Shown: piece by piece, positions 1-64,000 of the stretch
How the letters are laid out: every line of letters starts with the position of its first letter
Numbering within the stretch: position 1 is the stretch's first letter
Assembly: GCF_000466965.1 (NCBI RefSeq)
Contig: NZ_BATB01000005.1
Coordinates: forward strand, 58,600 to 122,599
DNA length: 64,000 nt
Direction of reading: 5' to 3'
Origin: Limimaricola cinnabarinus LL-001
GTDB taxonomy: Bacteria; Pseudomonadota; Alphaproteobacteria; Rhodobacterales; Rhodobacteraceae
Program-made: the position numbers and the translations under genes
Notes under the pieces: model-generated
What the model was told of the DNA's origin: nothing
The model's database searches: none
Seen by the model: only the letters and a program-made list of their open reading frames with translations

Positions 1-1
1 A

Positions 2-952
2 GACAAGCAGCGCGCGGAGTATAGAAACCCAGACAATGACCCTAAAGGACCGTGGGTTCACAGAGACTTCACTGCCCAGAACCAAAAGAAAAATGGCAAG
101 TGGGGCCGTGAAAACCAGATGTATTGGATCACAGCGCCGTCAGGCGACAGGTTCTATCCGCCAGAAGGTTATTGCTGGAAAGTAACTGAAGATGAATACC
201 GCATCCTTGAGAAAGAGAAGCGTCTTTGGTTCGGCAGGGATGGAAGTAATCAGCCGAGACGCAAGAAGTACCTCAAGGACGAAAACGGTATCCAGTCATC
301 GACTTGGTGGGCACATCAAGATGCGGGGACGAATGAACAGGCAAAGAAAGAGTTGAATGCAATCGTCGGTTCGGACGAAGCATCTGACTTCACGCCAAAG
401 CCTGAGCGACTGTTACAACGCATTGTCCAAATCGCCACCAATCCCGGTGACATCGTTTTGGACTTCTATTCCGGGTCGGGGACGACAGCGGCAGTTGCGC
501 ACAAGATGGGCCGTCGCTGGATCGCCGTTGAACAGATGGACTACATTCTTGAGTTGCCTGCATCACGCCTCAAGAAAGTCATCGAAGGCGAACAGGGTGG
601 TATTTCCAAAGCCGTCGAGTGGCAAGGTGGTGGATCTTTTGTCTATGCCGAACTTGCGGCCTCTAACGCTGCCTTCGCTGACCGGATCGAAGCGGCCCCA
701 GACATGGCCGCGCTGCAAACCATCCATGCCGATATCCAAGCCACCGGCTATCTGCGCTATGACGTGGACCTGACCGCCTTTGACGCTGACAACTTCGCTC
801 TGCTCCAGTTGGAAGACGCAAAGCGCGTGTTGATGGACTGCCTTGATGTCAATCACCTCTATGTCAATCTCGGTTCCCTTGGCGATGCGGACTTCGACAT
901 CTCCGACGAAGACGCCTGCGCGACCCGCTCTTTCTATAGGCTGGACGCATGA
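2..952 (+). CDS. mod: Type III restriction-modification methyltransferase (Mod), 3' part
   Basis: N6-adenine DNA methyltransferase subunit of a type III restriction-modification system; Mod also supplies target recognition for the complex. The frame is open from base 2, so the start and the DPPY catalytic motif lie to the left of the window. Visible are the [10 protein letters not shown] segment common in Mod proteins and, near the middle, the AdoMet motif [11 protein letters not shown]. This order (catalytic motif first, FxGxGT motif late) is that of beta-class amino-methyltransferases. The stop overlaps the restriction gene start (ATGA), so the two are probably translationally coupled. The visible part shows no damage. 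Methylation target cannot be read from sequence. Confidence 0.88.
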
Positions 953-3572
953 GCCAGACGCTTACCCTAGAGTTTGACGCGCTGGCCAAGTATGGCGCGC
1001 TCAAGTCTGACATCCCCGAAGACATCATGGGCAACCTTGCCCCCAAGATCACCTTGCGTCCCTATCAACGTACGGCGCTGGAACGCTGGCTGTTCTACAT
1101 CGACAAGTACGAGGCGCGGCCCATGGCCCCGCACCTGCTGTTCCACATGGCCACGGGCAGCGGCAAGACGGTGCTGATGGCGGCGCTGATCCTGGACCTG
1201 TACCGGCGTGGCTATCGCAATTTCCTGTTCTTCGTGAACTCCGCGCAGATCATCGAGAAGACTAAGGAAAACTTTCTCAATCCCGCATCGGCCAAGCACC
1301 TGTTCGCGCCCAGTGTACGCATTGCCGACAAGCCGGTGGACATCCGCGCGGTTGACACGTTCGACGCGGTGTCGGGCGAAGCGATCAACATCCACTTCAC
1401 CACCATTCAGGGGCTGCACACAAGGATGCAGGCCCCGAAAGAGAATGCTGTCACAATCGAAGACTTCCGCGACTATAAGGTGGTGATGATCTCGGACGAA
1501 GCGCACCACCTAAACGCCGAGACGAAGAAGACGCTGACGGAAGGCGAGAAGGCAGCGAAGGCCAGTTGGGAAGGCACGGTATCCGAGATATTCGGCCAGC
1601 ACCCCGAGAACATGCTGTTGGAGTTTACCGCAACGGTGGACCTGAGCCACGAGGCGATACGGGCGAAGTATCGCGACAAAATACTCTATGACTATTCGCT
1701 GAGGGAGTTTCGCGAAGACGGCTATTCCAAGGACATCGAGTTGCGGCAGGCCGACCTGCCACCCGAGGCCCGGATGATGCAAGCGATGGTCCTGAGCCAG
1801 TATCGCCGCAAGGTGGCCGAGGCGCATGGGCTGCATTGCAAACCGGTGATCCTGATGAAGTCCAAGACGATCAAGGAAAGCGCCGACAACGAAGCGACGT
1901 TCGCGGCGATGGTGGCTGGGCTTTCAGGGGAGGCGCTAGAGGCCCTCAGGGGCCGCTCAGAGGGCGATGAAACCCTTTCGCGGGCCTTCACCTACATAAT
2001 AGATAAAAGGGGCATGAGCGGCGCGGATTTCGCCCGTGAGCTAAAGGGCGATTTCGCCCCCGAGAAGGTGATGAACGTCAACAACCCCAAAGACTTGGAA
2101 AACAGACAGATAGAACTTAACGCCTTGGAGGATCGCGATAACGAGATACGGGTGATCTTTGCTGTCGATAAGCTGAACGAAGGCTGGGACGTGCTGAACC
2201 TGTTCGACATCGTGCGCCTGTATGACACCCGCGACGGCAAGGCCAACAAGGTGGGCAAGACCACGATGGCTGAGGCGCAGTTGATTGGACGCGGGGCGCG
2301 GTACTTCCCATTCATGGCCCCGGACCAGCCCGACGCTGCGCGGGAAAAGCGCAAGTACGATAGCGCCGTGGATATGCCCCTGCGCATCTTAGAGGAACTG
2401 CACTACCACTGCTCGCACAACCCAAAGTACATCCAAGACATCCGTAACGCTCTGCGCGAGACCGGGATGCTGGACGAGACCGCACGGACTGTGCGGCTGC
2501 GGCTCAAAGACAACTTCAAGCAGACTGACCTGTATGAGCGCGATCATGTGTGGGTAAATGACCGTGTGAAGAACCCGCGTGACGGTGTGGAAGGCTGAAC
2601 GCCTACAAGATCGAAGGCCGCTTTACCTATCCCAACCTGATGACAGGCCGGGTGACAGAAGCCTCTGCCTTCGGCGGTGGGCAGTTAACGTTAACGCCTT
2701 CCACCAAGGAACCGGTATCCCGCGACTTCAAGCTGGTCGATTTCGGGAGGGCTATTCTGAGCTTCGCGATGGACACCAACGACTTTTTCCACTTCGCTAG
2801 CTTGCGGACCTATTTTCCCCAACTTGCAAGCGCTTCACAGTTTGTCACCTCTGACACGTATTTATGCGGCGTCACAGTGAGTGTGCGCGGCTTGCCCGAT
2901 GACTTGGCCAACCTGACGGCGCGGCAAAAGCTGGACATCGCGCAATACGTCCTGCACCAGATCGAAAGCGGAGTGAAGCGTGAGAGTGTCGAGTATATCG
3001 GCACGAAGGACTTCAAGCCGGAACGCATCAAGGACCGCTTCACCGACAAGGTGCTTAAACTGCGGATCGAAGGCGAGACCGGACTTAGCTGGACCGAAAG
3101 CAATGTTCCGGGGCTGGACCAAATCGACCTGAGTGGCAAGGACTGGCACGCTTATGATGACAGTTACGGCACCGATCAGGAAAAGCACTTTATCAAGTAC
3201 ATGCACGATCAGGAAGCCCGGTTGCGCGGCGTGTTTGACGACTTCTACCTGCTACGGAATGAAAAGGCGGTTAAGCTATACGACTTCGATACCGGACGCG
3301 CCTTTGAGCCTGACTTTGTTCTGTTTCTGAGGAAGAAGGGGCAAGAGGCAAACATGATCTTGCAGCTATTCATTGAGCCCAAAGGCGACCAGTTGCGACC
3401 ACAAGATGACTGGAAGCAAAATTTCCTTGAGCAAGTGAAAGCCAAGGCAAGACTTGAGACGGTATTCCAAGGTCGGGACTATACCGTTCTTGGACTGCCC
3501 TTTTTCAATGAGGCAGGGCAAACTAATACTGACTTCAAAGCTGCATTCAAGACGGAGGCGCTAAACGTATAG
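949..3572 (+). CDS. res: Type III restriction endonuclease subunit (Res), frameshifted in this sequence
   Basis: ATP-dependent helicase/nuclease subunit that cuts DNA when partnered with Mod. The first frame (949-2598) carries Walker A (ATGSGKT), the DEAH-type box (SDEAHH), and helicase motifs ending in [10 protein letters not shown]. The second frame continues to 3572 and carries the nuclease motif PD...EPK (EPDFVLFL, then FIEPKGD). The switch lies near 2595: one extra base (GGC-CTG-AAC instead of GGC-TGA-AC) restores a single protein of about 874 residues, normal for the family. Either a sequence error or a genuine inactivating mutation is possible; the same type of defect in essential genes of this window favours error. 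Start chosen at the ATG overlapping the mod stop. Confidence 0.85.
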
Positions 3573-3680
3573 GCCGCTCATACTTGGCACTATGCGAGGG
3601 CCTGTCTATATGTATGGAATTGTCGGGTCTATAAACTGGTTCCCCCCATTGCTGGGGAAATAAGTCCGGGCGGTGCAGGC

Positions 3681-3923
3681 TCATTCCGACAGCTTGGCCA
3701 GCTTGTCCACAATCTCGGTCGGGTCGAAACCAAGCACCTCGCTCAGCTTGATCAGTTCCACCACATCCACGCGGCGTTGGCCGCTTTCCAGACGCGCGAT
3801 GAAGGACTGATAGACCTTCATCCGCTCTGCAAGGTCTACCTGCTTCAAACCTGCCTCGCCCCTCTTTTCAATGAGATAGCGGACAAGAGCATCATGCCTA
3901 TGATCTCCTAGAGTTTTAGGCAT
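3681..3923 (-). CDS. XRE-family helix-turn-helix regulator
   Basis: Small DNA-binding protein of about 80 residues, nearly all helix-turn-helix domain: the segment QVDLAERMKVYQSFIARLESGQRRVDV is a standard Cro/CI-type HTH with recognition helix around SFIARLESG. I chose the ATG at 3923 (MPKTLGD); a GTG at 3944 would add seven residues. Neither has a strong Shine-Dalgarno sequence. It sits between the type III system and a membrane protein gene and is convergent with res. It probably regulates itself or element genes; a small inverted repeat upstream (3975-3991) is a candidate operator. Orphan XRE regulators of this size are common in integrative elements and beside restriction systems as controller proteins. 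Confidence 0.78.
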   Translation of the reverse strand: MPKTLGDHRHDALVRYLIEKRGEAGLKQVDLAERMKVYQSFIARLESGQRRVDVVELIKLSEVLGFDPTEIVDKLAKLSE

Positions 3924-3974
3924 GAGCGCCCCATGCTGTTGCACTGGGCGCGTTGACTATATCTCAAAAGCAGG

Positions 3975-3991
3975 TATCTAAAATTCAGATA
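3975..3991. promoter_or_regulatory. Inverted repeat, possible XRE operator
   Basis: TATCT-N7-AGATA is a perfect 5-base inverted repeat in an A/T-rich stretch, about 50 bases upstream of the XRE start (minus strand) and about 65 bases upstream of the membrane-protein gene (plus strand). Its position between two divergent genes fits an operator. The short arms make chance occurrence possible. Confidence 0.35.
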
Positions 3992-4056
3992 ATTTGGCCG
4001 CTTCGCCTTCGTTGCGCAGGTCGAATAGATGCAGACCTAAGTGACTGGAACATCCG

Positions 4057-4791
4057 ATGAGCCAAGATCATCAGCCCTTTGACAGTGATGTTGCCTTCGG
4101 GGCCGCAGCAGAGGGCTTCGACGCTGTAAGGTCCAGCTTGGGGATTATCGGACGTTACTTCTGGAACCTGCAGATGAAGCTCCTGTTAGCAACTGGGGTT
4201 ATGCCGCTATTTAGGGCGCAGTGGTGGCTGTTTGTCGTCGTTGCCATACTACTCTTGGCGTTCATCAAGCCGTTGGGCATAGCCTTCACCATAACCGCGT
4301 TTTGTGCGATCACGATGAACCCGACTGCGCATGGCAACTTTATCGTGCCGCTCAAGCACGAAGAGAAATCGACCGCTTCAGTGCCCGCCGGTGATGCTGA
4401 GCTTGGCACAGACGTTTCGCCTAGGTTCGATGAACTGGAGCACGTGCAGCTTGCGGCGGCAGAGCACCACATCGGCTATCTGGCAGCGATCAAGCGCGAC
4501 CTTGTAGACAAAGAGATCGCCGCCGCTGCACTCGGTGCATTCGACGGGACAGTGCAGGCAACCGGTCTTAAATTATCCGATTTCGATATGCACACCAACG
4601 GCGCGGCGTTCCTCGTTGCACAACTGGCTAACCTTGGACGCATGGACAAAATTGACCCGGACTGGATTGCGCAAGTCACCGAAGAGGCGATGACCTCCGA
4701 AGCGCTTGAAGCGATCCGCGCCGAAGCCGGCCGTTTTGCCTATAAGATGGAAGGGGCCATGCGCGATGACCTCGGCCAGCCTGCCAGCTAG
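4057..4791 (+). CDS. Predicted membrane protein of unknown function
   Basis: 244 residues, no family recognised. Residues about 60-90 form one or two hydrophobic segments (QWWLFVVVAILLLAFIKPLGIAFTITAFCAI), preceded by an amphipathic N-terminal stretch. The remainder (about 100-244) is soluble, acidic and probably helical, with LEHVQLAAAEHH and a Glu/Ala-rich C-terminal end. It is divergent from the XRE regulator and its stop overlaps the integrase stop by four bases, so it is part of the integrative element. A role in element maintenance or as an accessory of the neighbouring defence genes is possible but nothing in the protein shows it. Confidence 0.6.
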   Translation: MSQDHQPFDSDVAFGAAAEGFDAVRSSLGIIGRYFWNLQMKLLLATGVMPLFRAQWWLFVVVAILLLAFIKPLGIAFTITAFCAITMNPTAHGNFIVPLKHEEKSTASVPAGDAELGTDVSPRFDELEHVQLAAAEHHIGYLAAIKRDLVDKEIAAAALGAFDGTVQATGLKLSDFDMHTNGAAFLVAQLANLGRMDKIDPDWIAQVTEEAMTSEALEAIRAEAGRFAYKMEGAMRDDLGQPAS

Positions 4792-6380
4792 GTTGCTCTG
4801 CTAATGGCGAAGCGGTCAATGGCCTCTTTCAACTGTTCCAGCGTGTAACCCTCTCTCAGATACACTTCCTGCGTCACGCCTGACCGGGCATGGCCAATGA
4901 TGCACTGGATGATCGGCTCTGGCACGTTTGATTGTCCCAACCGCGTTACTACGGTGTGCCGTAGGCTATGGAAGACGAGGCCAGGTTGCTTGATACCCAA
5001 CTTGGGCAAGAAACTCTCATTGCACCACCGGCCCAAGTTGCGGCCATAGCCGCCGTTGGCGCTGTAGCTGTAATCTGGGAACAAGCGTGTGCCGTTCCGG
5101 CGGCTATCCACGAAGTCGAGAAAGTCTAGACGGATCAACTCGGAGTGCAGAGGCACTTTACGCCTGCCTGCATTGGACTTTACGCTTTTGTTATCGTCGC
5201 CTTCGTCGGTGATGTTTAGGAACCATGTGTCGCCGTCCTGCTTCACATCGGCAATGTCGAGCTGGCAAATCTCGTTCAAACGTGCCCCGGTGAACATGCC
5301 CAAGAGCATCCCCCACTTGTGGCTATCTTTGCGCACCAGTCCGGAGGGGTTGTCCGTCAACTCGGTGTAGATCAGGCGCGCTTGGTTCGGTGTGAAGGGC
5401 CTGCGTTCACTCTCGCTGGCCTTGTCCTTTTTTACCTTCATCCCTTCAAACAGCGTGTGCGGCGAATGTCCGTGCCGTTCCGCCCAGTCGAAGAACATCT
5501 TGAACATTTGGATATGGCTGTTGATCGTCTTGGCCGCGATCTTCTTGTGGCCCGGTTCCTTGATGACTTGCATCAACGGCATGGCTTTCAGCTCGGGCTT
5601 GGTGTTCCGGCTGGACGGTAGCGCCTGCAAGATCTTCTTGACCTCGCTCGCATCCTGCTTGGTGATCGTGGCAAGCAGCCGATCAGAACCGAAGTATTCG
5701 ACAAGGATATTCAGGTAAGCCCGGTTCTGGCCGATGGTCTTGCCAGCCCATTGGCGCGAATGCTCCGCGATGAAATCATCCACCGCCTCACCCAAGGTCG
5801 AAGAGGCTGGCAGAGCGGGCGCAGGAGCGGCAGCAGTAATGGCCGGGGCCTCACCATAGGAATAATGCTCAAGGCGCTCAGCGGCCTCCAGAACGCGCCT
5901 CAGCATGTCCCGGCGACCCTTCCTTAGCTCGGTCGCGATCCGGGGCAGGCTGGCGTCCCAATCGGCATCCGAGACGCCCATCTTCCTCTTGAATGGCTGC
6001 ACTGGCAGCCAAGTCGGGTTCGCGCTGTTGATGTCCATGAAACTCTCATGGTCCAGCATCTCTTCGCGGGCATCGGCTAGAGCATTCTTCGACAAGCCGC
6101 GCCGGTCCAGCCAGTCGATGTACTGTTCCAGTTGTGCAGTGAAGTAGGCCTGCACCTTCTCGCGTATCTCGTCTTGTCTTAGTCCTGCCAAGGTATTGGT
6201 CTCGCGTATCAATCGACCACAAGATGCAAGATAGCGGGCCAGATCGCCAGCCCGATCAGGGCAACGGGTCCGCAGGGACAACCGGACGGTTCTTCTAGGT
6301 TGGCTATCTGAGGCGGGGAGGGGCCAGCGGAAGTAGTAAACCCCATGCCGTGAGGGGCTTAGATAGGATGACAACATCAT
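4788..6380 (-). CDS. int: Tyrosine recombinase (integrase) of an integrative element
   Basis: Site-specific recombinase that integrates and excises the element at tRNA-Cys. The frame stays open through the tRNA, but the real start is the ATG at 6380, because the protein then begins MMLSSYLSPSRHGVYYFRW, the usual N-terminal domain of this integrase group (DUF6538-like). Length 530. An arm-binding/core-binding region (about 195-305) precedes the catalytic domain. The catalytic set is visible: R367 (TGARLNE), a lysine near 401, H471 and R474 (HSLRH), H497 (GHARSG) and Y507 (VYLRE), with the expected ten-residue H-to-Y spacing. It lies 67 bases from the tRNA 3' end on the same strand, the classic layout at an island end. 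Confidence 0.9.
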   Translation of the reverse strand: MMLSSYLSPSRHGVYYFRWPLPASDSQPRRTVRLSLRTRCPDRAGDLARYLASCGRLIRETNTLAGLRQDEIREKVQAYFTAQLEQYIDWLDRRGLSKNALADAREEMLDHESFMDINSANPTWLPVQPFKRKMGVSDADWDASLPRIATELRKGRRDMLRRVLEAAERLEHYSYGEAPAITAAAPAPALPASSTLGEAVDDFIAEHSRQWAGKTIGQNRAYLNILVEYFGSDRLLATITKQDASEVKKILQALPSSRNTKPELKAMPLMQVIKEPGHKKIAAKTINSHIQMFKMFFDWAERHGHSPHTLFEGMKVKKDKASESERRPFTPNQARLIYTELTDNPSGLVRKDSHKWGMLLGMFTGARLNEICQLDIADVKQDGDTWFLNITDEGDDNKSVKSNAGRRKVPLHSELIRLDFLDFVDSRRNGTRLFPDYSYSANGGYGRNLGRWCNESFLPKLGIKQPGLVFHSLRHTVVTRLGQSNVPEPIIQCIIGHARSGVTQEVYLREGYTLEQLKEAIDRFAISRAT

Positions 6381-6447
6381 AGGGCGTGTGTCCCACTTTG
6401 TGTCACACCCGACCTCTAAGTCGCTAACCCTATGATTTAGAAGGAAA

Positions 6448-6475
6448 TGGAGGCGGGTACCGGAATCGAACCGGT
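6448..6475. other. Probable attachment site within the tRNA-Cys 3' end
   Basis: The integrase gene begins just beyond the 3' end of tRNA-Cys and reads away from it, so the crossover is expected in the T arm/acceptor region. No second copy of the tRNA 3' end is present in the window, so the other end of the element must lie to the left. Position is inferred from layout only. Confidence 0.4.
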
Positions 6476-6521
6476 CTACACGGATTTGCAATCCGCTGCG
6501 TAACCTCTCCGCCAACCCGCC
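6448..6521 (-). tRNA. tRNA-Cys (GCA)
   Basis: Read on the minus strand: acceptor stem GGCGGGT pairs with ACCCGCC, discriminator base is U73 (the cysteine identity element), and CCA is encoded at 6448-6450. The anticodon stem-loop is CGGAT-TGCAAAT-CCG type with anticodon GCA. The T arm ACCGG-TTCGATT-CCGGT is canonical. The gene appears intact, as expected when an element integrates into the 3' end and restores it. Confidence 0.95.
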
Positions 6522-6914
6522 AGCCGCCGTTCCTATATAAATGTTCGGTGAGGGCCGCAAGAGGGCCGAGCCGTTTCCCTCGACATTCGGCGTTCCATGC
6601 CTCGGGCGGTCGCGCTTTATCAATGTTGGGTGCGGTGCGCCGTTGCTGCGGGCCTAAGGGCCGTTCTGATAGCCCTCCTGACAAGGGGCGGAAGACGATA
6701 AGGGGCTGGCGTCCGGTCTGCGCGGAAGGGCAGGTTCGCAAGCGCCCCATGGTGCCGAAGAGTGCGAAAACCGGTGCGCTTCGGCCGTTCGGGGCGGTCC
6801 GGAGCCATGATCCGGCATGAGCAGGGGTGTGGCCCTCAGGTCTCCCTGCGGATGTGGCGTCGGTCCCGAAGCCCTGCGCAGTTGCCGCTACGCCGGGGTT
6901 GTGGCATCAGGGCC
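6522..6914. other. Intergenic region between tRNA-Cys and pcm
   Basis: About 390 bases. Apart from the tRNA promoter candidate near 6534-6560, no gene is supported: the open frames here have no recognisable protein and no good ribosome binding site. The pcm frame extends upstream to 6762, but the added residues look like translated noncoding GC-rich DNA. It marks the junction from the element to the core chromosome. Confidence 0.5.
6534..6560 (-). promoter_or_regulatory. Candidate promoter of tRNA-Cys
   Basis: On the minus strand, TTGCGG (6560-6555) is followed after 15 bases by TATATA (6539-6534), which ends 12 bases before the tRNA 5' end. The only A/T-rich patch in a GC-rich stretch makes the -10 box credible; the spacer is slightly short. 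Confidence 0.45.
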
Positions 6915-7598
6915 ATGGCGAAACTGAACGAAAGAGTCCGGTCCGTGGTTGATTATGCGACCCGCCGCGTCTTCATGGTCGACACGCAGGTGCGACCCTC
7001 GGACGTGACGAAATTTCCGATCATCGACGCGATGCTCGGGGTTCCGCGTGAGACATATGTGCCTGCCGCGATGCGCGAAGCCGCGTATGTGGGCGAGAAT
7101 CTGCCGCTTGGCAGCGATCGGGTCGTGCTCGAGCCGCGCACGTTGGCCAAGATGCTCGACGGTCTGGAGATCGAACCGCAGGACGCGGTGCTCGATCTGG
7201 GATGCGGGCTTGGCTACTCCACGGCGCTGCTGGCGCGGCTGGCGGGCTTCGTGGCGGCCGTCGAGGATGACGAGCAGCGCGCCGCCGAGGCGCAGGCCAT
7301 CCTCTCCGAAAACGGTGTCGACAACGCTGCCGTAGTCTGCGGCACGCTGTCCGAAGGTGCGCCCAAGAGCGGCCCTTACGACGTGATCATCCTGCAAGGC
7401 GCCATCGAGCGCTTTCCCGACGCATTGGTCGAGCAGCTGCGCGAAGGCGGGCGGGTCGCGGCGATCTTCGCGGAAGGCGCGCTGGGCGTGGTCCGAATCG
7501 GTCACAAGATCGACGGCCGGATCTCATGGCGCTTCGCCTTCAATGCCGGAGCCCCGCTTTTGAAGGGCTTCGAGTCGACACGGGACTTCGTGTTGTAG
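6915..7598 (+). CDS. pcm: Protein-L-isoaspartate O-methyltransferase family protein
   Basis: AdoMet-dependent enzyme of the family that repairs isoaspartyl residues in damaged proteins; cytoplasmic. The AdoMet motif I (VLDLGCGLGYSTALLARL) and the post-motif GENLPLG segment are present. The start at 6915 gives MAKLNERVRSVVDYATRRVFMVDTQVRPSDV and 227 residues; the YATRRxxMVDTQVRPSDVTKFPI block is typical of the rhodobacterial members. Some annotated members are divergent from experimentally studied Pcm, so true isoaspartyl activity is likely but not certain. It lies 34 bases upstream of a TolC-type gene in the same direction. Confidence 0.85.
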   Translation: MAKLNERVRSVVDYATRRVFMVDTQVRPSDVTKFPIIDAMLGVPRETYVPAAMREAAYVGENLPLGSDRVVLEPRTLAKMLDGLEIEPQDAVLDLGCGLGYSTALLARLAGFVAAVEDDEQRAAEAQAILSENGVDNAAVVCGTLSEGAPKSGPYDVIILQGAIERFPDALVEQLREGGRVAAIFAEGALGVVRIGHKIDGRISWRFAFNAGAPLLKGFESTRDFVL

Positions 7599-7632
7599 GC
7601 TGACGAGCAACAAGAAAAACAAGGCGGGCATT

Positions 7633-9009
7633 ATGCGGCATTTTTGGGGAAGCTTGATTCTGGGCGCCGGTCTTGCCGCCGCCATGACCGGCGCGGCACG
7701 GGGCGAGACGCTCGCGGATGCGCTGGCCTACAGCTACGAGCACAGCGGATTACTTGAGCAGAACCGGGCCTTGCTTCGCGCGGCCGACGAAAACGTCGCG
7801 CAATCCCTCGCGACCTTGCGCCCGATCATCAGTTGGTCGGCGCAGACGGCGTTGTCGACAAGCGGCCCCCTGCGCGATGCCGTCGGCGTCGATCCCTACG
7901 ACATCAGCAGCTCGGCTACGCTGTCGGCCTCCCTGCTGCTCTATGATGGCGGCCAGAGCCGCTATGCCCTCGACGCCCAGAAGGCACTCGTCCTCTCGAG
8001 CCGCGAGCAGCTGCGTCGAATCGAGCAGGACATGCTTCAACGTGTGGTTTCGGCCTACATGGAAGTGCAGCGGGCCGACGCTTTCGTCGAGTTGCGGCGC
8101 AACAACCTGCGCCTGATCACGACGGAACTCCAAGCGGCTCGGGACCGGTTCGAGGTCGGCGAGGTCACCCGGACCGATGTGTCCCTGGCCGAGGCCCGGC
8201 TCGCATCGGCCCGCAGCCTTCTGGCATCCGAAGAGGGCGTTCTTGCCAATGCGCAGGCCGAATTCACGGCGGCCGTAGGCCGACGGCCGGGCAATCTCGC
8301 CGACGTCCCGGATGCGCGAATCCCCGGCTCGCTGGCCGAGGCGCAGGCCCTTGCACGGCGCAATCACCCGTCCCTCGTCGAGGCGCAGCATGCGATCACC
8401 GTGGCCGAGCTCAACATCCAACGTGCCGAAGCCGCCAACCGTCCGGAGCTCTCGCTGCAGGGCAGCGTCTCGGTCAATGATGATTTCGACGACAGCGAAC
8501 AGATCGGCCTTTCCGTCAGCCAGCAGCTCTACACGGGCGGTTCGCTGGCCAGTCAGCTGCGCCAGTCGAAATCGCGTCGGGACGCGGCGCGTTCGGCGCT
8601 GCTGCGCGCCAGCCGGGTGGTCGAGCAGGCGGTGGCCAACGCCTATACCAGCCTGACCGTCGCGCGCGCCAGTATCGAGGCGTCGGGCCGGGAGGTCCGT
8701 GCCGCGCAGGTGGCCTTCGATGGATTGCGCGAAGAGGCCAGGCTGGGTGCGCGCACGACGCTCGATGTGCTCAACGCCGAGCAGGATCTGCTCGACGCCC
8801 GCGCCTCGCTCGTGTCGGCTCAGATGGACGAGACCTTGGCGACCTACGTGGTGCTGTCGTCGATCGGGATGCTGGATGCCCGGCAGCTCGGTTTGGCGGT
8901 GCAGATCTACGACCCCGCCGCCTATTACAACCTCGTGCGCAACGCGCCCTCCGGCAGCTCGGAGCAGGGCCGCGCGCTCGATCGCGTGCTCGAGGCCATC
9001 GGCCGTTGA
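7633..9009 (+). CDS. tolC: TolC-family outer membrane efflux protein
   Basis: 458-residue outer membrane channel of type I secretion or multidrug efflux. An N-terminal signal peptide (about residues 1-25, MRHFWGSLILGAGLAAAMTGAARG) precedes ETLADALAYSYEHSGLLEQNRALLRAADE, the usual first helix of the family. Two repeated halves with long coiled-coil helices are visible, for example RDRFEVGEVTRTDVSLAEARLA and the matching later REEARLGARTTLDVLNAEQDLLDARASLVSAQ. No inner-membrane pump or adaptor gene is adjacent, so it probably works with partners encoded elsewhere. Likely co-transcribed with pcm. Confidence 0.9.
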   Translation: MRHFWGSLILGAGLAAAMTGAARGETLADALAYSYEHSGLLEQNRALLRAADENVAQSLATLRPIISWSAQTALSTSGPLRDAVGVDPYDISSSATLSASLLLYDGGQSRYALDAQKALVLSSREQLRRIEQDMLQRVVSAYMEVQRADAFVELRRNNLRLITTELQAARDRFEVGEVTRTDVSLAEARLASARSLLASEEGVLANAQAEFTAAVGRRPGNLADVPDARIPGSLAEAQALARRNHPSLVEAQHAITVAELNIQRAEAANRPELSLQGSVSVNDDFDDSEQIGLSVSQQLYTGGSLASQLRQSKSRRDAARSALLRASRVVEQAVANAYTSLTVARASIEASGREVRAAQVAFDGLREEARLGARTTLDVLNAEQDLLDARASLVSAQMDETLATYVVLSSIGMLDARQLGLAVQIYDPAAYYNLVRNAPSGSSEQGRALDRVLEAIGR

Positions 9010-9012
9010 TCC

Positions 9013-9039
9013 GCACCCGGCAGGATCATTGCCGGGTGC
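9013..9039 (+). terminator. Hairpin after tolC (weak terminator or attenuator)
   Basis: GCACCCGGCA and TGCCGGGTGC form a perfect 10-base-pair stem with a 7-base loop, starting four bases after the tolC stop. No T run follows, so it may attenuate transcription or protect the mRNA end more than terminate. Confidence 0.45.
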
Positions 9040-9082
9040 CGCGGCCTTCGCTAGACTTCACCCGAGGCAAGCAGGGTAGAAC

Positions 9083-10042
9083 ATGTCCGATCCCGTCAAG
9101 AGTGTCGAAATCGAGGATGTGCTGTCGTCCATCCGCAGGCTGCTCGCGGATGGCGATCCGCAGGGCGCGCCCGCTAAGACCGGCCCGCGCCCCGTCGATC
9201 GGAGCCTGCATGCCCCGGTTTCCCCGACGCAGGGCCGTGACGAACGTCGCAGTTCGGCGCCCTTGATGCTGACCCCGGCGCTGCGTGTCGCGGGGCGCCC
9301 CGAGCCGCAGGAGGCCACAGCGCCCACAGCGCCGACGCCGTTTCCGGGGAACGTCGGTCGAGTCCTTAAAGCAGAGCGCGACCAGACCGACGAGGATTTC
9401 GAGGCGCCCTCGTTTCCCACGGCCCACAAACCGCAGGATTCGGCCCTTCGATCGCGTCTCGAGGCGACGATCGCCGAGCTCGAGGCCGCGATCACCCACC
9501 AGGTCGATGAGTGGGAGCCCGACGGAAGCGAACCGGCCCCGGTGATGGATTGGGCACAGGCCCGCCCGGAGGACGCCCCGTTCCTCAGCCGCCGACACCC
9601 CAATTCCCAAGCGTCCGTCAGGTCCGGCGGGCATCCCGCCGAAGGAGTGAGCTCCATCGCGCCTGTGCCCGAGGCCGGTTTCCACGACGGCCTTGCCGAC
9701 GAGGAGACGCTTGCCGACGAGGAGACGGATGAGGTCGAGGCTCCGGTGGCGGAACGTTCCGAGCCGGCGCCCGAGGCCATGCATCCGGCGGACATGGCCG
9801 AGGTGACCGAGCTCCGAGCCCTGCACGAAGCCCCGGCCGAGGAGATCCCCGCTGCCGCCGAAGCACCCGGGCCCGTCCCGGCAGGTGCGCCGCAGATCGA
9901 CGAGGGCATGCTGCGTGAGCTGATCGTCGAGGTGCTGCGCGACGAGTTGCGCGGTCCACTCGGCGACCGGATTACCAGCAACCTGCGCAAGCTCGTGCGC
10001 CGCGAGATCTTTCGCGCTCTCGCCAGCGGCGAGGTCGACTGA
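9083..10042 (+). CDS. PopZ/DUF2497-like protein
   Basis: 319 residues. The short N-terminal block MSDPVKSVEIEDVLSSIRRLLAD and the C-terminal block IDEGMLRELIVEVLRDELRGPLGDRITSNLRKLVRREIFRAL are the conserved parts. They are joined by about 230 residues of acidic, Pro/Ala/Glu-rich, presumably disordered sequence. This arrangement (short N-terminal helix, disordered acidic linker, helical oligomerisation end) is that of PopZ, the polar organising protein of alphaproteobacteria, and of DUF2497 proteins. A scaffold role at the cell pole is inference. It follows tolC by 73 bases and converges on cobQ. Confidence 0.6.
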   Translation: MSDPVKSVEIEDVLSSIRRLLADGDPQGAPAKTGPRPVDRSLHAPVSPTQGRDERRSSAPLMLTPALRVAGRPEPQEATAPTAPTPFPGNVGRVLKAERDQTDEDFEAPSFPTAHKPQDSALRSRLEATIAELEAAITHQVDEWEPDGSEPAPVMDWAQARPEDAPFLSRRHPNSQASVRSGGHPAEGVSSIAPVPEAGFHDGLADEETLADEETDEVEAPVAERSEPAPEAMHPADMAEVTELRALHEAPAEEIPAAAEAPGPVPAGAPQIDEGMLRELIVEVLRDELRGPLGDRITSNLRKLVRREIFRALASGEVD

Positions 10043-10053
10043 GGCTTGCCGCG

Positions 10054-11502
10054 CTAGACCGGGGCGGCGAGGGCCAGCAGCCGATCGATGTCGAGATGTG
10101 CCTCCAAATGCGCGGCGAGCGCATCCAGCGTCGCCTCCACGCCGTCCTCATAGGCCGTGCGCCCGGTCCCGCCCAGCTCCGCGAGCATCCGGGCGCGAAA
10201 CCGGTCGTCGGCGAAGAGCCCATGTAGATAGCAACCGCGCACACGCCCATCCGCGCTTGCCGCGCCTTCGGGGCGGCCATCGATCTCGATCCAAGGATTG
10301 GCTTGGCCGAACCCATCGGTCTGACCGATATGGATTTCATAGCCCCTGAGCGGCGTGCCGTCGTCGCACAGCCGCGCCTCGACAAGGCCAAGCCGCTTTT
10401 CAGGCCGCATCACCGTCTCCACGTCCAGGAGCCCGAGCCCCTCGACAGTCGAGGGCGATCCTTCAATGCCCTCAGGGTCGGCGATGCTGCGGCCGAGCAT
10501 CTGGTATCCACCACAGATCCCCATGATCCGCCCGCCGCGTCGCAGATGCGCGCGCAGATCGATGTCCCAGCCCTCGGCGCGAAATGCGGCGAGGTCCGCG
10601 ATGGTCGATTTGGTGCCCGGGATGAGCACGAGGTCGGCGTCGCCGGGCAGGGGGCGGCCCGGTTCGATCATTGTCACGCTGACATCGGGTTCGGCCGAGA
10701 GCGGATCGAGGTCGTCGAAATTGGCAATGCGGTTCAACCGTGGCACCGCGATCCGGATCGGCCCGCCGGGGCGCGTGACGATCTCCGCCGCGTCCTCGGC
10801 CGGCAATCGCCAGGCATCGGCGAAATGCGGTACGATCCCCAGCGGTGTCCAACCGGTGCGGGTCGCGATGAACGCCATGCCATCGGCAAAGAGACTGGCA
10901 TCGCCGCGAAACTTGTTGACGGCAAAGCCCCGGATCAGCGCGGCATCCTCAGGCGCCAGCACCACGTGGCTACCCACGAGCTGCGCGATGACGCCGCCCC
11001 GGTCGATGTCGCCCAAGAGGATGACGGGCACGCCCGCGGCCTGGGCGAACCCCATATTGGCGATGTCGCCCGCGCGAAGGTTCACCTCCGCCGGGCTGCC
11101 CGCCCCCTCGACGATGATCAGCTCATGCCTTGCCGCAAGCCTGTGAAAGCTCTCGAGCACCCGTGGCATAAGCGTGAGCTTGAGCGCCGCGTAGTCGCGG
11201 GCCCGCGCCGTGGTGAGGCGCTGGCCCTGCACAACGACCTGCGCGCCGGTTTCGCTCTCAGGCTTGAGAAGCACAGGGTTCATGTCGATGAGCGGCGCGA
11301 GGCCCGAGGCGCGGGCCTGCAACGCCTGCGCGCGGCCGATCTCGCCGCCATCCGCCGTCACGGCGGCATTGTTGGACATGTTCTGCGGTTTGAACGGTGC
11401 GACCGACAAGCCCCTGAGATGCGCCGCGCGCGCCAGCCCCGCGACGATCATCGACTTGCCGACATTCGAGCCTGCGCCCTGGATCATGATCGCCCGTGCC
11501 AT
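10054..11502 (-). CDS. cobQ: Cobyric acid synthase
   Basis: Glutamine- and ATP-dependent amidation of adenosylcobyrinic acid a,c-diamide at four positions to give adenosylcobyric acid (aerobic and anaerobic cobalamin pathways). 482 residues, normal length. N-terminal synthetase domain with P-loop-like [10 protein letters not shown] and [14 protein letters not shown]-terminal glutamine amidotransferase domain with nucleophile cysteine in [10 protein letters not shown] and the histidine in CYLHGLF. No other cob genes and no cobalamin riboswitch were found in the 80 bases upstream. It is divergent from a small membrane protein gene. Confidence 0.95.
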
Positions 11503-11582
11503 GCGCCCTCCGATTGCCCGGCTTTCCGGTTCATCCCGACTGAGTTAGCTGTCTAGGGGCGCGACCGCGAAAGGAAAAGTGC

Positions 11583-12151
11583 ATGAACACCCCGGCGCAT
11601 CTGATCTTCGGCGCGGCGGCCTTCGGGCGGCCGGGCCATGCACGGGTCACGGCGGCGGCGCTTTTGGGCGGCTGGCGCCGGACCTGTCTCTCTACCTCAT
11701 GGTGGCTTGGGCGCGCCTCGTCTCTGACGTGCCTGCACGCGTGATCTTCGGCGAATATTACTTTTCGGACGCGTGGATGGCGGTCTTCGCCATCGACAAT
11801 TCCTTCCTGCTCTGGGGCGCGCTTCTGGGCCTCGGGGTGTGGCGGCGCTGGCCGGTGGTCACGGCCTTCGCGGGGGCGGGGCTGCTGCACCTCGCGCTGG
11901 ATTTCCCGCTGCATGGCAGCGACGCGCGTCCGATGTTCTGGCCCCTGACCGACTGGAAATTCGACTCACCCTACAGCTATTGGGACCGTAACAACCATGC
12001 CGGGATCTTCGGGCCGCTTGAGGCGGGGGTGTCGATCTGCTTGACGGCATGGATGCTATGGCGGTTTCGCTCCATCGCCCTGCGTGTGGGTATGGTTCTG
12101 TTGCTGTTGGCCGAACTGGGCTCCTCGGGCATCTGGCGCTTTGTTTTTTGA
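11583..12151 (+). CDS. Small integral membrane protein, frameshifted in this sequence
   Basis: Starting at the ATG 11583 the protein reads MNTPAHLIFGAAAFGRPGHARVTAAALLGG, then the frame must move to continue LAPDLSLYLMVAWARLVSDVPARVIFGEYYFS to the stop at 12151. Adding one G in the run near 11668 (GGCGG-CTG to GGCGGGCTG) gives GGLAPDLSLYL and a 189-residue protein. Four hydrophobic segments are visible, and the H...G...LLGGLAPD pattern recalls the YdjM/DUF457 membrane proteins. Homologues next to cobQ are sometimes labelled as cobalamin proteins by position only. I do not assign a function. Confidence 0.6.
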
Positions 12152-12152
12152 C

Positions 12153-12187
12153 AAAAAAACGCGGCTCCGGAGGAGCCGCGCGTTTTT
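12153..12187. terminator. Bidirectional intrinsic terminator
   Basis: CGCGGCTCC (12160-12168) pairs perfectly with GGAGCCGCG (12172-12180) across a 3-base loop. An A7 run precedes it and a T5 run follows, so it can end transcription of the membrane protein gene (plus) and of the convergent DUF6280 gene (minus). Confidence 0.88.
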
Positions 12188-12206
12188 CGGGTCGAGAGGC
12201 GTCGGA

Positions 12207-12532
12207 TCAGGCGGCGCGAGATTCGAGTTCGGCGGCGTGACGACGCTCGCTCTCTTCGCGCGACAGGGCGACCGAGGTACGCACACCCTTGCCGACGAAC
12301 TCCATCAGCCGGCGACCACACGCTCGTTGGGGTCGATTCCGGCACAGGACAGCACTTCACGGCCGTCGCGCGAACGGGCCCAGCGGGCGATCTGCTCGGG
12401 GCCGTTGCCATATTTCTTGTCGTCGGCGATGGCGTCATCCAGGGCGGCAAGGACGACGGCCGCGAAGAGCTTGCGGGCACGGTTGCCCTGCTCGTTGTTG
12501 TAGGCGGTGCCGTCAACGAAATCCTTCATCAT
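12207..12532 (-). CDS. DUF6280 family protein, frameshifted in this sequence
   Basis: Small cytoplasmic protein found across Rhodobacterales, function unknown. The first frame reads MMKDFVDGTAYNNEQGNRARKLFAAVVLAALDDAIAD and then a Trp/Arg-rich KYGNGPEQIARWARSRDGREVLSCAGIDPNERVVAG, then meets TGA. Adding one C (GGC-TGA to GGC-CTG) continues LMEFVGKGVRTSVALSREESERRHAAELESRAA to the stop at 12207, 108 residues in all. The start has a good AAGGA site; the second ATG (12529) is equally possible. Downstream lies a strong terminator. It is divergent from efp. Confidence 0.72.
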
Positions 12533-12759
12533 GCTTCCTTACGTTCTTTTTGCTCTTGTCGCCAATGCGTCCCGGTGACTAGCCCGTTTCCGCCATGATT
12601 CGGGCCGCCTTTTTGGAATGGCAGCCATGACGTGAGTGCATGGCTCTTCGCATGACGACCTTGCGGGGCTGGCTCAGCTTGCCTTGAGGCGACCTGCGAG
12701 ATATAGGCGGGGGCCAATCTCGATCAACCCATCGCCTTAATTCCGTCACATGGACCGAC

Positions 12760-13323
12760 ATGCCCAAGATCAACGGTAACGAAATCCGCCCCGGCAACAT
12801 CCTCGAGCATAATGGTGGCCTCTGGGCCGCCGTGAAGGTCGATCACGTGAAACCCGGCAAGGGCGGTGCCTTCGCACAGGTCGAGATGAAGAACCTGCGC
12901 AACGGCTCCAAGCTCAACGAGCGGTTCCGCTCCGCTGACAAGGTCGAGCGCGTGCGCCTCGACCAGAAGGACCAGCAGTTCCTGTTCGAGACCGACGGGA
13001 TGCTGACCTTCATGGACAGCGAAACCTATGACCAGATCGCCCTGCCTGCCGAGCTTCTGGGCGAACGTCGCCCGTTCCTGCAGGACGGCATGACGGTGCA
13101 TATCGAATATTACGGCGAGGAGGCGCTCAACGTCACCCTGCCGCAGAAGGTGATCTGCAGAATCGTCGAAACCGAGCCGGTCGTGAAGGGCCAGACGGCG
13201 GCCAATAGCTTCAAGCCCGCTCTGCTCGACAACGGCATCCGCGTGATGGTGCCCCCCTTCGTCGGTCAGGACGAGGACATCGTGGTCAACACCGAGACCA
13301 TGGAATACGCCGAGCGCGCCTGA
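12760..13323 (+). CDS. efp: Elongation factor P
   Basis: Binds the ribosome between the P and E sites and relieves stalling at polyproline stretches. 187 residues, the normal three-domain length: N-terminal KOW-like domain, then two OB folds. The loop that carries the modifiable lysine reads KPGKGGAF near residue 34; no epmA/epmB-type modification gene is in the window. Ends in the usual [14 protein letters not shown] strong terminator follows 50 bases downstream. Confidence 0.96.
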
Positions 13324-13375
13324 TCCGCTTGGCGCCTTGCGGCCGGAGCGGGGATCGTCAGACTGCACCTGAACG

Positions 13376-13402
13376 GGGCGGCTCCACCGGGGCCGCCCTT
13401 TT
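13376..13402 (+). terminator. Intrinsic terminator after efp
   Basis: GGGCGGC (13376-13382) pairs with GCCGCCC (13392-13398), followed immediately by TTTT. It ends only two bases before the first possible start of the next gene, which argues that the next gene starts later, at 13423. Confidence 0.78.
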
Positions 13403-13422
13403 GCATGGCGACGGGGGTGGTG

Positions 13423-14250
13423 ATGATCGACAATGGCGAACTGACGGCGATCCTGAGAGCGGCGGCGCGGGCCGAGATCCTGCCGCGATTTCGCAATCTT
13501 GGCGCGGGCGACATCGCCACGAAGTCCGATCCCCACGACCTCGTCACCGAGGCCGATACCGCCGCCGAGGTCCGGATCACCGAGGCGCTGCGCGCGCGTC
13601 TGCCTCAGGCGCTGATCGTAGGCGAGGAGGCGGTGTCGGCAAATGCCTCCCTGCTCGACGGTCTCGGGACGGCGGAGCTATCGGCGATCATCGACCCCGT
13701 CGACGGCACTTGGAACTTCGCACGCGGTCTGGCCCTGTTCGGCATGATCCTCGCGCTTGGGGCGCGGGGCAGGGTGACGCATGGCATCCTTTACGACCCG
13801 CTGCTCGACGACCGGGTCGAGGCACGCGAGGATGGCCCCTGCGAGATGGTGACGGCGGATGGCAACCGCTGCCGCCTCGCGACCTCCCCGATCGCCGATC
13901 CCGCGCTGATGACCGTCTATCTGCCGCTGGCGCTGGTGCCGCGCGAGAGGCGCCCAGCGCTGGCCGCGACCTTTGCGGAGTTTGGCCGGGTTGGCGGGCT
14001 GCGCTGCTCGTGCCATGAGTATCGGTTGATCGCACAGGGCCACGCCGAAGCCGCCCTTGCCGCCGTGCTGAACCCGTGGGATCACGCGGCAGGGGCACTG
14101 GCGGTGACGCGCGCGGGCGGTGTGGCGCGGATGCTGGACGGGGATGACTATCATCTCGGTCTGGCGCGCGACGCGGGTTACTTGCTTACCGCGTCGAGCG
14201 AGGCGGCATGGGAGGCGATGGCCGTCCGGCTGCGCCCGGCACTGCTCTAA
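13423..14250 (+). CDS. Inositol monophosphatase family protein
   Basis: Mg2+-dependent sugar/inositol phosphatase fold. Motifs visible: VTEADTAAE, the metal-binding GEE (VGEEAVS) and IDPVDGTWNFARG (DPxDGTxN); the third motif WDHAAGALAVTRAGG (WDxAAG) is also present, so the active site is complete. The true substrate cannot be told from sequence: inositol-1-phosphate, histidinol phosphate and 3'-phosphoadenosine phosphate are all handled by relatives. Start at 13423 (MIDNGEL) is preferred over 13405 because a terminator ends at 13402. Convergent with ygfZ, overlapping it by four bases. Confidence 0.83.
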   Translation: MIDNGELTAILRAAARAEILPRFRNLGAGDIATKSDPHDLVTEADTAAEVRITEALRARLPQALIVGEEAVSANASLLDGLGTAELSAIIDPVDGTWNFARGLALFGMILALGARGRVTHGILYDPLLDDRVEAREDGPCEMVTADGNRCRLATSPIADPALMTVYLPLALVPRERRPALAATFAEFGRVGGLRCSCHEYRLIAQGHAEAALAAVLNPWDHAAGALAVTRAGGVARMLDGDDYHLGLARDAGYLLTASSEAAWEAMAVRLRPALL

Positions 14251-14984
14251 TCGATCCGGATCACGCGGGCCTCGCCGGCCCGCATTTCGCCCTCGGCTCG
14301 GTCGAAGCGCAGCCACGCAATGGCCCGGTCGCCCGCGCGGCTGTGCAGCGTACCGACGGCTTTGTCGTTCGACAGGATCTGCGCGCCAGGGGCGGCATCC
14401 CCCTCGACCGCGACGCGGGCGAAACCCTTGCGCAGCTCGGTCTTGTGCTTCATCCGCGCGGTAACCTCTTGGCCCACATAGCACCCCTTCTTGAAATCGA
14501 CGCCACCCATCCGCTCGAAGCCCGCTTCGAGGATATAGGTCTCGGGGCCAAGCTCGGCGCCCCATTCGGGGATCAGGTGTTCGACGCGGATCGCGGCCCA
14601 GTCGCTGCCATCATCGCCCGCCTGCGCCCCATAGAGCCGCCAGCCCAGTGCCGGGTGCCGCGGATCGGGAAGGGCGTCCTCAGGGGCGAGGCCGGTGCCG
14701 CGCGAAACCTTCAGATCGGCTTCGGCCAGCGCCACGTCGGCACGCAGCTTGTACATCGACAGCCGCTGAAAGAGCTGCGCCGCGACGTCGGAGGCCACGT
14801 CGATCAGAAGCCGATCCGCCTCGCCCTTCACAAAGAAGTCGGCGATGAGCTTGCCCTGCGGCGTGAGCAGCGCGGTATAGGCGAGGCCGTCTCTCTCGCG
14901 CGCGATGTCGTTGGTGACGAGCCCCTGAAGGAACTCCTCGCGGTCGGTGCCTGTGACGGCGATGATGGTGCGGTCTTGTGTCAT
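14247..14984 (-). CDS. ygfZ: Folate-binding YgfZ-type Fe-S cluster assembly/repair protein
   Basis: Aminomethyltransferase-like (GcvT fold) protein that uses tetrahydrofolate in maintaining certain iron-sulfur enzymes. The family signature K-G-C-Y-V-G-Q-E is present (FKKGCYVGQEVTARMKH). The start at 14984 (MTQDRTIIAVTGTDREEFLQGLVTND) matches the family N-terminus and gives 245 residues; the longer frame adds unrelated residues. The C-terminal part is shorter than in E. coli YgfZ, as usual in alphaproteobacteria. Confidence 0.88.
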   Translation of the reverse strand: MTQDRTIIAVTGTDREEFLQGLVTNDIARERDGLAYTALLTPQGKLIADFFVKGEADRLLIDVASDVAAQLFQRLSMYKLRADVALAEADLKVSRGTGLAPEDALPDPRHPALGWRLYGAQAGDDGSDWAAIRVEHLIPEWGAELGPETYILEAGFERMGGVDFKKGCYVGQEVTARMKHKTELRKGFARVAVEGDAAPGAQILSNDKAVGTLHSRAGDRAIAWLRFDRAEGEMRAGEARVIRID

Positions 14985-15015
14985 GCGCCCTACATAGAGC
15001 CGCGCGGCGCCCGCG

Positions 15016-16805
<1,790 letters not shown>

Positions 16806-16809
<4 letters not shown>

Positions 16810-17480
16810 GTCGCGGCCCGCTTGGCATCGAAGCTCCGTTGCGCCGCTTCGGCGTCGTATTCCGTGGCGATCCACTCTTCGATGCCGATCGGCCCCTGTT
16901 CGAGACGGGCGGCATAAAGGTCGAGAATGTGATCGAGTACACCGGTGCGCGAGCGGCGGAAATGCAGGAAGCGCGGATGCAGCTGCCGGCGCGCCTCCTC
17001 GATCGAGTGGCCTTCGGCCAGAAGGTGCAGCGCCGAGGCGAACCCGGCGCGGTCGGCCCCCGACTTGCAATGCATCACAACGGGGCGCTCGACTTCGCGC
17101 AACAGGTCGAAGAGCCGCAGGATCTCTCGGGGCGGGGCGGCCTTGCGGGCCGAGAGCTGGGTCGAGACGAGGCGCAGGCCCAGCGCCCGGCAGCTTTCGG
17201 CCTCGAACAGGTAACGCGGATGCGTGCCTTCGCCACGCAGATTGATGACGGTGCGAATGCCGATCTTGGCCATCCGGCCGAACCGGCCATGCGTCGGCTG
17301 GTTCGAGCGGAAAACGCCCGGCGTCACGAGGTGGAAGTTGGTCCACCAATAGCGCAGGATCGCGTGGTCGAGGATCAGGTAGCTCGCCAGCGCGCGCCGC
17401 CGGGCCTCGGGTTCGTCGAGGTTGTGGTGTCGCGTGCGGGTGCGCCGTTCCCAGGCCTTCAGATCGTCGAGAAGCTTCAT
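16806..17480 (-). CDS. Tyrosine/dual-specificity phosphatase-like protein
   Basis: 224 residues from the ATG at 17480 (MKLLDDLKAWERRTRTRHHN). The cysteine phosphatase signature is HCKSGADR (C138 and R144, C-x5-R), preceded by the general acid region and the motif GIRTVINLRGEGTH typical of bacterial dual-specificity phosphatases. It is translationally coupled (4-base overlap) to the ABC exporter, which suggests a linked role in envelope lipid or polysaccharide handling, for example dephosphorylating an exported substrate or controlling it. That link is inference. Confidence 0.78.
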
Positions 17481-17625
17481 TGCCCATCCCATCGGTGCAT
17501 CCGGCCTTTGCATAAGCATCCCCGCCCCACCTCGCAAGCGGGCGAGGGGGCGGGCGAGCGGAGGCCGGGGTTTGACGGGACCGGGATCGCGGCCTAGGGC
17601 AGAGACGCAGACAGGAGTGGCGGGC

Positions 17626-18240
17626 ATGGACGAGGAACGGGTCGAGGTCATCGACAAGGTGCGGCTCTGGCCGAGCCATGCCACGGTCGCCGGGCGGGTC
17701 TGCCGGGTGAAGTGGGGTGCCTGGGCCGTCTATCTGCCGGGGCCGCAGGTCAAGATCATGCATGCTGTGTCGGGGCTTCAGCACTGTATCTACCACAAGG
17801 CGCCACGGCGCGAGGAAGTGCTGGGTGGTTTTGACCGGCGCGGCGACGCCGAGAATTGGGCGCGCGCCTTCTCCACGCCGGTGCTGCGCCGGGTGGCCGA
17901 GAATTGGGTCATGTTCGCCCGGTTGCATGCGGCGGGGATCGGGCCCGAACCGATGGGTCTGGTGGCGGTGCGCGATTACCGCAGCTTCTTTTCGCGCGGA
18001 CGCGGCATCACCGCGGGGCTGCGGCTCGCCGACCTGACGAAATACCCCGAGAAGACTCCGACCACCGAGGCGGAACTGCGTGGCGCGGGGATACTGCCAG
18101 ACCGCAGCCGCGCCTCGCTGCGCGAGCAGATCCGCGGCTACGTCAGCGATCTCAACAACCTGCATGGCGCGATGCCCGAGGATGGCGAAGCCGAGGTGGC
18201 GCAGGTCGAGGCGGCGCTGGCGCGGGCGCTGGGACGCTGA
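17626..18240 (+). CDS. Conserved hypothetical protein
   Basis: 204 residues, no recognised family. It begins MDEERVEVIDKVRLWPSHATVAGRVCRVKWGAWAVYLPGPQVKIMHAVSGLQHCIYHKAPRREEVLGGFDRRGDAENWARAF. No signal peptide or membrane helix; several Trp and paired Cys/His (SGLQHCIYHK). The start is supported by a GGAG site ten bases upstream. It is divergent from the phosphatase/ABC pair, with a 145-base intergenic stretch between them, and is followed by an aminotransferase. Codon use matches core genes. Confidence 0.55.
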   Translation: MDEERVEVIDKVRLWPSHATVAGRVCRVKWGAWAVYLPGPQVKIMHAVSGLQHCIYHKAPRREEVLGGFDRRGDAENWARAFSTPVLRRVAENWVMFARLHAAGIGPEPMGLVAVRDYRSFFSRGRGITAGLRLADLTKYPEKTPTTEAELRGAGILPDRSRASLREQIRGYVSDLNNLHGAMPEDGEAEVAQVEAALARALGR

Positions 18241-18320
18241 AGGGGCGTTGACGGCGGGCCGGGGCGGCGCGAGGCTGCGCGCCGATCCAATTGCCGCCCA
18301 TTCCCTGCGAGGCCCCCCGC

Positions 18321-19501
18321 ATGACGCTTTCCCACGGCCGTCCCTATCTCGCCATTCCCGGCCCCTCGGTCATGCCCGACCGGGTGCTCGCGGCGATGCA
18401 GCGGCCCGCGCCCAACATCTATACCGGCGCCCTTCACGATATGACGGAGACGCTGTTTCCCGACCTGCGCCGCATCGCGGGCACCGACCATCATGCCGCG
18501 ATCTATATCGCGAACGGCCATGGCATGTGGGAGGCGGCGCTGTTGAACGTGCTCAAGCGCGACGACAGGGTGCTGGCGCTGGTTTCGGGGCATTTCGGGC
18601 AGGGCTGGGCCGCGACGGCGCGCGCGCTCGGGGCGCAGGTCAAGGTGATCGAAAGCGACGGGGCGGGGCCGGTGACGCCCGACCGGCTCGAGGCGCGTCT
18701 GCGGGACGACGCGGCCCACGAGATTCGTGCCGTCATCGCCTGCCACGTCGACACCGCGACCGGGGTGCGCGCCGAGATGGCCGACTACCGCGCCGCTCTG
18801 GCGGCTTGCGGCCATCCGGCGCTCTTGATGGCCGACTGCATCGCCTCAATGGGCTGCGACCGGTTCGAGATGGACGCGTGGGGCGTCGACGTCGCCATCA
18901 CGGCGAGCCAGAAGGGGCTGATGACGCCGCCGGGGCTGGGATTTGTCTTTTTCAATGAACGCGCCGCCGAAGCGCGGCGGCGGGCCGACATGGTCACGCC
19001 CTACTGGGACTGGACCCCGCGTGCCGCCCCCGACCTTTATTACCAGCATTTCGCTGGTACTGCGCCGACCCACCATCTCTACGCCCTGCGGGCCGCGCTC
19101 GACCTGATCGTCGAGGAGGGGATCGAACAGGTCTGGCATCGCCACGCCATTCTGGCCACCGCGATCTGGGCGGCAGTGGGGGCTTGGGGCCGCGAGGGCG
19201 AGATGCGGCTTGGGGTCCGCGAGGCGCGCGCCCGCAGCCATGCCGTGACCTCGATTCACCTCGGCGCACCGGACGCCGACCGGCTGCGCGCATGGTGTGA
19301 AGCCGAGATGGGGGTGACCTTGGGGATCGGGCTGGGGCGGACGCCGCCCGAAGGCTGGTTCCGGATCGGCCATATGGGCCATGTCAACGCGCATATGGTG
19401 ATGGGGGCGCTTGGGGTGATCGAGGCGGGGCTTTCGGCCCTGTCGATCCGCATGCCACGGGTGGCGTGGTGGCGGCGGCCAGATCGCTGGCCGCCGCCTG
19501 A
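18321..19501 (+). CDS. Class V aminotransferase (alanine-glyoxylate/serine-glyoxylate type), frameshifted near its end
   Basis: PLP enzyme related to alanine-glyoxylate and serine-glyoxylate aminotransferases. N-terminus YLAIPGPSVMPDRVLAAMQRPAPNIYTG and the PLP lysine in ITASQKGLMTPPGLGF are clear. The open frame runs on to 21296, but only because of a single lost base: adding one C near 19449 (ATCCGC to ATCCCGC) gives SIPHATGGVVAAARSLAAA and the stop at 19499-19501, 393 residues, the normal family length. The long downstream extension is antisense to phaZ and not real. Substrate is not certain. Confidence 0.8.
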
Positions 19502-19505
19502 TCGC

Positions 19506-21188
19506 TCAGGTGTTGGCCGCGCGGTCCGGCGTGCCGGGCCGTGTTTCGGTCTGGGCATCGCCCGGTTTCGCCTTGTCGCTCTGCGATTTGGCAATCTGGA
19601 CGTCGCCCGGCTTTGCCTTGTCATTCTGCGGCTCGGCGGTCCTGGCGTCCCCGCCCTCGGGCGCTTCGGCCTTCGCGGCACCGGGCGTCGGCTTGGGGTC
19701 GTTGGTGCTGACCAGCGTCGGCTTCGCAGGCGCGGGCTTTGGGGCCTCGGCGGTCTTTGCTTCGGGTGCCGCGACATTGGCGCGAGCCGGCACAGCGCTT
19801 GGCTTCGGGTTTTCGGCCTTCGTGGTCGCTGCGGGCTTGGGCTTTGCGACGGATTTTGCAGCTGGCTTTGCCTTGGCCTCCTTGACGGGCTTGGCGGCGG
19901 CAGGTTTGGCCGGGCGCGGCTTGGGCGTTTCGACCTTGGCGGTCGGCTTGGCGGGGGCGTCGGAATTGTCGTCGATGAACTGAAGCACCAGCGGGCGGAT
20001 GTTGTTGCGCCAGCTCGACCCGGCGAAGATGCCGTAATGCCCGGCGCCGGGCTCCAGATGCGCGGCCTTCTTGTCGTCGGAAAGGCCGGTCAGGAGATCA
20101 AGCGCGGCGAGGCATTGGCCCGGGGCCGAAATGTCGTCCTTTTCGCCCTCGACGATCTTTACCGCCACCGATGTGATCTTGCCCAGGTCGAGCCTGCGGC
20201 CATCCACGCTGAACGCGTTGCGCGCGATATCGCGCGACTTGAAGACCCGGTCCACGGTCGAGAGGTAGAACTCAGCCGTCATGTCCATCACGGCGAGGTA
20301 TTCGTCGTAGAACTGGTTGTGCTTGTCGTGCTCGGACGCCTTACCATGAGCGGCGCGGAAGATCTGGTCGGTGAAGGCCTGCGCATGGGTCGAGGCGTTC
20401 ATCGCGATAAAGGAGGCAAGCTGCAGCAGCCCCGGATAGACCTCGCGGCCCACGCCCTTGTACTTGAAGCCCACGCGCTGAATCATCGAGTGTTCGAGCT
20501 GCCCCATGGTGACGCGGCTGCCGAAATCGGTCACGTCGGTGGCGGCGGCGTCGGGGTCCACCGGCCCGCCGATCAGGGTCAGCGAGCGCGGCTGCGCGGA
20601 CGGGTCGTCCTCGGCCAGCATCGCCGTGGCGGCGAGCGTCAGCGGCACCGGCTGGCACACGGCGATCACGTGCAAGTCGGGCCCGAGATGGCGCATGAAC
20701 TCGGCGACGTATTTGGTGTAATCCTCGACGTCGAACTTGCCCGCGCTGACGGGGATGTCTCGGGCGTTGTGCCAGTCGGTGATGTGCACGTCGCAATCGG
20801 GCAGAAGGCTGATCACCGTCTTGCGCAGCAGCGTGGCGTAATGGCCCGACATCGGTGCCACCAGGAGGACGCGCCGCCTCGGCGATTTTCTGCCGGGGAT
20901 GGTAAAGCGGATCAGGTCGCCGAAGGGCAGCTCCAGCAGCGTCTCGACGCGGACGATATGGTCCTTGCCATCGGGGCCGGAAACCGAAGGGATACCCCAG
21001 TCGGGCTTGGCCACCATGCGGGCGAAGCTGCGCTCGGTCACGTCGCCCCAGGCCCGCAGAATCTGCATCACCGGATTGGCGGTCATCGCCATGGCCGGAT
21101 GGTCTCCCATGGCCCGTGCAGTCGCACCCAACCACTGGTTGGTGTTGCGCACGCTTTCCATAAGGTCATAGGTGGGCATATACTTCAT
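19506..21188 (-). CDS. phaZ: Intracellular polyhydroxyalkanoate depolymerase with a Lys/Ala/Pro-rich tail
   Basis: Hydrolyses stored polyhydroxyalkanoate granules. The start at 21188 (MKYMPTYDLMESVRN) matches the family; 560 residues. Residues 1 to about 409 are the PhaZ domain, with the lipase-box-like cysteine C178 in VIAVCQPVPL, and probable Asp (around 351) and His384 (GAGHYGIF) completing the triad. Residues about 410-560 are an added low-complexity tail, rich in Ala, Lys and Pro (KPTAKVETPKPRPAKPAAAKP and similar), ending in near repeats of the type xDKAKPGDxQ. The tail resembles histone-H1-like PhaF/phasin tails. Divergent from phaC. Confidence 0.9.
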   Translation of the reverse strand: MKYMPTYDLMESVRNTNQWLGATARAMGDHPAMAMTANPVMQILRAWGDVTERSFARMVAKPDWGIPSVSGPDGKDHIVRVETLLELPFGDLIRFTIPGRKSPRRRVLLVAPMSGHYATLLRKTVISLLPDCDVHITDWHNARDIPVSAGKFDVEDYTKYVAEFMRHLGPDLHVIAVCQPVPLTLAATAMLAEDDPSAQPRSLTLIGGPVDPDAAATDVTDFGSRVTMGQLEHSMIQRVGFKYKGVGREVYPGLLQLASFIAMNASTHAQAFTDQIFRAAHGKASEHDKHNQFYDEYLAVMDMTAEFYLSTVDRVFKSRDIARNAFSVDGRRLDLGKITSVAVKIVEGEKDDISAPGQCLAALDLLTGLSDDKKAAHLEPGAGHYGIFAGSSWRNNIRPLVLQFIDDNSDAPAKPTAKVETPKPRPAKPAAAKPVKEAKAKPAAKSVAKPKPAATTKAENPKPSAVPARANVAAPEAKTAEAPKPAPAKPTLVSTNDPKPTPGAAKAEAPEGGDARTAEPQNDKAKPGDVQIAKSQSDKAKPGDAQTETRPGTPDRAANT

Positions 21189-21279
21189 AAGACTGCTCCA
21201 GGCAGGGGTCATTGGTCCACCGGGGCCAACCCCGCCTCGGCGGCACATGGGGCGCAGGCCCGTCCCGGCAGGCCGCATG

Positions 21280-21291
21280 CTGCAGCTGCAA
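21280..21291. promoter_or_regulatory. Probable PhaR site between phaZ and phaC
   Basis: CTGC-AGCT-GCAA matches the CTGC-N3/4-GCAG element bound by PhaR of Paracoccus/Rhodobacter at seven of eight positions. It lies 21 bases before the phaC start and about 90 before phaZ. Confidence 0.5.
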
Positions 21292-21311
21292 ACTAGGGCG
21301 TGGGGGGGCGT

Positions 21312-23144
21312 ATGACAACTGACCATCAGAACAGGGCTAACGACGAGAGCGTGAGCGGTGACGCTTTGGCCACGAAAGCCAAGGAACGGCTCGAGCAGAA
21401 TCTCGCCCGGATCGAGACACTGACGCAAAGGCTTGTGGGAGCTATGGGGCGGGGTCGCAAGGTGCCCAGCGCTTGCAGGGGCCCAAGCACGACCTCTACT
21501 TGAAGGCAGCCGGGACTTACTGGTCCGAAATGATGCGCGATCCCGCCAAGCTGATGGAGCATCAGCTCGGGTATTGGGGCAAGACGCTGCAGCATTACGT
21601 CGAAACCCAGCAGAAGATGGTACAGGGGGCCGCGACGCCCGCGCCCGGCGATGGGCCGAGCGACCGCCGCTTTGCCAACCCGCTGTGGAACACGCATCCG
21701 TGGTTCGCCTTCATCAAGCAGCAATACCTCACCAATGCCGAACGTGCGCACGGCGATCGATTCAATCGAGGGGTTGGAGCCGCGCGAAAAGAAGCGGCTC
21801 GACTACTTCGCCGGGCAGATCGTCGACATGTTCAGCCCGACCAACTTTCTCGCCACCAACCCTGACGCGCTGCAAAAGGCACTTGAGACCGATGGCCAGA
21901 GCCTGATCGACGGTCTGGAGAACCTCGTGCGCGATCTCGAGGCCAATGAGGGCAATCTCGTGGTGACGCTGGCCGACGGCGACGCCTTTCGCGTGGGCGA
22001 GAACCTCGCCACCACACCGGGCGAGGTGGTGTTTCGCAACCATCTGTTCGAGCTGATCCAGTATTCGCCTACCACCGATGACGTGCGCGAGACGCCGATC
22101 GTGCTGTTCCCACCATGGATCAACAAGTTCTACATTCTGGATCTCAAGCCGCAGAACAGCCTGATCCGCCACGTGGTCGATCAGGGCTACACCCTCTTCG
22201 TGGTGAGCTGGATCAATCCCGATCCGAGCTATGCCGAAATCGGCATGACCGACTATGTCGAGGACGGCTATGTTCAGGCGATCGAGGTGGTCAAGGAAAT
22301 CTGCGGCGTCAAGAAGGTCAACGCCGTCGGCTACTGCATCGCGGGCACGACGCTGGGGCTTGCGCTGTCGGTGCTCAAGGCGCGCAAGGACAAGTCGGTC
22401 AACTCGGCCACCTTCTTCACCACGCTCACCGACTTTTCCGATCAAGGGGAGGTCGGCGTCTTTCTCGATGATGACTTCGTTGACGGGATCGAGGCCGAAG
22501 CGCGCGAGGCGGGCGTGCTCGACAAGTTCTACATGTCGCGGACCTTCTCCTTCCTGCGCGCGCGTGACCTGATCTATCAGCCCGCGATCCGCAGCTACAT
22601 GATGGGCGAGGCGCCCCCCGCCTTCGACCTGCTCTACTGGAACGGCGACGGCACCAACCTTCCCGCGCGCATGGCGGTCGAATACCTGCGCGGGCTGTGT
22701 CAGCAGGACCGCTTCGCCACCACCGGCTTTACCGTCGCGGGACACGAGGCGAAGATTTCCGACGTGACGGTGCCGGTCTTTGCCGTGGGGTGCGAGAGCG
22801 ACCATATCGCAGCGTGGGATTCGAGCTGGCGCGGCGTGCAGAAGATGGGGTCGAAGGACAAGACCTTCGTGCTTTCGGGATCGGGCCACATCGCGGGGAT
22901 CGTCAACCCGCCCGCCAAGAAGAAATACGGCTACTGGACCAACGCCGCACCCGCCGAGAATGCGCAGGCCTGGAGAGAGGCCGCGACCCGGCACGAAGGC
23001 TCGTGGTGGCCGGCCTGGATCGAGTGGCTGGAGCCGCGTTCGGGCGAGCTTGTGCCTGCACGCCAGCCCGGCTCCAAGGTGCATCCTGCGCTGGGTCCGG
23101 CGCCTGGGCGATACGTGACGGGGGGGCGCCTCGCAGCCGAATAG
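21312..23144 (+). CDS. phaC: Class I poly(3-hydroxyalkanoate) synthase, frameshifted in this sequence
   Basis: Polymerises (R)-3-hydroxyacyl-CoA at the granule surface. Three frames make up the gene: 21312 to about 21465, then to about 21757, then to 23144. Adding one base near 21465 (GC-TTGCAG, giving SALQGPKHDLYLKAAGTYW) and dropping one near 21757 joins them into about 610 residues. The synthase signature with the catalytic cysteine is VGYCIAGTTLG; the catalytic aspartate and histidine lie in GCESDHIA and SGSGHIAG. Followed by phasin and regulator genes in the same direction. Confidence 0.9.
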
Positions 23145-23174
23145 GCCGATGCTTGCCCCTAGGGAATTTTTTTG

Positions 23175-23185
23175 CTGCACCGCAG
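23175..23185. promoter_or_regulatory. PhaR-binding site 1 upstream of phaP
   Basis: CTGC-ACC-GCAG is a perfect match to the CTGC-N3/4-GCAG element. It lies about 100 bases before phaP, in an A/T-rich promoter stretch. Confidence 0.72.
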
Positions 23186-23202
23186 AAAAACATCTTGAAT
23201 TG

Positions 23203-23213
23203 CTGCGGTGCAG
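23203..23213. promoter_or_regulatory. PhaR-binding site 2 upstream of phaP
   Basis: CTGC-GGT-GCAG, a second perfect match. Its 11 bases are the exact reverse complement of site 1, and the match extends to 13 bases, so the pair forms an inverted repeat with site starts 28 bases apart. This suits two PhaR units bound near the phaP promoter. Confidence 0.72.
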
Positions 23214-23287
23214 CATTCATATTCGGTCTACGAGTTCACAAGCGGAGCCACCGAGCTGCCGCACCTGCGACCAGAAAGGGACCTCCA

Positions 23288-23752
23288 ATGGCCAATACTC
23301 AAGATTTCACTTCGATCTTCAAGGACATGATGGGTTCGTTCCCCGTCGACACCAAGAACATGGAAGAGACCTTCCGCAACCAGACCGCTCTCGCCGAGAA
23401 GCTGTCGGCTGCCAACCTCGAAGCCGCTCAGAAGTCGACCGAGCTGTCGGCCAAATGGGCTCAGGACACGCTTGCCAAGTTCGGCGAAGTGACCCGCGCC
23501 AAGTCCGAGCCCGCCGACTATGCCAAGTCGATGAGCGATTTCGCCTCGGCCTCGGCCGAAGCTGCCTCCGAGCACATGGCCGCCTTCGCCGAGATCGCCA
23601 AGAAGCTGCAGACCGAGACCCTCGAACTGATGCTTTCGGCTGGCAAGGACATGAGCGATGACATGACCAACGCCGCCAAGAAGGCCGGTGCCGACGCACA
23701 GGCCGCGACCCGCAAGGCGACCGCGCAGGCCGGTCAGACCGCGTCGAAGTAA
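23288..23752 (+). CDS. phaP: Phasin
   Basis: Granule-coat protein that limits granule size and coalescence. 154 residues, almost entirely amphipathic helix: MANTQDFTSIFKDMMGSFPVDTKNMEETFRNQ, then long Ala/Glu/Lys-rich heptads and a basic Ala/Lys-rich end (AAKKAGADAQAATRKATAQAGQTASK). The start has a good site (AGGGACCTCC region) and follows two perfect PhaR elements, so repression by PhaR when no polymer is present is expected. A strong terminator follows. The frame is open upstream, overlapping the phaC end, but that part is not coding. Confidence 0.93.
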   Translation: MANTQDFTSIFKDMMGSFPVDTKNMEETFRNQTALAEKLSAANLEAAQKSTELSAKWAQDTLAKFGEVTRAKSEPADYAKSMSDFASASAEAASEHMAAFAEIAKKLQTETLELMLSAGKDMSDDMTNAAKKAGADAQAATRKATAQAGQTASK

Positions 23753-23783
23753 GCCGCACTGCGGCGATTCTCCCGCGCCGTAT

Positions 23784-23818
23784 GGGCGGGCTGCCACGCG
23801 CAGCCCGCCCTTTCTTTT
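23784..23818 (+). terminator. Intrinsic terminator after phaP
   Basis: GGGCGGGCTG pairs with CAGCCCGCCC (10 base pairs, 7-base loop), followed by TTTCTTTT. Confidence 0.9.
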
Positions 23819-23841
23819 GGGAAACATCACCCTAGGCTTTG

Positions 23842-23851
23842 CTGCAGCGCA
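23842..23851. promoter_or_regulatory. Probable PhaR site upstream of phaR
   Basis: CTGC-AGC-GCAt matches seven of eight conserved positions of the PhaR element, about 30 bases before the phaR start. This suggests autorepression. Confidence 0.5.
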
Positions 23852-23872
23852 TCATGCCTTGGGGGGACCGAG

Positions 23873-24412
23873 ATGGCCGAGACCGCGAAACCGCTTCTGA
23901 TCAAGCGCTATGCCAGCCGCAGGCTCTACAACACCGAGACCAGCGACTATGTCACGCTCGAGGATATCGCGGGCTTCATCCGCGCCGGCCGCGAGGTCCA
24001 GATCGTCGATCTGAAATCGGGCGACGACCTGACGCGGCAGTATCTGCTGCAGATCATCGCCGAGCACGAGAGTCGGGGCGAAAGCGTGCTGCCGGTCGAT
24101 GTGCTCACCGATCTCGTGCGCAGCTACACCAGTCAGGCAAGCTCCGTCGTGCCGCAGTTCCTCGCCGCCTCCTTCGAGATGCTGCGCGACGGGCAGTCGA
24201 AGATGATGGAGAACATGACCAAGGTCTCGCCGATGGGGCAGATGCCCGGCTTCGACGCGATGCGCGCGCAGCAACAGGCCTTCTTCAAGGCGATGACCGG
24301 CGGCGTCATGGGCTCGACCGGCCCTGGGCAGGACGGCAACGGCGACAATCTCGAGGACATCAAGAAGCAACTCGCCGAGCTTCAATCCAAACTGGCTCGC
24401 ATGAGCAAGTGA
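23873..24412 (+). CDS. phaR: Polyhydroxyalkanoate synthesis repressor PhaR
   Basis: Transcription regulator that senses polymer: free PhaR represses phasin (and often its own) genes and is released by binding to granules. 179 residues. The N-terminal DNA/PHA-binding block is textbook: LLIKRYASRRLYNTETSDYVTLEDIAGFIRAGREVQIVDLKSGDDLTRQYLLQII. A Met/Gln-rich middle and a helical end (LEDIKKQLAELQSKLARM) follow. Matching DNA elements are present before phaP and, less perfectly, before phaR and phaC. Confidence 0.95.
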   Translation: MAETAKPLLIKRYASRRLYNTETSDYVTLEDIAGFIRAGREVQIVDLKSGDDLTRQYLLQIIAEHESRGESVLPVDVLTDLVRSYTSQASSVVPQFLAASFEMLRDGQSKMMENMTKVSPMGQMPGFDAMRAQQQAFFKAMTGGVMGSTGPGQDGNGDNLEDIKKQLAELQSKLARMSK

Positions 24413-24508
24413 CCCGCTCCCCGAGATGACCGGGGCAGGGACCGCCCGCCGCTTGTTTCCGTAGGGATGAACCGGCGGGCCGAACCTTGTGTCCGGCCCG
24501 CTTGACCG

Positions 24509-25879
24509 TCAGGCGACCTCGGCAAAGACCTTGTCGAGCGCCGTTTCCAGCTTGGTGAACATCTCGTCCATCTGGGCCTCGGTGAGGATGAAGGGCGGGC
24601 AGAGCACGATGGACTGGCCCAGCGGGCGACAGATCAGCCCCTGGTCGGTGCAGGCGTTGGCGATCCGCTCGCTGACCGACAGGTGCCCCGCGAACGGCGT
24701 CTTCGTCGCCTTGTCGGCCACTGCCTCGAGCGCCCCCATGAAGCCCTTGCCGCGCCACTCGCCGATATGCGGATGCTGCGCGAGCCGCGCCATGCCCGCC
24801 TCGAAGCGCGGCGTCAGGCGTCTCACGTTATCGGCCAACCCTTCGTTCATCACCACGTCGATCGCCTTGAGCGCGATGGCGCAGCCGACCGGGTGGCCCG
24901 AGGCGGTAAAACCGTGCGGAAACTCCTCGATTTTCTCGGCCGCGCGCTGCATCCGATCGGCCAGCGCCTCGCCGAGGATTACGGCCCCCATGGGAAAGAA
25001 GCCCGCAGTGAGGTTCTTCGATGAGATGATCGCGTCCGGCACGAAATCGTAGGTCTCGCAGCCCCATGTATTGCCGGTGCGCCCAAAGCCGGTAATCACC
25101 TCGTCCGAGATGAGCGGAATGCCATGGCGGCGCAGGATCGGCGCGATTGCTTGGAAATATCCTTCGCTGGGCGGGATCACACCGCCGGCACCCATCACCG
25201 GTTCGGCGAAGAAGCCCGCGATGGTGTCGGCCCCCTCGCGCGCGATGGTCGCCTCTAACTCGTCGGCCATGCGCTGGGTGAACTGCGCCTCGCTCTCGCC
25301 CTCTTGGCCAAAGCGCCAATAATGCGGGCAGGACAGATGGACGAAGCCGTCGAGCGGTAGGCCGAAGACGGCGTTGTAGGGCTTGCCGGTCATTGAGGCG
25401 GAGACGGCGGTGACGCCGTGATAGGCGTTGACGCGGGTAAGGATCTTGCGGCGCTGCGGCTGCCCCTCCGAGGCCCAGAGGAACCACAGCATCTTGACCA
25501 TGCTGTCATTCGCTTCGGAGCCTGAATTGGTATAGAACACCTTGGCATTGTCGAAGGGTGAAACCTCGGCGAGCTTTTCCGACAGCATCACCGTCTGGTC
25601 CGACATCCGGCCGAAAAAGGCGTGGTAGCCCGGAAACCGTGCGTATTGCGCTTGGGCCGCGGCGATCATGCCGGGGTGGTCGAAGCCCGCGACCATGTTC
25701 CAAAGGCCGGAATTGGCGTCGAGATAGCGCCGCCCCTCGGTGTCGACGATATAGGGTCCCTCGCCATGAGTGACGACGATCGTGCCGCGTTCGGCCACCG
25801 TCGGCAGGTCGGTGAAACCGTAAAAGGAATGGGCGGCGGCGCGGGCATCCCAGCTATTGGGGCTGTCGTTGGTCATCAT
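24509..25879 (-). CDS. Class III (omega) aminotransferase
   Basis: PLP-dependent transaminase, 456 residues, of the beta-alanine/taurine/polyamine-pyruvate type. Markers: FYTNSGSEANDSMVKMLW, SDEVITGFGRTGNTWGCE, the PLP lysine in IISSKNLTAGFFPMGA, and FTASGHPVGCA. The amino donor cannot be predicted reliably; taurine, beta-alanine and putrescine-type donors are common in close relatives. The first ATG (25879) or the next one (25876) may be used. No partner dehydrogenase is adjacent. Confidence 0.85.
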   Translation of the reverse strand: MMTNDSPNSWDARAAAHSFYGFTDLPTVAERGTIVVTHGEGPYIVDTEGRRYLDANSGLWNMVAGFDHPGMIAAAQAQYARFPGYHAFFGRMSDQTVMLSEKLAEVSPFDNAKVFYTNSGSEANDSMVKMLWFLWASEGQPQRRKILTRVNAYHGVTAVSASMTGKPYNAVFGLPLDGFVHLSCPHYWRFGQEGESEAQFTQRMADELEATIAREGADTIAGFFAEPVMGAGGVIPPSEGYFQAIAPILRRHGIPLISDEVITGFGRTGNTWGCETYDFVPDAIISSKNLTAGFFPMGAVILGEALADRMQRAAEKIEEFPHGFTASGHPVGCAIALKAIDVVMNEGLADNVRRLTPRFEAGMARLAQHPHIGEWRGKGFMGALEAVADKATKTPFAGHLSVSERIANACTDQGLICRPLGQSIVLCPPFILTEAQMDEMFTKLETALDKVFAEVA

Positions 25880-25970
25880 GGTCTCCTGCGGGTTGGCGCG
25901 AGCCTAGTCGGCGCTCCGTGCCGCCGCAATCGCGGCCTTGGCACGACGCGAGGGCAGGTCTTTGGCCACG

Positions 25971-25997
25971 AAAAAGGGCCGGTGTGTCCACCGGCCC
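25971..25997 (-). terminator. Intrinsic terminator of the Bax-inhibitor-1 gene
   Basis: On the minus strand GGGCCGGTG pairs with CACCGGCCC across a 4-base loop, followed by TTTTT. It lies 25 bases beyond the stop of the upstream gene. Confidence 0.9.
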
Positions 25998-26022
25998 CAA
26001 GGTCGCATCTTGTTGGTGCCGC

Positions 26023-26799
26023 TTATTCGCGATTGCCGAAGATCTGCAGCAGGAACATGAACATGTTGATGAAGTCGAGATAGAGTTGCAGCGCGCCCAT
26101 GATGGCGGCCTTGCCCAGCCACTCGCTGTCACCGTGGGCCGCGTGGCTCACGTAGATGTTCTTGATGTTCTGAGTGTCATAGGCCGTAAGGCCGGCGAAG
26201 ATCAGAACGCCCAGCACCGAGATCGCGAAGGCCACCGCCGAGGAGGCGAGGAAGATGTTCACGATCGAAGCGACGATCAGGCCAATCACGCCCATGATCA
26301 GGAAGGTGCCGAAGCCCGACAGGTCCTTCTTGGTGGTGTAGCCGTAAAGCGACAGGCCCGCGAAGGCGATGGCGGTGATCAAGAACACCTGAATGATCGA
26401 CGCGCCGGTGAAGACGAGGAAGATCGAGCTGAGCGACAGCCCCATCACCGCCGCGAAGGCATAGAACACGACCTGCGCGGTCGCGGCGGACATGCGGTTC
26501 ATGCCGGCCGAGAAGCCGAAGACGAACAGGAGAGGCGCGAACATGATCAGCCAGCGCAGCGGCGAGGTGTAGATCGCCGCGCCGAAGCTGGTGAGATATT
26601 TGCCGGTGCCGATCTGCGCCGCGGCCATGCCGGGATCGGTCGTCACCGCGAGACCCGAAATGGCCCAAGCCGCGGCGGCGGTGATCAGCATGCCCACGGA
26701 CATCGTGCCGTAGACCTTGTTCATGTGGGCGCGGAGCCCCTCGTCGATCCGTGCGGACCGGGCCCCGGCCGTCGCGTGGATCGTATTGTAATCAGCCAT
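26023..26799 (-). CDS. Bax inhibitor-1/YccA family membrane protein
   Basis: 258 residues with seven hydrophobic segments and the family C-terminal end (LGALQLYLDFINMFMFLLQIFG with preceding YDTQNIKN). Members are inner membrane proteins of the LifeGuard/TMBIM fold, several of which conduct or leak Ca2+; YccA relatives interact with the FtsH protease. The conserved aspartate near the end (AYDTQNIK and LYLDFINMF) is present. Specific role unknown here. Monocistronic: own terminator downstream and a 529-base gap upstream. Confidence 0.9.
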   Translation of the reverse strand: MADYNTIHATAGARSARIDEGLRAHMNKVYGTMSVGMLITAAAAWAISGLAVTTDPGMAAAQIGTGKYLTSFGAAIYTSPLRWLIMFAPLLFVFGFSAGMNRMSAATAQVVFYAFAAVMGLSLSSIFLVFTGASIIQVFLITAIAFAGLSLYGYTTKKDLSGFGTFLIMGVIGLIVASIVNIFLASSAVAFAISVLGVLIFAGLTAYDTQNIKNIYVSHAAHGDSEWLGKAAIMGALQLYLDFINMFMFLLQIFGNRE

Positions 26800-26868
26800 C
26801 GAGACCTCCGTTGGAATACAACTCTTGCTCTCGATATTGGCGATCAGGGCCGATTATTCAAGATCGCG

Positions 26869-26901
26869 GAGCCTTGCCGAGACAGAGTTTCGGCAAGGCT
26901 C
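26869..26901. repeat. Perfect inverted repeat (12-bp arms)
   Basis: GAGCCTTGCCGA and TCGGCAAGGCTC separated by 9 bases. No T run follows on either strand, so it is probably not a standard terminator. It lies about 70 bases upstream of the Bax-inhibitor start and could be a 5' leader hairpin or a protein site. Confidence 0.6.
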
Positions 26902-27217
26902 TCATCCGGTTGCAGCGAAGCCTCATCGCTCAGGGCGGCAGGCGGCGGCGATCGGCGGTCCGATCTCCGCCATATCCCGCAAAAGCGGTCGCTTTGGGGA
27001 GGGCGAAGGCGAGGCTGCGGTTGACAATCACCGAGGTCGACCCATGTCCGTTTGGGAAACAACAGGCGTGCCGTGCGCGACGCGGTGGCAAGCCTGTGTG
27101 ATCCGTCTTTGGAAACATCAGTTTGCGGCGTTTTCCTGTCCTTCCGGACAGGTTCCGGTGATCCAATGCCCCGATTCATGACCAAAAAGCAATGATGACC
27201 GATGCAACCGATGCGTG

Positions 27218-27235
27218 TCTATATGGGTATATAGA
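27218..27235. promoter_or_regulatory. Inverted repeat, possible operator of the XRE gene
   Basis: TCTATAT-GGGT-ATATAGA, perfect 7-base arms in an A/T-rich patch about 95 bases upstream of the XRE start. Likely promoter-proximal; binding by the XRE protein is a guess. Confidence 0.4.
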
Positions 27236-27328
27236 TGGGCATGGTGTCCGCGAAGCATTTCACGCGCAAGGCGATGTCCACTGGGTTGTCGCCGATATTC
27301 GCAAAAGCAAGAGCAAAAGGGACGAGAC

Positions 27329-27697
27329 ATGAAGCATCCGGTAGACGTTCATGTCGGGAAGCGCATCCGTCATAGACGATGGATGAACGGCACGACACAG
27401 CAGCAGCTGGCCGAAAAGGTCGGCATCAAGTTCCAACAGATCCAGAAGTACGAAACCGGCATGAACCGTGTCTCGGCCTCGCGGCTGTGGGACATCGCGC
27501 ATGCGCTCGGCGTGCCCGTCTCCTTCTTCTTCGAAGGCATGGACACCGCCGAACCCGAGGCGCGGCCCGGCGACATGCCGGGCGACGTGATGGCCGATCG
27601 CGAGGCGCTGGAGCTTCTGCGTTCCTACTACGCGATCCCGGAACAACAGCGCCGCCGCCTGTTCGATCTGGCCCGGGTGCTGAGCGACGCCGCTTGA
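27329..27697 (+). CDS. XRE-family transcriptional regulator
   Basis: 122 residues. Helix-turn-helix region GKRIRHRRWMNGTTQQQLAEKVGIKFQQIQKYETGMNRVSASRLWDIAHALGVPVSFFFEG is a classic Cro/CI domain, with recognition helix at QQIQKYETG. The C-terminal part (ADREALELLRSYYAIPEQQRRRLFDLARVLS) is a helical oligomerisation tail common in alphaproteobacterial members. The ATG at 27329 follows a GGGACGAG site and begins MKHPVDVHVGKRIRHRR, the usual N-terminus. Target genes are not apparent. Confidence 0.85.
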   Translation: MKHPVDVHVGKRIRHRRWMNGTTQQQLAEKVGIKFQQIQKYETGMNRVSASRLWDIAHALGVPVSFFFEGMDTAEPEARPGDMPGDVMADREALELLRSYYAIPEQQRRRLFDLARVLSDAA

Positions 27698-27727
27698 AAG
27701 ACTTGGCCTGAATGAGCCCGGTCGCGG

Positions 27728-27755
27728 CGGTGCCCCCGGCTTGACCGGGGCACCG
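27728..27755. terminator. Inverted repeat after the XRE gene (weak terminator)
   Basis: CGGTGCCCC pairs with GGGGCACCG (9 base pairs, 10-base loop) 30 bases after the XRE stop. No T run, so termination would be partial at best. Confidence 0.4.
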
Positions 27756-27814
27756 TCCGCGCGTTACCGCCCGTGTCGGGGCGGGGCTGTCCGTCCGATC
27801 TGGATGGGCTTTTC

Positions 27815-28627
27815 ATGACCGGCACGCTCCCCTTCGACCTCGCGCAGGACCTCGTTGCCACCGCACATGCGCTGGCCGATGCCGCACGACCCGAGACCCT
27901 GCGTCATTTCCGGCAGGCCATCGCCGCCGACGACAAGACCGGGGATGCGGCAGGTTTCGATCCCGTGACCGAGGCAGACCGCGCTGCCGAACGCGCGATG
28001 CGTGCCGTGCTGGCCCGGCGGCGCCCCGATGACGCGATACTGGGCGAGGAATATGGCGCGACCCCCGGGACCAGCGGCCTGACATGGGTGCTCGACCCGA
28101 TCGACGGCACGCGCGCCTATATCTGCGGAGCGCCGACATGGGGCGTGCTCATTTCGGTATGCGGTGCGGAGGGCCCGCTGTTCGGCCTGATCGATCAACC
28201 CTATATCGAAGAGCGTTTCGAAGGCGGTTTCGGCATCGCGCGTCTCACCGGGCCGCGCGGCGAGATGGCACTGCGCGGCCGTGCCGCGCGCCCGCTCGCC
28301 GAAGCGACGGTGATGACCACTTTCCCGGAGGTCGGCACGGCGCAGGATCGCGCGGGCTTCGAAGCGGTGAGCCGGGTCGCGCGGCTCACCCGCTACGGCA
28401 TGGACTGCTACGCCTATGCGCTCGTCGCCCTCGGTCAGGTCGACCTGGTGATCGAGGCGGGGCTCAACAGCTATGACATCTGTGGCCCCATCGCGGTGAT
28501 CGAAGCCGCGGGCGGCGTCGTCACCGATTGGGAGGGGCGTCCGGCACATGAGGGCGGCCGCGTGCTTGCCGCGGCCAACTCCCAAATCCATGCCGAGGCG
28601 CTGGCGCTGTTGCACGAACGCGACTAG
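27815..28627 (+). CDS. Inositol monophosphatase family protein, histidinol-phosphatase-like
   Basis: 270 residues from the ATG at 27815 (MTGTLPFDLAQDLVATAHALADAARPETLRHFR). Active-site motifs: FDPVTEADRAAE, GEEYG, LDPIDGTRAYICGAPTWGVLI and SYDICGPIAVIEAAGG. The DPIDGTRAYxxGxPxWG form is that of the HisN-type histidinol-phosphatases and their relatives, so histidinol phosphate is a fair guess; inositol-1-phosphate activity is not excluded. It is convergent with guaD, five bases apart. Confidence 0.82.
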   Translation: MTGTLPFDLAQDLVATAHALADAARPETLRHFRQAIAADDKTGDAAGFDPVTEADRAAERAMRAVLARRRPDDAILGEEYGATPGTSGLTWVLDPIDGTRAYICGAPTWGVLISVCGAEGPLFGLIDQPYIEERFEGGFGIARLTGPRGEMALRGRAARPLAEATVMTTFPEVGTAQDRAGFEAVSRVARLTRYGMDCYAYALVALGQVDLVIEAGLNSYDICGPIAVIEAAGGVVTDWEGRPAHEGGRVLAAANSQIHAEALALLHERD

Positions 28628-28632
28628 GGGCC

Positions 28633-29922
28633 TCAGCCCTTCATCTGGCGCCCCGCGACATAGGTCTTCGCGATGGCGCGGTCGTCGCCCATCATGATGG
28701 TCGGGAACAGCGCCTCCCATATATCGGAGGCCACCGCGCTGCGCTGGGCGATGCCGGGGGTGGAGGCGAGGTCGAGCACGATCATGTCCGCCATCGCCCC
28801 CGGTGCGAGGCGGCCGATTTCTCCTTCCGAATGCAGCACTGTGGCCGAGCCTTCGGTGGCGAGCCAAAGAAGCTGCGCCGGGTGGATCGGGTTGCGCTTC
28901 AGCTGGCCGATCTCATAGGCCGCGCCCATCACCCGCAGCATCGAGAAGGACGAGCCGCCGCCCGTATCAGAGGCCAGCCCGATCCGCTGCCCTTCGGCCA
29001 CCCGTGTCGCCATGTCGAACAGCCCCGACCCGATGAAGGTGTTCGAGGTCGGGCAATGCACCAGCCCGGCACCGGTCTCGCGCAGTCGGTCGGTCTCGCG
29101 CGGTTCGAGATGGATCGCGTGACCGTAGAGGCCGCGCGCGCCCAAGAGGCCGTGCTGCTCGTAGGTGTCGAGGTAATCGCGCGCCTGCGGGTAGAGCCCC
29201 TTGACCCATTCGATCTCGTCCACCTGCTCCGACAGATGCGTCTGCATCAGGCAGTCCGGATGCGCCGCCCAGAGCGCGCCCAGTGCCGAGAGTTGCTCGG
29301 GGCTGGAGGTGGGCGAGAAGCGCGGCGTGATGACATAGGTGGCCCGGCCCTTCTTGTGCCAGCGTTCGATCAGTGCCTCGCTGTCGTCATGCGCGCTTCG
29401 GGCATCGTCGCGCAGTCCGTCGGGGGCGTTGCGATCCATGCAGGTCTTGCCCGCGAAGCCCGCCATGCCGCGCGCCTGTGTCGCCTCGAAGAAAGCATCG
29501 ACGCTGCCGGGATGGATCGTGCAGAAGCTGGTCAGCGTCGTGGTGCCGTGCGCGATGGCGAGGTCGAGCGTGCGCCCCGCGATCTCGTCCGCATAGGCGC
29601 GGTCGGCGAATTTCATCTCCTCGGGGAAGGTATAGCTGTTCAGCCAGTCGATCAGCCTTTTGCCCCAGCTCGCGATCATCGCGGTCTGTGGATAATGCAT
29701 GTGTGCATCGACGAAGCCGGGCAGGATCAGCCCGTCGCCGTGATCGGTCATCTCCGCCCCGGGATGGTTCGCGCGCAGCGCGTCGGCCTCGCCGGTGGCG
29801 ATGACGCGGCCGCCCTCGATCAGCACCCCGCCGCGGCTCGAATGGGTGGCGGCGGCGGGGCCTTCCACGAAAGGATCGCCGGTGAAGCTCAGGGTCTGGC
29901 CCAGGTGCAATATCTTTGTCAT
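28633..29922 (-). CDS. guaD: Guanine deaminase
   Basis: Zinc amidohydrolase that converts guanine to xanthine and ammonia (purine salvage and catabolism). 429 residues from the ATG at 29922 (MTKILHLGQTLSFTGDPF). Metal and active-site motifs: PGFVDAHMHYPQT, CMDRNAPDGLRDDA, MQTHLSEQVDEIEWV, YGHAIHL and GLASDTGGGSSFSMLRVM. The longer open frame upstream has no family similarity and overlaps mgtE. Divergent from mgtE with about 110 bases between. Confidence 0.93.
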   Translation of the reverse strand: MTKILHLGQTLSFTGDPFVEGPAAATHSSRGGVLIEGGRVIATGEADALRANHPGAEMTDHGDGLILPGFVDAHMHYPQTAMIASWGKRLIDWLNSYTFPEEMKFADRAYADEIAGRTLDLAIAHGTTTLTSFCTIHPGSVDAFFEATQARGMAGFAGKTCMDRNAPDGLRDDARSAHDDSEALIERWHKKGRATYVITPRFSPTSSPEQLSALGALWAAHPDCLMQTHLSEQVDEIEWVKGLYPQARDYLDTYEQHGLLGARGLYGHAIHLEPRETDRLRETGAGLVHCPTSNTFIGSGLFDMATRVAEGQRIGLASDTGGGSSFSMLRVMGAAYEIGQLKRNPIHPAQLLWLATEGSATVLHSEGEIGRLAPGAMADMIVLDLASTPGIAQRSAVASDIWEALFPTIMMGDDRAIAKTYVAGRQMKG

Positions 29923-30032
29923 GCGGCGACGATAGGAGCGGCCGGGCGTCAGGTAAATCCGCCCGTGCCTCGGCCCCCCGGTTGCCGTCGCGCGAACATC
30001 CACTATGGTCCGCGCAAACATCGGGAGCCGCC

Positions 30033-31421
30033 ATGACCGACAAGATCGACCCCCAGGAGCCACAGGACGACGAGGGCGATTTCGGTCTGCCGGCGCGGCT
30101 GTTCGACGAGGTGCTCGACGCGGTCGAGGCGGGGGACGTGGCCCGGCTCGACGCGATCTTCGAGCCGCTGCACGCCGCCGACATCGCCGATCTTCTCGAA
30201 CAGATCGACGCGCGCGACCGCCGGGCGCTGCTGGCGCTGTGGAAGGGTGGCATGGACGGCGAGATCCTGTCGGAGCTCGACGACAACCTGCGCGAGGAGA
30301 TCATCCAGAGCCTCGCGCCGACCGAGTTGGCGCAGGCCGTGCGCGAGCTGGAGTCGGACGATGTGGTCGACCTCGTCGAATATCTTGATGAGGACCAGCA
30401 GGCCGCCGTGCTCGACGCGCTGGCCGCCATCGACCGGATCGCGGTCGAAAAGGCGCTGGCCTACCCGGAGGAATCCGCCGGGCGTTTGATGCAGGTCGAG
30501 GTGGTGCGTGCGCCCGAGCACTGGACCGTGGGCGAGGCGATCGACTTCCTGCGCCGCTCCGAGACGCTGCCCGATCAGTTCTACCACGTGATGCTCGTCG
30601 ATCCACGCATGAAGCCGGTGGGCTATGTTCAGATCGGGCGGCTCTTGTCCAAGTCGCGCGCCACGCCGCTGCGCGACATCACCGAGGAGAGCTTCCGCAC
30701 CTTCCATGTCGAGGATGACGAGGGCGCGGTGGCTTATGCCTTCAACCAGTACCATCTGATCTCGGCCCCGGTGGTCGACGACGATGACAGGCTGGTCGGC
30801 GTCATCACCATCGACGACGCGATGAACGTGCTCGACGAGGAGCACGAGGAGGACATCCTGCGCCTCGCCGGTGTCGGCGGCGAAAGCGAGCTGTCGGATT
30901 CGGTGCGCGAGACGACGCGGCAGCGGCTGCCATGGCTCGCCGTGAACCTCGGCACGGCGATCATCGCCTCATTGGTGATCTCGATCTTCGAAGAAACCAT
31001 CGCCGGTCTCGTGGCCCTGGCCGTTCTCATGCCGATCGTGGCCTCGATGGGCGGCAACGCAGGCACGCAGTCGCTCACCGTCGCGGTGCGGGCGATCGCC
31101 ACGCGCGACCTGACCACCTCCAACGTCTGGCGGGTGATCCGGCGCGAGGTGGCCGTCGGGCTGATCAACGGTCTCGCCTTCGCGGTGGTGATGGGCATCG
31201 TCGGTGTTGTCTGGTTCGGCTCGCCGCTTCTGGGGGGCGTCATCGCGGTGTCGATGGTGATCAACCTCGTGGTGGCCGGGCTGTCGGGGGTCGTGGTGCC
31301 GGTGGTGCTCGACCGCTTCGGCGTCGATCCGGCGCTGGCCTCGGGAACCTTCGTGACCACGGTGACCGACGTGGTGGGCTTTTTCGCCTTTCTCGGGCTG
31401 GCCTCGGTGATTCTGCTGTGA
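30033..31421 (+). CDS. mgtE: Magnesium transporter MgtE
   Basis: Mg2+ channel/transporter, 462 residues. N-terminal alpha-helical Mg2+-sensing domain (about 20-135), two CBS domains (about 145-265, including HVMLVDPRMKPVGYVQIGRLLS and LISAPVVDDDDRLVGVITIDDAM), a plug helix and about five membrane helices. The pore signature PIVASMGGNAGTQSLTVAVRAI is present. The ATG at 30033 fits the family start; the stop overlaps the next gene's GTG by four bases. No Mg2+ riboswitch is seen in the short leader. Confidence 0.94.
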   Translation: MTDKIDPQEPQDDEGDFGLPARLFDEVLDAVEAGDVARLDAIFEPLHAADIADLLEQIDARDRRALLALWKGGMDGEILSELDDNLREEIIQSLAPTELAQAVRELESDDVVDLVEYLDEDQQAAVLDALAAIDRIAVEKALAYPEESAGRLMQVEVVRAPEHWTVGEAIDFLRRSETLPDQFYHVMLVDPRMKPVGYVQIGRLLSKSRATPLRDITEESFRTFHVEDDEGAVAYAFNQYHLISAPVVDDDDRLVGVITIDDAMNVLDEEHEEDILRLAGVGGESELSDSVRETTRQRLPWLAVNLGTAIIASLVISIFEETIAGLVALAVLMPIVASMGGNAGTQSLTVAVRAIATRDLTTSNVWRVIRREVAVGLINGLAFAVVMGIVGVVWFGSPLLGGVIAVSMVINLVVAGLSGVVVPVVLDRFGVDPALASGTFVTTVTDVVGFFAFLGLASVILL

Positions 31422-31983
31422 GCGCACATACCGGCCTTGCGGCCCGCAAGAAGGCGGCGCGCGAGGCGGCGTTTCTGCGTCGCGAACTGGCGCATCGCGA
31501 CGCAAGCGCACAGGCCGAGCATCTGACTCGCTGGATCGCAGGGCATCCGGGCCTGCCGGTCGCGGGCTACATGGCCATGCGCAGTGAGATCGACCCGTTG
31601 CCCGCCATGGCCAAGGCCGCCGAGACCGCCCGCGTCGGCGTGCCGGTGATCGAAGGGGCGGAGCGGCCGCTCCGGTTTCGCGAATGGATGCCGGGATGCG
31701 CGCTCAAGGAGGGGCATTTCGCGCGCGGATCCCCGTTTCGGGCGACTGGATCGTGCCGCAGATCGTCATCCTGCCGCTGGTGGCCTTTGACCGGCACGGC
31801 CACCGGCTCGGCTATGGCGGCGGATTCTACGACCGCACGCTCGAGCTGCTGCGCGCCACGGGGCCGGTTCAGGCCGTGGGGTTCGCCTTTGCCGCGCAGG
31901 AGGCCGACGAAATTCCGGTCGAGGAGACCGATCAGCCTTTGGACCTGATCATTACCGAATCCGGGATCGTCGTCCCGTCCTGA
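31418..31983 (+). CDS. 5-formyltetrahydrofolate cyclo-ligase, frameshifted in this sequence
   Basis: ATP-dependent conversion of 5-formyl-THF to 5,10-methenyl-THF. The first frame, from the GTG overlapping the mgtE stop (GTGA), reads VSAHTGLAARKKAAREAAFLRRELAHRD and EGHF; the second carries ARIPVSGDWIVPQIVILPLVAFDRHGHRLGYGGGFYDRTLELL, including the ATP/substrate motif GYGGGFYD. One missing G near 31720 (TTCGCGCGCGG to TTCGGCGCGCGG) joins them into 188 residues, the family length. Confidence 0.86.
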
Positions 31984-32118
31984 GCGACGCCCGTGAACGG
32001 GCGTTCCGGGCCCTGCGCTGTCGCCGGATCGGGCGGTTTGCCCCGCGTCGCCACGTGACGAGGGCGGGCCGCGATGCTTCGCTTGCCCTTTGCAAATCAC
32101 CGCCCTAACACCTGCGGA

Positions 32119-32934
32119 ATGAGAATATTGTTCCTTGGCGACGTGATGGGTCGCGGTGGCCGGCAGGCCGTGGCGGAGCGGCTTCCTGGCCTGCGCCGTG
32201 ACTGGCGGCTCGATTTTGTGGTGGTCAATGGCGAGAACGCCACCGGCGGGCGTGGCCTTTCGGCCGAACATGCCAAGGGCATCCTGGAGGCGGGCGCCGA
32301 CGTGATCACTTTGGGCGACCACGCCTTCGATCAGAAGGACATGATGCGCTTTTGCGAGAGCGAGCCGCGCATCATCCGTCCGCTCAACTACTCCAAAGCC
32401 GCCCCCGGCACCGGCGCGCGGGTGTTCGAGGCGACGCGGGGCCGAAAGGTCCTCGTGGCGCAGGCGTTGGGGCAGGTCTTCATGAGCCGGCCCTATGACG
32501 ATCCCTTCTCCGCACTGGAGCCGGTGCTCAAGGCGCATCCACCGGGTGGAACCGTGGCCGCGTCGCTGATCGACATCCATTGCGAGGCGACGAGCGAGAA
32601 GATGGGGGTGGGGCATTTCTGCGACGGGCGCGCCTCGATCGTGGTGGGTACGCACACCCATGTGCCAACCGCGGATGCGACAATCTTGCCGCGTGGCACT
32701 GCGTTCCAGTCCGATGCGGGTATGTGCGGCGATTACGACAGCGTCATCGGCATGCAGAAGGAGGAACCGCTCCGGCGCTTCATCACCGGCATGCCGGGCG
32801 GGCGGTTCACGCCCGCGATGGAAGAAGTCACCCTGTCGGGTCTTTATGTCGAGACCGACGATCGCACCGGCCTCGCCACGCGGTTGGAGATGGTGCGGCA
32901 GGGCGGTCGGTTGTCGCAAAGCGGCCCCGCATGA
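32119..32934 (+). CDS. YmdB-type metallophosphoesterase (TIGR00282 family)
   Basis: 271-residue dinuclear metal phosphodiesterase; the Bacillus member YmdB hydrolyses cyclic nucleotides and influences multicellular behaviour. Metal-binding motifs in order: FLGDVMGRGGR, NGENATGG, GDHAFDQKD, SLIDIHCEATSEKM, VVGTHTHVPTAD. The N-terminus MRILFLGDVMGR fixes the start at 32119. Substrate in this bacterium unknown. It lies between the folate enzyme and an ion-transport gene in the same direction. Confidence 0.88.
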   Translation: MRILFLGDVMGRGGRQAVAERLPGLRRDWRLDFVVVNGENATGGRGLSAEHAKGILEAGADVITLGDHAFDQKDMMRFCESEPRIIRPLNYSKAAPGTGARVFEATRGRKVLVAQALGQVFMSRPYDDPFSALEPVLKAHPPGGTVAASLIDIHCEATSEKMGVGHFCDGRASIVVGTHTHVPTADATILPRGTAFQSDAGMCGDYDSVIGMQKEEPLRRFITGMPGGRFTPAMEEVTLSGLYVETDDRTGLATRLEMVRQGGRLSQSGPA

Positions 32935-32997
32935 GGCCCGGCCTTCGGCCATTCGATGCTCCGGCCGTGATCACGGTCGTCTGAAAAGGTTCTGACG

Positions 32998-34775
32998 ATG
33001 TTCGGCATTTCCCTGTCGCCTGAAATTGAAGCGATCACCGCCATGGTGATCGTGCTGGCGATGTTCCTCGCTTTTCTGCGCGAGATATATCCCGTTGAGG
33101 TGGTGGCAATCACCGGCGCCATCGCGATGCTGGTACTGGGCATCCTGCCCGAGGCCACCGCCATCGGCATCTTTGCCAACCCGGCCCCGTGGACCATCGC
33201 CGCGCTCTTTGTCGTGGTGGGGGCCTTGGTACGCACCGGTGCGCTCGACTGGATCTCGGCTCAGGCCGCGCGCCATGTCGAAAAAACGTCCCAAGACGAC
33301 GCTGATCACGCTCACCTTCACCGTGCTCGCCATGTCGGCCTTCATCAACAACACGCCCATCGTCGTGGTGATGATCCCGATTTTCGTGCGGCTATCGGCC
33401 AGATGGGGCACCAGCCCTCGAAGCTGCTGATCCCGCTGAGCTACTTCGCGATCTTCGGCGGCATGCTGACGCTGATCGGCACCTCGACCAACCTGCTGGT
33501 GGATGGCGTCGTGCAAGCTGCTGGCATGGAGCTTTCGGCATTTTCGAGATCACCGGTGCGGGTCTCGTCATGGCCAGTGTCGCTGTGGCCTATCTCGGCC
33601 TTATCGGCCGCAAGCTGCTGCCCGATCGCGATTCGATGGCGGGCCTGCTTTCGGGCAAGTCGAAGATGCGTTTCTTCACCGAAGCCGTGATCCCGCCCGA
33701 CAGCAACCTGATCGGCCGCGAGGTCACGGACGTGCAGCTGTTCAAGCGCGAAGGCGTGCGGCTGATCGACGTGGTGCGGGGCGACGCCTCGCTCAGGCGC
33801 AACCTCACTGGCGTCACGCTCGAAGTCGGCGACCGGGTGGTGCTGCGCACCGCGATGACCGAGCTTCTGTCGCTGCAATCCAACAAGAGCCTCCGCCGCG
33901 TCGATCAGGTTTCGGCGGTCGAAACCACGACGGTCGAGGTTCTGATCTCGCCCGATTGCCGCATGGTCGGTCGCAAGCTCGGCGATCTGCGCCTGCGTCG
34001 CCGCTACGGCGTCTACACCCTCGCGGTGCATCGCCGCGACAAGAACATCGGCCGTCAGATCGACGATCTCGTGGTGCGGGTGGGCGACACGCTGCTGCTG
34101 GAAGGCTCGATGGCCGACATCCAGCGCCTCGCCACCGACATGAACCTCGTCAACGTCGCGCAGCCGACCGAGCGCGCCTATCGCCGCAGCCACGCGCCGA
34201 TCGTGCTCGCCGTGCTCTTTGCCATCGTCGGCCTTTCGGCGATCGGTGTCGCCAACATCGCGGTGATGAGTTTCATCGGCGTGGCTGTAGTGCTGCTGAC
34301 GCGCTGCATCGACGCGGACGAGGCGTTCGGCTTCATCGACGGGCGGCTGTTGGCGCTGATCTTCGGCATGCTGGCGGTGGGGGCGGGGCTCGATCACTCG
34401 GGCGCGGTGAGCTTGCTGGTCGACTGGTTGACCCCGTGGCTCACGCATCTGCCGAGCTGGGCGCTGGTGCTGGTGGTCTACCTTCTGGCCTCGGTCCTGA
34501 CGGAGATCGTGTCGAACAACGCGGTGGCGGTGATCCTGACGCCGGTGGCGATCGGTCTTGCGCAGGCGCTGGGCGTCGACCCGCGCCCGTTGATCGTGGC
34601 GGTGATGTTCGGGGCCTCCGCCAGCTTTGCCACGCCGATCGGCTACCAGACAAACACGCTGGTCTATGGCCCCGGCGGCTACAAGTTCTCGGACTTTCTC
34701 AGGATCGGCGTGCCGCTCAACGTGCTCACCGCCCTGACGGCGTCGATCGTGATCCCGCTGTTCTTCCCGCTCTGA
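32998..34775 (+). CDS. SLC13-type anion/sodium symporter with TrkA-C domains, frameshifted in this sequence
   Basis: Membrane carrier of the DASS/CitMHS type, about 592 residues once repaired. N-terminal membrane half, then two cytoplasmic TrkA-C (RCK_C) domains in the middle ([22 protein letters not shown] and [27 protein letters not shown]), then the C-terminal membrane half with [15 protein letters not shown]. Three frame changes: an extra A in the A6 run near 33283 ([10 protein letters not shown]), a missing C near 33418 (TSPSKLL) and a missing base near 33538 ([14 protein letters not shown]). Sulfate or dicarboxylate is the usual substrate class; not resolved here. Confidence 0.85.
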
Positions 34776-34848
34776 GCGCGCTTGCCCCCTTCAGGGGGGC
34801 TGGCATATAGAGACCCCGACTTTCGCATATCACGACAGGAGCCCCGCC

Positions 34849-35598
34849 ATGGCCGGCCATTCCAAATGGGCCAACATCCAGCACCGCAAGGGGCGGCAGG
34901 ACGCCGCGCGCTCCAAGCTGTTCTCGAAGCTCTCCAAGGAGATCACCGTCGCCGCCAAGATGGGCGACCCCGATCCCGACAAGAACCCGCGCCTGCGCAT
35001 GGCCGTCAAGGAGGCCAAGTCGGTCTCGGTCCCCAAGGACGTGATCGACCGCGCCATCAAGAAATCCCAAGGCGGCGACGCCGAGAGCTATGACGAGATC
35101 CGCTACGAGGGCTATGGCCCCAACGGCGTCGCGGTGATCGTCGAAGCGATGACCGACAACCGCAACCGCACCGCCTCGAACGTGCGCTCCACCTTTGGCA
35201 AGAGCGGCGGCAATCTCGGCGAGACCGGCTCGGTGTCGTTCATGTTCGATCGCAAGGGCGAGATCTTCTACAAGGCCGAGGTCGGCGATGCCGACACGGT
35301 GATGATGGCCGCGATCGAAGCTGGCGCCGAGGATGTCGAGAGCGACGAGGACGGCCACTGGATCTACTGCGCCGACACAGACCTCAACGAGGTGGCGACG
35401 GCGCTCGAGGCCAGCCTCGGCGAAAGCGAGACCACAAAGCTGATCTGGAAGCCGCAGAACCGCACCCCGCTCGATCTCGATGGCGTGCAAAAGTTGATGA
35501 AGCTGGTCGAGACCCTCGAAGACGACGACGACGTGCAGAGTGTCACGACGAACTTCGAAGCCTCCGACGAGGTCATGCAGGCCTATTCCGAGAGCTGA
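34849..35598 (+). CDS. yebC: YebC/PmpR family transcriptional regulator
   Basis: 249-residue cytoplasmic protein with the universal start [32 protein letters not shown] and the acidic middle [15 protein letters not shown]. Family members bind DNA as regulators, and some are now linked to relief of ribosome stalling at polyproline, alongside EF-P. Intact. A strong terminator follows. Confidence 0.95.
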
Positions 35599-35621
35599 TC
35601 CCGGCGGTCGGGATCGATCTG

Positions 35622-35654
35622 AACGCCGGAGGCTTTCGCGGGCCTCCGGCGTTT
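35622..35654. terminator. Bidirectional terminator between yebC and the LysE-type gene
   Basis: AACGCCGGAGGC and GCCTCCGGCGTT form a 12-base-pair stem with an 8-base loop, AA on one side and TTT on the other, between convergent genes. Confidence 0.75.
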
Positions 35655-35658
35655 CGCG

Positions 35659-36264
35659 TCACAGCGCGGCGAGAATCGGCCAAAGCGTGGCGACCAGCAG
35701 GCCCGCCATGACGAAGTTGAAGATCCGCAACCGGCGCGGCTCCGACAGCAGGCGTCGCAGACTCTGGCCCAGCACGGTCCATAGCCCCGCCGAGACGGTG
35801 CCCATCGCGGCGAAAACCGCGACCACCAGCGCCACGCCCCACAGGCCGCCATCTCCGACATAGGCGCTGGTCGCCGTTACCGACATGGCCCAAGCCTTTG
35901 GGTTCACCCATTGGAAAGCCGCCGCCTGCAGGAAGGTGAGCGGCGTCCCTTCGGTTTCGGGCGCCGCGGCGGATTTCGGCGCGGCGCTGGCGATCTTCCA
36001 GGCGAGCCAGAGCAGGAAGCCGATCGAGACCACGCGCAGCACGGTGGTCAGCGCGGGCCAGATCTCAAACACCTGCGCTAGCCCGAGCCCGACGAGCCCT
36101 GCCATCGCCGCGAAGCCGAGCGCCACCCCCGCCATGTGGGGCACCGAGCGGCGCAGGCCGAAATTGGCGCCCGACGCCATCAGCATCAGGTTGTTGGGCC
36201 CCGGCGTGAACAGGGTGACGAGAGCAAAGCCCATGAGGGCGGGGAGAAGCGAGAGCGCTGTCAT
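35659..36264 (-). CDS. LysE/RhtB family amino-acid exporter
   Basis: 201 residues with about six membrane helices. The family signature TLFTPGPNNLMLMASGANFGLRRSVPHMAGVALG is at the N-terminus and FQWVNPKAWAMSVTA in the middle. Start at 36264 (MTALSLLPAL). Exports amino acids or their derivatives; substrate unknown. It lies downstream of the small-RNA array on the same strand, so read-through from that transcript is possible. Confidence 0.87.
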   Translation of the reverse strand: MTALSLLPALMGFALVTLFTPGPNNLMLMASGANFGLRRSVPHMAGVALGFAAMAGLVGLGLAQVFEIWPALTTVLRVVSIGFLLWLAWKIASAAPKSAAAPETEGTPLTFLQAAAFQWVNPKAWAMSVTATSAYVGDGGLWGVALVVAVFAAMGTVSAGLWTVLGQSLRRLLSEPRRLRIFNFVMAGLLVATLWPILAAL

Positions 36265-36314
36265 GTGCGCCAATCTGCACCCTCCGACGGGAATGGAAAG
36301 TCCCAAAACGAGAA

Positions 36315-36393
36315 ACGGCGACGCCAGGGAGGAGGAGGGGCGCCGCCGTCATGTTCCGGTGCGCGGGCCCTCAGGGAGGAGGAGGAGAACCCG
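36315..36393 (-). ncRNA. Cuckoo/CcsR-type RNA unit 3 (hairpins B, A)
   Basis: Two hairpins, both needing G-U pairs of the minus-strand RNA (two in B, one in A) to give full 9- and 11-bp stems. The last hairpin ends about 50 bases before the LysE-type gene start. No T run follows, so the 3' end may come from processing. Confidence 0.62.
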
Positions 36394-36415
36394 GGACCGT
36401 CTCGGTCGACCAGCT

Positions 36416-36568
36416 CGGACCAGGGAGGAGGAGGGCCCGGCCGGTCTATGCAACGGATGCCTGTCTGGGAGGAGGAGCATCCGTATCCTGAGCGACCGGC
36501 AGGGTCAGGGAGGAGGAGGACCCTGCCGGTCTGATCTACGTGCGCGCCCCAGAGAGGAGGAGGGAGCG
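36416..36568 (-). ncRNA. Cuckoo/CcsR-type RNA unit 2 (hairpins F, E, D, C)
   Basis: Four hairpins with 9-13-base spacers. E is a perfect 12-bp stem with the full loop; F shares the variant loop seen in H (AGAGAGGAGG on the plus strand), so F-E and H-G look like copies of one two-hairpin module. D has the largest loop. The 22-base linker after C contains a GACCG-TCT-CGGTC mini-hairpin, a likely border. Confidence 0.62.
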
Positions 36569-36590
36569 GCCCGTATTCGGGTAACTTTCA

Positions 36591-36705
36591 AGGCGACGGC
36601 ATCAGGGAGGAGGAGGATGCCGTCGCCTCGTTGCGGGTCGCCCAGAGAGGAGGAAAGGCGGTGCCGCGGCTCGCGACCGGTTCAGGGAGGAGGAGGAACC
36701 GGTCG
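36591..36705 (-). ncRNA. Cuckoo/CcsR-type RNA unit 1 (hairpins I, H, G)
   Basis: First unit after the DUF1127 gene, starting 13 bases beyond its stop. Hairpins I (9 bp) and G (12 bp) have identical 14-base loops; H is weaker with a shortened C-rich loop. A 22-base linker that holds a small CCCG-TATT-CGGG hairpin separates it from the next unit. Expected to act by CCUCCU pairing with purine-rich ribosome-binding sites or as a protein/RNA sponge, as proposed for the family. Unit borders are my inference from linker lengths. Confidence 0.65.
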
Positions 36706-36718
36706 GGAACTGGGAAAC

Positions 36719-36928
36719 TTACTTGGTCTCGCTGGCCTCGATCGCGATGCGCTTGATCATCGACCGGGCGATGCCCAGATCGGCGAGATCACGGTCGGTC
36801 AGCGCCTGCAGCTCGTTATAGGTCGAGCGATAGGTCTTGTTCTTCGCGATCCGGTCAGCCAAGCTGGCGCGGAAGGCCGAGATGCGCTGGCCCAGGCCGG
36901 CGCTGCGGGTTTCGGTCGTGTATGCCAT
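36719..36928 (-). CDS. DUF1127 small arginine-rich protein (CcaF1-like)
   Basis: 69 residues from the ATG at 36928 (MAYTTETRSAGLGQRISAFRASLADRIAKNKTYRSTYNELQALTDRDLADLGIARSMIKRIAIEAS). This start is chosen because AAAGAGG lies at the right distance, while the upstream ATG (36946) has no site. The C-terminal block TYNELQALTDRDLADLGIARSxI is the DUF1127 signature. In Rhodobacter sphaeroides the DUF1127 protein CcaF1 is encoded just upstream of the CcsR RNAs, made on the same stress transcript, and influences RNA levels. The same layout here strongly suggests the same operon. Confidence 0.9.
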   Translation of the reverse strand: MAYTTETRSAGLGQRISAFRASLADRIAKNKTYRSTYNELQALTDRDLADLGIARSMIKRIAIEASETK

Positions 36929-37037
36929 GTTGCATACCTCTTTCATTCGGGGCCCGATGTCGGGCCGGTCTGCTCTCTGGTAGGCCCCAGACTGCGGGAC
37001 CGGTCGTCAAAGGCGCCGTATTGCGTCTTCGATATTC

Positions 37038-37065
37038 AAAATAGGCGCATGCTGCGGATGCACAA
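37038..37065 (-). promoter_or_regulatory. Candidate promoter of the DUF1127/small-RNA transcript
   Basis: On the minus strand TTGTGC (37065-37060) and TATTTT (37043-37038, within CCTATTTT) are 16 bases apart, about 110 bases before the coding start. The -10 part resembles the alphaproteobacterial heat-shock sigma type; a nearby TTGAAT does not space well. Weak support. Confidence 0.35.
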
Positions 37066-37243
37066 TCCCCCGGATGGGCAATGCTGCTATGCAGCGAACG
37101 CATGGTAAAAGTTTCATGAAATCATAGGCTTCCCCAAGGTAATTGTGACTTTTTCATGGCTGCTTGCGCTTTGGGCGGCAAAACGCGAGTCTCGCCCGGA
37201 GATCGGGCAAGCGCCTGATGGCAGACAAGGAAACGGATCCCGG

Positions 37244-38356
37244 ATGACCCTGACGCGCGACCAAATCCTCGAAGAACTGCGCCGCATCGGTTTGCCCGAC
37301 GGCGGCGATCTCGTTTCGCGCGACATGATCCGCGCACTCGGTATCGACGGTGGCAAGGTACGATTCGTCATCGAAGCGCCGGATGCGGCGACGGCGCGCA
37401 AGCTCGAACCGGTAAGCCAAGCCGCCGAAGCGGTGGTGCGGGCCCTGCCGGGTGTCGAGTTGGTAAGCGTGGTGCTGACGGCGCATGGGCCGGCGGCTCC
37501 CAGCGCCCCAACGCCGCGCCCCGCATCCACCGGAGAGGCACCCTCCCTCAAGATCGGACGCCACCCGACACCCCAGCCGCCGGGCCAGGCCGGCCCGCAG
37601 CGCATTGCCGGCGTCGACCGGATCATCGCCGTGGGCTCGGGCAAGGGTGGCGTGGGCAAGTCCACCGTCGCCTCGAACCTTGCCGTGGCGCTCGCGCGCG
37701 AAGGGCGGCGGGTCGGTCTGCTCGACGCCGACATATATGGGCCCTCGCAGCCGCGCATGATGGGCGTGTCCAAGCGGCCCGGCTCGCCGGACGGCAAGAC
37801 GATCGAACCGCTGCGGGCGCATGGAGTCACCATGATGTCGATTGGCCTGATGCTGGACCCGGACAAGGCGGTGGTCTGGCGCGGGCCGATGCTGATGGGG
37901 GCGCTGCAACAGCTCTTGGGCCAGGTGGCCTGGGGCGAACTCGATGTGCTCATCGTCGATCTGCCGCCGGGCACGGGCGACATCCAGCTCACCTTGTGCC
38001 AGCGCACGCATCTGACGGGGGCGATCGTCGTGTCGACGCCGCAGGACGTAGCGCTTCTCGATGCGCGCAAGGCGATCGACATGTTCAAGACGCTCAAGAC
38101 ACCCGTGTTGGGGCTGATCGAGAACATGTCTCTCTATATATGTCCCGAATGCGGGCATGAGGCGCATATCTTCGGTCATGGTGGCGTCGCGCAGGAGGCC
38201 GAGCGCCTCGGCGCGCCGCTGCTGGGCAGCCTGCCCATTGACCTCGACACGCGGCGGGCCGGGGATGCGGGCGTGCCGGTCGCCGCGGGCGAAGGCGCGA
38301 TGGCCGAGGCCTACCAGCGGATTGCCCGTGGTCTCGTCGCGGGCGGCGTGGCCTGA
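37244..38356 (+). CDS. mrp: Mrp/NBP35 family Fe-S cluster carrier ATPase
   Basis: P-loop scaffold/carrier for iron-sulfur clusters, 370 residues. N-terminal MIP18-like domain (about 1-90), a Pro-rich linker, then the ATPase with deviant Walker A GSGKGGVGKST, DADIYGPSQPRMMG, VDLPPGTGDIQLTLCQ and the cluster-binding CPEC (YICPECGHEAHIFG). Start at 37244 (MTLTRDQILEELRRIGLPDGG). Divergent from the DUF1127 gene; followed by a 693-base gap before mraZ. Confidence 0.92.
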   Translation: MTLTRDQILEELRRIGLPDGGDLVSRDMIRALGIDGGKVRFVIEAPDAATARKLEPVSQAAEAVVRALPGVELVSVVLTAHGPAAPSAPTPRPASTGEAPSLKIGRHPTPQPPGQAGPQRIAGVDRIIAVGSGKGGVGKSTVASNLAVALAREGRRVGLLDADIYGPSQPRMMGVSKRPGSPDGKTIEPLRAHGVTMMSIGLMLDPDKAVVWRGPMLMGALQQLLGQVAWGELDVLIVDLPPGTGDIQLTLCQRTHLTGAIVVSTPQDVALLDARKAIDMFKTLKTPVLGLIENMSLYICPECGHEAHIFGHGGVAQEAERLGAPLLGSLPIDLDTRRAGDAGVPVAAGEGAMAEAYQRIARGLVAGGVA

Positions 38357-38456
38357 TCTTTCCGGTCCCGACCGTCCCTTGCGAAAGCCCGGTAGCCACA
38401 GCCGGGATCGCATGGGATGGCGTCCCGGGATCTCATGGGAGTTCGTCAGCTTGCTC

Positions 38457-38718
38457 GAATCGAGCGCGTCGATTCGACAGGCTGGATCAAGTTATCCCCA
38501 TAATTACCCACAACTTGGCGATCTTTTCGAAGATTCGAAGGGTCTTGTCGGAACTTGCCCTCGGGGAATCCGTTGCGCGTTGCGACAATGCTGCAGGACC
38601 GGGGCTTTCCGCTACTCGGCGCCTTAATCAACATATGGTGTAAGCTGTTACTTATTGCGCCTTATGTTGCGGTTTTTTCCATGAATTCTCACATTTCCGA
38701 GACGTGACGCGTTGAATC
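38457..38718. promoter_or_regulatory. Cluster of five GANTC (CcrM) methylation sites
   Basis: GAATC 38457, GATTC 38471, GATTC 38532, GAATC 38566, GAATC 38714. In a GC-rich genome about one per 300 bases is expected by base composition. CcrM methylation of GANTC controls division genes in Caulobacter; relevance here is inference. Confidence 0.4.
38492..38512 (+). promoter_or_regulatory. Two adjacent DnaA-box-like sites
   Basis: TTATCCCCA (38492-38500) and TTACCCACA (38504-38512) each differ by one base from the strong box TTATCCACA. They are directly repeated, 12 bases apart, which is about one helical turn. Confidence 0.45.
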
Positions 38719-39049
38719 GCGTTGGGATACGGTTAACTCCGGGCCTGAAATTTGTTGCCTCCCATGAATTCCCATGGCATCCCTATGGCCAAGGAAACGG
38801 TGGACGACGATTACGGGGCAACAAGACCCCATCGGCAAAAAATTAGCAGGTTCATACAGGCAACCCGCTGTTTTCTAACAAGAGATCCGGCGCGCGAGCG
38901 AGCAGACATCCCCCCAGGTGGCGCGCGCGATCGGACATCCCGGAAACGGGACGATGCGGCGGATCGAGCAGTGGCAGCAGCTCGGTCCGCCGTTTTCGTT
39001 ACACAAGGTCTGATGACCTGGGTGGGCATGGGCAAGGGTCTCGATAGGC

Positions 39050-39544
39050 GTGCTGGCGTTCACCGGAGAGTATCCGCAAAAGATCGACGGGAAAGGGCGC
39101 ATGTCCATCCCGGCCGATTTCCGCCGGGTGCTCGAAGCCGGTGATCCGGACTGGACCGAAGGACTAAACCCCAAGATTTACCTGCAGTTCGGCGACCACC
39201 TTAAGGACAATCTGCGGGTCTACTCGGTCAATGAGTTCGACCGCATCTACGCCCAGATCCGGGCCATGCCCTCGGGCACCAAGGAAAAGCAGATGGTGAG
39301 CCGGCTCTATCTCGGCCAATCGATGAAGCTTGAGATCGACCGCGACGGCCGCATCGTCATGCCGATCCGCCAGCGCCGCAAGCTGGGGCTGGAGCAGGGC
39401 GAGGTTCTGTTCATGGGCGTCGGCGACTATTTCGAAATCTGGAAGGCCGACACCTTCGAGACCACCGTGGGCCAGGACGCCGCCGACTGGCTCGGAGAGC
39501 AGCCCGAGGGCTTCGACCCACTAAGCCTTGTGGGAGGCCTTTGA
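39050..39544 (+). CDS. mraZ: Division/cell-wall cluster regulator MraZ
   Basis: AbrB-like DNA-binding protein that represses the dcw cluster promoter. 164 residues. Two copies of the MraZ motif are visible: [24 protein letters not shown] near the N-terminus and [23 protein letters not shown] later. The GTG at 39050 is the only start that fits; there is no ATG in frame upstream. First gene of the cluster; rsmH starts immediately after the stop. Confidence 0.93.
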
Positions 39545-39545
39545 T

Positions 39546-40520
39546 ATGACCGACGCACCGCATGTTCCCGTCCTGTTGCGACCGCTGATCGCGGCCTTGG
39601 CCCCGATCGAAGGCGTATGGCTCGACGGCACCTTCGGGGCGGGCGGCTATACGCGGGCGCTTCTCGACGCGGGCGCCGACAGGGTCTTCGCGGTTGATCG
39701 CGATCCGTCGACATTCCGGATGGCGCAGGCATGGGTCGGGCAATACGGTGATCGGCTGCAGATGCGCGAGGGACGGTTTTCGCAGCTCGACCAGCTCGCA
39801 GGCGAGTCGCTCGACGGCGTGGTGCTCGACCTCGGCGTCTCCTCGATGCAGATCGATCAGGCCGAGCGCGGGTTCTCGTTCCAGAAAGACGGCCCGCTCG
39901 ACATGCGCATGGGCAATACCGGCCCCTCGGCCGCCGACATCGTGAACGAGGCCGAGGAGGCGCATCTCGCGCGGATCCTGTTCCTTTATGGCGAGGAGCG
40001 GCAGAGCCGTCGCATTGCTCGCGCCATCGTCGCGGCGCGCCCCGTTACCACGACGTTGCAGCTGGCCGAGATCGTCGCGCGCTGCCTGCCACGCCAGAAG
40101 CCTGGACAATCCAACCCCGCGACCCGCAGCTTTCAGGCGCTGCGCATCGCGGTGAACGAGGAATATGACGAGCTTTACGAGGGCCTTGCCGCCGCCGAAC
40201 GCGCGCTCAAGCCCGGCGGACTTTTGGGCGTGGTGACCTTCCACTCGGTCGAGGACCGTATGGTAAAGCGTTTCATGCAGCTGCGCGCCGGCGCCACTGG
40301 CAACGCCAACCGCTTCGCGCCCGAGGTCGAGGGACCGCCGCCTGCCTTCGAACTGGTGGGGCGCAAGGCCGCCGGGCCCGATGACGAGGAACTCGCCGCC
40401 AACCCGCGCGCCCGCTCGGCGCGGCTCAGGGTGGCGCGGCGCACCGATGCTCCGGCGGGGCGGGCCGATTCTGCCGCGCTGGGAATGCCTATCTTGAACA
40501 AAGGGGAGAAACGTCGATGA
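39546..40520 (+). CDS. rsmH: 16S rRNA (cytosine-1402-N4) methyltransferase
   Basis: Methylates C1402 in the ribosomal P site. 324 residues from the ATG at 39546 ([18 protein letters not shown]). Motifs: [17 protein letters not shown] (AdoMet), [41 protein letters not shown] and [15 protein letters not shown]. One base separates mraZ and this start; its stop overlaps ftsL (ATGA). Confidence 0.96.
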
Positions 40521-40876
40521 GGGGCGTGATCTACGTGCTGTCGGCTCTGGCCGTCGTCGCCTTGGGCTTCTGGGCCTATCAGGAGAACTACAGCACGCAG
40601 CAATCTTTGCGTGACGTGCGACAGCTCTATGCCCGCATTGGCGCCGCACATGCGCGGCTTGGCATGCTCAACGCCGAATGGGCCTATCTCAACCGCCCAG
40701 ACCGCCTGCGCGACCTCGCCGATCTCAACTTCGACCGTCTCGGGCTTCTGCCGCTGCGGCCCGAAGCCTTCGGCCAGATCGAACAGGTCGGCTTCCCGCC
40801 CGAAATGCTGCCGCCGATCATGAACCCGGTCGAAGTGTCCTCGGCCTTCATGAACACCGATGAGGAGCCGCTGTGA
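40517..40876 (+). CDS. ftsL: Cell division protein FtsL
   Basis: Small bitopic divisome protein, 119 residues. One N-terminal membrane helix ([19 protein letters not shown]) followed by a periplasmic coiled coil ([38 protein letters not shown]), which includes the [10 protein letters not shown] end typical of alphaproteobacterial FtsL. Works in the FtsQLB complex and activates FtsWI. Overlaps both neighbours by four bases. Confidence 0.92.
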
Positions 40877-42655
40877 TCCGTCGCCCGCTGCGCCCCTTGG
40901 CGCGTATCCTCAAGGCGCGCGACCACGGCGAGAACCCCGACGCGATCGAACGCGAGAACCTGCGCCTGCGCCACGAAGAGGTGCGCGACCGCGCCCGCTC
41001 GCGTGCCGAAGGCCGCCTGCTGGTGCTCGGCGGTTTTTTCTTCATCGCCTTCAGTGCCATCGCTCTGAAGATGGGCGGCATGGCGGGCGCCCCCGCCGAA
41101 GAGCCGCGCGCCGCCGATTCGGGCAATCCGATTATTGCCCAGCGCGCCGACATCGCCGACCGCAAGGGCCGGATCCTCGCCACCAACCTCGACACCTACG
41201 CGCTCTATGCCCAGCCGCCGCAGATGATCGACCCGGCGCGCTCTGCGGCCGAACTGGTGCGGATCTTCCCCGAGCTCGACGAGCAGGAGCTGCTCGAGGA
41301 TTTCGCCGGCCCGCGCAAGTTCCTGTGGATTCGCAAGCAGATCAGCCCCGAGCAGCGTCAGGCGGTGCATGACATCGGCGATCCGGGCCTGCTGTTCGGC
41401 CCGCGCGAGATGCGGATCTATCCCAATGGCCCCATCGCCTCTCACATTCTCGGTGGCGCGAGCTATGGGCGCGAGGGCGTCTCCTCGGCCGAGGTGATCG
41501 GCGTGGCGGGGGTCGAGCGGCGCTTCGACGCCTATCTGCGCGATCCTGCCAATGAAGGCGCGCCCTTGCAGCTTTCGCTCGACCTCACCGTGCAGTCGGC
41601 GGTCGAGGAGGTGCTCTTGGGCGGTATGAACCTGCTCAATGCGCGCGGCGCCGCAGCGGTGCTGATGGAGGCCAAGACCGGTGAGATCGTCGCCATGGCG
41701 AGCCTGCCGGATTTCGATCCCAACAACCGCCCCCGGCCGCTGATCAAGGGGTCGCCCGCCGACAGCCCGCTCTTCAATCGCATGGTGCAGGGCGTCTACG
41801 AGCTGGGCTCGGTGTTCAAGATCTTTACCGTGGCGCAGGGCCTCGAGATGGGGCTGATCCAGCCCTCGACCATGATCGACACCAAGGGCCCGATGACATG
41901 GGGCCGGTTCCGCATCCGCGACTTCCACGATTACGGCCCGCAGCTCTCGGCCACCGACGTGATTGTGGAAAGCTCCAACATCGGCACCTCGCGCATCGCC
42001 TTGATGTTCGGCGCCGAGAAACAGCGCGAATTCCTCGGTCGGCTCGGCATGCTCGAACCCACCGAGGTCGAGATGGTCGAGGCGCCCACGGGCAAGCCAT
42101 TGCTGCCAGCGCAGTGGTCCGAGATCTCGACCATGACGATCTCCTATGGCCACGGGCTCTCCGTCACGCCGCTGCATCTCGCCGCCGGTTATGCCACACT
42201 CGCCAATGGTGGGATCAAGGTGACGCCGACGCTGCTGCACAACGCCAACCGCGCGCCGGCGAGCGGGTGGTGAGCGAGCAAACCGCCGCCGCCACGCGCG
42301 CCATGCTGCGCGCCGTGGTCAGCCGCGGCACCGCGAGCTTGGGCGATGTCGAAGGCTACGAGGTGGGTGGCAAGACCGGCACCGCCGACAAGCCCAAGGA
42401 AAATGGCGGCGGCTACTACAAGGACAAGGTGATCTCGACTTTCGCGGGCATGTTCCCCGCGACAGATCCCGAATACGTCTTCGTCGTCACCTTCGACGAA
42501 CCGGTCGAGACCACGGGATCGATCCGCGCCGCACCGCCGGTTGGACCGCCGTGCCCGTCGCCTCCGAGATGATCCGGCGGACCGCGCCGCTTCTGGGTCT
42601 CAGACCGCAGGTTGAAGGCGCGCCCATTGAGGGTATATCGCTGGCCGCGAACTGA
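40873..42655 (+). CDS. ftsI: Penicillin-binding protein FtsI (PBP3-type transpeptidase), frameshifted in this sequence
   Basis: Septal peptidoglycan transpeptidase. GTG start overlaps the ftsL stop. One membrane helix (about 50-70), PBP dimerisation domain, then transpeptidase domain with S-x-x-K (GSVFKIFT), SSN (VESSNIGTS) and KTG (GGKTGTADKPKENGG). Two missing bases: near 42262 (CCGGCG should be CCGGGCG, giving APGERVVSEQTAAATRAM) and near 42525, after which TAGWTAVPVASEMIRRTAPLLGLRPQVEGAPIEGISLAAN ends at 42655. Repaired length about 594. An essential gene, so these are almost surely sequence errors. Confidence 0.92.
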
Positions 42656-42671
42656 TCCGCGAGGGGCTGAG

Positions 42672-44173
42672 ATGGACGGCAAGGTGGCCACGCTGGCCGA
42701 ACTGGGGCTGACGGCGCAGGGCGGCCGCGAGGCGCGTCTCACGGGGCTGTCGGTGGACAGCCGCGAGGTGCGGCCAGGTCATCTCTTTGCGGCGCTGCCC
42801 GGCTCGGTCTCGCACGGGGCGGGTTTCGTCGAGACGGCCCTCGAAGGGGGCGCCGCGGCGATCCTTACCGATGCGGACGGCGCGCGCATCGCAGCATCCG
42901 CGCTCTCGTCGTCATCGGCGGCGCTGATCATCGCCGAAGAGCCGCGCCAGGCACTGGCCCATGCCGCCGCGTTGTGGTTCGGACCCGCGCCCGGCACCCT
43001 CGTCGCCGTGACCGGCACCAATGGCAAGACCTCGGTCTCGACCTTCGCCCGACAGATCTGGACCGCGCTGGGACACCGTGCCGTCAACCTCGGGACCACC
43101 GGGGTCGAGGGGGCATGGACCCATCCGCTCAAGCACACCACGCCCGAGCCGATCACCCTGCACCGCGCTCTGGCCAGGGCCGCGCGCGAAGGGGTGACCC
43201 ATGTGGCGATGGAGGCGTCGAGCCACGGTCTCGACCAGCACCGGCTCGACGGGGTGGTGCCGGCGGCGGCGGGCTTCACCAATTTCACGCAAGACCATCT
43301 CGACTATCACCAGAGCTTCGAAGCCTATTTCGAGGCCAAGCTCGCGCTGTTCGATCGGGTGCTGCCCGAAGAGGGCGTGGTCGCCGTCAATCTCGACGAT
43401 ACCAAGGGCGCAGAGATCGCCCGGCGCTGCGCGGCGCGCGGACAGGAGGTGATCGGCGTGGGTCACGCCGAGGGCGCTCGGTTGCGTCTTTTGGCGCAAC
43501 GATTCGAATCTACCGGTCAGGAGCTGCGCTTTGCCTGGCAAGGCACGGCGCGCATGTGCCGTCTCGACCTCGTCGCGGCTTTCAGGCCGAAAACGTCCTT
43601 CTGGCCGCCGCGATGGTAATCGGTGCCGGAGAGGACCCCGACGACGTGTTCCGCGCGCTGCCCGAACTCACCACCGTGCGCGGACGGATGCAACTTGCCG
43701 CCCGGCGCAACAACGGCGCGACGGTCTTTGTTGATTACGCCCACACCCCGGACGCGGTCGAGACCGCGCTCAAGGCGTTGCGCCCGCATGTGATGGGCCG
43801 CATCGTGGCCATCATCGGTGCGGGCGGCGACCGCGACCGGGGAAAGCGACCCTTGATGGGGGCGGCCGCCGCCCATCACGCCGACGCGGTGATCGTCACC
43901 GACGACAATCCGCGGTCCGAAGACGCGGGATCGATTCGCGCCGCCGTGCTGGAGGGGGCGCGCGGCGTGATCGGCGGCGCCGAAAGCGTGACCGAGACCG
44001 GCGACCGCGCCGAGGCGATCCTTCGGGGCGTCGATGCGCTGGGGCCGGGCGACGCGCTGCTGATCTGCGGCAAGGGCCACGAGACCGGCCAGATCGTCGG
44101 CGACGATGTTCTGCCCTTCGACGACGCCGAGCAGGCTTCGGTCGCCGTGGCCGCTCTGGAGGGACACGCATGA
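42672..44173 (+). CDS. murE: UDP-MurNAc-tripeptide ligase MurE, frameshifted in this sequence
   Basis: Adds meso-diaminopimelate to UDP-MurNAc-L-Ala-D-Glu. ATP motif VTGTNGKTSVSTFARQIW; the DNPR motif (VTDDNPRSEDAGSI) is the mark of diaminopimelate, not lysine, specificity. One missing G near 43580 (GCGGCTTTCAG to GCGGGCTTTCAG) joins LVAGFQAENVLLAAAMVIGAGEDPDDVFRAL. Repaired length 500 residues, normal. Start ATG 42672 with a GAGGGGCTGAG site upstream. The stop overlaps murF (ATGA). Confidence 0.93.
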
Positions 44174-45610
44174 CTCTCTGGACTGCAGCCGATGCCGCCG
44201 CCGCGACGGGTGGACGCGCGAGAGGCGATTGGAACGCCGACGGCGTCTCGATCGACACCCGCACCCTGAAGCCCGGCGATCTCTTCGTTGCGCTGGAGGC
44301 GGCGCGCGACGGGCACGACTTCGTGGCGCAGGCGCTTGAGAAGGGGCCGCCGCCGCCCTCGTCAGCCGCGTACCCGACGACGTGCCCGAAGACGCGCCCC
44401 TGCTGATCGTCGATGCGGTCTTGCCGGCGCTGGAGCGGCTTGGCATCGCGGGCCGTGCCCGTACCGGGGCCCGGATCGCGGCGATCACCGGTTCGGTGGG
44501 CAAGACCTCGACCAAGGAGATGCTGCGCGCAGCGCTCGAAGGGCAGGGCCGCGTCCATGCCGCGGAGGCGAGCTACAACAACCACTGGGGCGTGCCGCTG
44601 ACGCTGGCGCGGATGCCCGCCGACACCGACTTCGCGGTGATCGAGATCGGCATGAACCATCCCGGCGAGATCGCGCCGCTTGCCCGCATGTCGCGGCCGC
44701 ATGTCGCGATGATCACCACCGTCGCCGCCGTGCATCTCGAAGCTTTCGAGAACGTCGAGGGGATCGCGCAGGAGAAGGCCGCGATCTTCGAGGGGCTGGA
44801 GCCGGGCGGCTGCGCCGTGATCAACGGCGACCTTGCGGTGAGCCCGATCCTGCGCGCCAGCGCCCGCGCGGCAGGGGCGAAGATCATCGGTTTCGGCGGC
44901 GGCGTCAGCAACCATCACAGGCTGCGCGAGGCGCATGTGCGAGAAGGCGCCACCGTCGGCAAGGCGCGGCTGTGGCGCACCGACATCATGCTCAAGGTCG
45001 CGACCGAGGGGCGGCATTTCATGGTTAACGCGCTGGGCGTGATCGCCGTGGCGCAGGCCATGGGCGCCGACCGGGCCCGTGCGATCTGCAACCTTTCCGC
45101 ATGGGCGCCACCCGCCGGCCGCGGCACCCGCGAAACGGTGGTCATCGACCCCGCTCGCGACGGTGAGACGCTGGAATTGATCGACGACAGTTTCAACGCC
45201 AACCCGACCTCGCTGTCGGCCTCGCTCGCGGTGCTCGCCGCCGCCCGGACTCGAGACGGGGTGGGGCGGGTGCATCGCGGTCGCCGCATCGCGATCCTGG
45301 GCGACATGCTGGAACTGGGCCCGCGCGAGCGCGGGATGCACGCCGAGATGGCAAATGATCCGGCGATGGCCGCGCTCAGGACGGTGCATTGCGTGGGGCC
45401 GCGGATGCGCGCCTTGCACGACGCGCTGCCCGAGGCGCAGCGCGGGCGTGGGTCGAGCGGGTCGAGGAGCTGATCCCCGAGACGGCGCGGCTGGTCGATT
45501 CCGGCGATGTCGTGCTGGTCAAAGGCTCCAAGGGCAGCCATGTCAGCCGTCTTGTTGACGCGATCCGCAAACTGGGGCAACGCAGACCCTCCGGCGACAA
45601 GGAGGCCTGA
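44170..45610 (+). CDS. murF: UDP-MurNAc-tripeptide-D-Ala-D-Ala ligase MurF, frameshifted in this sequence
   Basis: Adds D-Ala-D-Ala to complete the pentapeptide precursor. ATP motif [27 protein letters not shown] and [16 protein letters not shown] are family blocks. Two missing G residues: near 44345 ([23 protein letters not shown]) and near 45443 ([48 protein letters not shown]). Repaired length 480 residues. Five bases separate it from mraY. Confidence 0.93.
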
Positions 45611-45615
45611 GACCC

Positions 45616-46698
45616 ATGCTCTACCTGCTGACGCTGCTGTCCGACGGCGGCGACTTCTTCAACCTGTTTCGCTACATCACCTTTCGGGCGGGCGGGGCCT
45701 TTCTGACGTCGCTTCTGTTCGGTTTCATCTTCGGACCGCCGCTGATCAACGTGCTGCGTCGCACCCAGGGCAAGGGCCAACCGATCCGCACCGACGGCCC
45801 CGAGGGGCATTTCGCCAAGGCGGGCACCCCGACCATGGGCGGGCTCTTGATCGTCGGCGCGGTAATGACCTCGACGCTGCTCTGGGCGCGGCTCGACAAT
45901 CCTTACGTGCTGATGGTGCTTTTCGTGACGCTGGGCTTCGCGATGATCGGTTTTGCCGATGACTACGCCAAGGTCCGCAAGCAGAACACCGATGGCGTCT
46001 CGGGCAAGCTGCGGCTGCTGATCGGTTTCACCATCGCTGCACTCGCGGGTTGGTGGGCGGCGATGTATCACCCCGACAACCTCACCAACCAGCTCGCCTT
46101 CCCGGTCTATAACGAGATGCTTCTCAACCTCGGCATCCTGTTCGTGCCATTTTCGATGATCGTCATCGTCGGCGCCGCCAATGCGGTGAACCTCACCGAC
46201 GGTCTCGACGGGCTTGCGATCATGCCGGTGATGATCGCCGCCGGTGCCTTTGGCGTCATCGCCTATGCCGTGGGCCGCACCGATTTTACCGAGTATCTCG
46301 GCGTCCACTACGTGCCCGACACCGGCGAAATCCTGATCTTCACCATGGGGCTGATCGGCGGGGGCCTCGGCTTTCTGTGGTACAACGCGCCGCCTGCGGC
46401 GGTCTTCATGGGCGACACCGGCTCTCTCGCGCTGGGCGGCGGCCTCGGGGCCATTGCAGTGGCGACCAAGCACGAGATCGTGTTGTCGATCGTCGGCGGG
46501 CTCTTCGTGGTCGAGGCGCTGTCGGTGATCATTCAGGTGCTCTACTTCAAGCGCACCGGGCGCCGGGTCTTCTTGATGGCGCCGATCCATCATCACTACG
46601 AAAAGAAGGGCTGGTCCGAGCCGCAGATCGTGATCCGATTCTGGATCATCTCGCTGATCCTCGCGATGATCGGCCTGGCCACGCTGAAGCTGCGCTGA
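45616..46698 (+). CDS. mraY: Phospho-N-acetylmuramoyl-pentapeptide-transferase
   Basis: Makes lipid I from undecaprenyl phosphate and UDP-MurNAc-pentapeptide in the inner membrane. 360 residues with about ten membrane helices. Catalytic/metal regions: [46 protein letters not shown] and the triple histidine segment [12 protein letters not shown]. Intact and of normal length. Confidence 0.97.
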
Positions 46699-46720
46699 GA
46701 CGCATTTCACGGAGAGAGCT

Positions 46721-48118
46721 ATGATCCCGGTTCGCGGACATGAGGGCCAGATTGTCGCGGTGCTGGGGCTGGGCAGGTCCGGCCGGGCCACGGCGGCGGC
46801 GCTGAAGGCCGGCGGCGCGCAGGTTGTCGCTTGGGATGACGGCCCTTCGGGGCGCGAGGCCGCCGAAGCCCAAGGCATCGAGCTGCGCGACCTAACCCGT
46901 GCGAGCGCCTACGAGGGCGTGTCGCTTCTCGTCACCTCTCCGGGCATTCCGCATCTCTATCCCGCGCCGCATGCCGCCATCGCAGCCGCTTGGGAGGCGG
47001 GGGTGCCGGTCGACAACGACATCGGCCTGTTCTTTCGCAGCTATGCGACCGAAGATTTCGACCAGTTCGACACGTTGCCCCGCGTCGTCGCCATTACCGG
47101 CTCAAACGGCAAGTCGACCACCTCGGCGCTGGTCCATCACATATTGATCGAGAACGGCCGCCCCGCGCAGCTTGCAGGCAATATCGGCCGCGGCGTGCTC
47201 GATCTCGATCCGCCGCATGACGGCGAGGTGGTGGTGTTGGAGCTGTCGAGCTACCAGACGGAACTGGCGCGTGCGCTCACGCCCGACATCGCGGTGCTGA
47301 CCAACCTCTCGCCCGATCACCTTGATCGGCATGCCGGGCCGGGTGGATATTTCGCGGCCAAGCGGCGGCTCTTTTCCGAGGGCGGGCCGGACCGCGCCGT
47401 GATTGGTGTCGACGAGAACGAAGGCCGCTACCTCGCCAACCAGCTCGCCATCGCCGCCGCCGACGATCGCGTCATCGCGATCTCCTTGGGCCGCAAGCTC
47501 ACCGGTCCCGGCTGGAATGTCTTTGCGCGCAAGGGTTTCCTCAGCGAGTACCGCAAGGGCCGTCAGGTCGCCTCGGTCGATCTGCGCGACATTCCCGGCC
47601 TGCCGGGGGCGCACAACCACCAGAATGCCTGCGCTGCGTGGTCCGTCGCACGCGCGCTGGGCCTCGGGCCGCGCGGCATCGAGGCGGCGCTGCGCTCCTA
47701 TCCCGGCCTGCCGCACCGCTCGCAGCGGGTGGCGGAACGGGATGGCGTGGCCTTCGTCAACGACAGCAAGGCCACCAATGTCGACGCCGCCGCCAAGGCG
47801 CTCTCCGCCTTTCCGCGCATCCGCTGGATCTGCGGCGGGCTCGAGAAGGAAGGCGGGCTGTCGGGCTTGGGCGAGGGGCTGGCAAACGTCGCCAAGGCCT
47901 ATGTGATCGGCCGCGAGGCCAAAGCCTTCGCGGTAAAGCTCTCAGGCGTCGAGGCCGAGGTCTGCGGCAGCATGGCCGTCGCCGTGGAGCGGGCCATGGC
48001 CGAGGCGGAGCCGGGTGACACCGTGCTTCTGGCCCCCGCGGCGGCGAGCTTCGATCAATACGACAATTTCGAGCAGCGCGGCGAGGATTTCGCGAGCGAG
48101 GTCAAGGCCCGGCTCTGA
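46721..48118 (+). CDS. murD: UDP-MurNAc-L-Ala-D-Glu ligase MurD
   Basis: Adds D-glutamate to UDP-MurNAc-L-Ala. 465 residues. Rossmann-like N-terminus ([17 protein letters not shown]), ATP motif [32 protein letters not shown], and [16 protein letters not shown] in the C-terminal domain. GGAGAG site before the ATG. It is the last gene of the first dcw block; an opposing gene follows. Confidence 0.96.
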
Positions 48119-48133
48119 TCGCGCGGGGCGCGG

Positions 48134-49324
48134 TCAGCCACCCTGCGCGATCGCCGATCCGGCGGCAAAGCCCGAGGCCCAGGCCCATTGGAAGTTGTAA
48201 CCGCCGAGCCATCCGGTGACATCGACGCATTCGCCAATGAAATGCAGCCCCGGCACCGTCTTCGCCTCCATCGTCTTGGACGACAGCGCGTCGGTCGACA
48301 CGCCTCCCAGCGTCACTTCGGCAGTGCGGTAGCCCTCGGTACCCGAAGGCACCAGCCGCCAGTCGCGCAAGGCGGCACACAGCGCGTCGATGGCGCGGTC
48401 GGACTGGTCGGCCATGTTGCCGGGCATCGGATGCTCCTCGGCCCATGCCTCGATCAGCCGGGCGGGCAGATGCTGCGCCAGCACCGTCTTCACCGCCTTT
48501 TTTCCATCCGTGCGCCGCGCGCCGCGCAAGGCCTCGGCCAACCTGCCGTCGGGGGCGAGGTCGATGCGGATCTCCCCGCCCTCGCGCCAGTAGGACGAGG
48601 CCTGCAGGATCGCGGGACCGGAGAGCCCACGATGCGTGAACAATAGCGCCTCATCAAAAGCGGGGCCGTCGGCCTGCGCGCGCACCGGCAGAGCCACGCC
48701 GGACAGACCGGCAAAGCGGTCCGGAAAGGTCAGCGGCACGAGGCCGGGTCGGGTTTCGGTGAGGGGCAAGCCGAACTGCTCAGCGATGCGGTAGGCCAGC
48801 CCGGTGGCGCCCATCTTGGGAATCGACTTGCCGCCCGTGGCCACCACGACTCGGGCCGCGCGAAGCGTCTCGCGCCGTCCCGCCCGCTCGATCACCGCGC
48901 GAAACCCGCTTTCGTCACGGGCGACCTCGACCAGCGAAGTCCGAAGCGACACCTCGGCTCCGGCGGCCCGTGCCTCGGCCATCAGCATCGCGACGATCTG
49001 GGTGGCCTTGCCGTCGCAGAACAGCTGGCCCAGCGTCTTTTCGTGCCAAGCGATGCCGTACTTTTGCACGAGGTCGAGGAAATCCCATGGCGTGTAACGC
49101 GCCAGCGCCGATTTGTGGAAATGCGGGTTGGTCCCGACAAAGCATTCGGGGCCGGTGCGCAGGTTGGTGAAGTTGCAGCGCCCGCCGCCCGAGATCCGGA
49201 TCTTTTCGCCCGGCGCGCGGGCGTGGTCGATCACGAGCGTGTCGCCGCCCGCATGCATCGCCGCGAAGAGGCCCGCGGCCCCGGCACCGAGGATCAGCGT
49301 GTTGATATGACGTGTGTTGTCCAT
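48134..49324 (-). CDS. NAD(P)/FAD-dependent oxidoreductase, BaiN/HI0933 (YhiN) family
   Basis: Flavoprotein of unknown physiological role, 396 residues from the ATG at 49324 (MDNTRHINTLILGAGAAGLFAAMHAG). FAD-binding motif GAGAAG at the N-terminus, GEKIRISGGGRCNFTNL (family signature), VVATGGKSIPKMGATGLAY and the C-terminal GLHFIGECVDVTGWLGGYNFQWAWASGFAAG. A start 27 bases upstream is also open. It lies on the opposite strand inside the dcw cluster, between murD and ftsW. Confidence 0.88.
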   Translation of the reverse strand: MDNTRHINTLILGAGAAGLFAAMHAGGDTLVIDHARAPGEKIRISGGGRCNFTNLRTGPECFVGTNPHFHKSALARYTPWDFLDLVQKYGIAWHEKTLGQLFCDGKATQIVAMLMAEARAAGAEVSLRTSLVEVARDESGFRAVIERAGRRETLRAARVVVATGGKSIPKMGATGLAYRIAEQFGLPLTETRPGLVPLTFPDRFAGLSGVALPVRAQADGPAFDEALLFTHRGLSGPAILQASSYWREGGEIRIDLAPDGRLAEALRGARRTDGKKAVKTVLAQHLPARLIEAWAEEHPMPGNMADQSDRAIDALCAALRDWRLVPSGTEGYRTAEVTLGGVSTDALSSKTMEAKTVPGLHFIGECVDVTGWLGGYNFQWAWASGFAAGSAIAQGG

Positions 49325-49476
49325 CCCCGCGACCTGCCGCTTTTCAGCCACGGGCTCAAGCCTCGGTAGCGCCGGGACTGGACGTTATTTTCATGGTCAA
49401 TCGCGCATATTCGCGCTAGTCTTGTGCGACAGACCCGCAAAAGCGGGCAGGGCAGAGGCAATCAGGCAGCAGATTC

Positions 49477-50643
49477 ATGACCGAAATGGTGCATGGGGCG
49501 GTCCCCGTACGGACCGTCGATCCGATTCTCCCCCGCTGGTGGCGGACCATCGATGTCTGGACCATGTCCTGCATCCTGTTGCTCTTTGCGATCGGCATCC
49601 TGCTGGGGCTCGCGGCCTCGCCCCCGCTGGCCTCCCGCAACGGTCTTGACCCGTTTTACTATGTCAGCCGACAGGCATTCTTCGGCATCGTCTCGCTCGC
49701 GGTGATGATGGGCGTGTCGATGATGACGCCGCAGGTGGTGCGCCGCCTCGCAGTCGTGGGCTTTGCAGGGGCCTTCGTCGCGCTGATGCTGCTGCCGGTC
49801 TTCGGAACCGATTTTGGCAAGGGCGCGGTGCGCTGGTTCTCCTTCGGTTTTGCCTCGGTCCAACCGTCGGAGTTCCTCAAGCCCGGCTTCGTCGTCGTGG
49901 CGGCATGGTTCATGGCGGCAGGGATGGAGCCCTCGGGTCCTCCGGGCCGGCTGTGGTCCTTCGCGCTGGCCTTCACCATTGTCATGTTCCTCGTGCTGCA
50001 GCCCGATTTCGGGCAGGCGGCGCTCGTGCTGTTCTCCTGGGGCGTGATGTATTTTGTCGGTGGCGCGCCGATGTTGCTACTGGCGGGCCTCGCAGGTGTG
50101 GTCATTCTGGGCGGCACCTTCGCCTACAACAACTCCGAGCACTTCGCCCGGCGCATCGACGGTTTCCTCTCGGCCGAGGTCGATCCCAACACCCAGCTCG
50201 GCTATGCGACCAACGCGATCCGCGAGGGCGGCTTCTTCGGCGTCGGCGTCGGCGAGGGACAGGTGAAGTGGTCGCTTCCCGACGCGCATACCGACTTCAT
50301 CATCGCCGTGGCGGCCGAGGAATACGGGCTGGTCTGCGTGATCGCGATCATCGTGCTCTACTGCACCATCGTGGTGCGTTCGCTGATGCGGCTGATGAAG
50401 GAGCGCGACACCTTCATCCGTCTGGCCGGCACCGGCCTCGCCTGTGCCTTCGGCGTGCAGGCGATGATCAACATGGGCGTGGCGGTGCGGCTCCTGCCGG
50501 CCAAAGGCATGACGCTGCCCTTCGTGAGCTATGGCGGCTCCTCGGTGATCGCGTCCGGCATCGCGCTCGGCATGCTCCTCGCCTTTACCCGGACCCGTCC
50601 GCAGGGCGGCATCGGCGACATCCTGTTGCGGCGGGGCCGCTGA
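49477..50643 (+). CDS. ftsW: Peptidoglycan glycosyltransferase FtsW
   Basis: SEDS-family septal glycan polymerase, partner of FtsI. 388 residues, about ten membrane helices. Family blocks: [36 protein letters not shown], the catalytic-region segment [39 protein letters not shown], and [33 protein letters not shown]. Starts the second dcw block with its own promoter region of about 150 bases. The last base of its stop is the first base of the murG ATG. Confidence 0.96.
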
Positions 50644-51749
50644 TGTCGGCGCCGCTTCTCGTCATCGCCGCCGGTGGTACCGGCGGCCACATGTTTCCTG
50701 CTCAGGCGCTTGCCGAGCTGATGCTGACGCGCGGCTGGAGGGTCAAGCTGTCCACCGACGCGCGCGGCGCGCGCTATACCCAGAACTTCCCCCGCGAGGT
50801 CGAGATCGAACAGGTGGGTGCGGCCACCTTCGCGCGCGGCGGCCTCTCGGCCAAGGTGATCGCGCCGTTTCGCATCGGCGGCGGCGTGGCGGCGGCGGTG
50901 ACCCGGATGATGCGCGACCGGCCTTCGGTGGTGGTTGGCTTTGGTGGCTACCCCTCGATTCCCGCGCTTTCGGCGGCAACGGTCCTCAAGCTGCCGCGCA
51001 TGATCCACGAGCAGAACGGCGTGCTGGGCCGAGTCAACGGGCTGTTCGCGCGCCGCGTCCACGCCGTGGCCTGCGGCAATTGGCCCACCGCGCTGCCCGA
51101 TGGCGTCGAGGCGATCCATACCGGCAACCCGGTACGCCGCGCCGTGCTCGACCGTTCGGGCGCGGCCTACATTCCGCCGGGCGATTACCCGATGTCGGTT
51201 CTCGTAATCGGTGGCAGCCAAGGCGCGCGCATCCTGTCGGACGTGGTGCCGCCCGCGATCGCCGAGCTTCCGGCCGAACTGCGCCGCCGGGTGCGGGTCA
51301 GCCATCAGGCCCGCGAGGAGGACGTGCAGCGCGTCTCCACCTATTACGCGGATGAGGGGATCGATGCCGACGTGCAGACCTTTTTTGCCGATGTTCCGAC
51401 ACGCATGAGCGAGGCGCAGCTGGTCATCTGCCGCTCCGGCGCCTCGACCATCGCGGATCTAAGCGTCATTGGCCGGCCTTCGATCCTCGTGCCCTTCGCG
51501 GCCGCCGCCGCGGATCATCAGACCGCAAATGCGCGCGGTCTCGTCGACGCCGGCGCGGCGATCATGTTCCCCGAGAGCAAGTTTCATGTGACGACGCTCT
51601 CCCAGCGGATCGCGCTGGTACTCGGCAACAGCGACGGCGCGATGCGGATGGCGCATGCGGCGCGCGACACGGGCGTTCCCGACGCGGCAGAGCGGTTGGC
51701 GGGGGTTGTGGAACGCCTCGCGGATGGACAGAAGGGCACGGATTCTTGA
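50643..51749 (+). CDS. murG: MurG: lipid II synthase (UDP-GlcNAc transferase)
   Basis: Adds GlcNAc to lipid I at the inner membrane face. 368 residues from ATG 50643. G-loops [17 protein letters not shown] and [41 protein letters not shown] and [36 protein letters not shown]. One-base overlaps with ftsW and murC suggest strong coupling. The open frame extends upstream inside ftsW but is not coding. Confidence 0.96.
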
Positions 51750-53169
51750 TGGACGGGACGCAAGCCATGAACGCCGCCACGAAACTGCCGCTCGATGTCG
51801 GCCCGATCCACTTCGTCGGCATCGGCGGCATCGGCATGTCCGGCATCGCCGAGGTGCTCCTGAACCAAGGCTACACGGTGCAAGGCTCGGACCTGAAGGG
51901 CTCCAAAATCACCGAGCGGCTCGAAACCCTCGGGGCCCGGGTCTTCATCGGCCAGTCGGGCGAGAACCTCGAAGGGGCCGAAGTCGTCGTCATCTCCTCG
52001 GCGATCAAGCCGGGCAACCTCGAGCTTGACGAAGCCCGCCGCCGCGGTCTTCCCGTGGTGCGCCGCGCCGAAATGCTGGCCGAGCTGATGCGGCTGCGCT
52101 CCAACGTCGCCGTGGGCGGCACCCATGGCAAGACCACCACCACGACCATGGTGGCGACGCTGCTCGACGCAGGCAATTTCGACCCCACCGTGGTCAATGG
52201 CGGCATCATCCATGCCTATGGCTCGAATGCCCGGATGGGGCAGGGCGAATGGATGGTGGTCGAGGCCGATGAGAGCGACGGCACCTTCAACCGGCTACCC
52301 GCCACCATCGCCATCGTGACCAACATCGACCCCGAGCACATGGATCACTGGGGCTCGATCGAGGGGCTGCGCAAGGGCTTCCTCGACTTCGTGTCGAACA
52401 TCCCTTTCTACGGCCTCGCCGTATGCTGCACCGACCATCCCGAAGTGCAGGCGCTGGTGGGCCGCGTCACCGACCGCCGCGTCACCACCTTCGGGTTCAA
52501 CGCGCAGGCCGACGTGCGTGCCGCCAACCTGACCTACAAGGGCGGCATCGCGCATTTCGACGTGGTGCTGCGCGCCGAGGGCACGGTGATCGAGGGCTGC
52601 ACCCTGCCGATGCCGGGCGATCACAACGTGTCGAACGCGCTCGCCGCCGTCGCCGTGGCGCGGCATTTGGGCATGAAGCGCGATGAGATACGTGCGGCAC
52701 TTGCCGGGTTCGGGGGTGTCAACCGGCGCTTCACCAAGGTCGGTGAATGGAACGGCGTCACGATCATAGATGATTACGGCCATCACCCCGTGGAGATCGC
52801 CGCCGTGCTGCGTGCGGCTCGCCAAGCCAGCGAAGGCCGGGTGATCGCGGTGCACCAGCCGCACCGTTTCACGCGGCTCGCCACGCTGTTCGACGATTTC
52901 TGCACCTGTTTCAACGACGCGACGTGGTCGGCATCTCGGACATTTACGCCGCTGGAGAAGAGCCGATCGAGGGGGCGGGACGCGACGACCTCGTCGCCGG
53001 TCTGATCCGGCATGGCCATCGCCACGCGCGCGCCGTCACCTCCGAGGAGGATCTGGCCCATCTGGTGCGCGAGCAGGCTCGTCCCGGCGATATCGTTGTC
53101 TGCCTCGGAGCGGGCACGATCAGTGCCTGGGCCGGTGCGCTGCCCGCAAGGCTGGAACAGGACGGATGA
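51749..53169 (+). CDS. murC: UDP-MurNAc-L-alanine ligase MurC, frameshifted in this sequence
   Basis: First amino-acid ligase of the peptidoglycan precursor pathway. Starts [45 protein letters not shown] motif [38 protein letters not shown] and [11 protein letters not shown]. One missing C near 52920 (GACGCGACG to GACGCCGACG) joins [38 protein letters not shown] to the stop at 53169. Repaired length 473 residues. The stop overlaps the DUF2484 gene (ATGA). Confidence 0.93.
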
Positions 53170-53429
53170 GCGCGGCGCAGGCCCTGCCGCTGGCGGTCGC
53201 CTGCCTGTGGGTGATTGCGGCCAATCTCGCCGCTATGCTGCCTTCGCGCGACAACCACCGCAGCTGCGCCACCGCCCTCGTGGTGATCGGCGTGCCGCTT
53301 CTGGGCTGGACCACCTATGCGCTGGGTCCGATCGCGGGCGTGGCGATGATGGCGGCGGGGGCCTCGGTGCTGCGCTGGCCACTGATGGCGGCCGGTCGGC
53401 GGCTCAAGCGGCGGTTCGGGCGGGCGTGA
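53166..53429 (+). CDS. DUF2484 small membrane protein
   Basis: 87 residues with three hydrophobic stretches ([53 protein letters not shown]) and a basic end ([10 protein letters not shown]). Fully embedded in the dcw cluster with overlaps to murC (4 bases) and murB (1 base), so it is made together with them. Known only as a conserved rhodobacterial protein at this locus; an envelope or divisome-accessory role is inference. Confidence 0.8.
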
Positions 53430-54367
53430 TGACCGGCATGCCCAGCGAACTTCCCGACACGCGGGGTCGGCTGACCCCAAATCGCGCGCTCGCCGATCTG
53501 ACATGGCTGCGCGTGGGCGGGCCGGCCGACTGGCTGTTCCAACCCGCCGACCGCGAGGATCTTGCAGCCTTCCTGCGTGACCTCGACCCTTCCGTGCCGG
53601 TCTTCGCGATGGGCGTCGGCTCCAACCTCATCGTGCGCGACGGGGGTGTCCGCGGCGTGGTGATCCGGCTCGGGCGCGGCTTCAATGGCATCGACATCGC
53701 ACCCGATGGCCGCGTCATCGCCGGGGCGGCCGCGCTCGATTCGCACGTCGCGCGCAAGGCGGCGCAGGCGGGGCGCGACCTGACCTTCCTGCGTACCATC
53801 CCCGGTGCCATCGGCGGCGCGGTACGGATGAACGCGGGCTGCTACGGCGCCTATGTCGCCGACGCGCTGCGCGAGGTCACGGTGATCCACCGCGATGGCC
53901 GAACGGAAACGCTTGCCGCCGCGGCGCTTGACCTCGCCTATCGTTCGAGCCGTCTGCCGGAGGGCGCGGTGATCGTCGAGGCGGTGTTCGACGCGCCCGA
54001 AGGCGATCCGGTGGCGCTCGAGGCACGGATGGAGGAGCAGATCGCCAAGCGAGACGCCAGCCAGCCCACCCGCGACCGCACGGCGGGCTCGACCTTCCGC
54101 AATCCGGTGGGATTCTCCTCAACCGGGCGCGCCGATGACAGCCACGAGTTGAAAGCTTGGAAGGTGATCGACGAGGCGGGGATGCGCGGCGCGCGGCTTG
54201 GTGGTGCCGTGATGAACGACAAGCATCCGAACTTTCTCACCAATGCGGGCAACGCGACGGCGGCCGATCTCGAAGCTCTGGGCGAGAAGGTCCGGAAAAG
54301 GGTTTACGAGCATTCGGGCCTGACGCTAGAATGGGAAATCATGCGGGTCGGGCAACCGAGCGCGTGA
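53429..54367 (+). CDS. murB: UDP-N-acetylenolpyruvoylglucosamine reductase
   Basis: FAD- and NADPH-dependent reduction giving UDP-MurNAc. 312 residues from ATG 53429 ([39 protein letters not shown]). FAD-binding [43 protein letters not shown], and the catalytic serine region [12 protein letters not shown] short hairpin (CCCCCGC-CAA-GCGGGGG, 54384-54400) lies just after the stop. Confidence 0.95.
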
Positions 54368-54463
54368 CACACGGATAATTCGGCCCCCGCCAAGCGGGGG
54401 AGGCCCACAAGGGCCATAACAATGACGCGCCGTTCAGCGGCGCGCGAATGGGGCAGTGCGGGA

Positions 54464-55378
54464 ATGTCGAGCGGGACACATCCCAAGGTTGTCGTGGTGA
54501 TGGGCGGACCCTCGGCCGAGCGCGAGGTCTCTCTTTCCACGGGGCGCGAATGCGCGGCGGCCTTGCGGCAGGCAGGATATGAGGTGATCGAGGTCGATGC
54601 CGGCCCCGACCTGCCCCAGCGTCTGCGCGACCTTGCTCCCGGTGTCGTCTTCAACGCCCTGCACGGCCCGCGCGGCGAGGATGGCTGCATCCAGGGCCTG
54701 CTGGAATGGCTGCGTATCCCCTATACCCATTCGGGCGTGCTGGCCTCGGCGCTGGCCATGGACAAGGAAGCCACCAAGACCGCCTTTCGCGCCGAGGGGC
54801 TTCCAGTGGCAGAGAGCCGCCTCGCCACCAAGGCCGAGGTGATGGCCGCCCATGTCATGCCGCCGCCCTATGTCGTGAAACCCTACAACGAAGGCTCCAG
54901 CGTCGGCGTCTATATCGTGCCCGAAGGCGCGCACCAGCCGCCGCAACTTGCCCAAGATATGCCCGCGACGGTGATGGTCGAGGCTTACCTTCCGGGGCGC
55001 GAGCTGACGACCACGGTGCTGGGCGACCGCGCGCTGACCGTGACCGATATCGTGACGAATGGCTGGTACGACTACGACGCCAAGTACAAGACCGGCGGCT
55101 CGCGCCATGTCGTGCCCGCCGAGATTCCGCAGGAGATCTTCGAGGCCTGTCTCGACTACGCGCTTCGCGCGCATCGCGCCTTGGGCTGCCGTGGCCTTTC
55201 ACGCACAGATTTCCGTTGGGACGAGGGCAGGGGGCTTGATGGCCTCGTGCTTCTGGAGACCAACACCCAGCCCGGCATGACGCCGACCTCGCTTGCGCCC
55301 GAGCAGGCGGCCAAGGTCGGCATCTCGTTTCCCGAGCTCTGCGGCTGGCTGGTGGAGGACGCCTCATGCGATCGTTGA
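54464..55378 (+). CDS. ddl: D-alanine-D-alanine ligase
   Basis: ATP-grasp ligase that makes the D-Ala-D-Ala dipeptide for MurF. 304 residues from ATG 54464 ([34 protein letters not shown]); the ATG at 54422 would add 14 residues with no family match. Blocks: [64 protein letters not shown] and [19 protein letters not shown]. The C-terminal end overlaps ftsQ by 13 bases. Confidence 0.95.
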
Positions 55379-56253
55379 CTTCGCTGTTCCGGCGCCAGCC
55401 GCAATACGGCATGCGCCGCGATCCGGCGCCGACGCGCTGGGGCTACCGCTACCAGCGGCTGATGCTGACGCCGGCCTTCCGGATCGGATTGCGCTTCGGC
55501 CTGCCGCTCGTGCTCGTGGCGGCGGTGGGTGGCATCTGGTTCGGTCAGCAGGACAACCGCACCGCATTCGCCGCGCAGGTCGACCGGCTCAAGGCGATGG
55601 TCCAGCAGCGACCCGAATTCATGGTGGGCGCGGTCGAGATCGAGGGCGCCGAGCCCGCGCTCGCCGCCGCGATCAAGGCGTTCCTGCCCGAGAAGATGCC
55701 GGTGTCCTCCTTCGATCTCGACCTGCCGGAGATCCGCAGCCGCATCCGCGAGCTGACGGCGGTGGCCGACGCGACGGTGCGCGTCCGCCCCGGCGGCACG
55801 CTCGAGGTCGCGGTGACCCAGCGGGTTCCGGTGGCGGTGTGGCGCTATGTCGACGGGCTGCGGCTCGTCGATGCCGAGGGCGTGATGACCGGGATGATCC
55901 CGGCGCGTTCCGACCGCGCGGACCTGCCTCTCATCGCGGGCGACGGCGCGCGCGAAAAGATCGACGAGGCGCTGGCGCTATTTGCCGCCGCCGCCCCCGT
56001 CGCCCCGCGCATTCGGGGGCTGGTGCGCATGGGCGAACGGCGCTGGGATCTGGTGCTCGACCGCGACCAGCGGATCCTTCTGCCCGCGGAGGCGCCGGTG
56101 AAGGCGCTGGAGCGGGTGATGGCGCTCGATGAGGCCGAGGAGATTCTCGCGCGCGACATCGCGGCGGTGGACATAAGAAACGAGGATCGGCCGACCATAA
56201 GGCTGACCGAGCAGGCATTGGTGCGGCTTCGCCGCGTCAGCGAGACAAATTAG
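55366..56253 (+). CDS. ftsQ: Cell division protein FtsQ
   Basis: Bitopic divisome protein, 295 residues. Basic cytoplasmic N-terminus (about 1-45), one membrane helix ([20 protein letters not shown]), then the POTRA domain ([45 protein letters not shown]) and the FtsQ beta domain ([32 protein letters not shown]). Scaffold for FtsL/FtsB. Intact. Confidence 0.93.
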
Positions 56254-56275
56254 AAAAAACGGGGCGGAAACGAAA

Positions 56276-57604
56276 ATGGGGCAGCTCTACCAGACGCAGC
56301 GGGCGATGCGGCACATGCGCAAGGCGGCGATGCAGAGAGGCGTCATCGCCATTCTCGACGTCGGCACCTCCAAGATTGCCTGTCTGGTGCTGCGTTTCGA
56401 CGGCGACGCCCCGGCGCTCGAGGGCGTGGGCTCGATGGCCGGGCAGTCCAACTTCCGCATCATCGGTGCCGCCACCACCCGCTCGCGCGGGGTCTCCTTC
56501 GGCGAGGTCGCGGCGATGGCCGAGACCGAGCGCGCGATCCGCACCGCGGTGCAGGCGGCGCAGAAGATGGCGGGCGTGCGCGTCGATCACGTCATCGCCA
56601 CGCTGTCGGGTGCGCGGCCGCGCAGCTACGGTCTCGACGGTGAGGTCGAGGTCGAAGAGGGCCAGGTGACCGATGGCGACATCGGCCGCGTGCTCGCCGC
56701 CTGCGAGATGCCCGACTATGGCGACGGCCGCGAGGTGCTGCACGCGCAGCCGGTGAACTTCGCACTCGACCATCGGTCGGGTCTCGCCGATCCGCGCGGC
56801 CAGATCGGCCAGCGGCTCACCACCGACATGCACCTGCTCACCGTCGACGCCACCGCCATCGAGAACCTGCTCTACTGCATCAAGCGCTGCGACCTCGAGG
56901 TCGCAGGGATCGCGTCGTCTGCCTATGTCTCGGGCGTGTCCTCGCTGGTCGAGGACGAGCAGGAACTGGGCGCGGCCTGCATCGACATGGGTGGCGGCTC
57001 CACCGGCATCTCGGTCTTCATCCGGAAGCATATGATCTATGCCGACAGCGTGCGCATGGGGGGCGATCATGTCACCTCCGACATCTCGATGGGCCTGCAG
57101 GTGCCGATGGCCACCGCCGAGCGGATCAAGACCTTCTACGGCGGCGTCGTCGCCACCGGCATGGACGACCGCGAGATGATCGAGATCGGCGGCGACACCG
57201 GCGATTGGGAGCATGACCGCCGCACCGTCAGCCGCGCCGAGCTGATCGGCATCATGCGCCCGCGCGTCGAGGAGATCCTCGAGGAGGTGCGCCAGCGGCT
57301 CGACGCGGCGGGCTTTGAGCATCTTCCTTCCCAGCAGATCGTGCTCACCGGCGGCGGCAGCCAGATCCCCGGGCTCGACGGTCTGGCGACGCGCATCCTC
57401 GGCCAGCAGGTCCGTCTGGGCCGACCGCTGCGCGTGCAGGGTCTGCCGCAGGCCGCCACCGGCCCGGCCTTCGCGGGCTCGGTGGGGCTGTGCCTCTTTG
57501 CCGCGCATCCGCAGGATGAATGGTGGGACTTCGAAGTGCCTGCCGAGCGCCACTCGGCGCGGTCCTTCAAACGGGCCTTCAAATGGTTCAAGGACAACTG
57601 GTGA
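56276..57604 (+). CDS. ftsA: Cell division protein FtsA
   Basis: Actin-like protein that tethers FtsZ to the membrane. 442 residues. Phosphate-binding motifs AILDVGTSKIACLVLRF and CIDMGGGSTGISVFI, a SHS2-like domain (VITLSGARPRSYG region), VLTGGGSQIPGLDGLA, and a C-terminal amphipathic helix (SARSFKRAFKWFKDNW) for membrane binding. Intact. Confidence 0.96.
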   Translation: MGQLYQTQRAMRHMRKAAMQRGVIAILDVGTSKIACLVLRFDGDAPALEGVGSMAGQSNFRIIGAATTRSRGVSFGEVAAMAETERAIRTAVQAAQKMAGVRVDHVIATLSGARPRSYGLDGEVEVEEGQVTDGDIGRVLAACEMPDYGDGREVLHAQPVNFALDHRSGLADPRGQIGQRLTTDMHLLTVDATAIENLLYCIKRCDLEVAGIASSAYVSGVSSLVEDEQELGAACIDMGGGSTGISVFIRKHMIYADSVRMGGDHVTSDISMGLQVPMATAERIKTFYGGVVATGMDDREMIEIGGDTGDWEHDRRTVSRAELIGIMRPRVEEILEEVRQRLDAAGFEHLPSQQIVLTGGGSQIPGLDGLATRILGQQVRLGRPLRVQGLPQAATGPAFAGSVGLCLFAAHPQDEWWDFEVPAERHSARSFKRAFKWFKDNW

Positions 57605-57781
57605 TACGCAAGATGTCGCTCATCGGCCCACAGGGCCGATATTCGACGCTGCGGAAACCTCAAGAAAACAGTAAGAATGCCCGAGTTTCCCCGTGACGAT
57701 ACGAGCGCGCGCGGATAGTTTGGCCAAACAATGGCAGACACGCCCGGCGGGACGGGCCAGATTCAGGACAGGCAGACAGCG

Positions 57782-59499
57782 ATGGCACTCAACCTCTCTC
57801 TGCCGGGGCAGGAAGATCTCAAGCCCCGGATCACCGTCTTCGGCGTGGGCGGCGCTGGTGGCAACGCGGTCAACAACATGATCGAGAAGGAGCTCGACGG
57901 CGTCGAGTTCGTGGTCGCCAACACCGATGCGCAGGCGCTGCAGCAATCGCGCGCCCAAGCCAAGATCCAGATGGGCGTGAAGGTCACCGAAGGTCTGGGC
58001 GCGGGCGCTCGTGCCACCGTCGGCGCCGCCGCGGCCGAGGAGTCGATCGAGGAGATCGTCGATCACCTCGCCGGCGCGCATATGTGCTTCATCACCGCCG
58101 GCATGGGCGGCGGTACCGGTACCGGCGCTGCGCCGATCATCGCCCAGGCCGCGCGCGAGCTCGGCGTGCTGACCGTCGGCGTCGTCACCAAGCCGTTCCA
58201 GTTCGAGGGCGGCAAGCGCATGAAGCAGGCCGAGGCCGGCGTCGAGGCGCTGCAGAAGGTGGTCGACACGCTGATCATCATCCCGAACCAGAACCTGTTC
58301 CGCCTTGCCAACGAGAACACCACTTTCACCGAGGCCTTCGCTCTCGCCGACGACGTGCTCTATCAGGGCGTCAAGGGCGTGACCGACCTGATGGTGCGTC
58401 CCGGCCTAATCAACCTCGACTTCGCCGACGTCCGCGCGGTGATGGACGAGATGGGCAAGGCGATGATGGGCACCGGCGAGGCCGAGGGCGAGGACCGTGC
58501 CGTTCAGGCCGCCGAGAAGGCGATCGCGAACCCGCTGCTCGACGAGATCAGCCTCGAGGGCGCCAAGGGCGTGCTCATCAACATCACCGGCGGCTACGAC
58601 CTCACCCTGTTCGAGCTCGACGAGGCGGCCAACAAGATCCGCGAGAAGGTCGATCCCGAGGCCAACATCATCGTCGGCTCCACGCTCGACACCGGCATGG
58701 AAGGCCGGATGCGCGTCTCCGTGGTCGCCACCGGCATCGATGCGATGGCCAAGCACGAGGACGTCCCCGTGCCGCGCCGCAAGATGAGCGAGCCGCTGCG
58801 CGAGCGCGTCTCGACCGAGGACGAGATGCAGGCCGCGCCGGTGCCGCCGCGCCGCGAGGCCCAGCCGCAGCCCGCATCCCGCGCCCAGGCCTCCGTGCCG
58901 CGCCGCGAGCCGCAGCAGCAGGTCCGTCAAGAGCCCGAACCCTCCTATGAAGAGGACTACGCCGAAGGCTTCGACACCCGGCGCTCTGCCCCGCGCGAGG
59001 AGCCGCAGCAGCGGTTCCAGCCGCAGCACGAAGACGATGTGCCGGCCCCCGTCTACGAACCGCGCCGCGAGGCGGCTCGTCAGGCCGAGTCCGCCCCCGA
59101 AAGCTTCGTGGCGCCCGCGCCGCGTGCCTCCGGTGGAGCCTCTCCTGACACCATGGCGCGTCTGCGGGCCGCGTCGCAGAACCAGCCGCGCCAGCAGCAG
59201 CCCGAGCGCGCCGAGATGCCCCGCGCCGAGCCGCGCAGCCCCGCCGCTCCGGCCCGCAGCGCCGAGGCCGACCGGCAGCCGCGCTTCGGTATCAATTCGC
59301 TCATCAACCGGATGACCGGTCATGCCGAGCAGCCCGGCGCCCCGGCGCAGCCGCGCGTCCGCAGCCGCCGACCCAGCGCGCGCAGCCGCAGCAGCCCGTG
59401 CAGCCACGTCAGGCCCCCAACTGGCAGGATGACGGCGAGACCGATCCCGAGCAGGAGCGCATCGAGATCCCTGCCTTCCTGCGGCGTCAGGCGAACTGA
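57782..59499 (+). CDS. ftsZ: Cell division protein FtsZ, frameshifted in its linker
   Basis: Tubulin-like GTPase that forms the division ring. The start at 57782 ([34 protein letters not shown]) matches the family; an ATG at 57731 adds 17 unmatched residues. GTP signature [11 protein letters not shown]7 loop [20 protein letters not shown]. The linker is long (about 230 residues), disordered and Pro/Gln/Arg/Glu-rich. A missing base near 59358 must be restored for the end to read [32 protein letters not shown], which holds the conserved peptide ([10 protein letters not shown]) that binds FtsA and partners. Repaired length 572. Confidence 0.94.
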
Positions 59500-59528
59500 C
59501 GCAAAGCCGCACATTCTTTGTGCAACAA

Positions 59529-59560
59529 GGGCCGCCTTCGGGCGGCCCTAGCCGTTTTCA
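59529..59560 (+). terminator. Intrinsic terminator after ftsZ
   Basis: GGGCCGCC-TTCG-GGCGGCCC, an 8-base-pair stem with the stable UUCG loop, followed by TAGCCGTTTT. Marks the end of the dcw transcript. Confidence 0.88.
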
Positions 59561-59693
59561 GGGGGTTTTTCCTATCGACTGCGTGCTCCGGACCACATGT
59601 TTCACGCTGTCGCAAAGAGTGAATTGTGACCTCTAGGGGGAGCGCTTAGGTCACTGGGGTAACGAAATCCGAAATGGATCCGGGTAGAGACAC

Positions 59694-60629
59694 GTGCAGA
59701 CCACATTGTTCAGATACGTCGGCTTTACCGGCATTGGCCTCCATACGGGGCGACCGGTCCGACTCGTGCTGCGACCCGCGCCCGTGGGCCATGGCATCGT
59801 ATTCCGCCGCATGGATGTGGTCGGGATCGACCGTCTGGTGCCCGCGCGTTGGGATCTGGTCGAGATTTCGCCGCTCAATACCCGCGTCGTCAATGCCGAC
59901 GGCGTATCGGTCTCGACCATCGAACATCTGATGGCCGCACTCTCGGGCTGTGGCGTGCACAACGCGCTGATCGAGATCGACGGCCCCGAGGTTCCGATTC
60001 TCGACGGCAGCGCCGCAGGCTTCGCGCGGGCGATCCTCGATGCCGGGCTGCGGCGTCAGGACGCGCCGCTCCGGGCGATCGAGATGCTCGATGTTGTCGA
60101 GGTTTATTACGGCCAGGCCATGGCCCGGCTGCGACCAGCCCGCGGTCACGAGCCGCGCGGCCTCAGGATCGACTTCGAGATCGACTTCGTCGATCCGGCC
60201 ATTGGTCATCAGTCGCGCGTGCTCGATATGGCCAACGGTGCCTTTCTGCGCGAATTGTGCGACAGCCGCACTTTCTGCCGCCTCTCGGATGTCGAAGCGA
60301 TGCAGGCGCAGGGCCTGGCACTCGGCGGTACCTTCGAAAACGCGGTGGTGGTCGATGGCAACCGGGTGCTCAGCCCCGGTGGCCTGCGTCATCCCGACGA
60401 GGCGGTGCGCCACAAGATGCTCGACGCGCTCGGCGATCTGGGCACCGCGGGCCTGCCGATCCTCGGTGTCTACGAAGGGCTGCGCGCCGGTCACGCGATG
60501 ACCAACCGCCTGCTGCGCGCACTCTTTGCCCGGCCCGAGGCCTGGCGCGTCGTGACCTGCGACGCCGCGCTCGAAGACCGGCTGCCGGGCAGTCGGCTCA
60601 AGCCCGCCGATTTCGCCGCCGTTGCCTGA
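59694..60629 (+). CDS. lpxC: UDP-3-O-acyl-N-acetylglucosamine deacetylase
   Basis: Zinc enzyme for the committed step of lipid A synthesis. 311 residues from GTG 59694 (read as M-QTTLFRYVGFTGIGLHTGRPVRLVL). Zinc and active-site regions: VSTIEHLMAALSGCGV, HKMLDALGDLG and YEGLRAGHAMTNRLLRALF. Follows the ftsZ terminator, so it has its own promoter in the preceding 130 bases. Confidence 0.95.
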   Translation: MQTTLFRYVGFTGIGLHTGRPVRLVLRPAPVGHGIVFRRMDVVGIDRLVPARWDLVEISPLNTRVVNADGVSVSTIEHLMAALSGCGVHNALIEIDGPEVPILDGSAAGFARAILDAGLRRQDAPLRAIEMLDVVEVYYGQAMARLRPARGHEPRGLRIDFEIDFVDPAIGHQSRVLDMANGAFLRELCDSRTFCRLSDVEAMQAQGLALGGTFENAVVVDGNRVLSPGGLRHPDEAVRHKMLDALGDLGTAGLPILGVYEGLRAGHAMTNRLLRALFARPEAWRVVTCDAALEDRLPGSRLKPADFAAVA

Positions 60630-60748
60630 TCGCCGCGCCGCGAGCGCCGCCGGAAAAGCCATTTTGCCCCCGATTTTTTCATGCTAGACCCGAGGCCGAG
60701 CGGCCCCGGTGCGGGGTGTGAACGGGGCAACGACCCCGGGATGGGCAG

Positions 60749-61618
60749 ATGACCGACAGGATGCAGGACGCGCGGATGGCAGGCAGCGGAACACGGGCCA
60801 GCTTGGGCCTGATACTGGCTCTGGGGCTCTTGGTCGGCTGCGGCAGCACCTCTGACCGGTTGAGTGCGGGCGCGCTTGAGCAGCTTGACGCCGTGGCGAT
60901 CTACAAACAGGGCGAAGCCAGCCTCGAAAGCGGTTCAGCCGACGACGCGGCCTTCTATTTTGGTGAAATCGAGCGCCTCTACCCCTATTCGGAATGGGCC
61001 AAGCGCGGGTTGATCATGCAGGCCTTCGCCCTGCACAAGGACGGCGCCTATGACGACAGCCGTGCCAGCGCCCAGCGATATCTCGATTTCTATCCGACCT
61101 CCGAGGATGCGGCCTACGCACAGTATCTTCTGGCGCTGAGCTATTACGATCAGATCGATGACATTGGCCGCGATCAGGGCCTGACCTTTCAGGCGCTGCA
61201 GGCGCTGCGTGCGGTGATCGAGCAATATCCCGACAGCAGCTATGCCGCCGAGTCGAAGCTGAAATTCGACCTCGCCTTCGACCACCTCGCGGGCAAGGAA
61301 ATGGAGATCGGGCGCTACTATCTCAAGCGGGGTCACTATGCCGCCGCCGCGCGCCGGTTCCGCGTCGTGGTGGAGCAGTTCCAGACCACGACCCATACCG
61401 CCGAGGCGCTGCACCGGCTGGTCGAGACCTATCTCTCGCTCGGGCTCATCCAGGAGGCGCAGACGGCGGGCGCCATCCTCGGCTACAATTATCGCGGCAC
61501 CGACTGGTACGAGGACAGCTACCGCCTGCTCACCGGACGCGGCCTGTCGATGGAGGCTACCGGTGACAACTGGCTGGCAAGCATCTATCGCCAGCTGGTG
61601 CGGGGCGAATGGATCTGA
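60749..61618 (+). CDS. bamD: Outer membrane assembly lipoprotein BamD
   Basis: Essential part of the BAM complex that inserts outer membrane proteins. 289 residues; signal peptide with lipobox LLVGC (cysteine near residue 31), then tetratricopeptide repeats (SADDAAFYFGEIERLYPYSEWAKRG, YDDSRASAQRYLDFYPTSEDAAYAQYLLALSYYDQI). The ATG at 60749 or the one at 60776 may be the start. Ends just before recN. Confidence 0.93.
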   Translation: MTDRMQDARMAGSGTRASLGLILALGLLVGCGSTSDRLSAGALEQLDAVAIYKQGEASLESGSADDAAFYFGEIERLYPYSEWAKRGLIMQAFALHKDGAYDDSRASAQRYLDFYPTSEDAAYAQYLLALSYYDQIDDIGRDQGLTFQALQALRAVIEQYPDSSYAAESKLKFDLAFDHLAGKEMEIGRYYLKRGHYAAAARRFRVVVEQFQTTTHTAEALHRLVETYLSLGLIQEAQTAGAILGYNYRGTDWYEDSYRLLTGRGLSMEATGDNWLASIYRQLVRGEWI

Positions 61619-61656
61619 TCGCTTCGCGCTGACGTTCACTCCGGGGGTTACTGGAC

Positions 61657-63330
61657 ATGCTGCGCGCGCTCGACATCCGGGACATGCTGATCATCGACAG
61701 GCTTGAGCTGGAGTTCCAGCCGGGCCTCAACGTGCTGACCGGGGAAACCGGCGCGGGCAAGTCGATCCTGCTCGACAGCCTCGGCTTCGTGCTGGGCTGG
61801 CGCGGGCGGGCCGAGCTGGTGCGCGCGGGCGCGGCCCAAGGCGAGGTAACGGCGGTGTTCGAACTCGCGGCCGACCATCCGGCGCGCCGCGTGCTTTCGG
61901 AGGCCGGGATCGAGGCCGATGGCGAACTCATCCTGCGCCGCGTCAACACCGAAACCGGTCGCAAGACGGCTTGGGTCAACGATCGCCGCGTCTCGGGCGA
62001 GGTGCTGCGCGCGCTGTCCGATCAGCTTCTGGAACTGCACGGCCAGCACGATGATCGCGGTCTCCTCGATCCGCGGGGCCACAGGCTGATGCTCGATGAG
62101 TTCGCCCAAGCTGCACCCGCCATTGCCGAGACCCGCCGCGCCTGGGCTGCGCGGCGCGACGCCCGCCGTGCCTTGGCGGCGGTGCAGGGGCAGGTGGAGG
62201 CGTTGCGCGCCGAGGAAGATTACCTGCGCCATGCCGTGGCCGAGCTCGATGCGATGGACCCCCAGCCTGGCGAGGAGGCCGAACTTGATGCCACGCGGCG
62301 CCGGATGCAGGGCGCCGAGCGGGTACGCGGCGACGTGGCACGCGCCCATCAGGTGATTTCCGGCGAAGGAGCCGAAGGTTTGGTTTCGGATGCGATGCGT
62401 TGGCTCGACGGCGCGATCGAGGCCGCCGAAGGCCGTCTGGACCTCGTGATGGAAGCGCTGACCCGCGCGCTTGACGCCCTCGGCGAAGCCGAGACCGGCG
62501 TGCGCGACGTGCTCGACGCCCTTGAGTTCGACCCACGTGCGCTCGAAGCCGCCGAGGAGCGGCTCTTTGCACTACGCGGTCTGGCGCGCAAGCACGAGGT
62601 GGCGGTCGACGAGCTGGCCAGCTTCACCGACGGCCTGCGTCGGCGACTGGCGGCGCTCGACGCTTCCGAAGGCGACATGGCCGATCTCGAAGCCGCCATG
62701 CGCGCCGCCGACACCGCCTATGACGCCGCCGCCGCCGCATTGAGTGAACTGCGGCGCGACGCAGGCCTGCGGCTGTCGGCGGCGATGGCGGCGGAACTGG
62801 CGCCGCTCAAGCTTGACCGTGCGGTGTTCGAGGTCGATCTGACGCCCGCCGATCCCGGCCCCGAGGGGCGCGACGAAGTGAGCTTTCGCGTCGCCACCAA
62901 CCCCGGCGCGCCGTCCGGCCCGCTTTCGCGTATCGCCTCGGGCGGTGAGCTGTCGCGGTTCCTTCTGGCGCTCAAGGTCTGCCTGACCGGCGACAATATC
63001 GGCAAAACGCTGATCTTCGACGAGATCGACCGGGGCCTCGGTGGTGCCACCGCCAACGCCGTGGGTCGCCGGTTGGCGCGGCTGGCCGACGGGGCGCAGG
63101 TGCTGGTCGTCACCCATTCGCCACAGGTCGCGGCGCTGGGGGCGCATCACTGGCGTGTCGAAAAGGGGGTGAGCACTGGCCCCTCGGGCGAGGTAACGAC
63201 ATCGCGCGTGGTGCCCCTCGACGACTCCGACCGCATCGACGAGATCGCGCGGATGCTCGCGGGCGATACGGTTACCGAAGCCGCGCGTGGCGCGGCGCGG
63301 GTATTGCTCGGTGATGCCGACGCGGCCTGA
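61657..63330 (+). CDS. recN: DNA repair protein RecN
   Basis: SMC-like ATPase for double-strand-break repair. 557 residues: Walker A LTGETGAGKSILLDSLGF, central coiled coil (RAWAARRDARRALAAVQGQVEALRAEEDYLRHAVAELDAM), signature IASGGELSRFLLALKVCL, Walker B LIFDEIDRGLGG and VTHSPQVAALGAHHWRV. Intact. No LexA box was recognised in the short gap upstream. Confidence 0.96.
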   Translation: MLRALDIRDMLIIDRLELEFQPGLNVLTGETGAGKSILLDSLGFVLGWRGRAELVRAGAAQGEVTAVFELAADHPARRVLSEAGIEADGELILRRVNTETGRKTAWVNDRRVSGEVLRALSDQLLELHGQHDDRGLLDPRGHRLMLDEFAQAAPAIAETRRAWAARRDARRALAAVQGQVEALRAEEDYLRHAVAELDAMDPQPGEEAELDATRRRMQGAERVRGDVARAHQVISGEGAEGLVSDAMRWLDGAIEAAEGRLDLVMEALTRALDALGEAETGVRDVLDALEFDPRALEAAEERLFALRGLARKHEVAVDELASFTDGLRRRLAALDASEGDMADLEAAMRAADTAYDAAAAALSELRRDAGLRLSAAMAAELAPLKLDRAVFEVDLTPADPGPEGRDEVSFRVATNPGAPSGPLSRIASGGELSRFLLALKVCLTGDNIGKTLIFDEIDRGLGGATANAVGRRLARLADGAQVLVVTHSPQVAALGAHHWRVEKGVSTGPSGEVTTSRVVPLDDSDRIDEIARMLAGDTVTEAARGAARVLLGDADAA

Positions 63331-63566
63331 CCAAGGACGGTCGGCAGACTATCGTCCCCGCATAGAAAAAGGGTGTCTGCAATCTGTGTTGAGCGCTTCG
63401 CTTTTGAACAAAATGGTCAACTTTCTTCCGTGAGCGCACAGAGTGCACTCATTGCTACACCATTACTTTCGAAGCTTCCTGAATGCACTCGGCGATCCGA
63501 TCGACGTTGATGATGGGTTGGGTAGCCCCTCCTGACGGCACTCGTGCCAGGATGGTCCGGATCGGA

Positions 63567-63574
63567 TCAGGAGG
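63567..63574 (+). promoter_or_regulatory. Transposase ribosome-binding site that can be masked
   Basis: TCAGGAGG contains a perfect Shine-Dalgarno sequence 8 bases before the ATG. CCTCCTGA at 63528-63535 is its exact complement, so the leader can fold and hide the site. Confidence 0.5.
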
Positions 63575-63582
63575 ATCGTGCA

Positions 63583-63912
63583 ATGAAGGAAGTATCAATC
63601 ATCGGCGTCGACTTGGCCAAGCAGGTGTTTCAGCTCCACGGAGCGACCGCCGACGGCGAAGTTGTCTTTCGGAAGAAGCTGTCACGCAAACAGTTCGCGG
63701 TTTTCATGGAGGCACATCCTCGTTGTCGCGTCGCGATGGAGGCGTGCGCCACGGCTCACCACTGGGCTCGCATGCTGACGGGTTTCGGCCATGAGGTGCG
63801 GCTGATCGCACCGAAGTTCGTCAGGCCCTATGTGAAGACCCAGAAGAACGACATGGCCGACGCCGAGGCGATTGTGGAAGCAGCAACCCCACCGACCATG
63901 CGCTTCGTCGAG
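63583..63912 (+). pseudogene. IS110-family transposase, N-terminal fragment
   Basis: Begins MKEVSIIGVDLAKQVFQLHGATADGEVVFRKKLSRKQF. The RuvC-like DEDD residues are visible: D in GVDLAK, E in VAMEACATAHHWAR, D in KTQKNDMADAEAI. Family similarity stops abruptly after PPTMRFVE (codon 110), and the frame ends at 63966 in unrelated residues, so the gene has lost its remaining two thirds, including the serine-containing C-terminal domain. If the rest lies beyond the inserted DNA it is a split gene. Confidence 0.75.
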
Positions 63913-64000
63913 AGATCGTGTCCCAACGCTTGGTGTAAGAGGCTGCGGGCGGAGCCCTTGGCGTAGCGCAGCGCGTGGCGGGGTGTGACGCTGGCGATCA
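63911..64000 (-). mobile_element. Probable end of a second insertion sequence nested in the IS110 gene
   Basis: From 63911 the sequence (GAGATCGTGTCCC...) no longer fits the transposase. Read on the minus strand it gives an open frame with ASVTPRHALRYAKGSARSLLHQ, and its terminal GTGTCCC type end recalls IS256-like termini. Family assignment is tentative; only about 90 bases are visible. Confidence 0.35.

Follow-up and report, generated by a model that had tools for sequence, protein, structure and literature searches.

In R. sphaeroides, the ccaF1-CcsR locus, which is the CIN1 locus, is described in the accessible parts of the published accounts as giving an RpoHI/RpoHII-driven precursor for a 71-aa RNA-binding DUF1127 protein and four CcsR RNAs, the latter cut out by RNase E (PMC10253847, PMC8625941, PMC8307010). 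The protein, CcaF1, aids the RNase E processing of the precursor and acts in trans on CcsR levels (PMC10253847), and the direct CcsR target named in the available text is the flhR mRNA (PMC8307010). Action of DUF1127 proteins on RNA versus proteins is debated, and some members work via protein contacts, according to the portion accessible (PMC12501420). Each CcsR RNA has two hairpins, both in the Rfam CcsR1 model and in the available text on the R. sphaeroides relative RS0680a, and we infer eight hairpins in a row for CcsR1-4. The cuckoo RNA family (Reinkensmeier and Giegerich 2015) is described with a conserved loop, free stems and two to four adjacent hairpins per RNA. The alpha-r14 sRNAs of Rhizobiales (NfeR1 and relatives, RF02344) likewise combine CCUCCUCCC loops with variable stems, but are described with three hairpins and an RpoD-type promoter of their own.

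We have identified nine consecutive hairpins on the minus strand of Limimaricola cinnabarinus LL-001, at positions 36710-36314 of the window, i.e., the whole 64,000-nucleotide stretch analysed. Their number agrees with the original prediction, and so does their location within a few bases; the detector that returned nine hairpins in the real DNA returned at most three in 300 dinucleotide-preserving shuffles of the 421-nt region (none in 171, one in 104, two in 21 and three in 4). Neighbouring hairpins were told apart by loop position, a rule used for all array counts given here; an earlier rule gave seven of the nine, as the long outer helices of neighbouring hairpins overlapped. The loop word UCCUCCUC(C/U)C is present in all nine hairpins and the longer CUCCUCCUC(C/U)C in eight, bearing out the anti-Shine-Dalgarno character that had been ascribed to the loops. 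For 36305-36715, the predicted minus-strand fold has -196.7 kcal/mol (z = -8.58), and the plus-strand fold a z of -2.12. Genome-wide, CTCCTCCTCYC has 12 matches, eight of them inside the array. An array of this kind is absent at all four remaining CTCCTCCTCCC matches inspected: one is without a hairpin by the detector, two have a weak single hairpin at the motif, and the last (L120) has a pair of short hairpins with 27 nt between them. In this pair (L120, 445-521; G000:C190:54444-54520), the first hairpin is the weaker one, and the second is strong and has an 8-nt CUCCUCCU loop; perhaps this is a terminator or a stand-alone cuckoo-like RNA. No second chain of two or more such hairpins was detected on either strand of the 64-kb window.

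The stem energies range from -11.9 to -27.3 kcal/mol and alternate between strong and weak at all seven inner positions, so the array is read as one leader hairpin and four two-hairpin units, each with a weak and a strong member. The leader h1 (36669..36710, -20.6 kcal/mol), conserved in the eight genomes compared below, is followed on the minus strand by h2 (36633..36667, -11.9 kcal/mol) and h3 (36589..36630, -27.3 kcal/mol) in unit 1, h4 (36533..36578, -15.5 kcal/mol) and h5 (36494..36531, -26.5 kcal/mol) in unit 2, and h6 (36450..36487, -12.4 kcal/mol) and h7 (36408..36446, -21.4 kcal/mol) in unit 3. The weak member of unit 4 is h8 (36357..36399, -18.3 kcal/mol), and h9 (36350-36314, -21.6 kcal/mol) forms with the U-rich stretch GUUUCUCGUUUUGGG, which runs to 36302, a predicted Rho-independent terminator (36302..36350, minus strand) conserved in the same eight genomes. 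In the original prediction h1 to h9 were lettered I to A, and their stems were held to share no sequence, which is too strong: h5 and h7 both begin with GACCGGC, and ATACGG is found in both h4 and h6.

A CcaF1-like DUF1127 gene of 69 aa (PF06568, 43.7 bits against a cut-off of 23.3) is located at 36719..36928, 8 nt upstream of h1 and on the same strand. Its start codon was picked by likeness to relatives; a longer frame begins at 36946. This gene had gone unreported in the original prediction, and it identifies the locus. The minus-strand order is conserved upstream region, DUF1127 gene, array, U-rich stretch and LysE-type gene, with a divergent mrp-like neighbour. Five further DUF1127 matches exist in the genome, and an array was seen at none of them in the stretches examined.

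Rfam at gathering thresholds finds nothing in the nine-hairpin array, nor in the 17- and 26-hairpin arrays scanned. The sole match at gathering score in the window is a tRNA gene (6451-6521, minus strand). The best scores over the array are 34.2 bits for CcsR1 (RF02791), below the gathering score of 65.3, and 49.3 bits (E = 1e-7) for ar14 (RF02344), below 58.8. The best CcsR1 match spans h1 and h2, out of register with the weak/strong units; others span h4 and h5, and h8 and h9. These sub-threshold matches and the DUF1127 gene immediately upstream uphold the kinship with cuckoo/CcsR RNAs that had been proposed.

The locus shares with ccaF1-CcsR1-4, as the latter appears in the accounts available, a short same-strand DUF1127 gene immediately upstream, tandem pairs of neighbouring hairpins with CCUCCUCCC loops and an end terminator, here a predicted one. 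It differs in having a leader and four units (nine hairpins) where R. sphaeroides has four RNAs (presumably eight hairpins), in scoring below the Rfam gathering cut-off and in a VtlR-like box, which the accessible parts of the accounts of the R. sphaeroides locus do not describe. Adjacent hairpins, a conserved CCUCCUCCC-type loop and stem sequence free to vary are features of the cuckoo family as well; there are nine hairpins in the array and two per inferred unit, against the two to four per RNA in the family description. Unlike the alpha-r14 sRNAs, the array stands behind a DUF1127 gene. We consider it quite probable that this is a ccaF1-CcsR (CIN1, cuckoo RNA) locus, in which a DUF1127 gene and nine predicted anti-Shine-Dalgarno hairpins are likely co-transcribed under stress and cut into two-hairpin sRNAs, predicted to silence mRNAs at their ribosome-binding sites.

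Eight Limimaricola genomes, the window included, were compared. The original prediction had named conserved hairpins in relatives as one of its touchstones, and the array lies at the same place in all seven other genomes; the order mrp (divergent), DUF1127, array, lysE and yebC (convergent) is kept in all eight and in the outgroup L005. The nine hairpins of the window are the genus minimum: 13 are found in L132 (L. hongkongensis), L133 (L. cinnabarinus) and L134, and 17 in L129, L130, L131 (L. variabilis) and L135 (L. pyoseonensis). For L130 and L131 the detector gave 16, and one degenerate loop was added to each by eye. These are single hairpins near 4060 in L130 and near 3590 in L131 (counted on the reverse strand), in which the loop has lost its CCUCCU core and the stem is kept, so that individual loops can evidently decay.

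The first five and last four hairpins can be aligned in all eight genomes, and the middle of the array varies by four-hairpin blocks, a duplication with a period of ~182 nt being visible in L129. Array length thus shifts by gain or loss of units or unit pairs. In L. hongkongensis, h5 and h9 both have the same sequence as h5 of the window; judging from this identity, the window's h5 is likely a deletion junction. In a three-gene tree the window is nested, if modestly supported (ultrafast bootstrap 71-77 for DNA and 50-61 for protein), among species with 13 or 17 hairpins, which makes contraction the simpler history; the nine-hairpin form was likely contracted from an ancestor with 13 or 17 hairpins.

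The same data could reflect the assembly, if the organism had 13 or 17 hairpins and near-identical units had been collapsed in the draft. All seven congeners have one of these two numbers, h5 matches two separate L. hongkongensis hairpins, and the assembly is in 192 contigs and 94.81% complete; however, neither of the flanking orthologous blocks, h1-h5 and h6-h9, is disrupted, and 9, 13 and 17 share one step of four. Shared repeats of ~38 nt are, moreover, short relative to common assembly k-mers, and we regard such an artefact as unlikely compared with a genuine contraction.

Array length was further surveyed at the best 80 of at least 85 loci found in a DUF1127 protein scan. Among these 80, an array of at least two hairpins lies within ~300 nt downstream on the same strand at 43 loci and on the opposite strand at none; the 43 arrays have 2-17 hairpins (median 8), with more than four in 36 and at least nine in 15, and the 37 array-less loci include 12 from Methylobacterium and five lower-identity DUF1127 loci of Limimaricola. 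Nine hairpins had been called a large, expanded array; with this median among the best 80 of at least 85 loci, counts of 13-17 in the genus and a relative with 26, that view does not hold. The figure of two to four hairpins on which it leaned stands per RNA, but is no yardstick for an array, four CcsR RNAs being co-transcribed in R. sphaeroides according to the text available, with eight hairpins by our inference. In the literature searched, mainly by title, we found no report of longer arrays or of array dynamics, and the founding cuckoo paper could contain longer arrays.

The longest array seen, in L147 (G165:C1:334000-337500, reverse-strand positions 1370-2570), follows a DUF1127 reading frame and packs 26 hairpins into 1201 nt, including 6.5 copies (97%) of a 140-nt repeat unit. 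Genome G111 (L088) has eight hairpins and four tandem CcsR1 matches, three of them over the cut-off; L088 thus reaches the CcsR1 gathering score, which the long arrays in L129, L020 and L147 miss as well. The extent of the locus is hidden at Rfam gathering thresholds. CcsR1-like matches with E <= 0.001 occur in 243 of 295 genomes of the family and exceed the cut-off in 10 of 295, although some of the 243 may be due to chance, since one unrelated control genome out of 14 also gave a match below the cut-off. At G088:C4:271763-272151 and G025:C27:4960-5473 there are four and five CcsR1-like units, respectively, similar in score and with periods of ~103 and ~108 nt, which look like recent tandem duplications. 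Equal-score CcsR1-like matches were also observed on two contigs of one genome (G094:C1:1651932-1652010 and G094:C2:345527-345605).

The two-hairpin periodicity of the window recurs across 36 arrays, where stem energy alternates in 236 of 272 triplets (shuffled mean 178, sd 8, maximum 206), and the median loop-to-loop distance is 41 within units (120 cases) and 50 between them (114 cases; p = 2e-22). Each unit may correspond to a separate processed RNA. No signature of an RNase E site was seen in the linkers, which after strong hairpins are poorer, not richer, in A+U (0.40 between units versus 0.46 within, p = 0.008). The missing A+U-rich cutting sites would suit a long uncut RNA, whose nine tethered loops bind mRNAs, another regulatory RNA or a protein such as CcaF1, as a sponge or a general translation brake; so would the many near-identical loops in one likely transcript, the arrays of up to 17 hairpins in the genus and 26 in one genome of the family, and the effect of CcaF1 on CcsR levels in trans, as reported in the available text (PMC10253847). 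We nevertheless find an uncut RNA distinctly improbable, because RNase E is described as cleaving the R. sphaeroides precursor to release the individual CcsR RNAs (PMC10253847) and because the periodicity is easier to reconcile with separate units than with a homogeneous string. Processing into separate RNAs is the likelier course, with a sponge as a possible alternative.

The predicted hairpins appear to have evolved as paired structures. Pairing extends to 98.6% and 96.0% of cells in the two orthologous blocks, and two-sided pair changes number three in the 5' block (reached by 2 of 500 shuffles) and seven in the 3' block (0 of 500), against at most one in a partner-sliding control; since the window's own row supplied the structure and sequence relatedness inflates such shuffles, these counts are support rather than proof. 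The compensatory changes in seven sister genomes support the selection on structure that had been claimed. When 320 distinct CTCCTCCTCCCT occurrences at 90 loci were chosen by loop motif alone, pairing exceeded that of re-dealt arms at all nine positions (0.73 versus 0.49 at position 6); a reversed-pattern control was of little use, the reversed word being nearly the same motif. The loops are kept while the stems drift, and this weighs against another reading, by which the hairpins merely stabilise or terminate the DUF1127 mRNA with no action in trans. Their place behind the gene, in the likely 3' UTR, and the terminator-like last hairpin are compatible with it; a conserved CCUCCUCCC loop, however, is needless for termination or protection, and the CcsR RNAs of R. 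sphaeroides are described as targeting flhR mRNA (PMC8307010), and we hold a purely local role to be very improbable.

The alignments also confirm the minus strand, on which the original prediction had settled. Across seven relatives, the paired cells comprise 669 Watson-Crick, 60 G-U, 7 C-A and 15 other combinations, and the excess of G-U over C-A fixes the strand. Motif-picked hairpins are mildly informative in this respect (G-U 177 versus C-A 105, shuffled 253 versus 195), and the orthologous alignments are clearer. The decoy RNAs CsrB and RsmY are also strings of hairpins with one repeated loop word, their GGA loops titrating CsrA, whereas the loop strand here is the complementary one. Some plus-strand hairpins do expose GGA, but a plus-strand RNA acting through GGAGG loops as a decoy of the CsrB/RsmY type for a CsrA-type protein is rejected as next to impossible, since no CsrA was found in the 94.81% complete assembly by a search positive in E. 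coli, B. subtilis and T. maritima, the plus strand folds less well (z -2.12 versus -8.58), the 60 G-U against 7 C-A cells favour the minus strand, 43 of the best 80 of at least 85 loci have an array on the strand of the DUF1127 gene and none has one on the opposite strand, and the U-rich end comes after the last minus-strand hairpin.

The region upstream of the DUF1127 gene contains a VtlR-like box for a LysR-type regulator, TGCATAGCAGCATTG (37079..37093, minus strand). It agrees at 13 of 15 positions, and differs at two, with the reverse complement of the VtlR motif CAATGCAGCCATGCA given in the accessible part of PMC12595884, and departs at one fixed position from the core GCAT-N3-TG-N3-T given in that of PMC7486931. 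The box lies 142-193 nt upstream of the DUF1127 gene in all ten loci compared; a match with three or fewer mismatches is found at 42 of 43 array loci and 8 of 37 array-less loci (best 80 of at least 85), and in 4 of 400 shuffles. A similar half-site, TTGTGCATCCGCAGCA, was observed in the window 13 nt downstream of the box (37065-37050). According to the texts available, VtlR activates DUF1127 genes and AbcR2 in Brucella (PMC12595884) and sRNAs in Agrobacterium (PMC7486931). From the conserved box we propose that a VtlR/LsrB-type activator may control the DUF1127-array operon, and that the box may be in use; in the literature searched by title, no link of VtlR/LsrB to a CcaF1/DUF1127-array operon was found. 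A predicted promoter-like element, TTG-N18-CTATTTT (37038..37065, minus strand), has identical spacing in all eight genus genomes and is absent at the outgroup loci L005 and L007; it may resemble RpoH-type promoters.

The array loops are complementary to AGGGAGGAGGAG. The pattern GGGAGGAG-N2-10-ATG occurs at 34 sites in the genome, versus 5 for the reversed pattern, and the looser GGAGGAG-N2-10-ATG at 129 versus 26. One of the 34 sites belongs to the array itself and two fall in a single region, which leaves 32 regions, 20 picked by eye before gene identification and 12 after the transport theme had been seen; 23 reading frames of at least 90 aa were scored. As a control, AAGGAGG-N5-8-ATG was found at 60 places, the first 42 of which in listing order, minus two with GGAGGAG, gave 40 and 25 frames of at least 90 aa (control locus L223 was scanned with NCBIfam only). 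Transport components account for 13 of the 23 GGGAGGAG-site genes and 2 of the 25 controls (Fisher 4e-4), solute-binding proteins for 8 of 23 and 0 of 25 (Fisher 1.3e-3); the first 20 regions alone give 10 of 17 (p = 1e-3) and 6 of 17 (p = 2e-3), respectively. The 13 are TctC (two), TctB, SBP_bac_1 (two), Peripla_BP_6, DctP (three), ABC ATPases (two), an MFS protein and a Na symporter small subunit.

Among the other genes with GGGAGGAG sites are those for UxuA, an alginate lyase and an alpha-amylase; a further one covers the first half of a methanol/ethanol-type PQQ dehydrogenase, for which TIGR03075 is the best NCBIfam model, below cut-off for the fragment. The predicted loop-site duplexes at six target sites range from -17.5 to -19.6 kcal/mol, versus -10.0 for a plain AAGGAGG string, with accessibility ignored. 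The enrichment sets one kind of Shine-Dalgarno site against another, and its source could be the ribosome-binding-site style of transport genes instead of sRNA control. For the three-hairpin NfeR1, candidate targets are, by prediction and in the text available, mostly ABC transport systems. From the site counts, uptake genes are the predicted targets of the array in this organism.

The proposed ccaF1-CcsR-type function builds on gene order, strand, predicted hairpins, their compensatory conservation, weak/strong pairing, the conserved upstream box and the transport excess at this locus. RpoH-dependent stress induction, co-transcription, RNase E cutting with CcaF1 and action in trans on mRNAs are likely by analogy with R. 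sphaeroides, from which they are carried over. Stress and a VtlR-type signal would turn on a single transcript; the DUF1127 protein would be produced from it, and its 3' part would be cut into two-hairpin RNAs, each presenting two anti-Shine-Dalgarno loops. These loops would compete with the 30S subunit for the G-rich start sites of uptake and catabolic genes. More units would presumably mean more silencing RNA per transcript, and we advance, as a tentative and on the whole doubtful extension, that the array may act as a copy-number rheostat, in which recombination adds and removes whole two-hairpin units (9, 13 and 17 hairpins in the genus, 26 in a more distant relative) and so tunes the dose of VtlR-type-switched silencing RNA against solute-uptake genes.

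The kind of locus is already known, while its length range, the turnover of units, the promoter box and the transport bias are new. What was a four-RNA cluster of one model species becomes an array that is widespread, varies in length and has a conserved promoter box, and its predicted targets, the uptake systems, form a class open to testing. The sister species form a natural series of unit numbers, in which one may ask whether it is the dose of the sRNA, and not its sequence, that is under selection.
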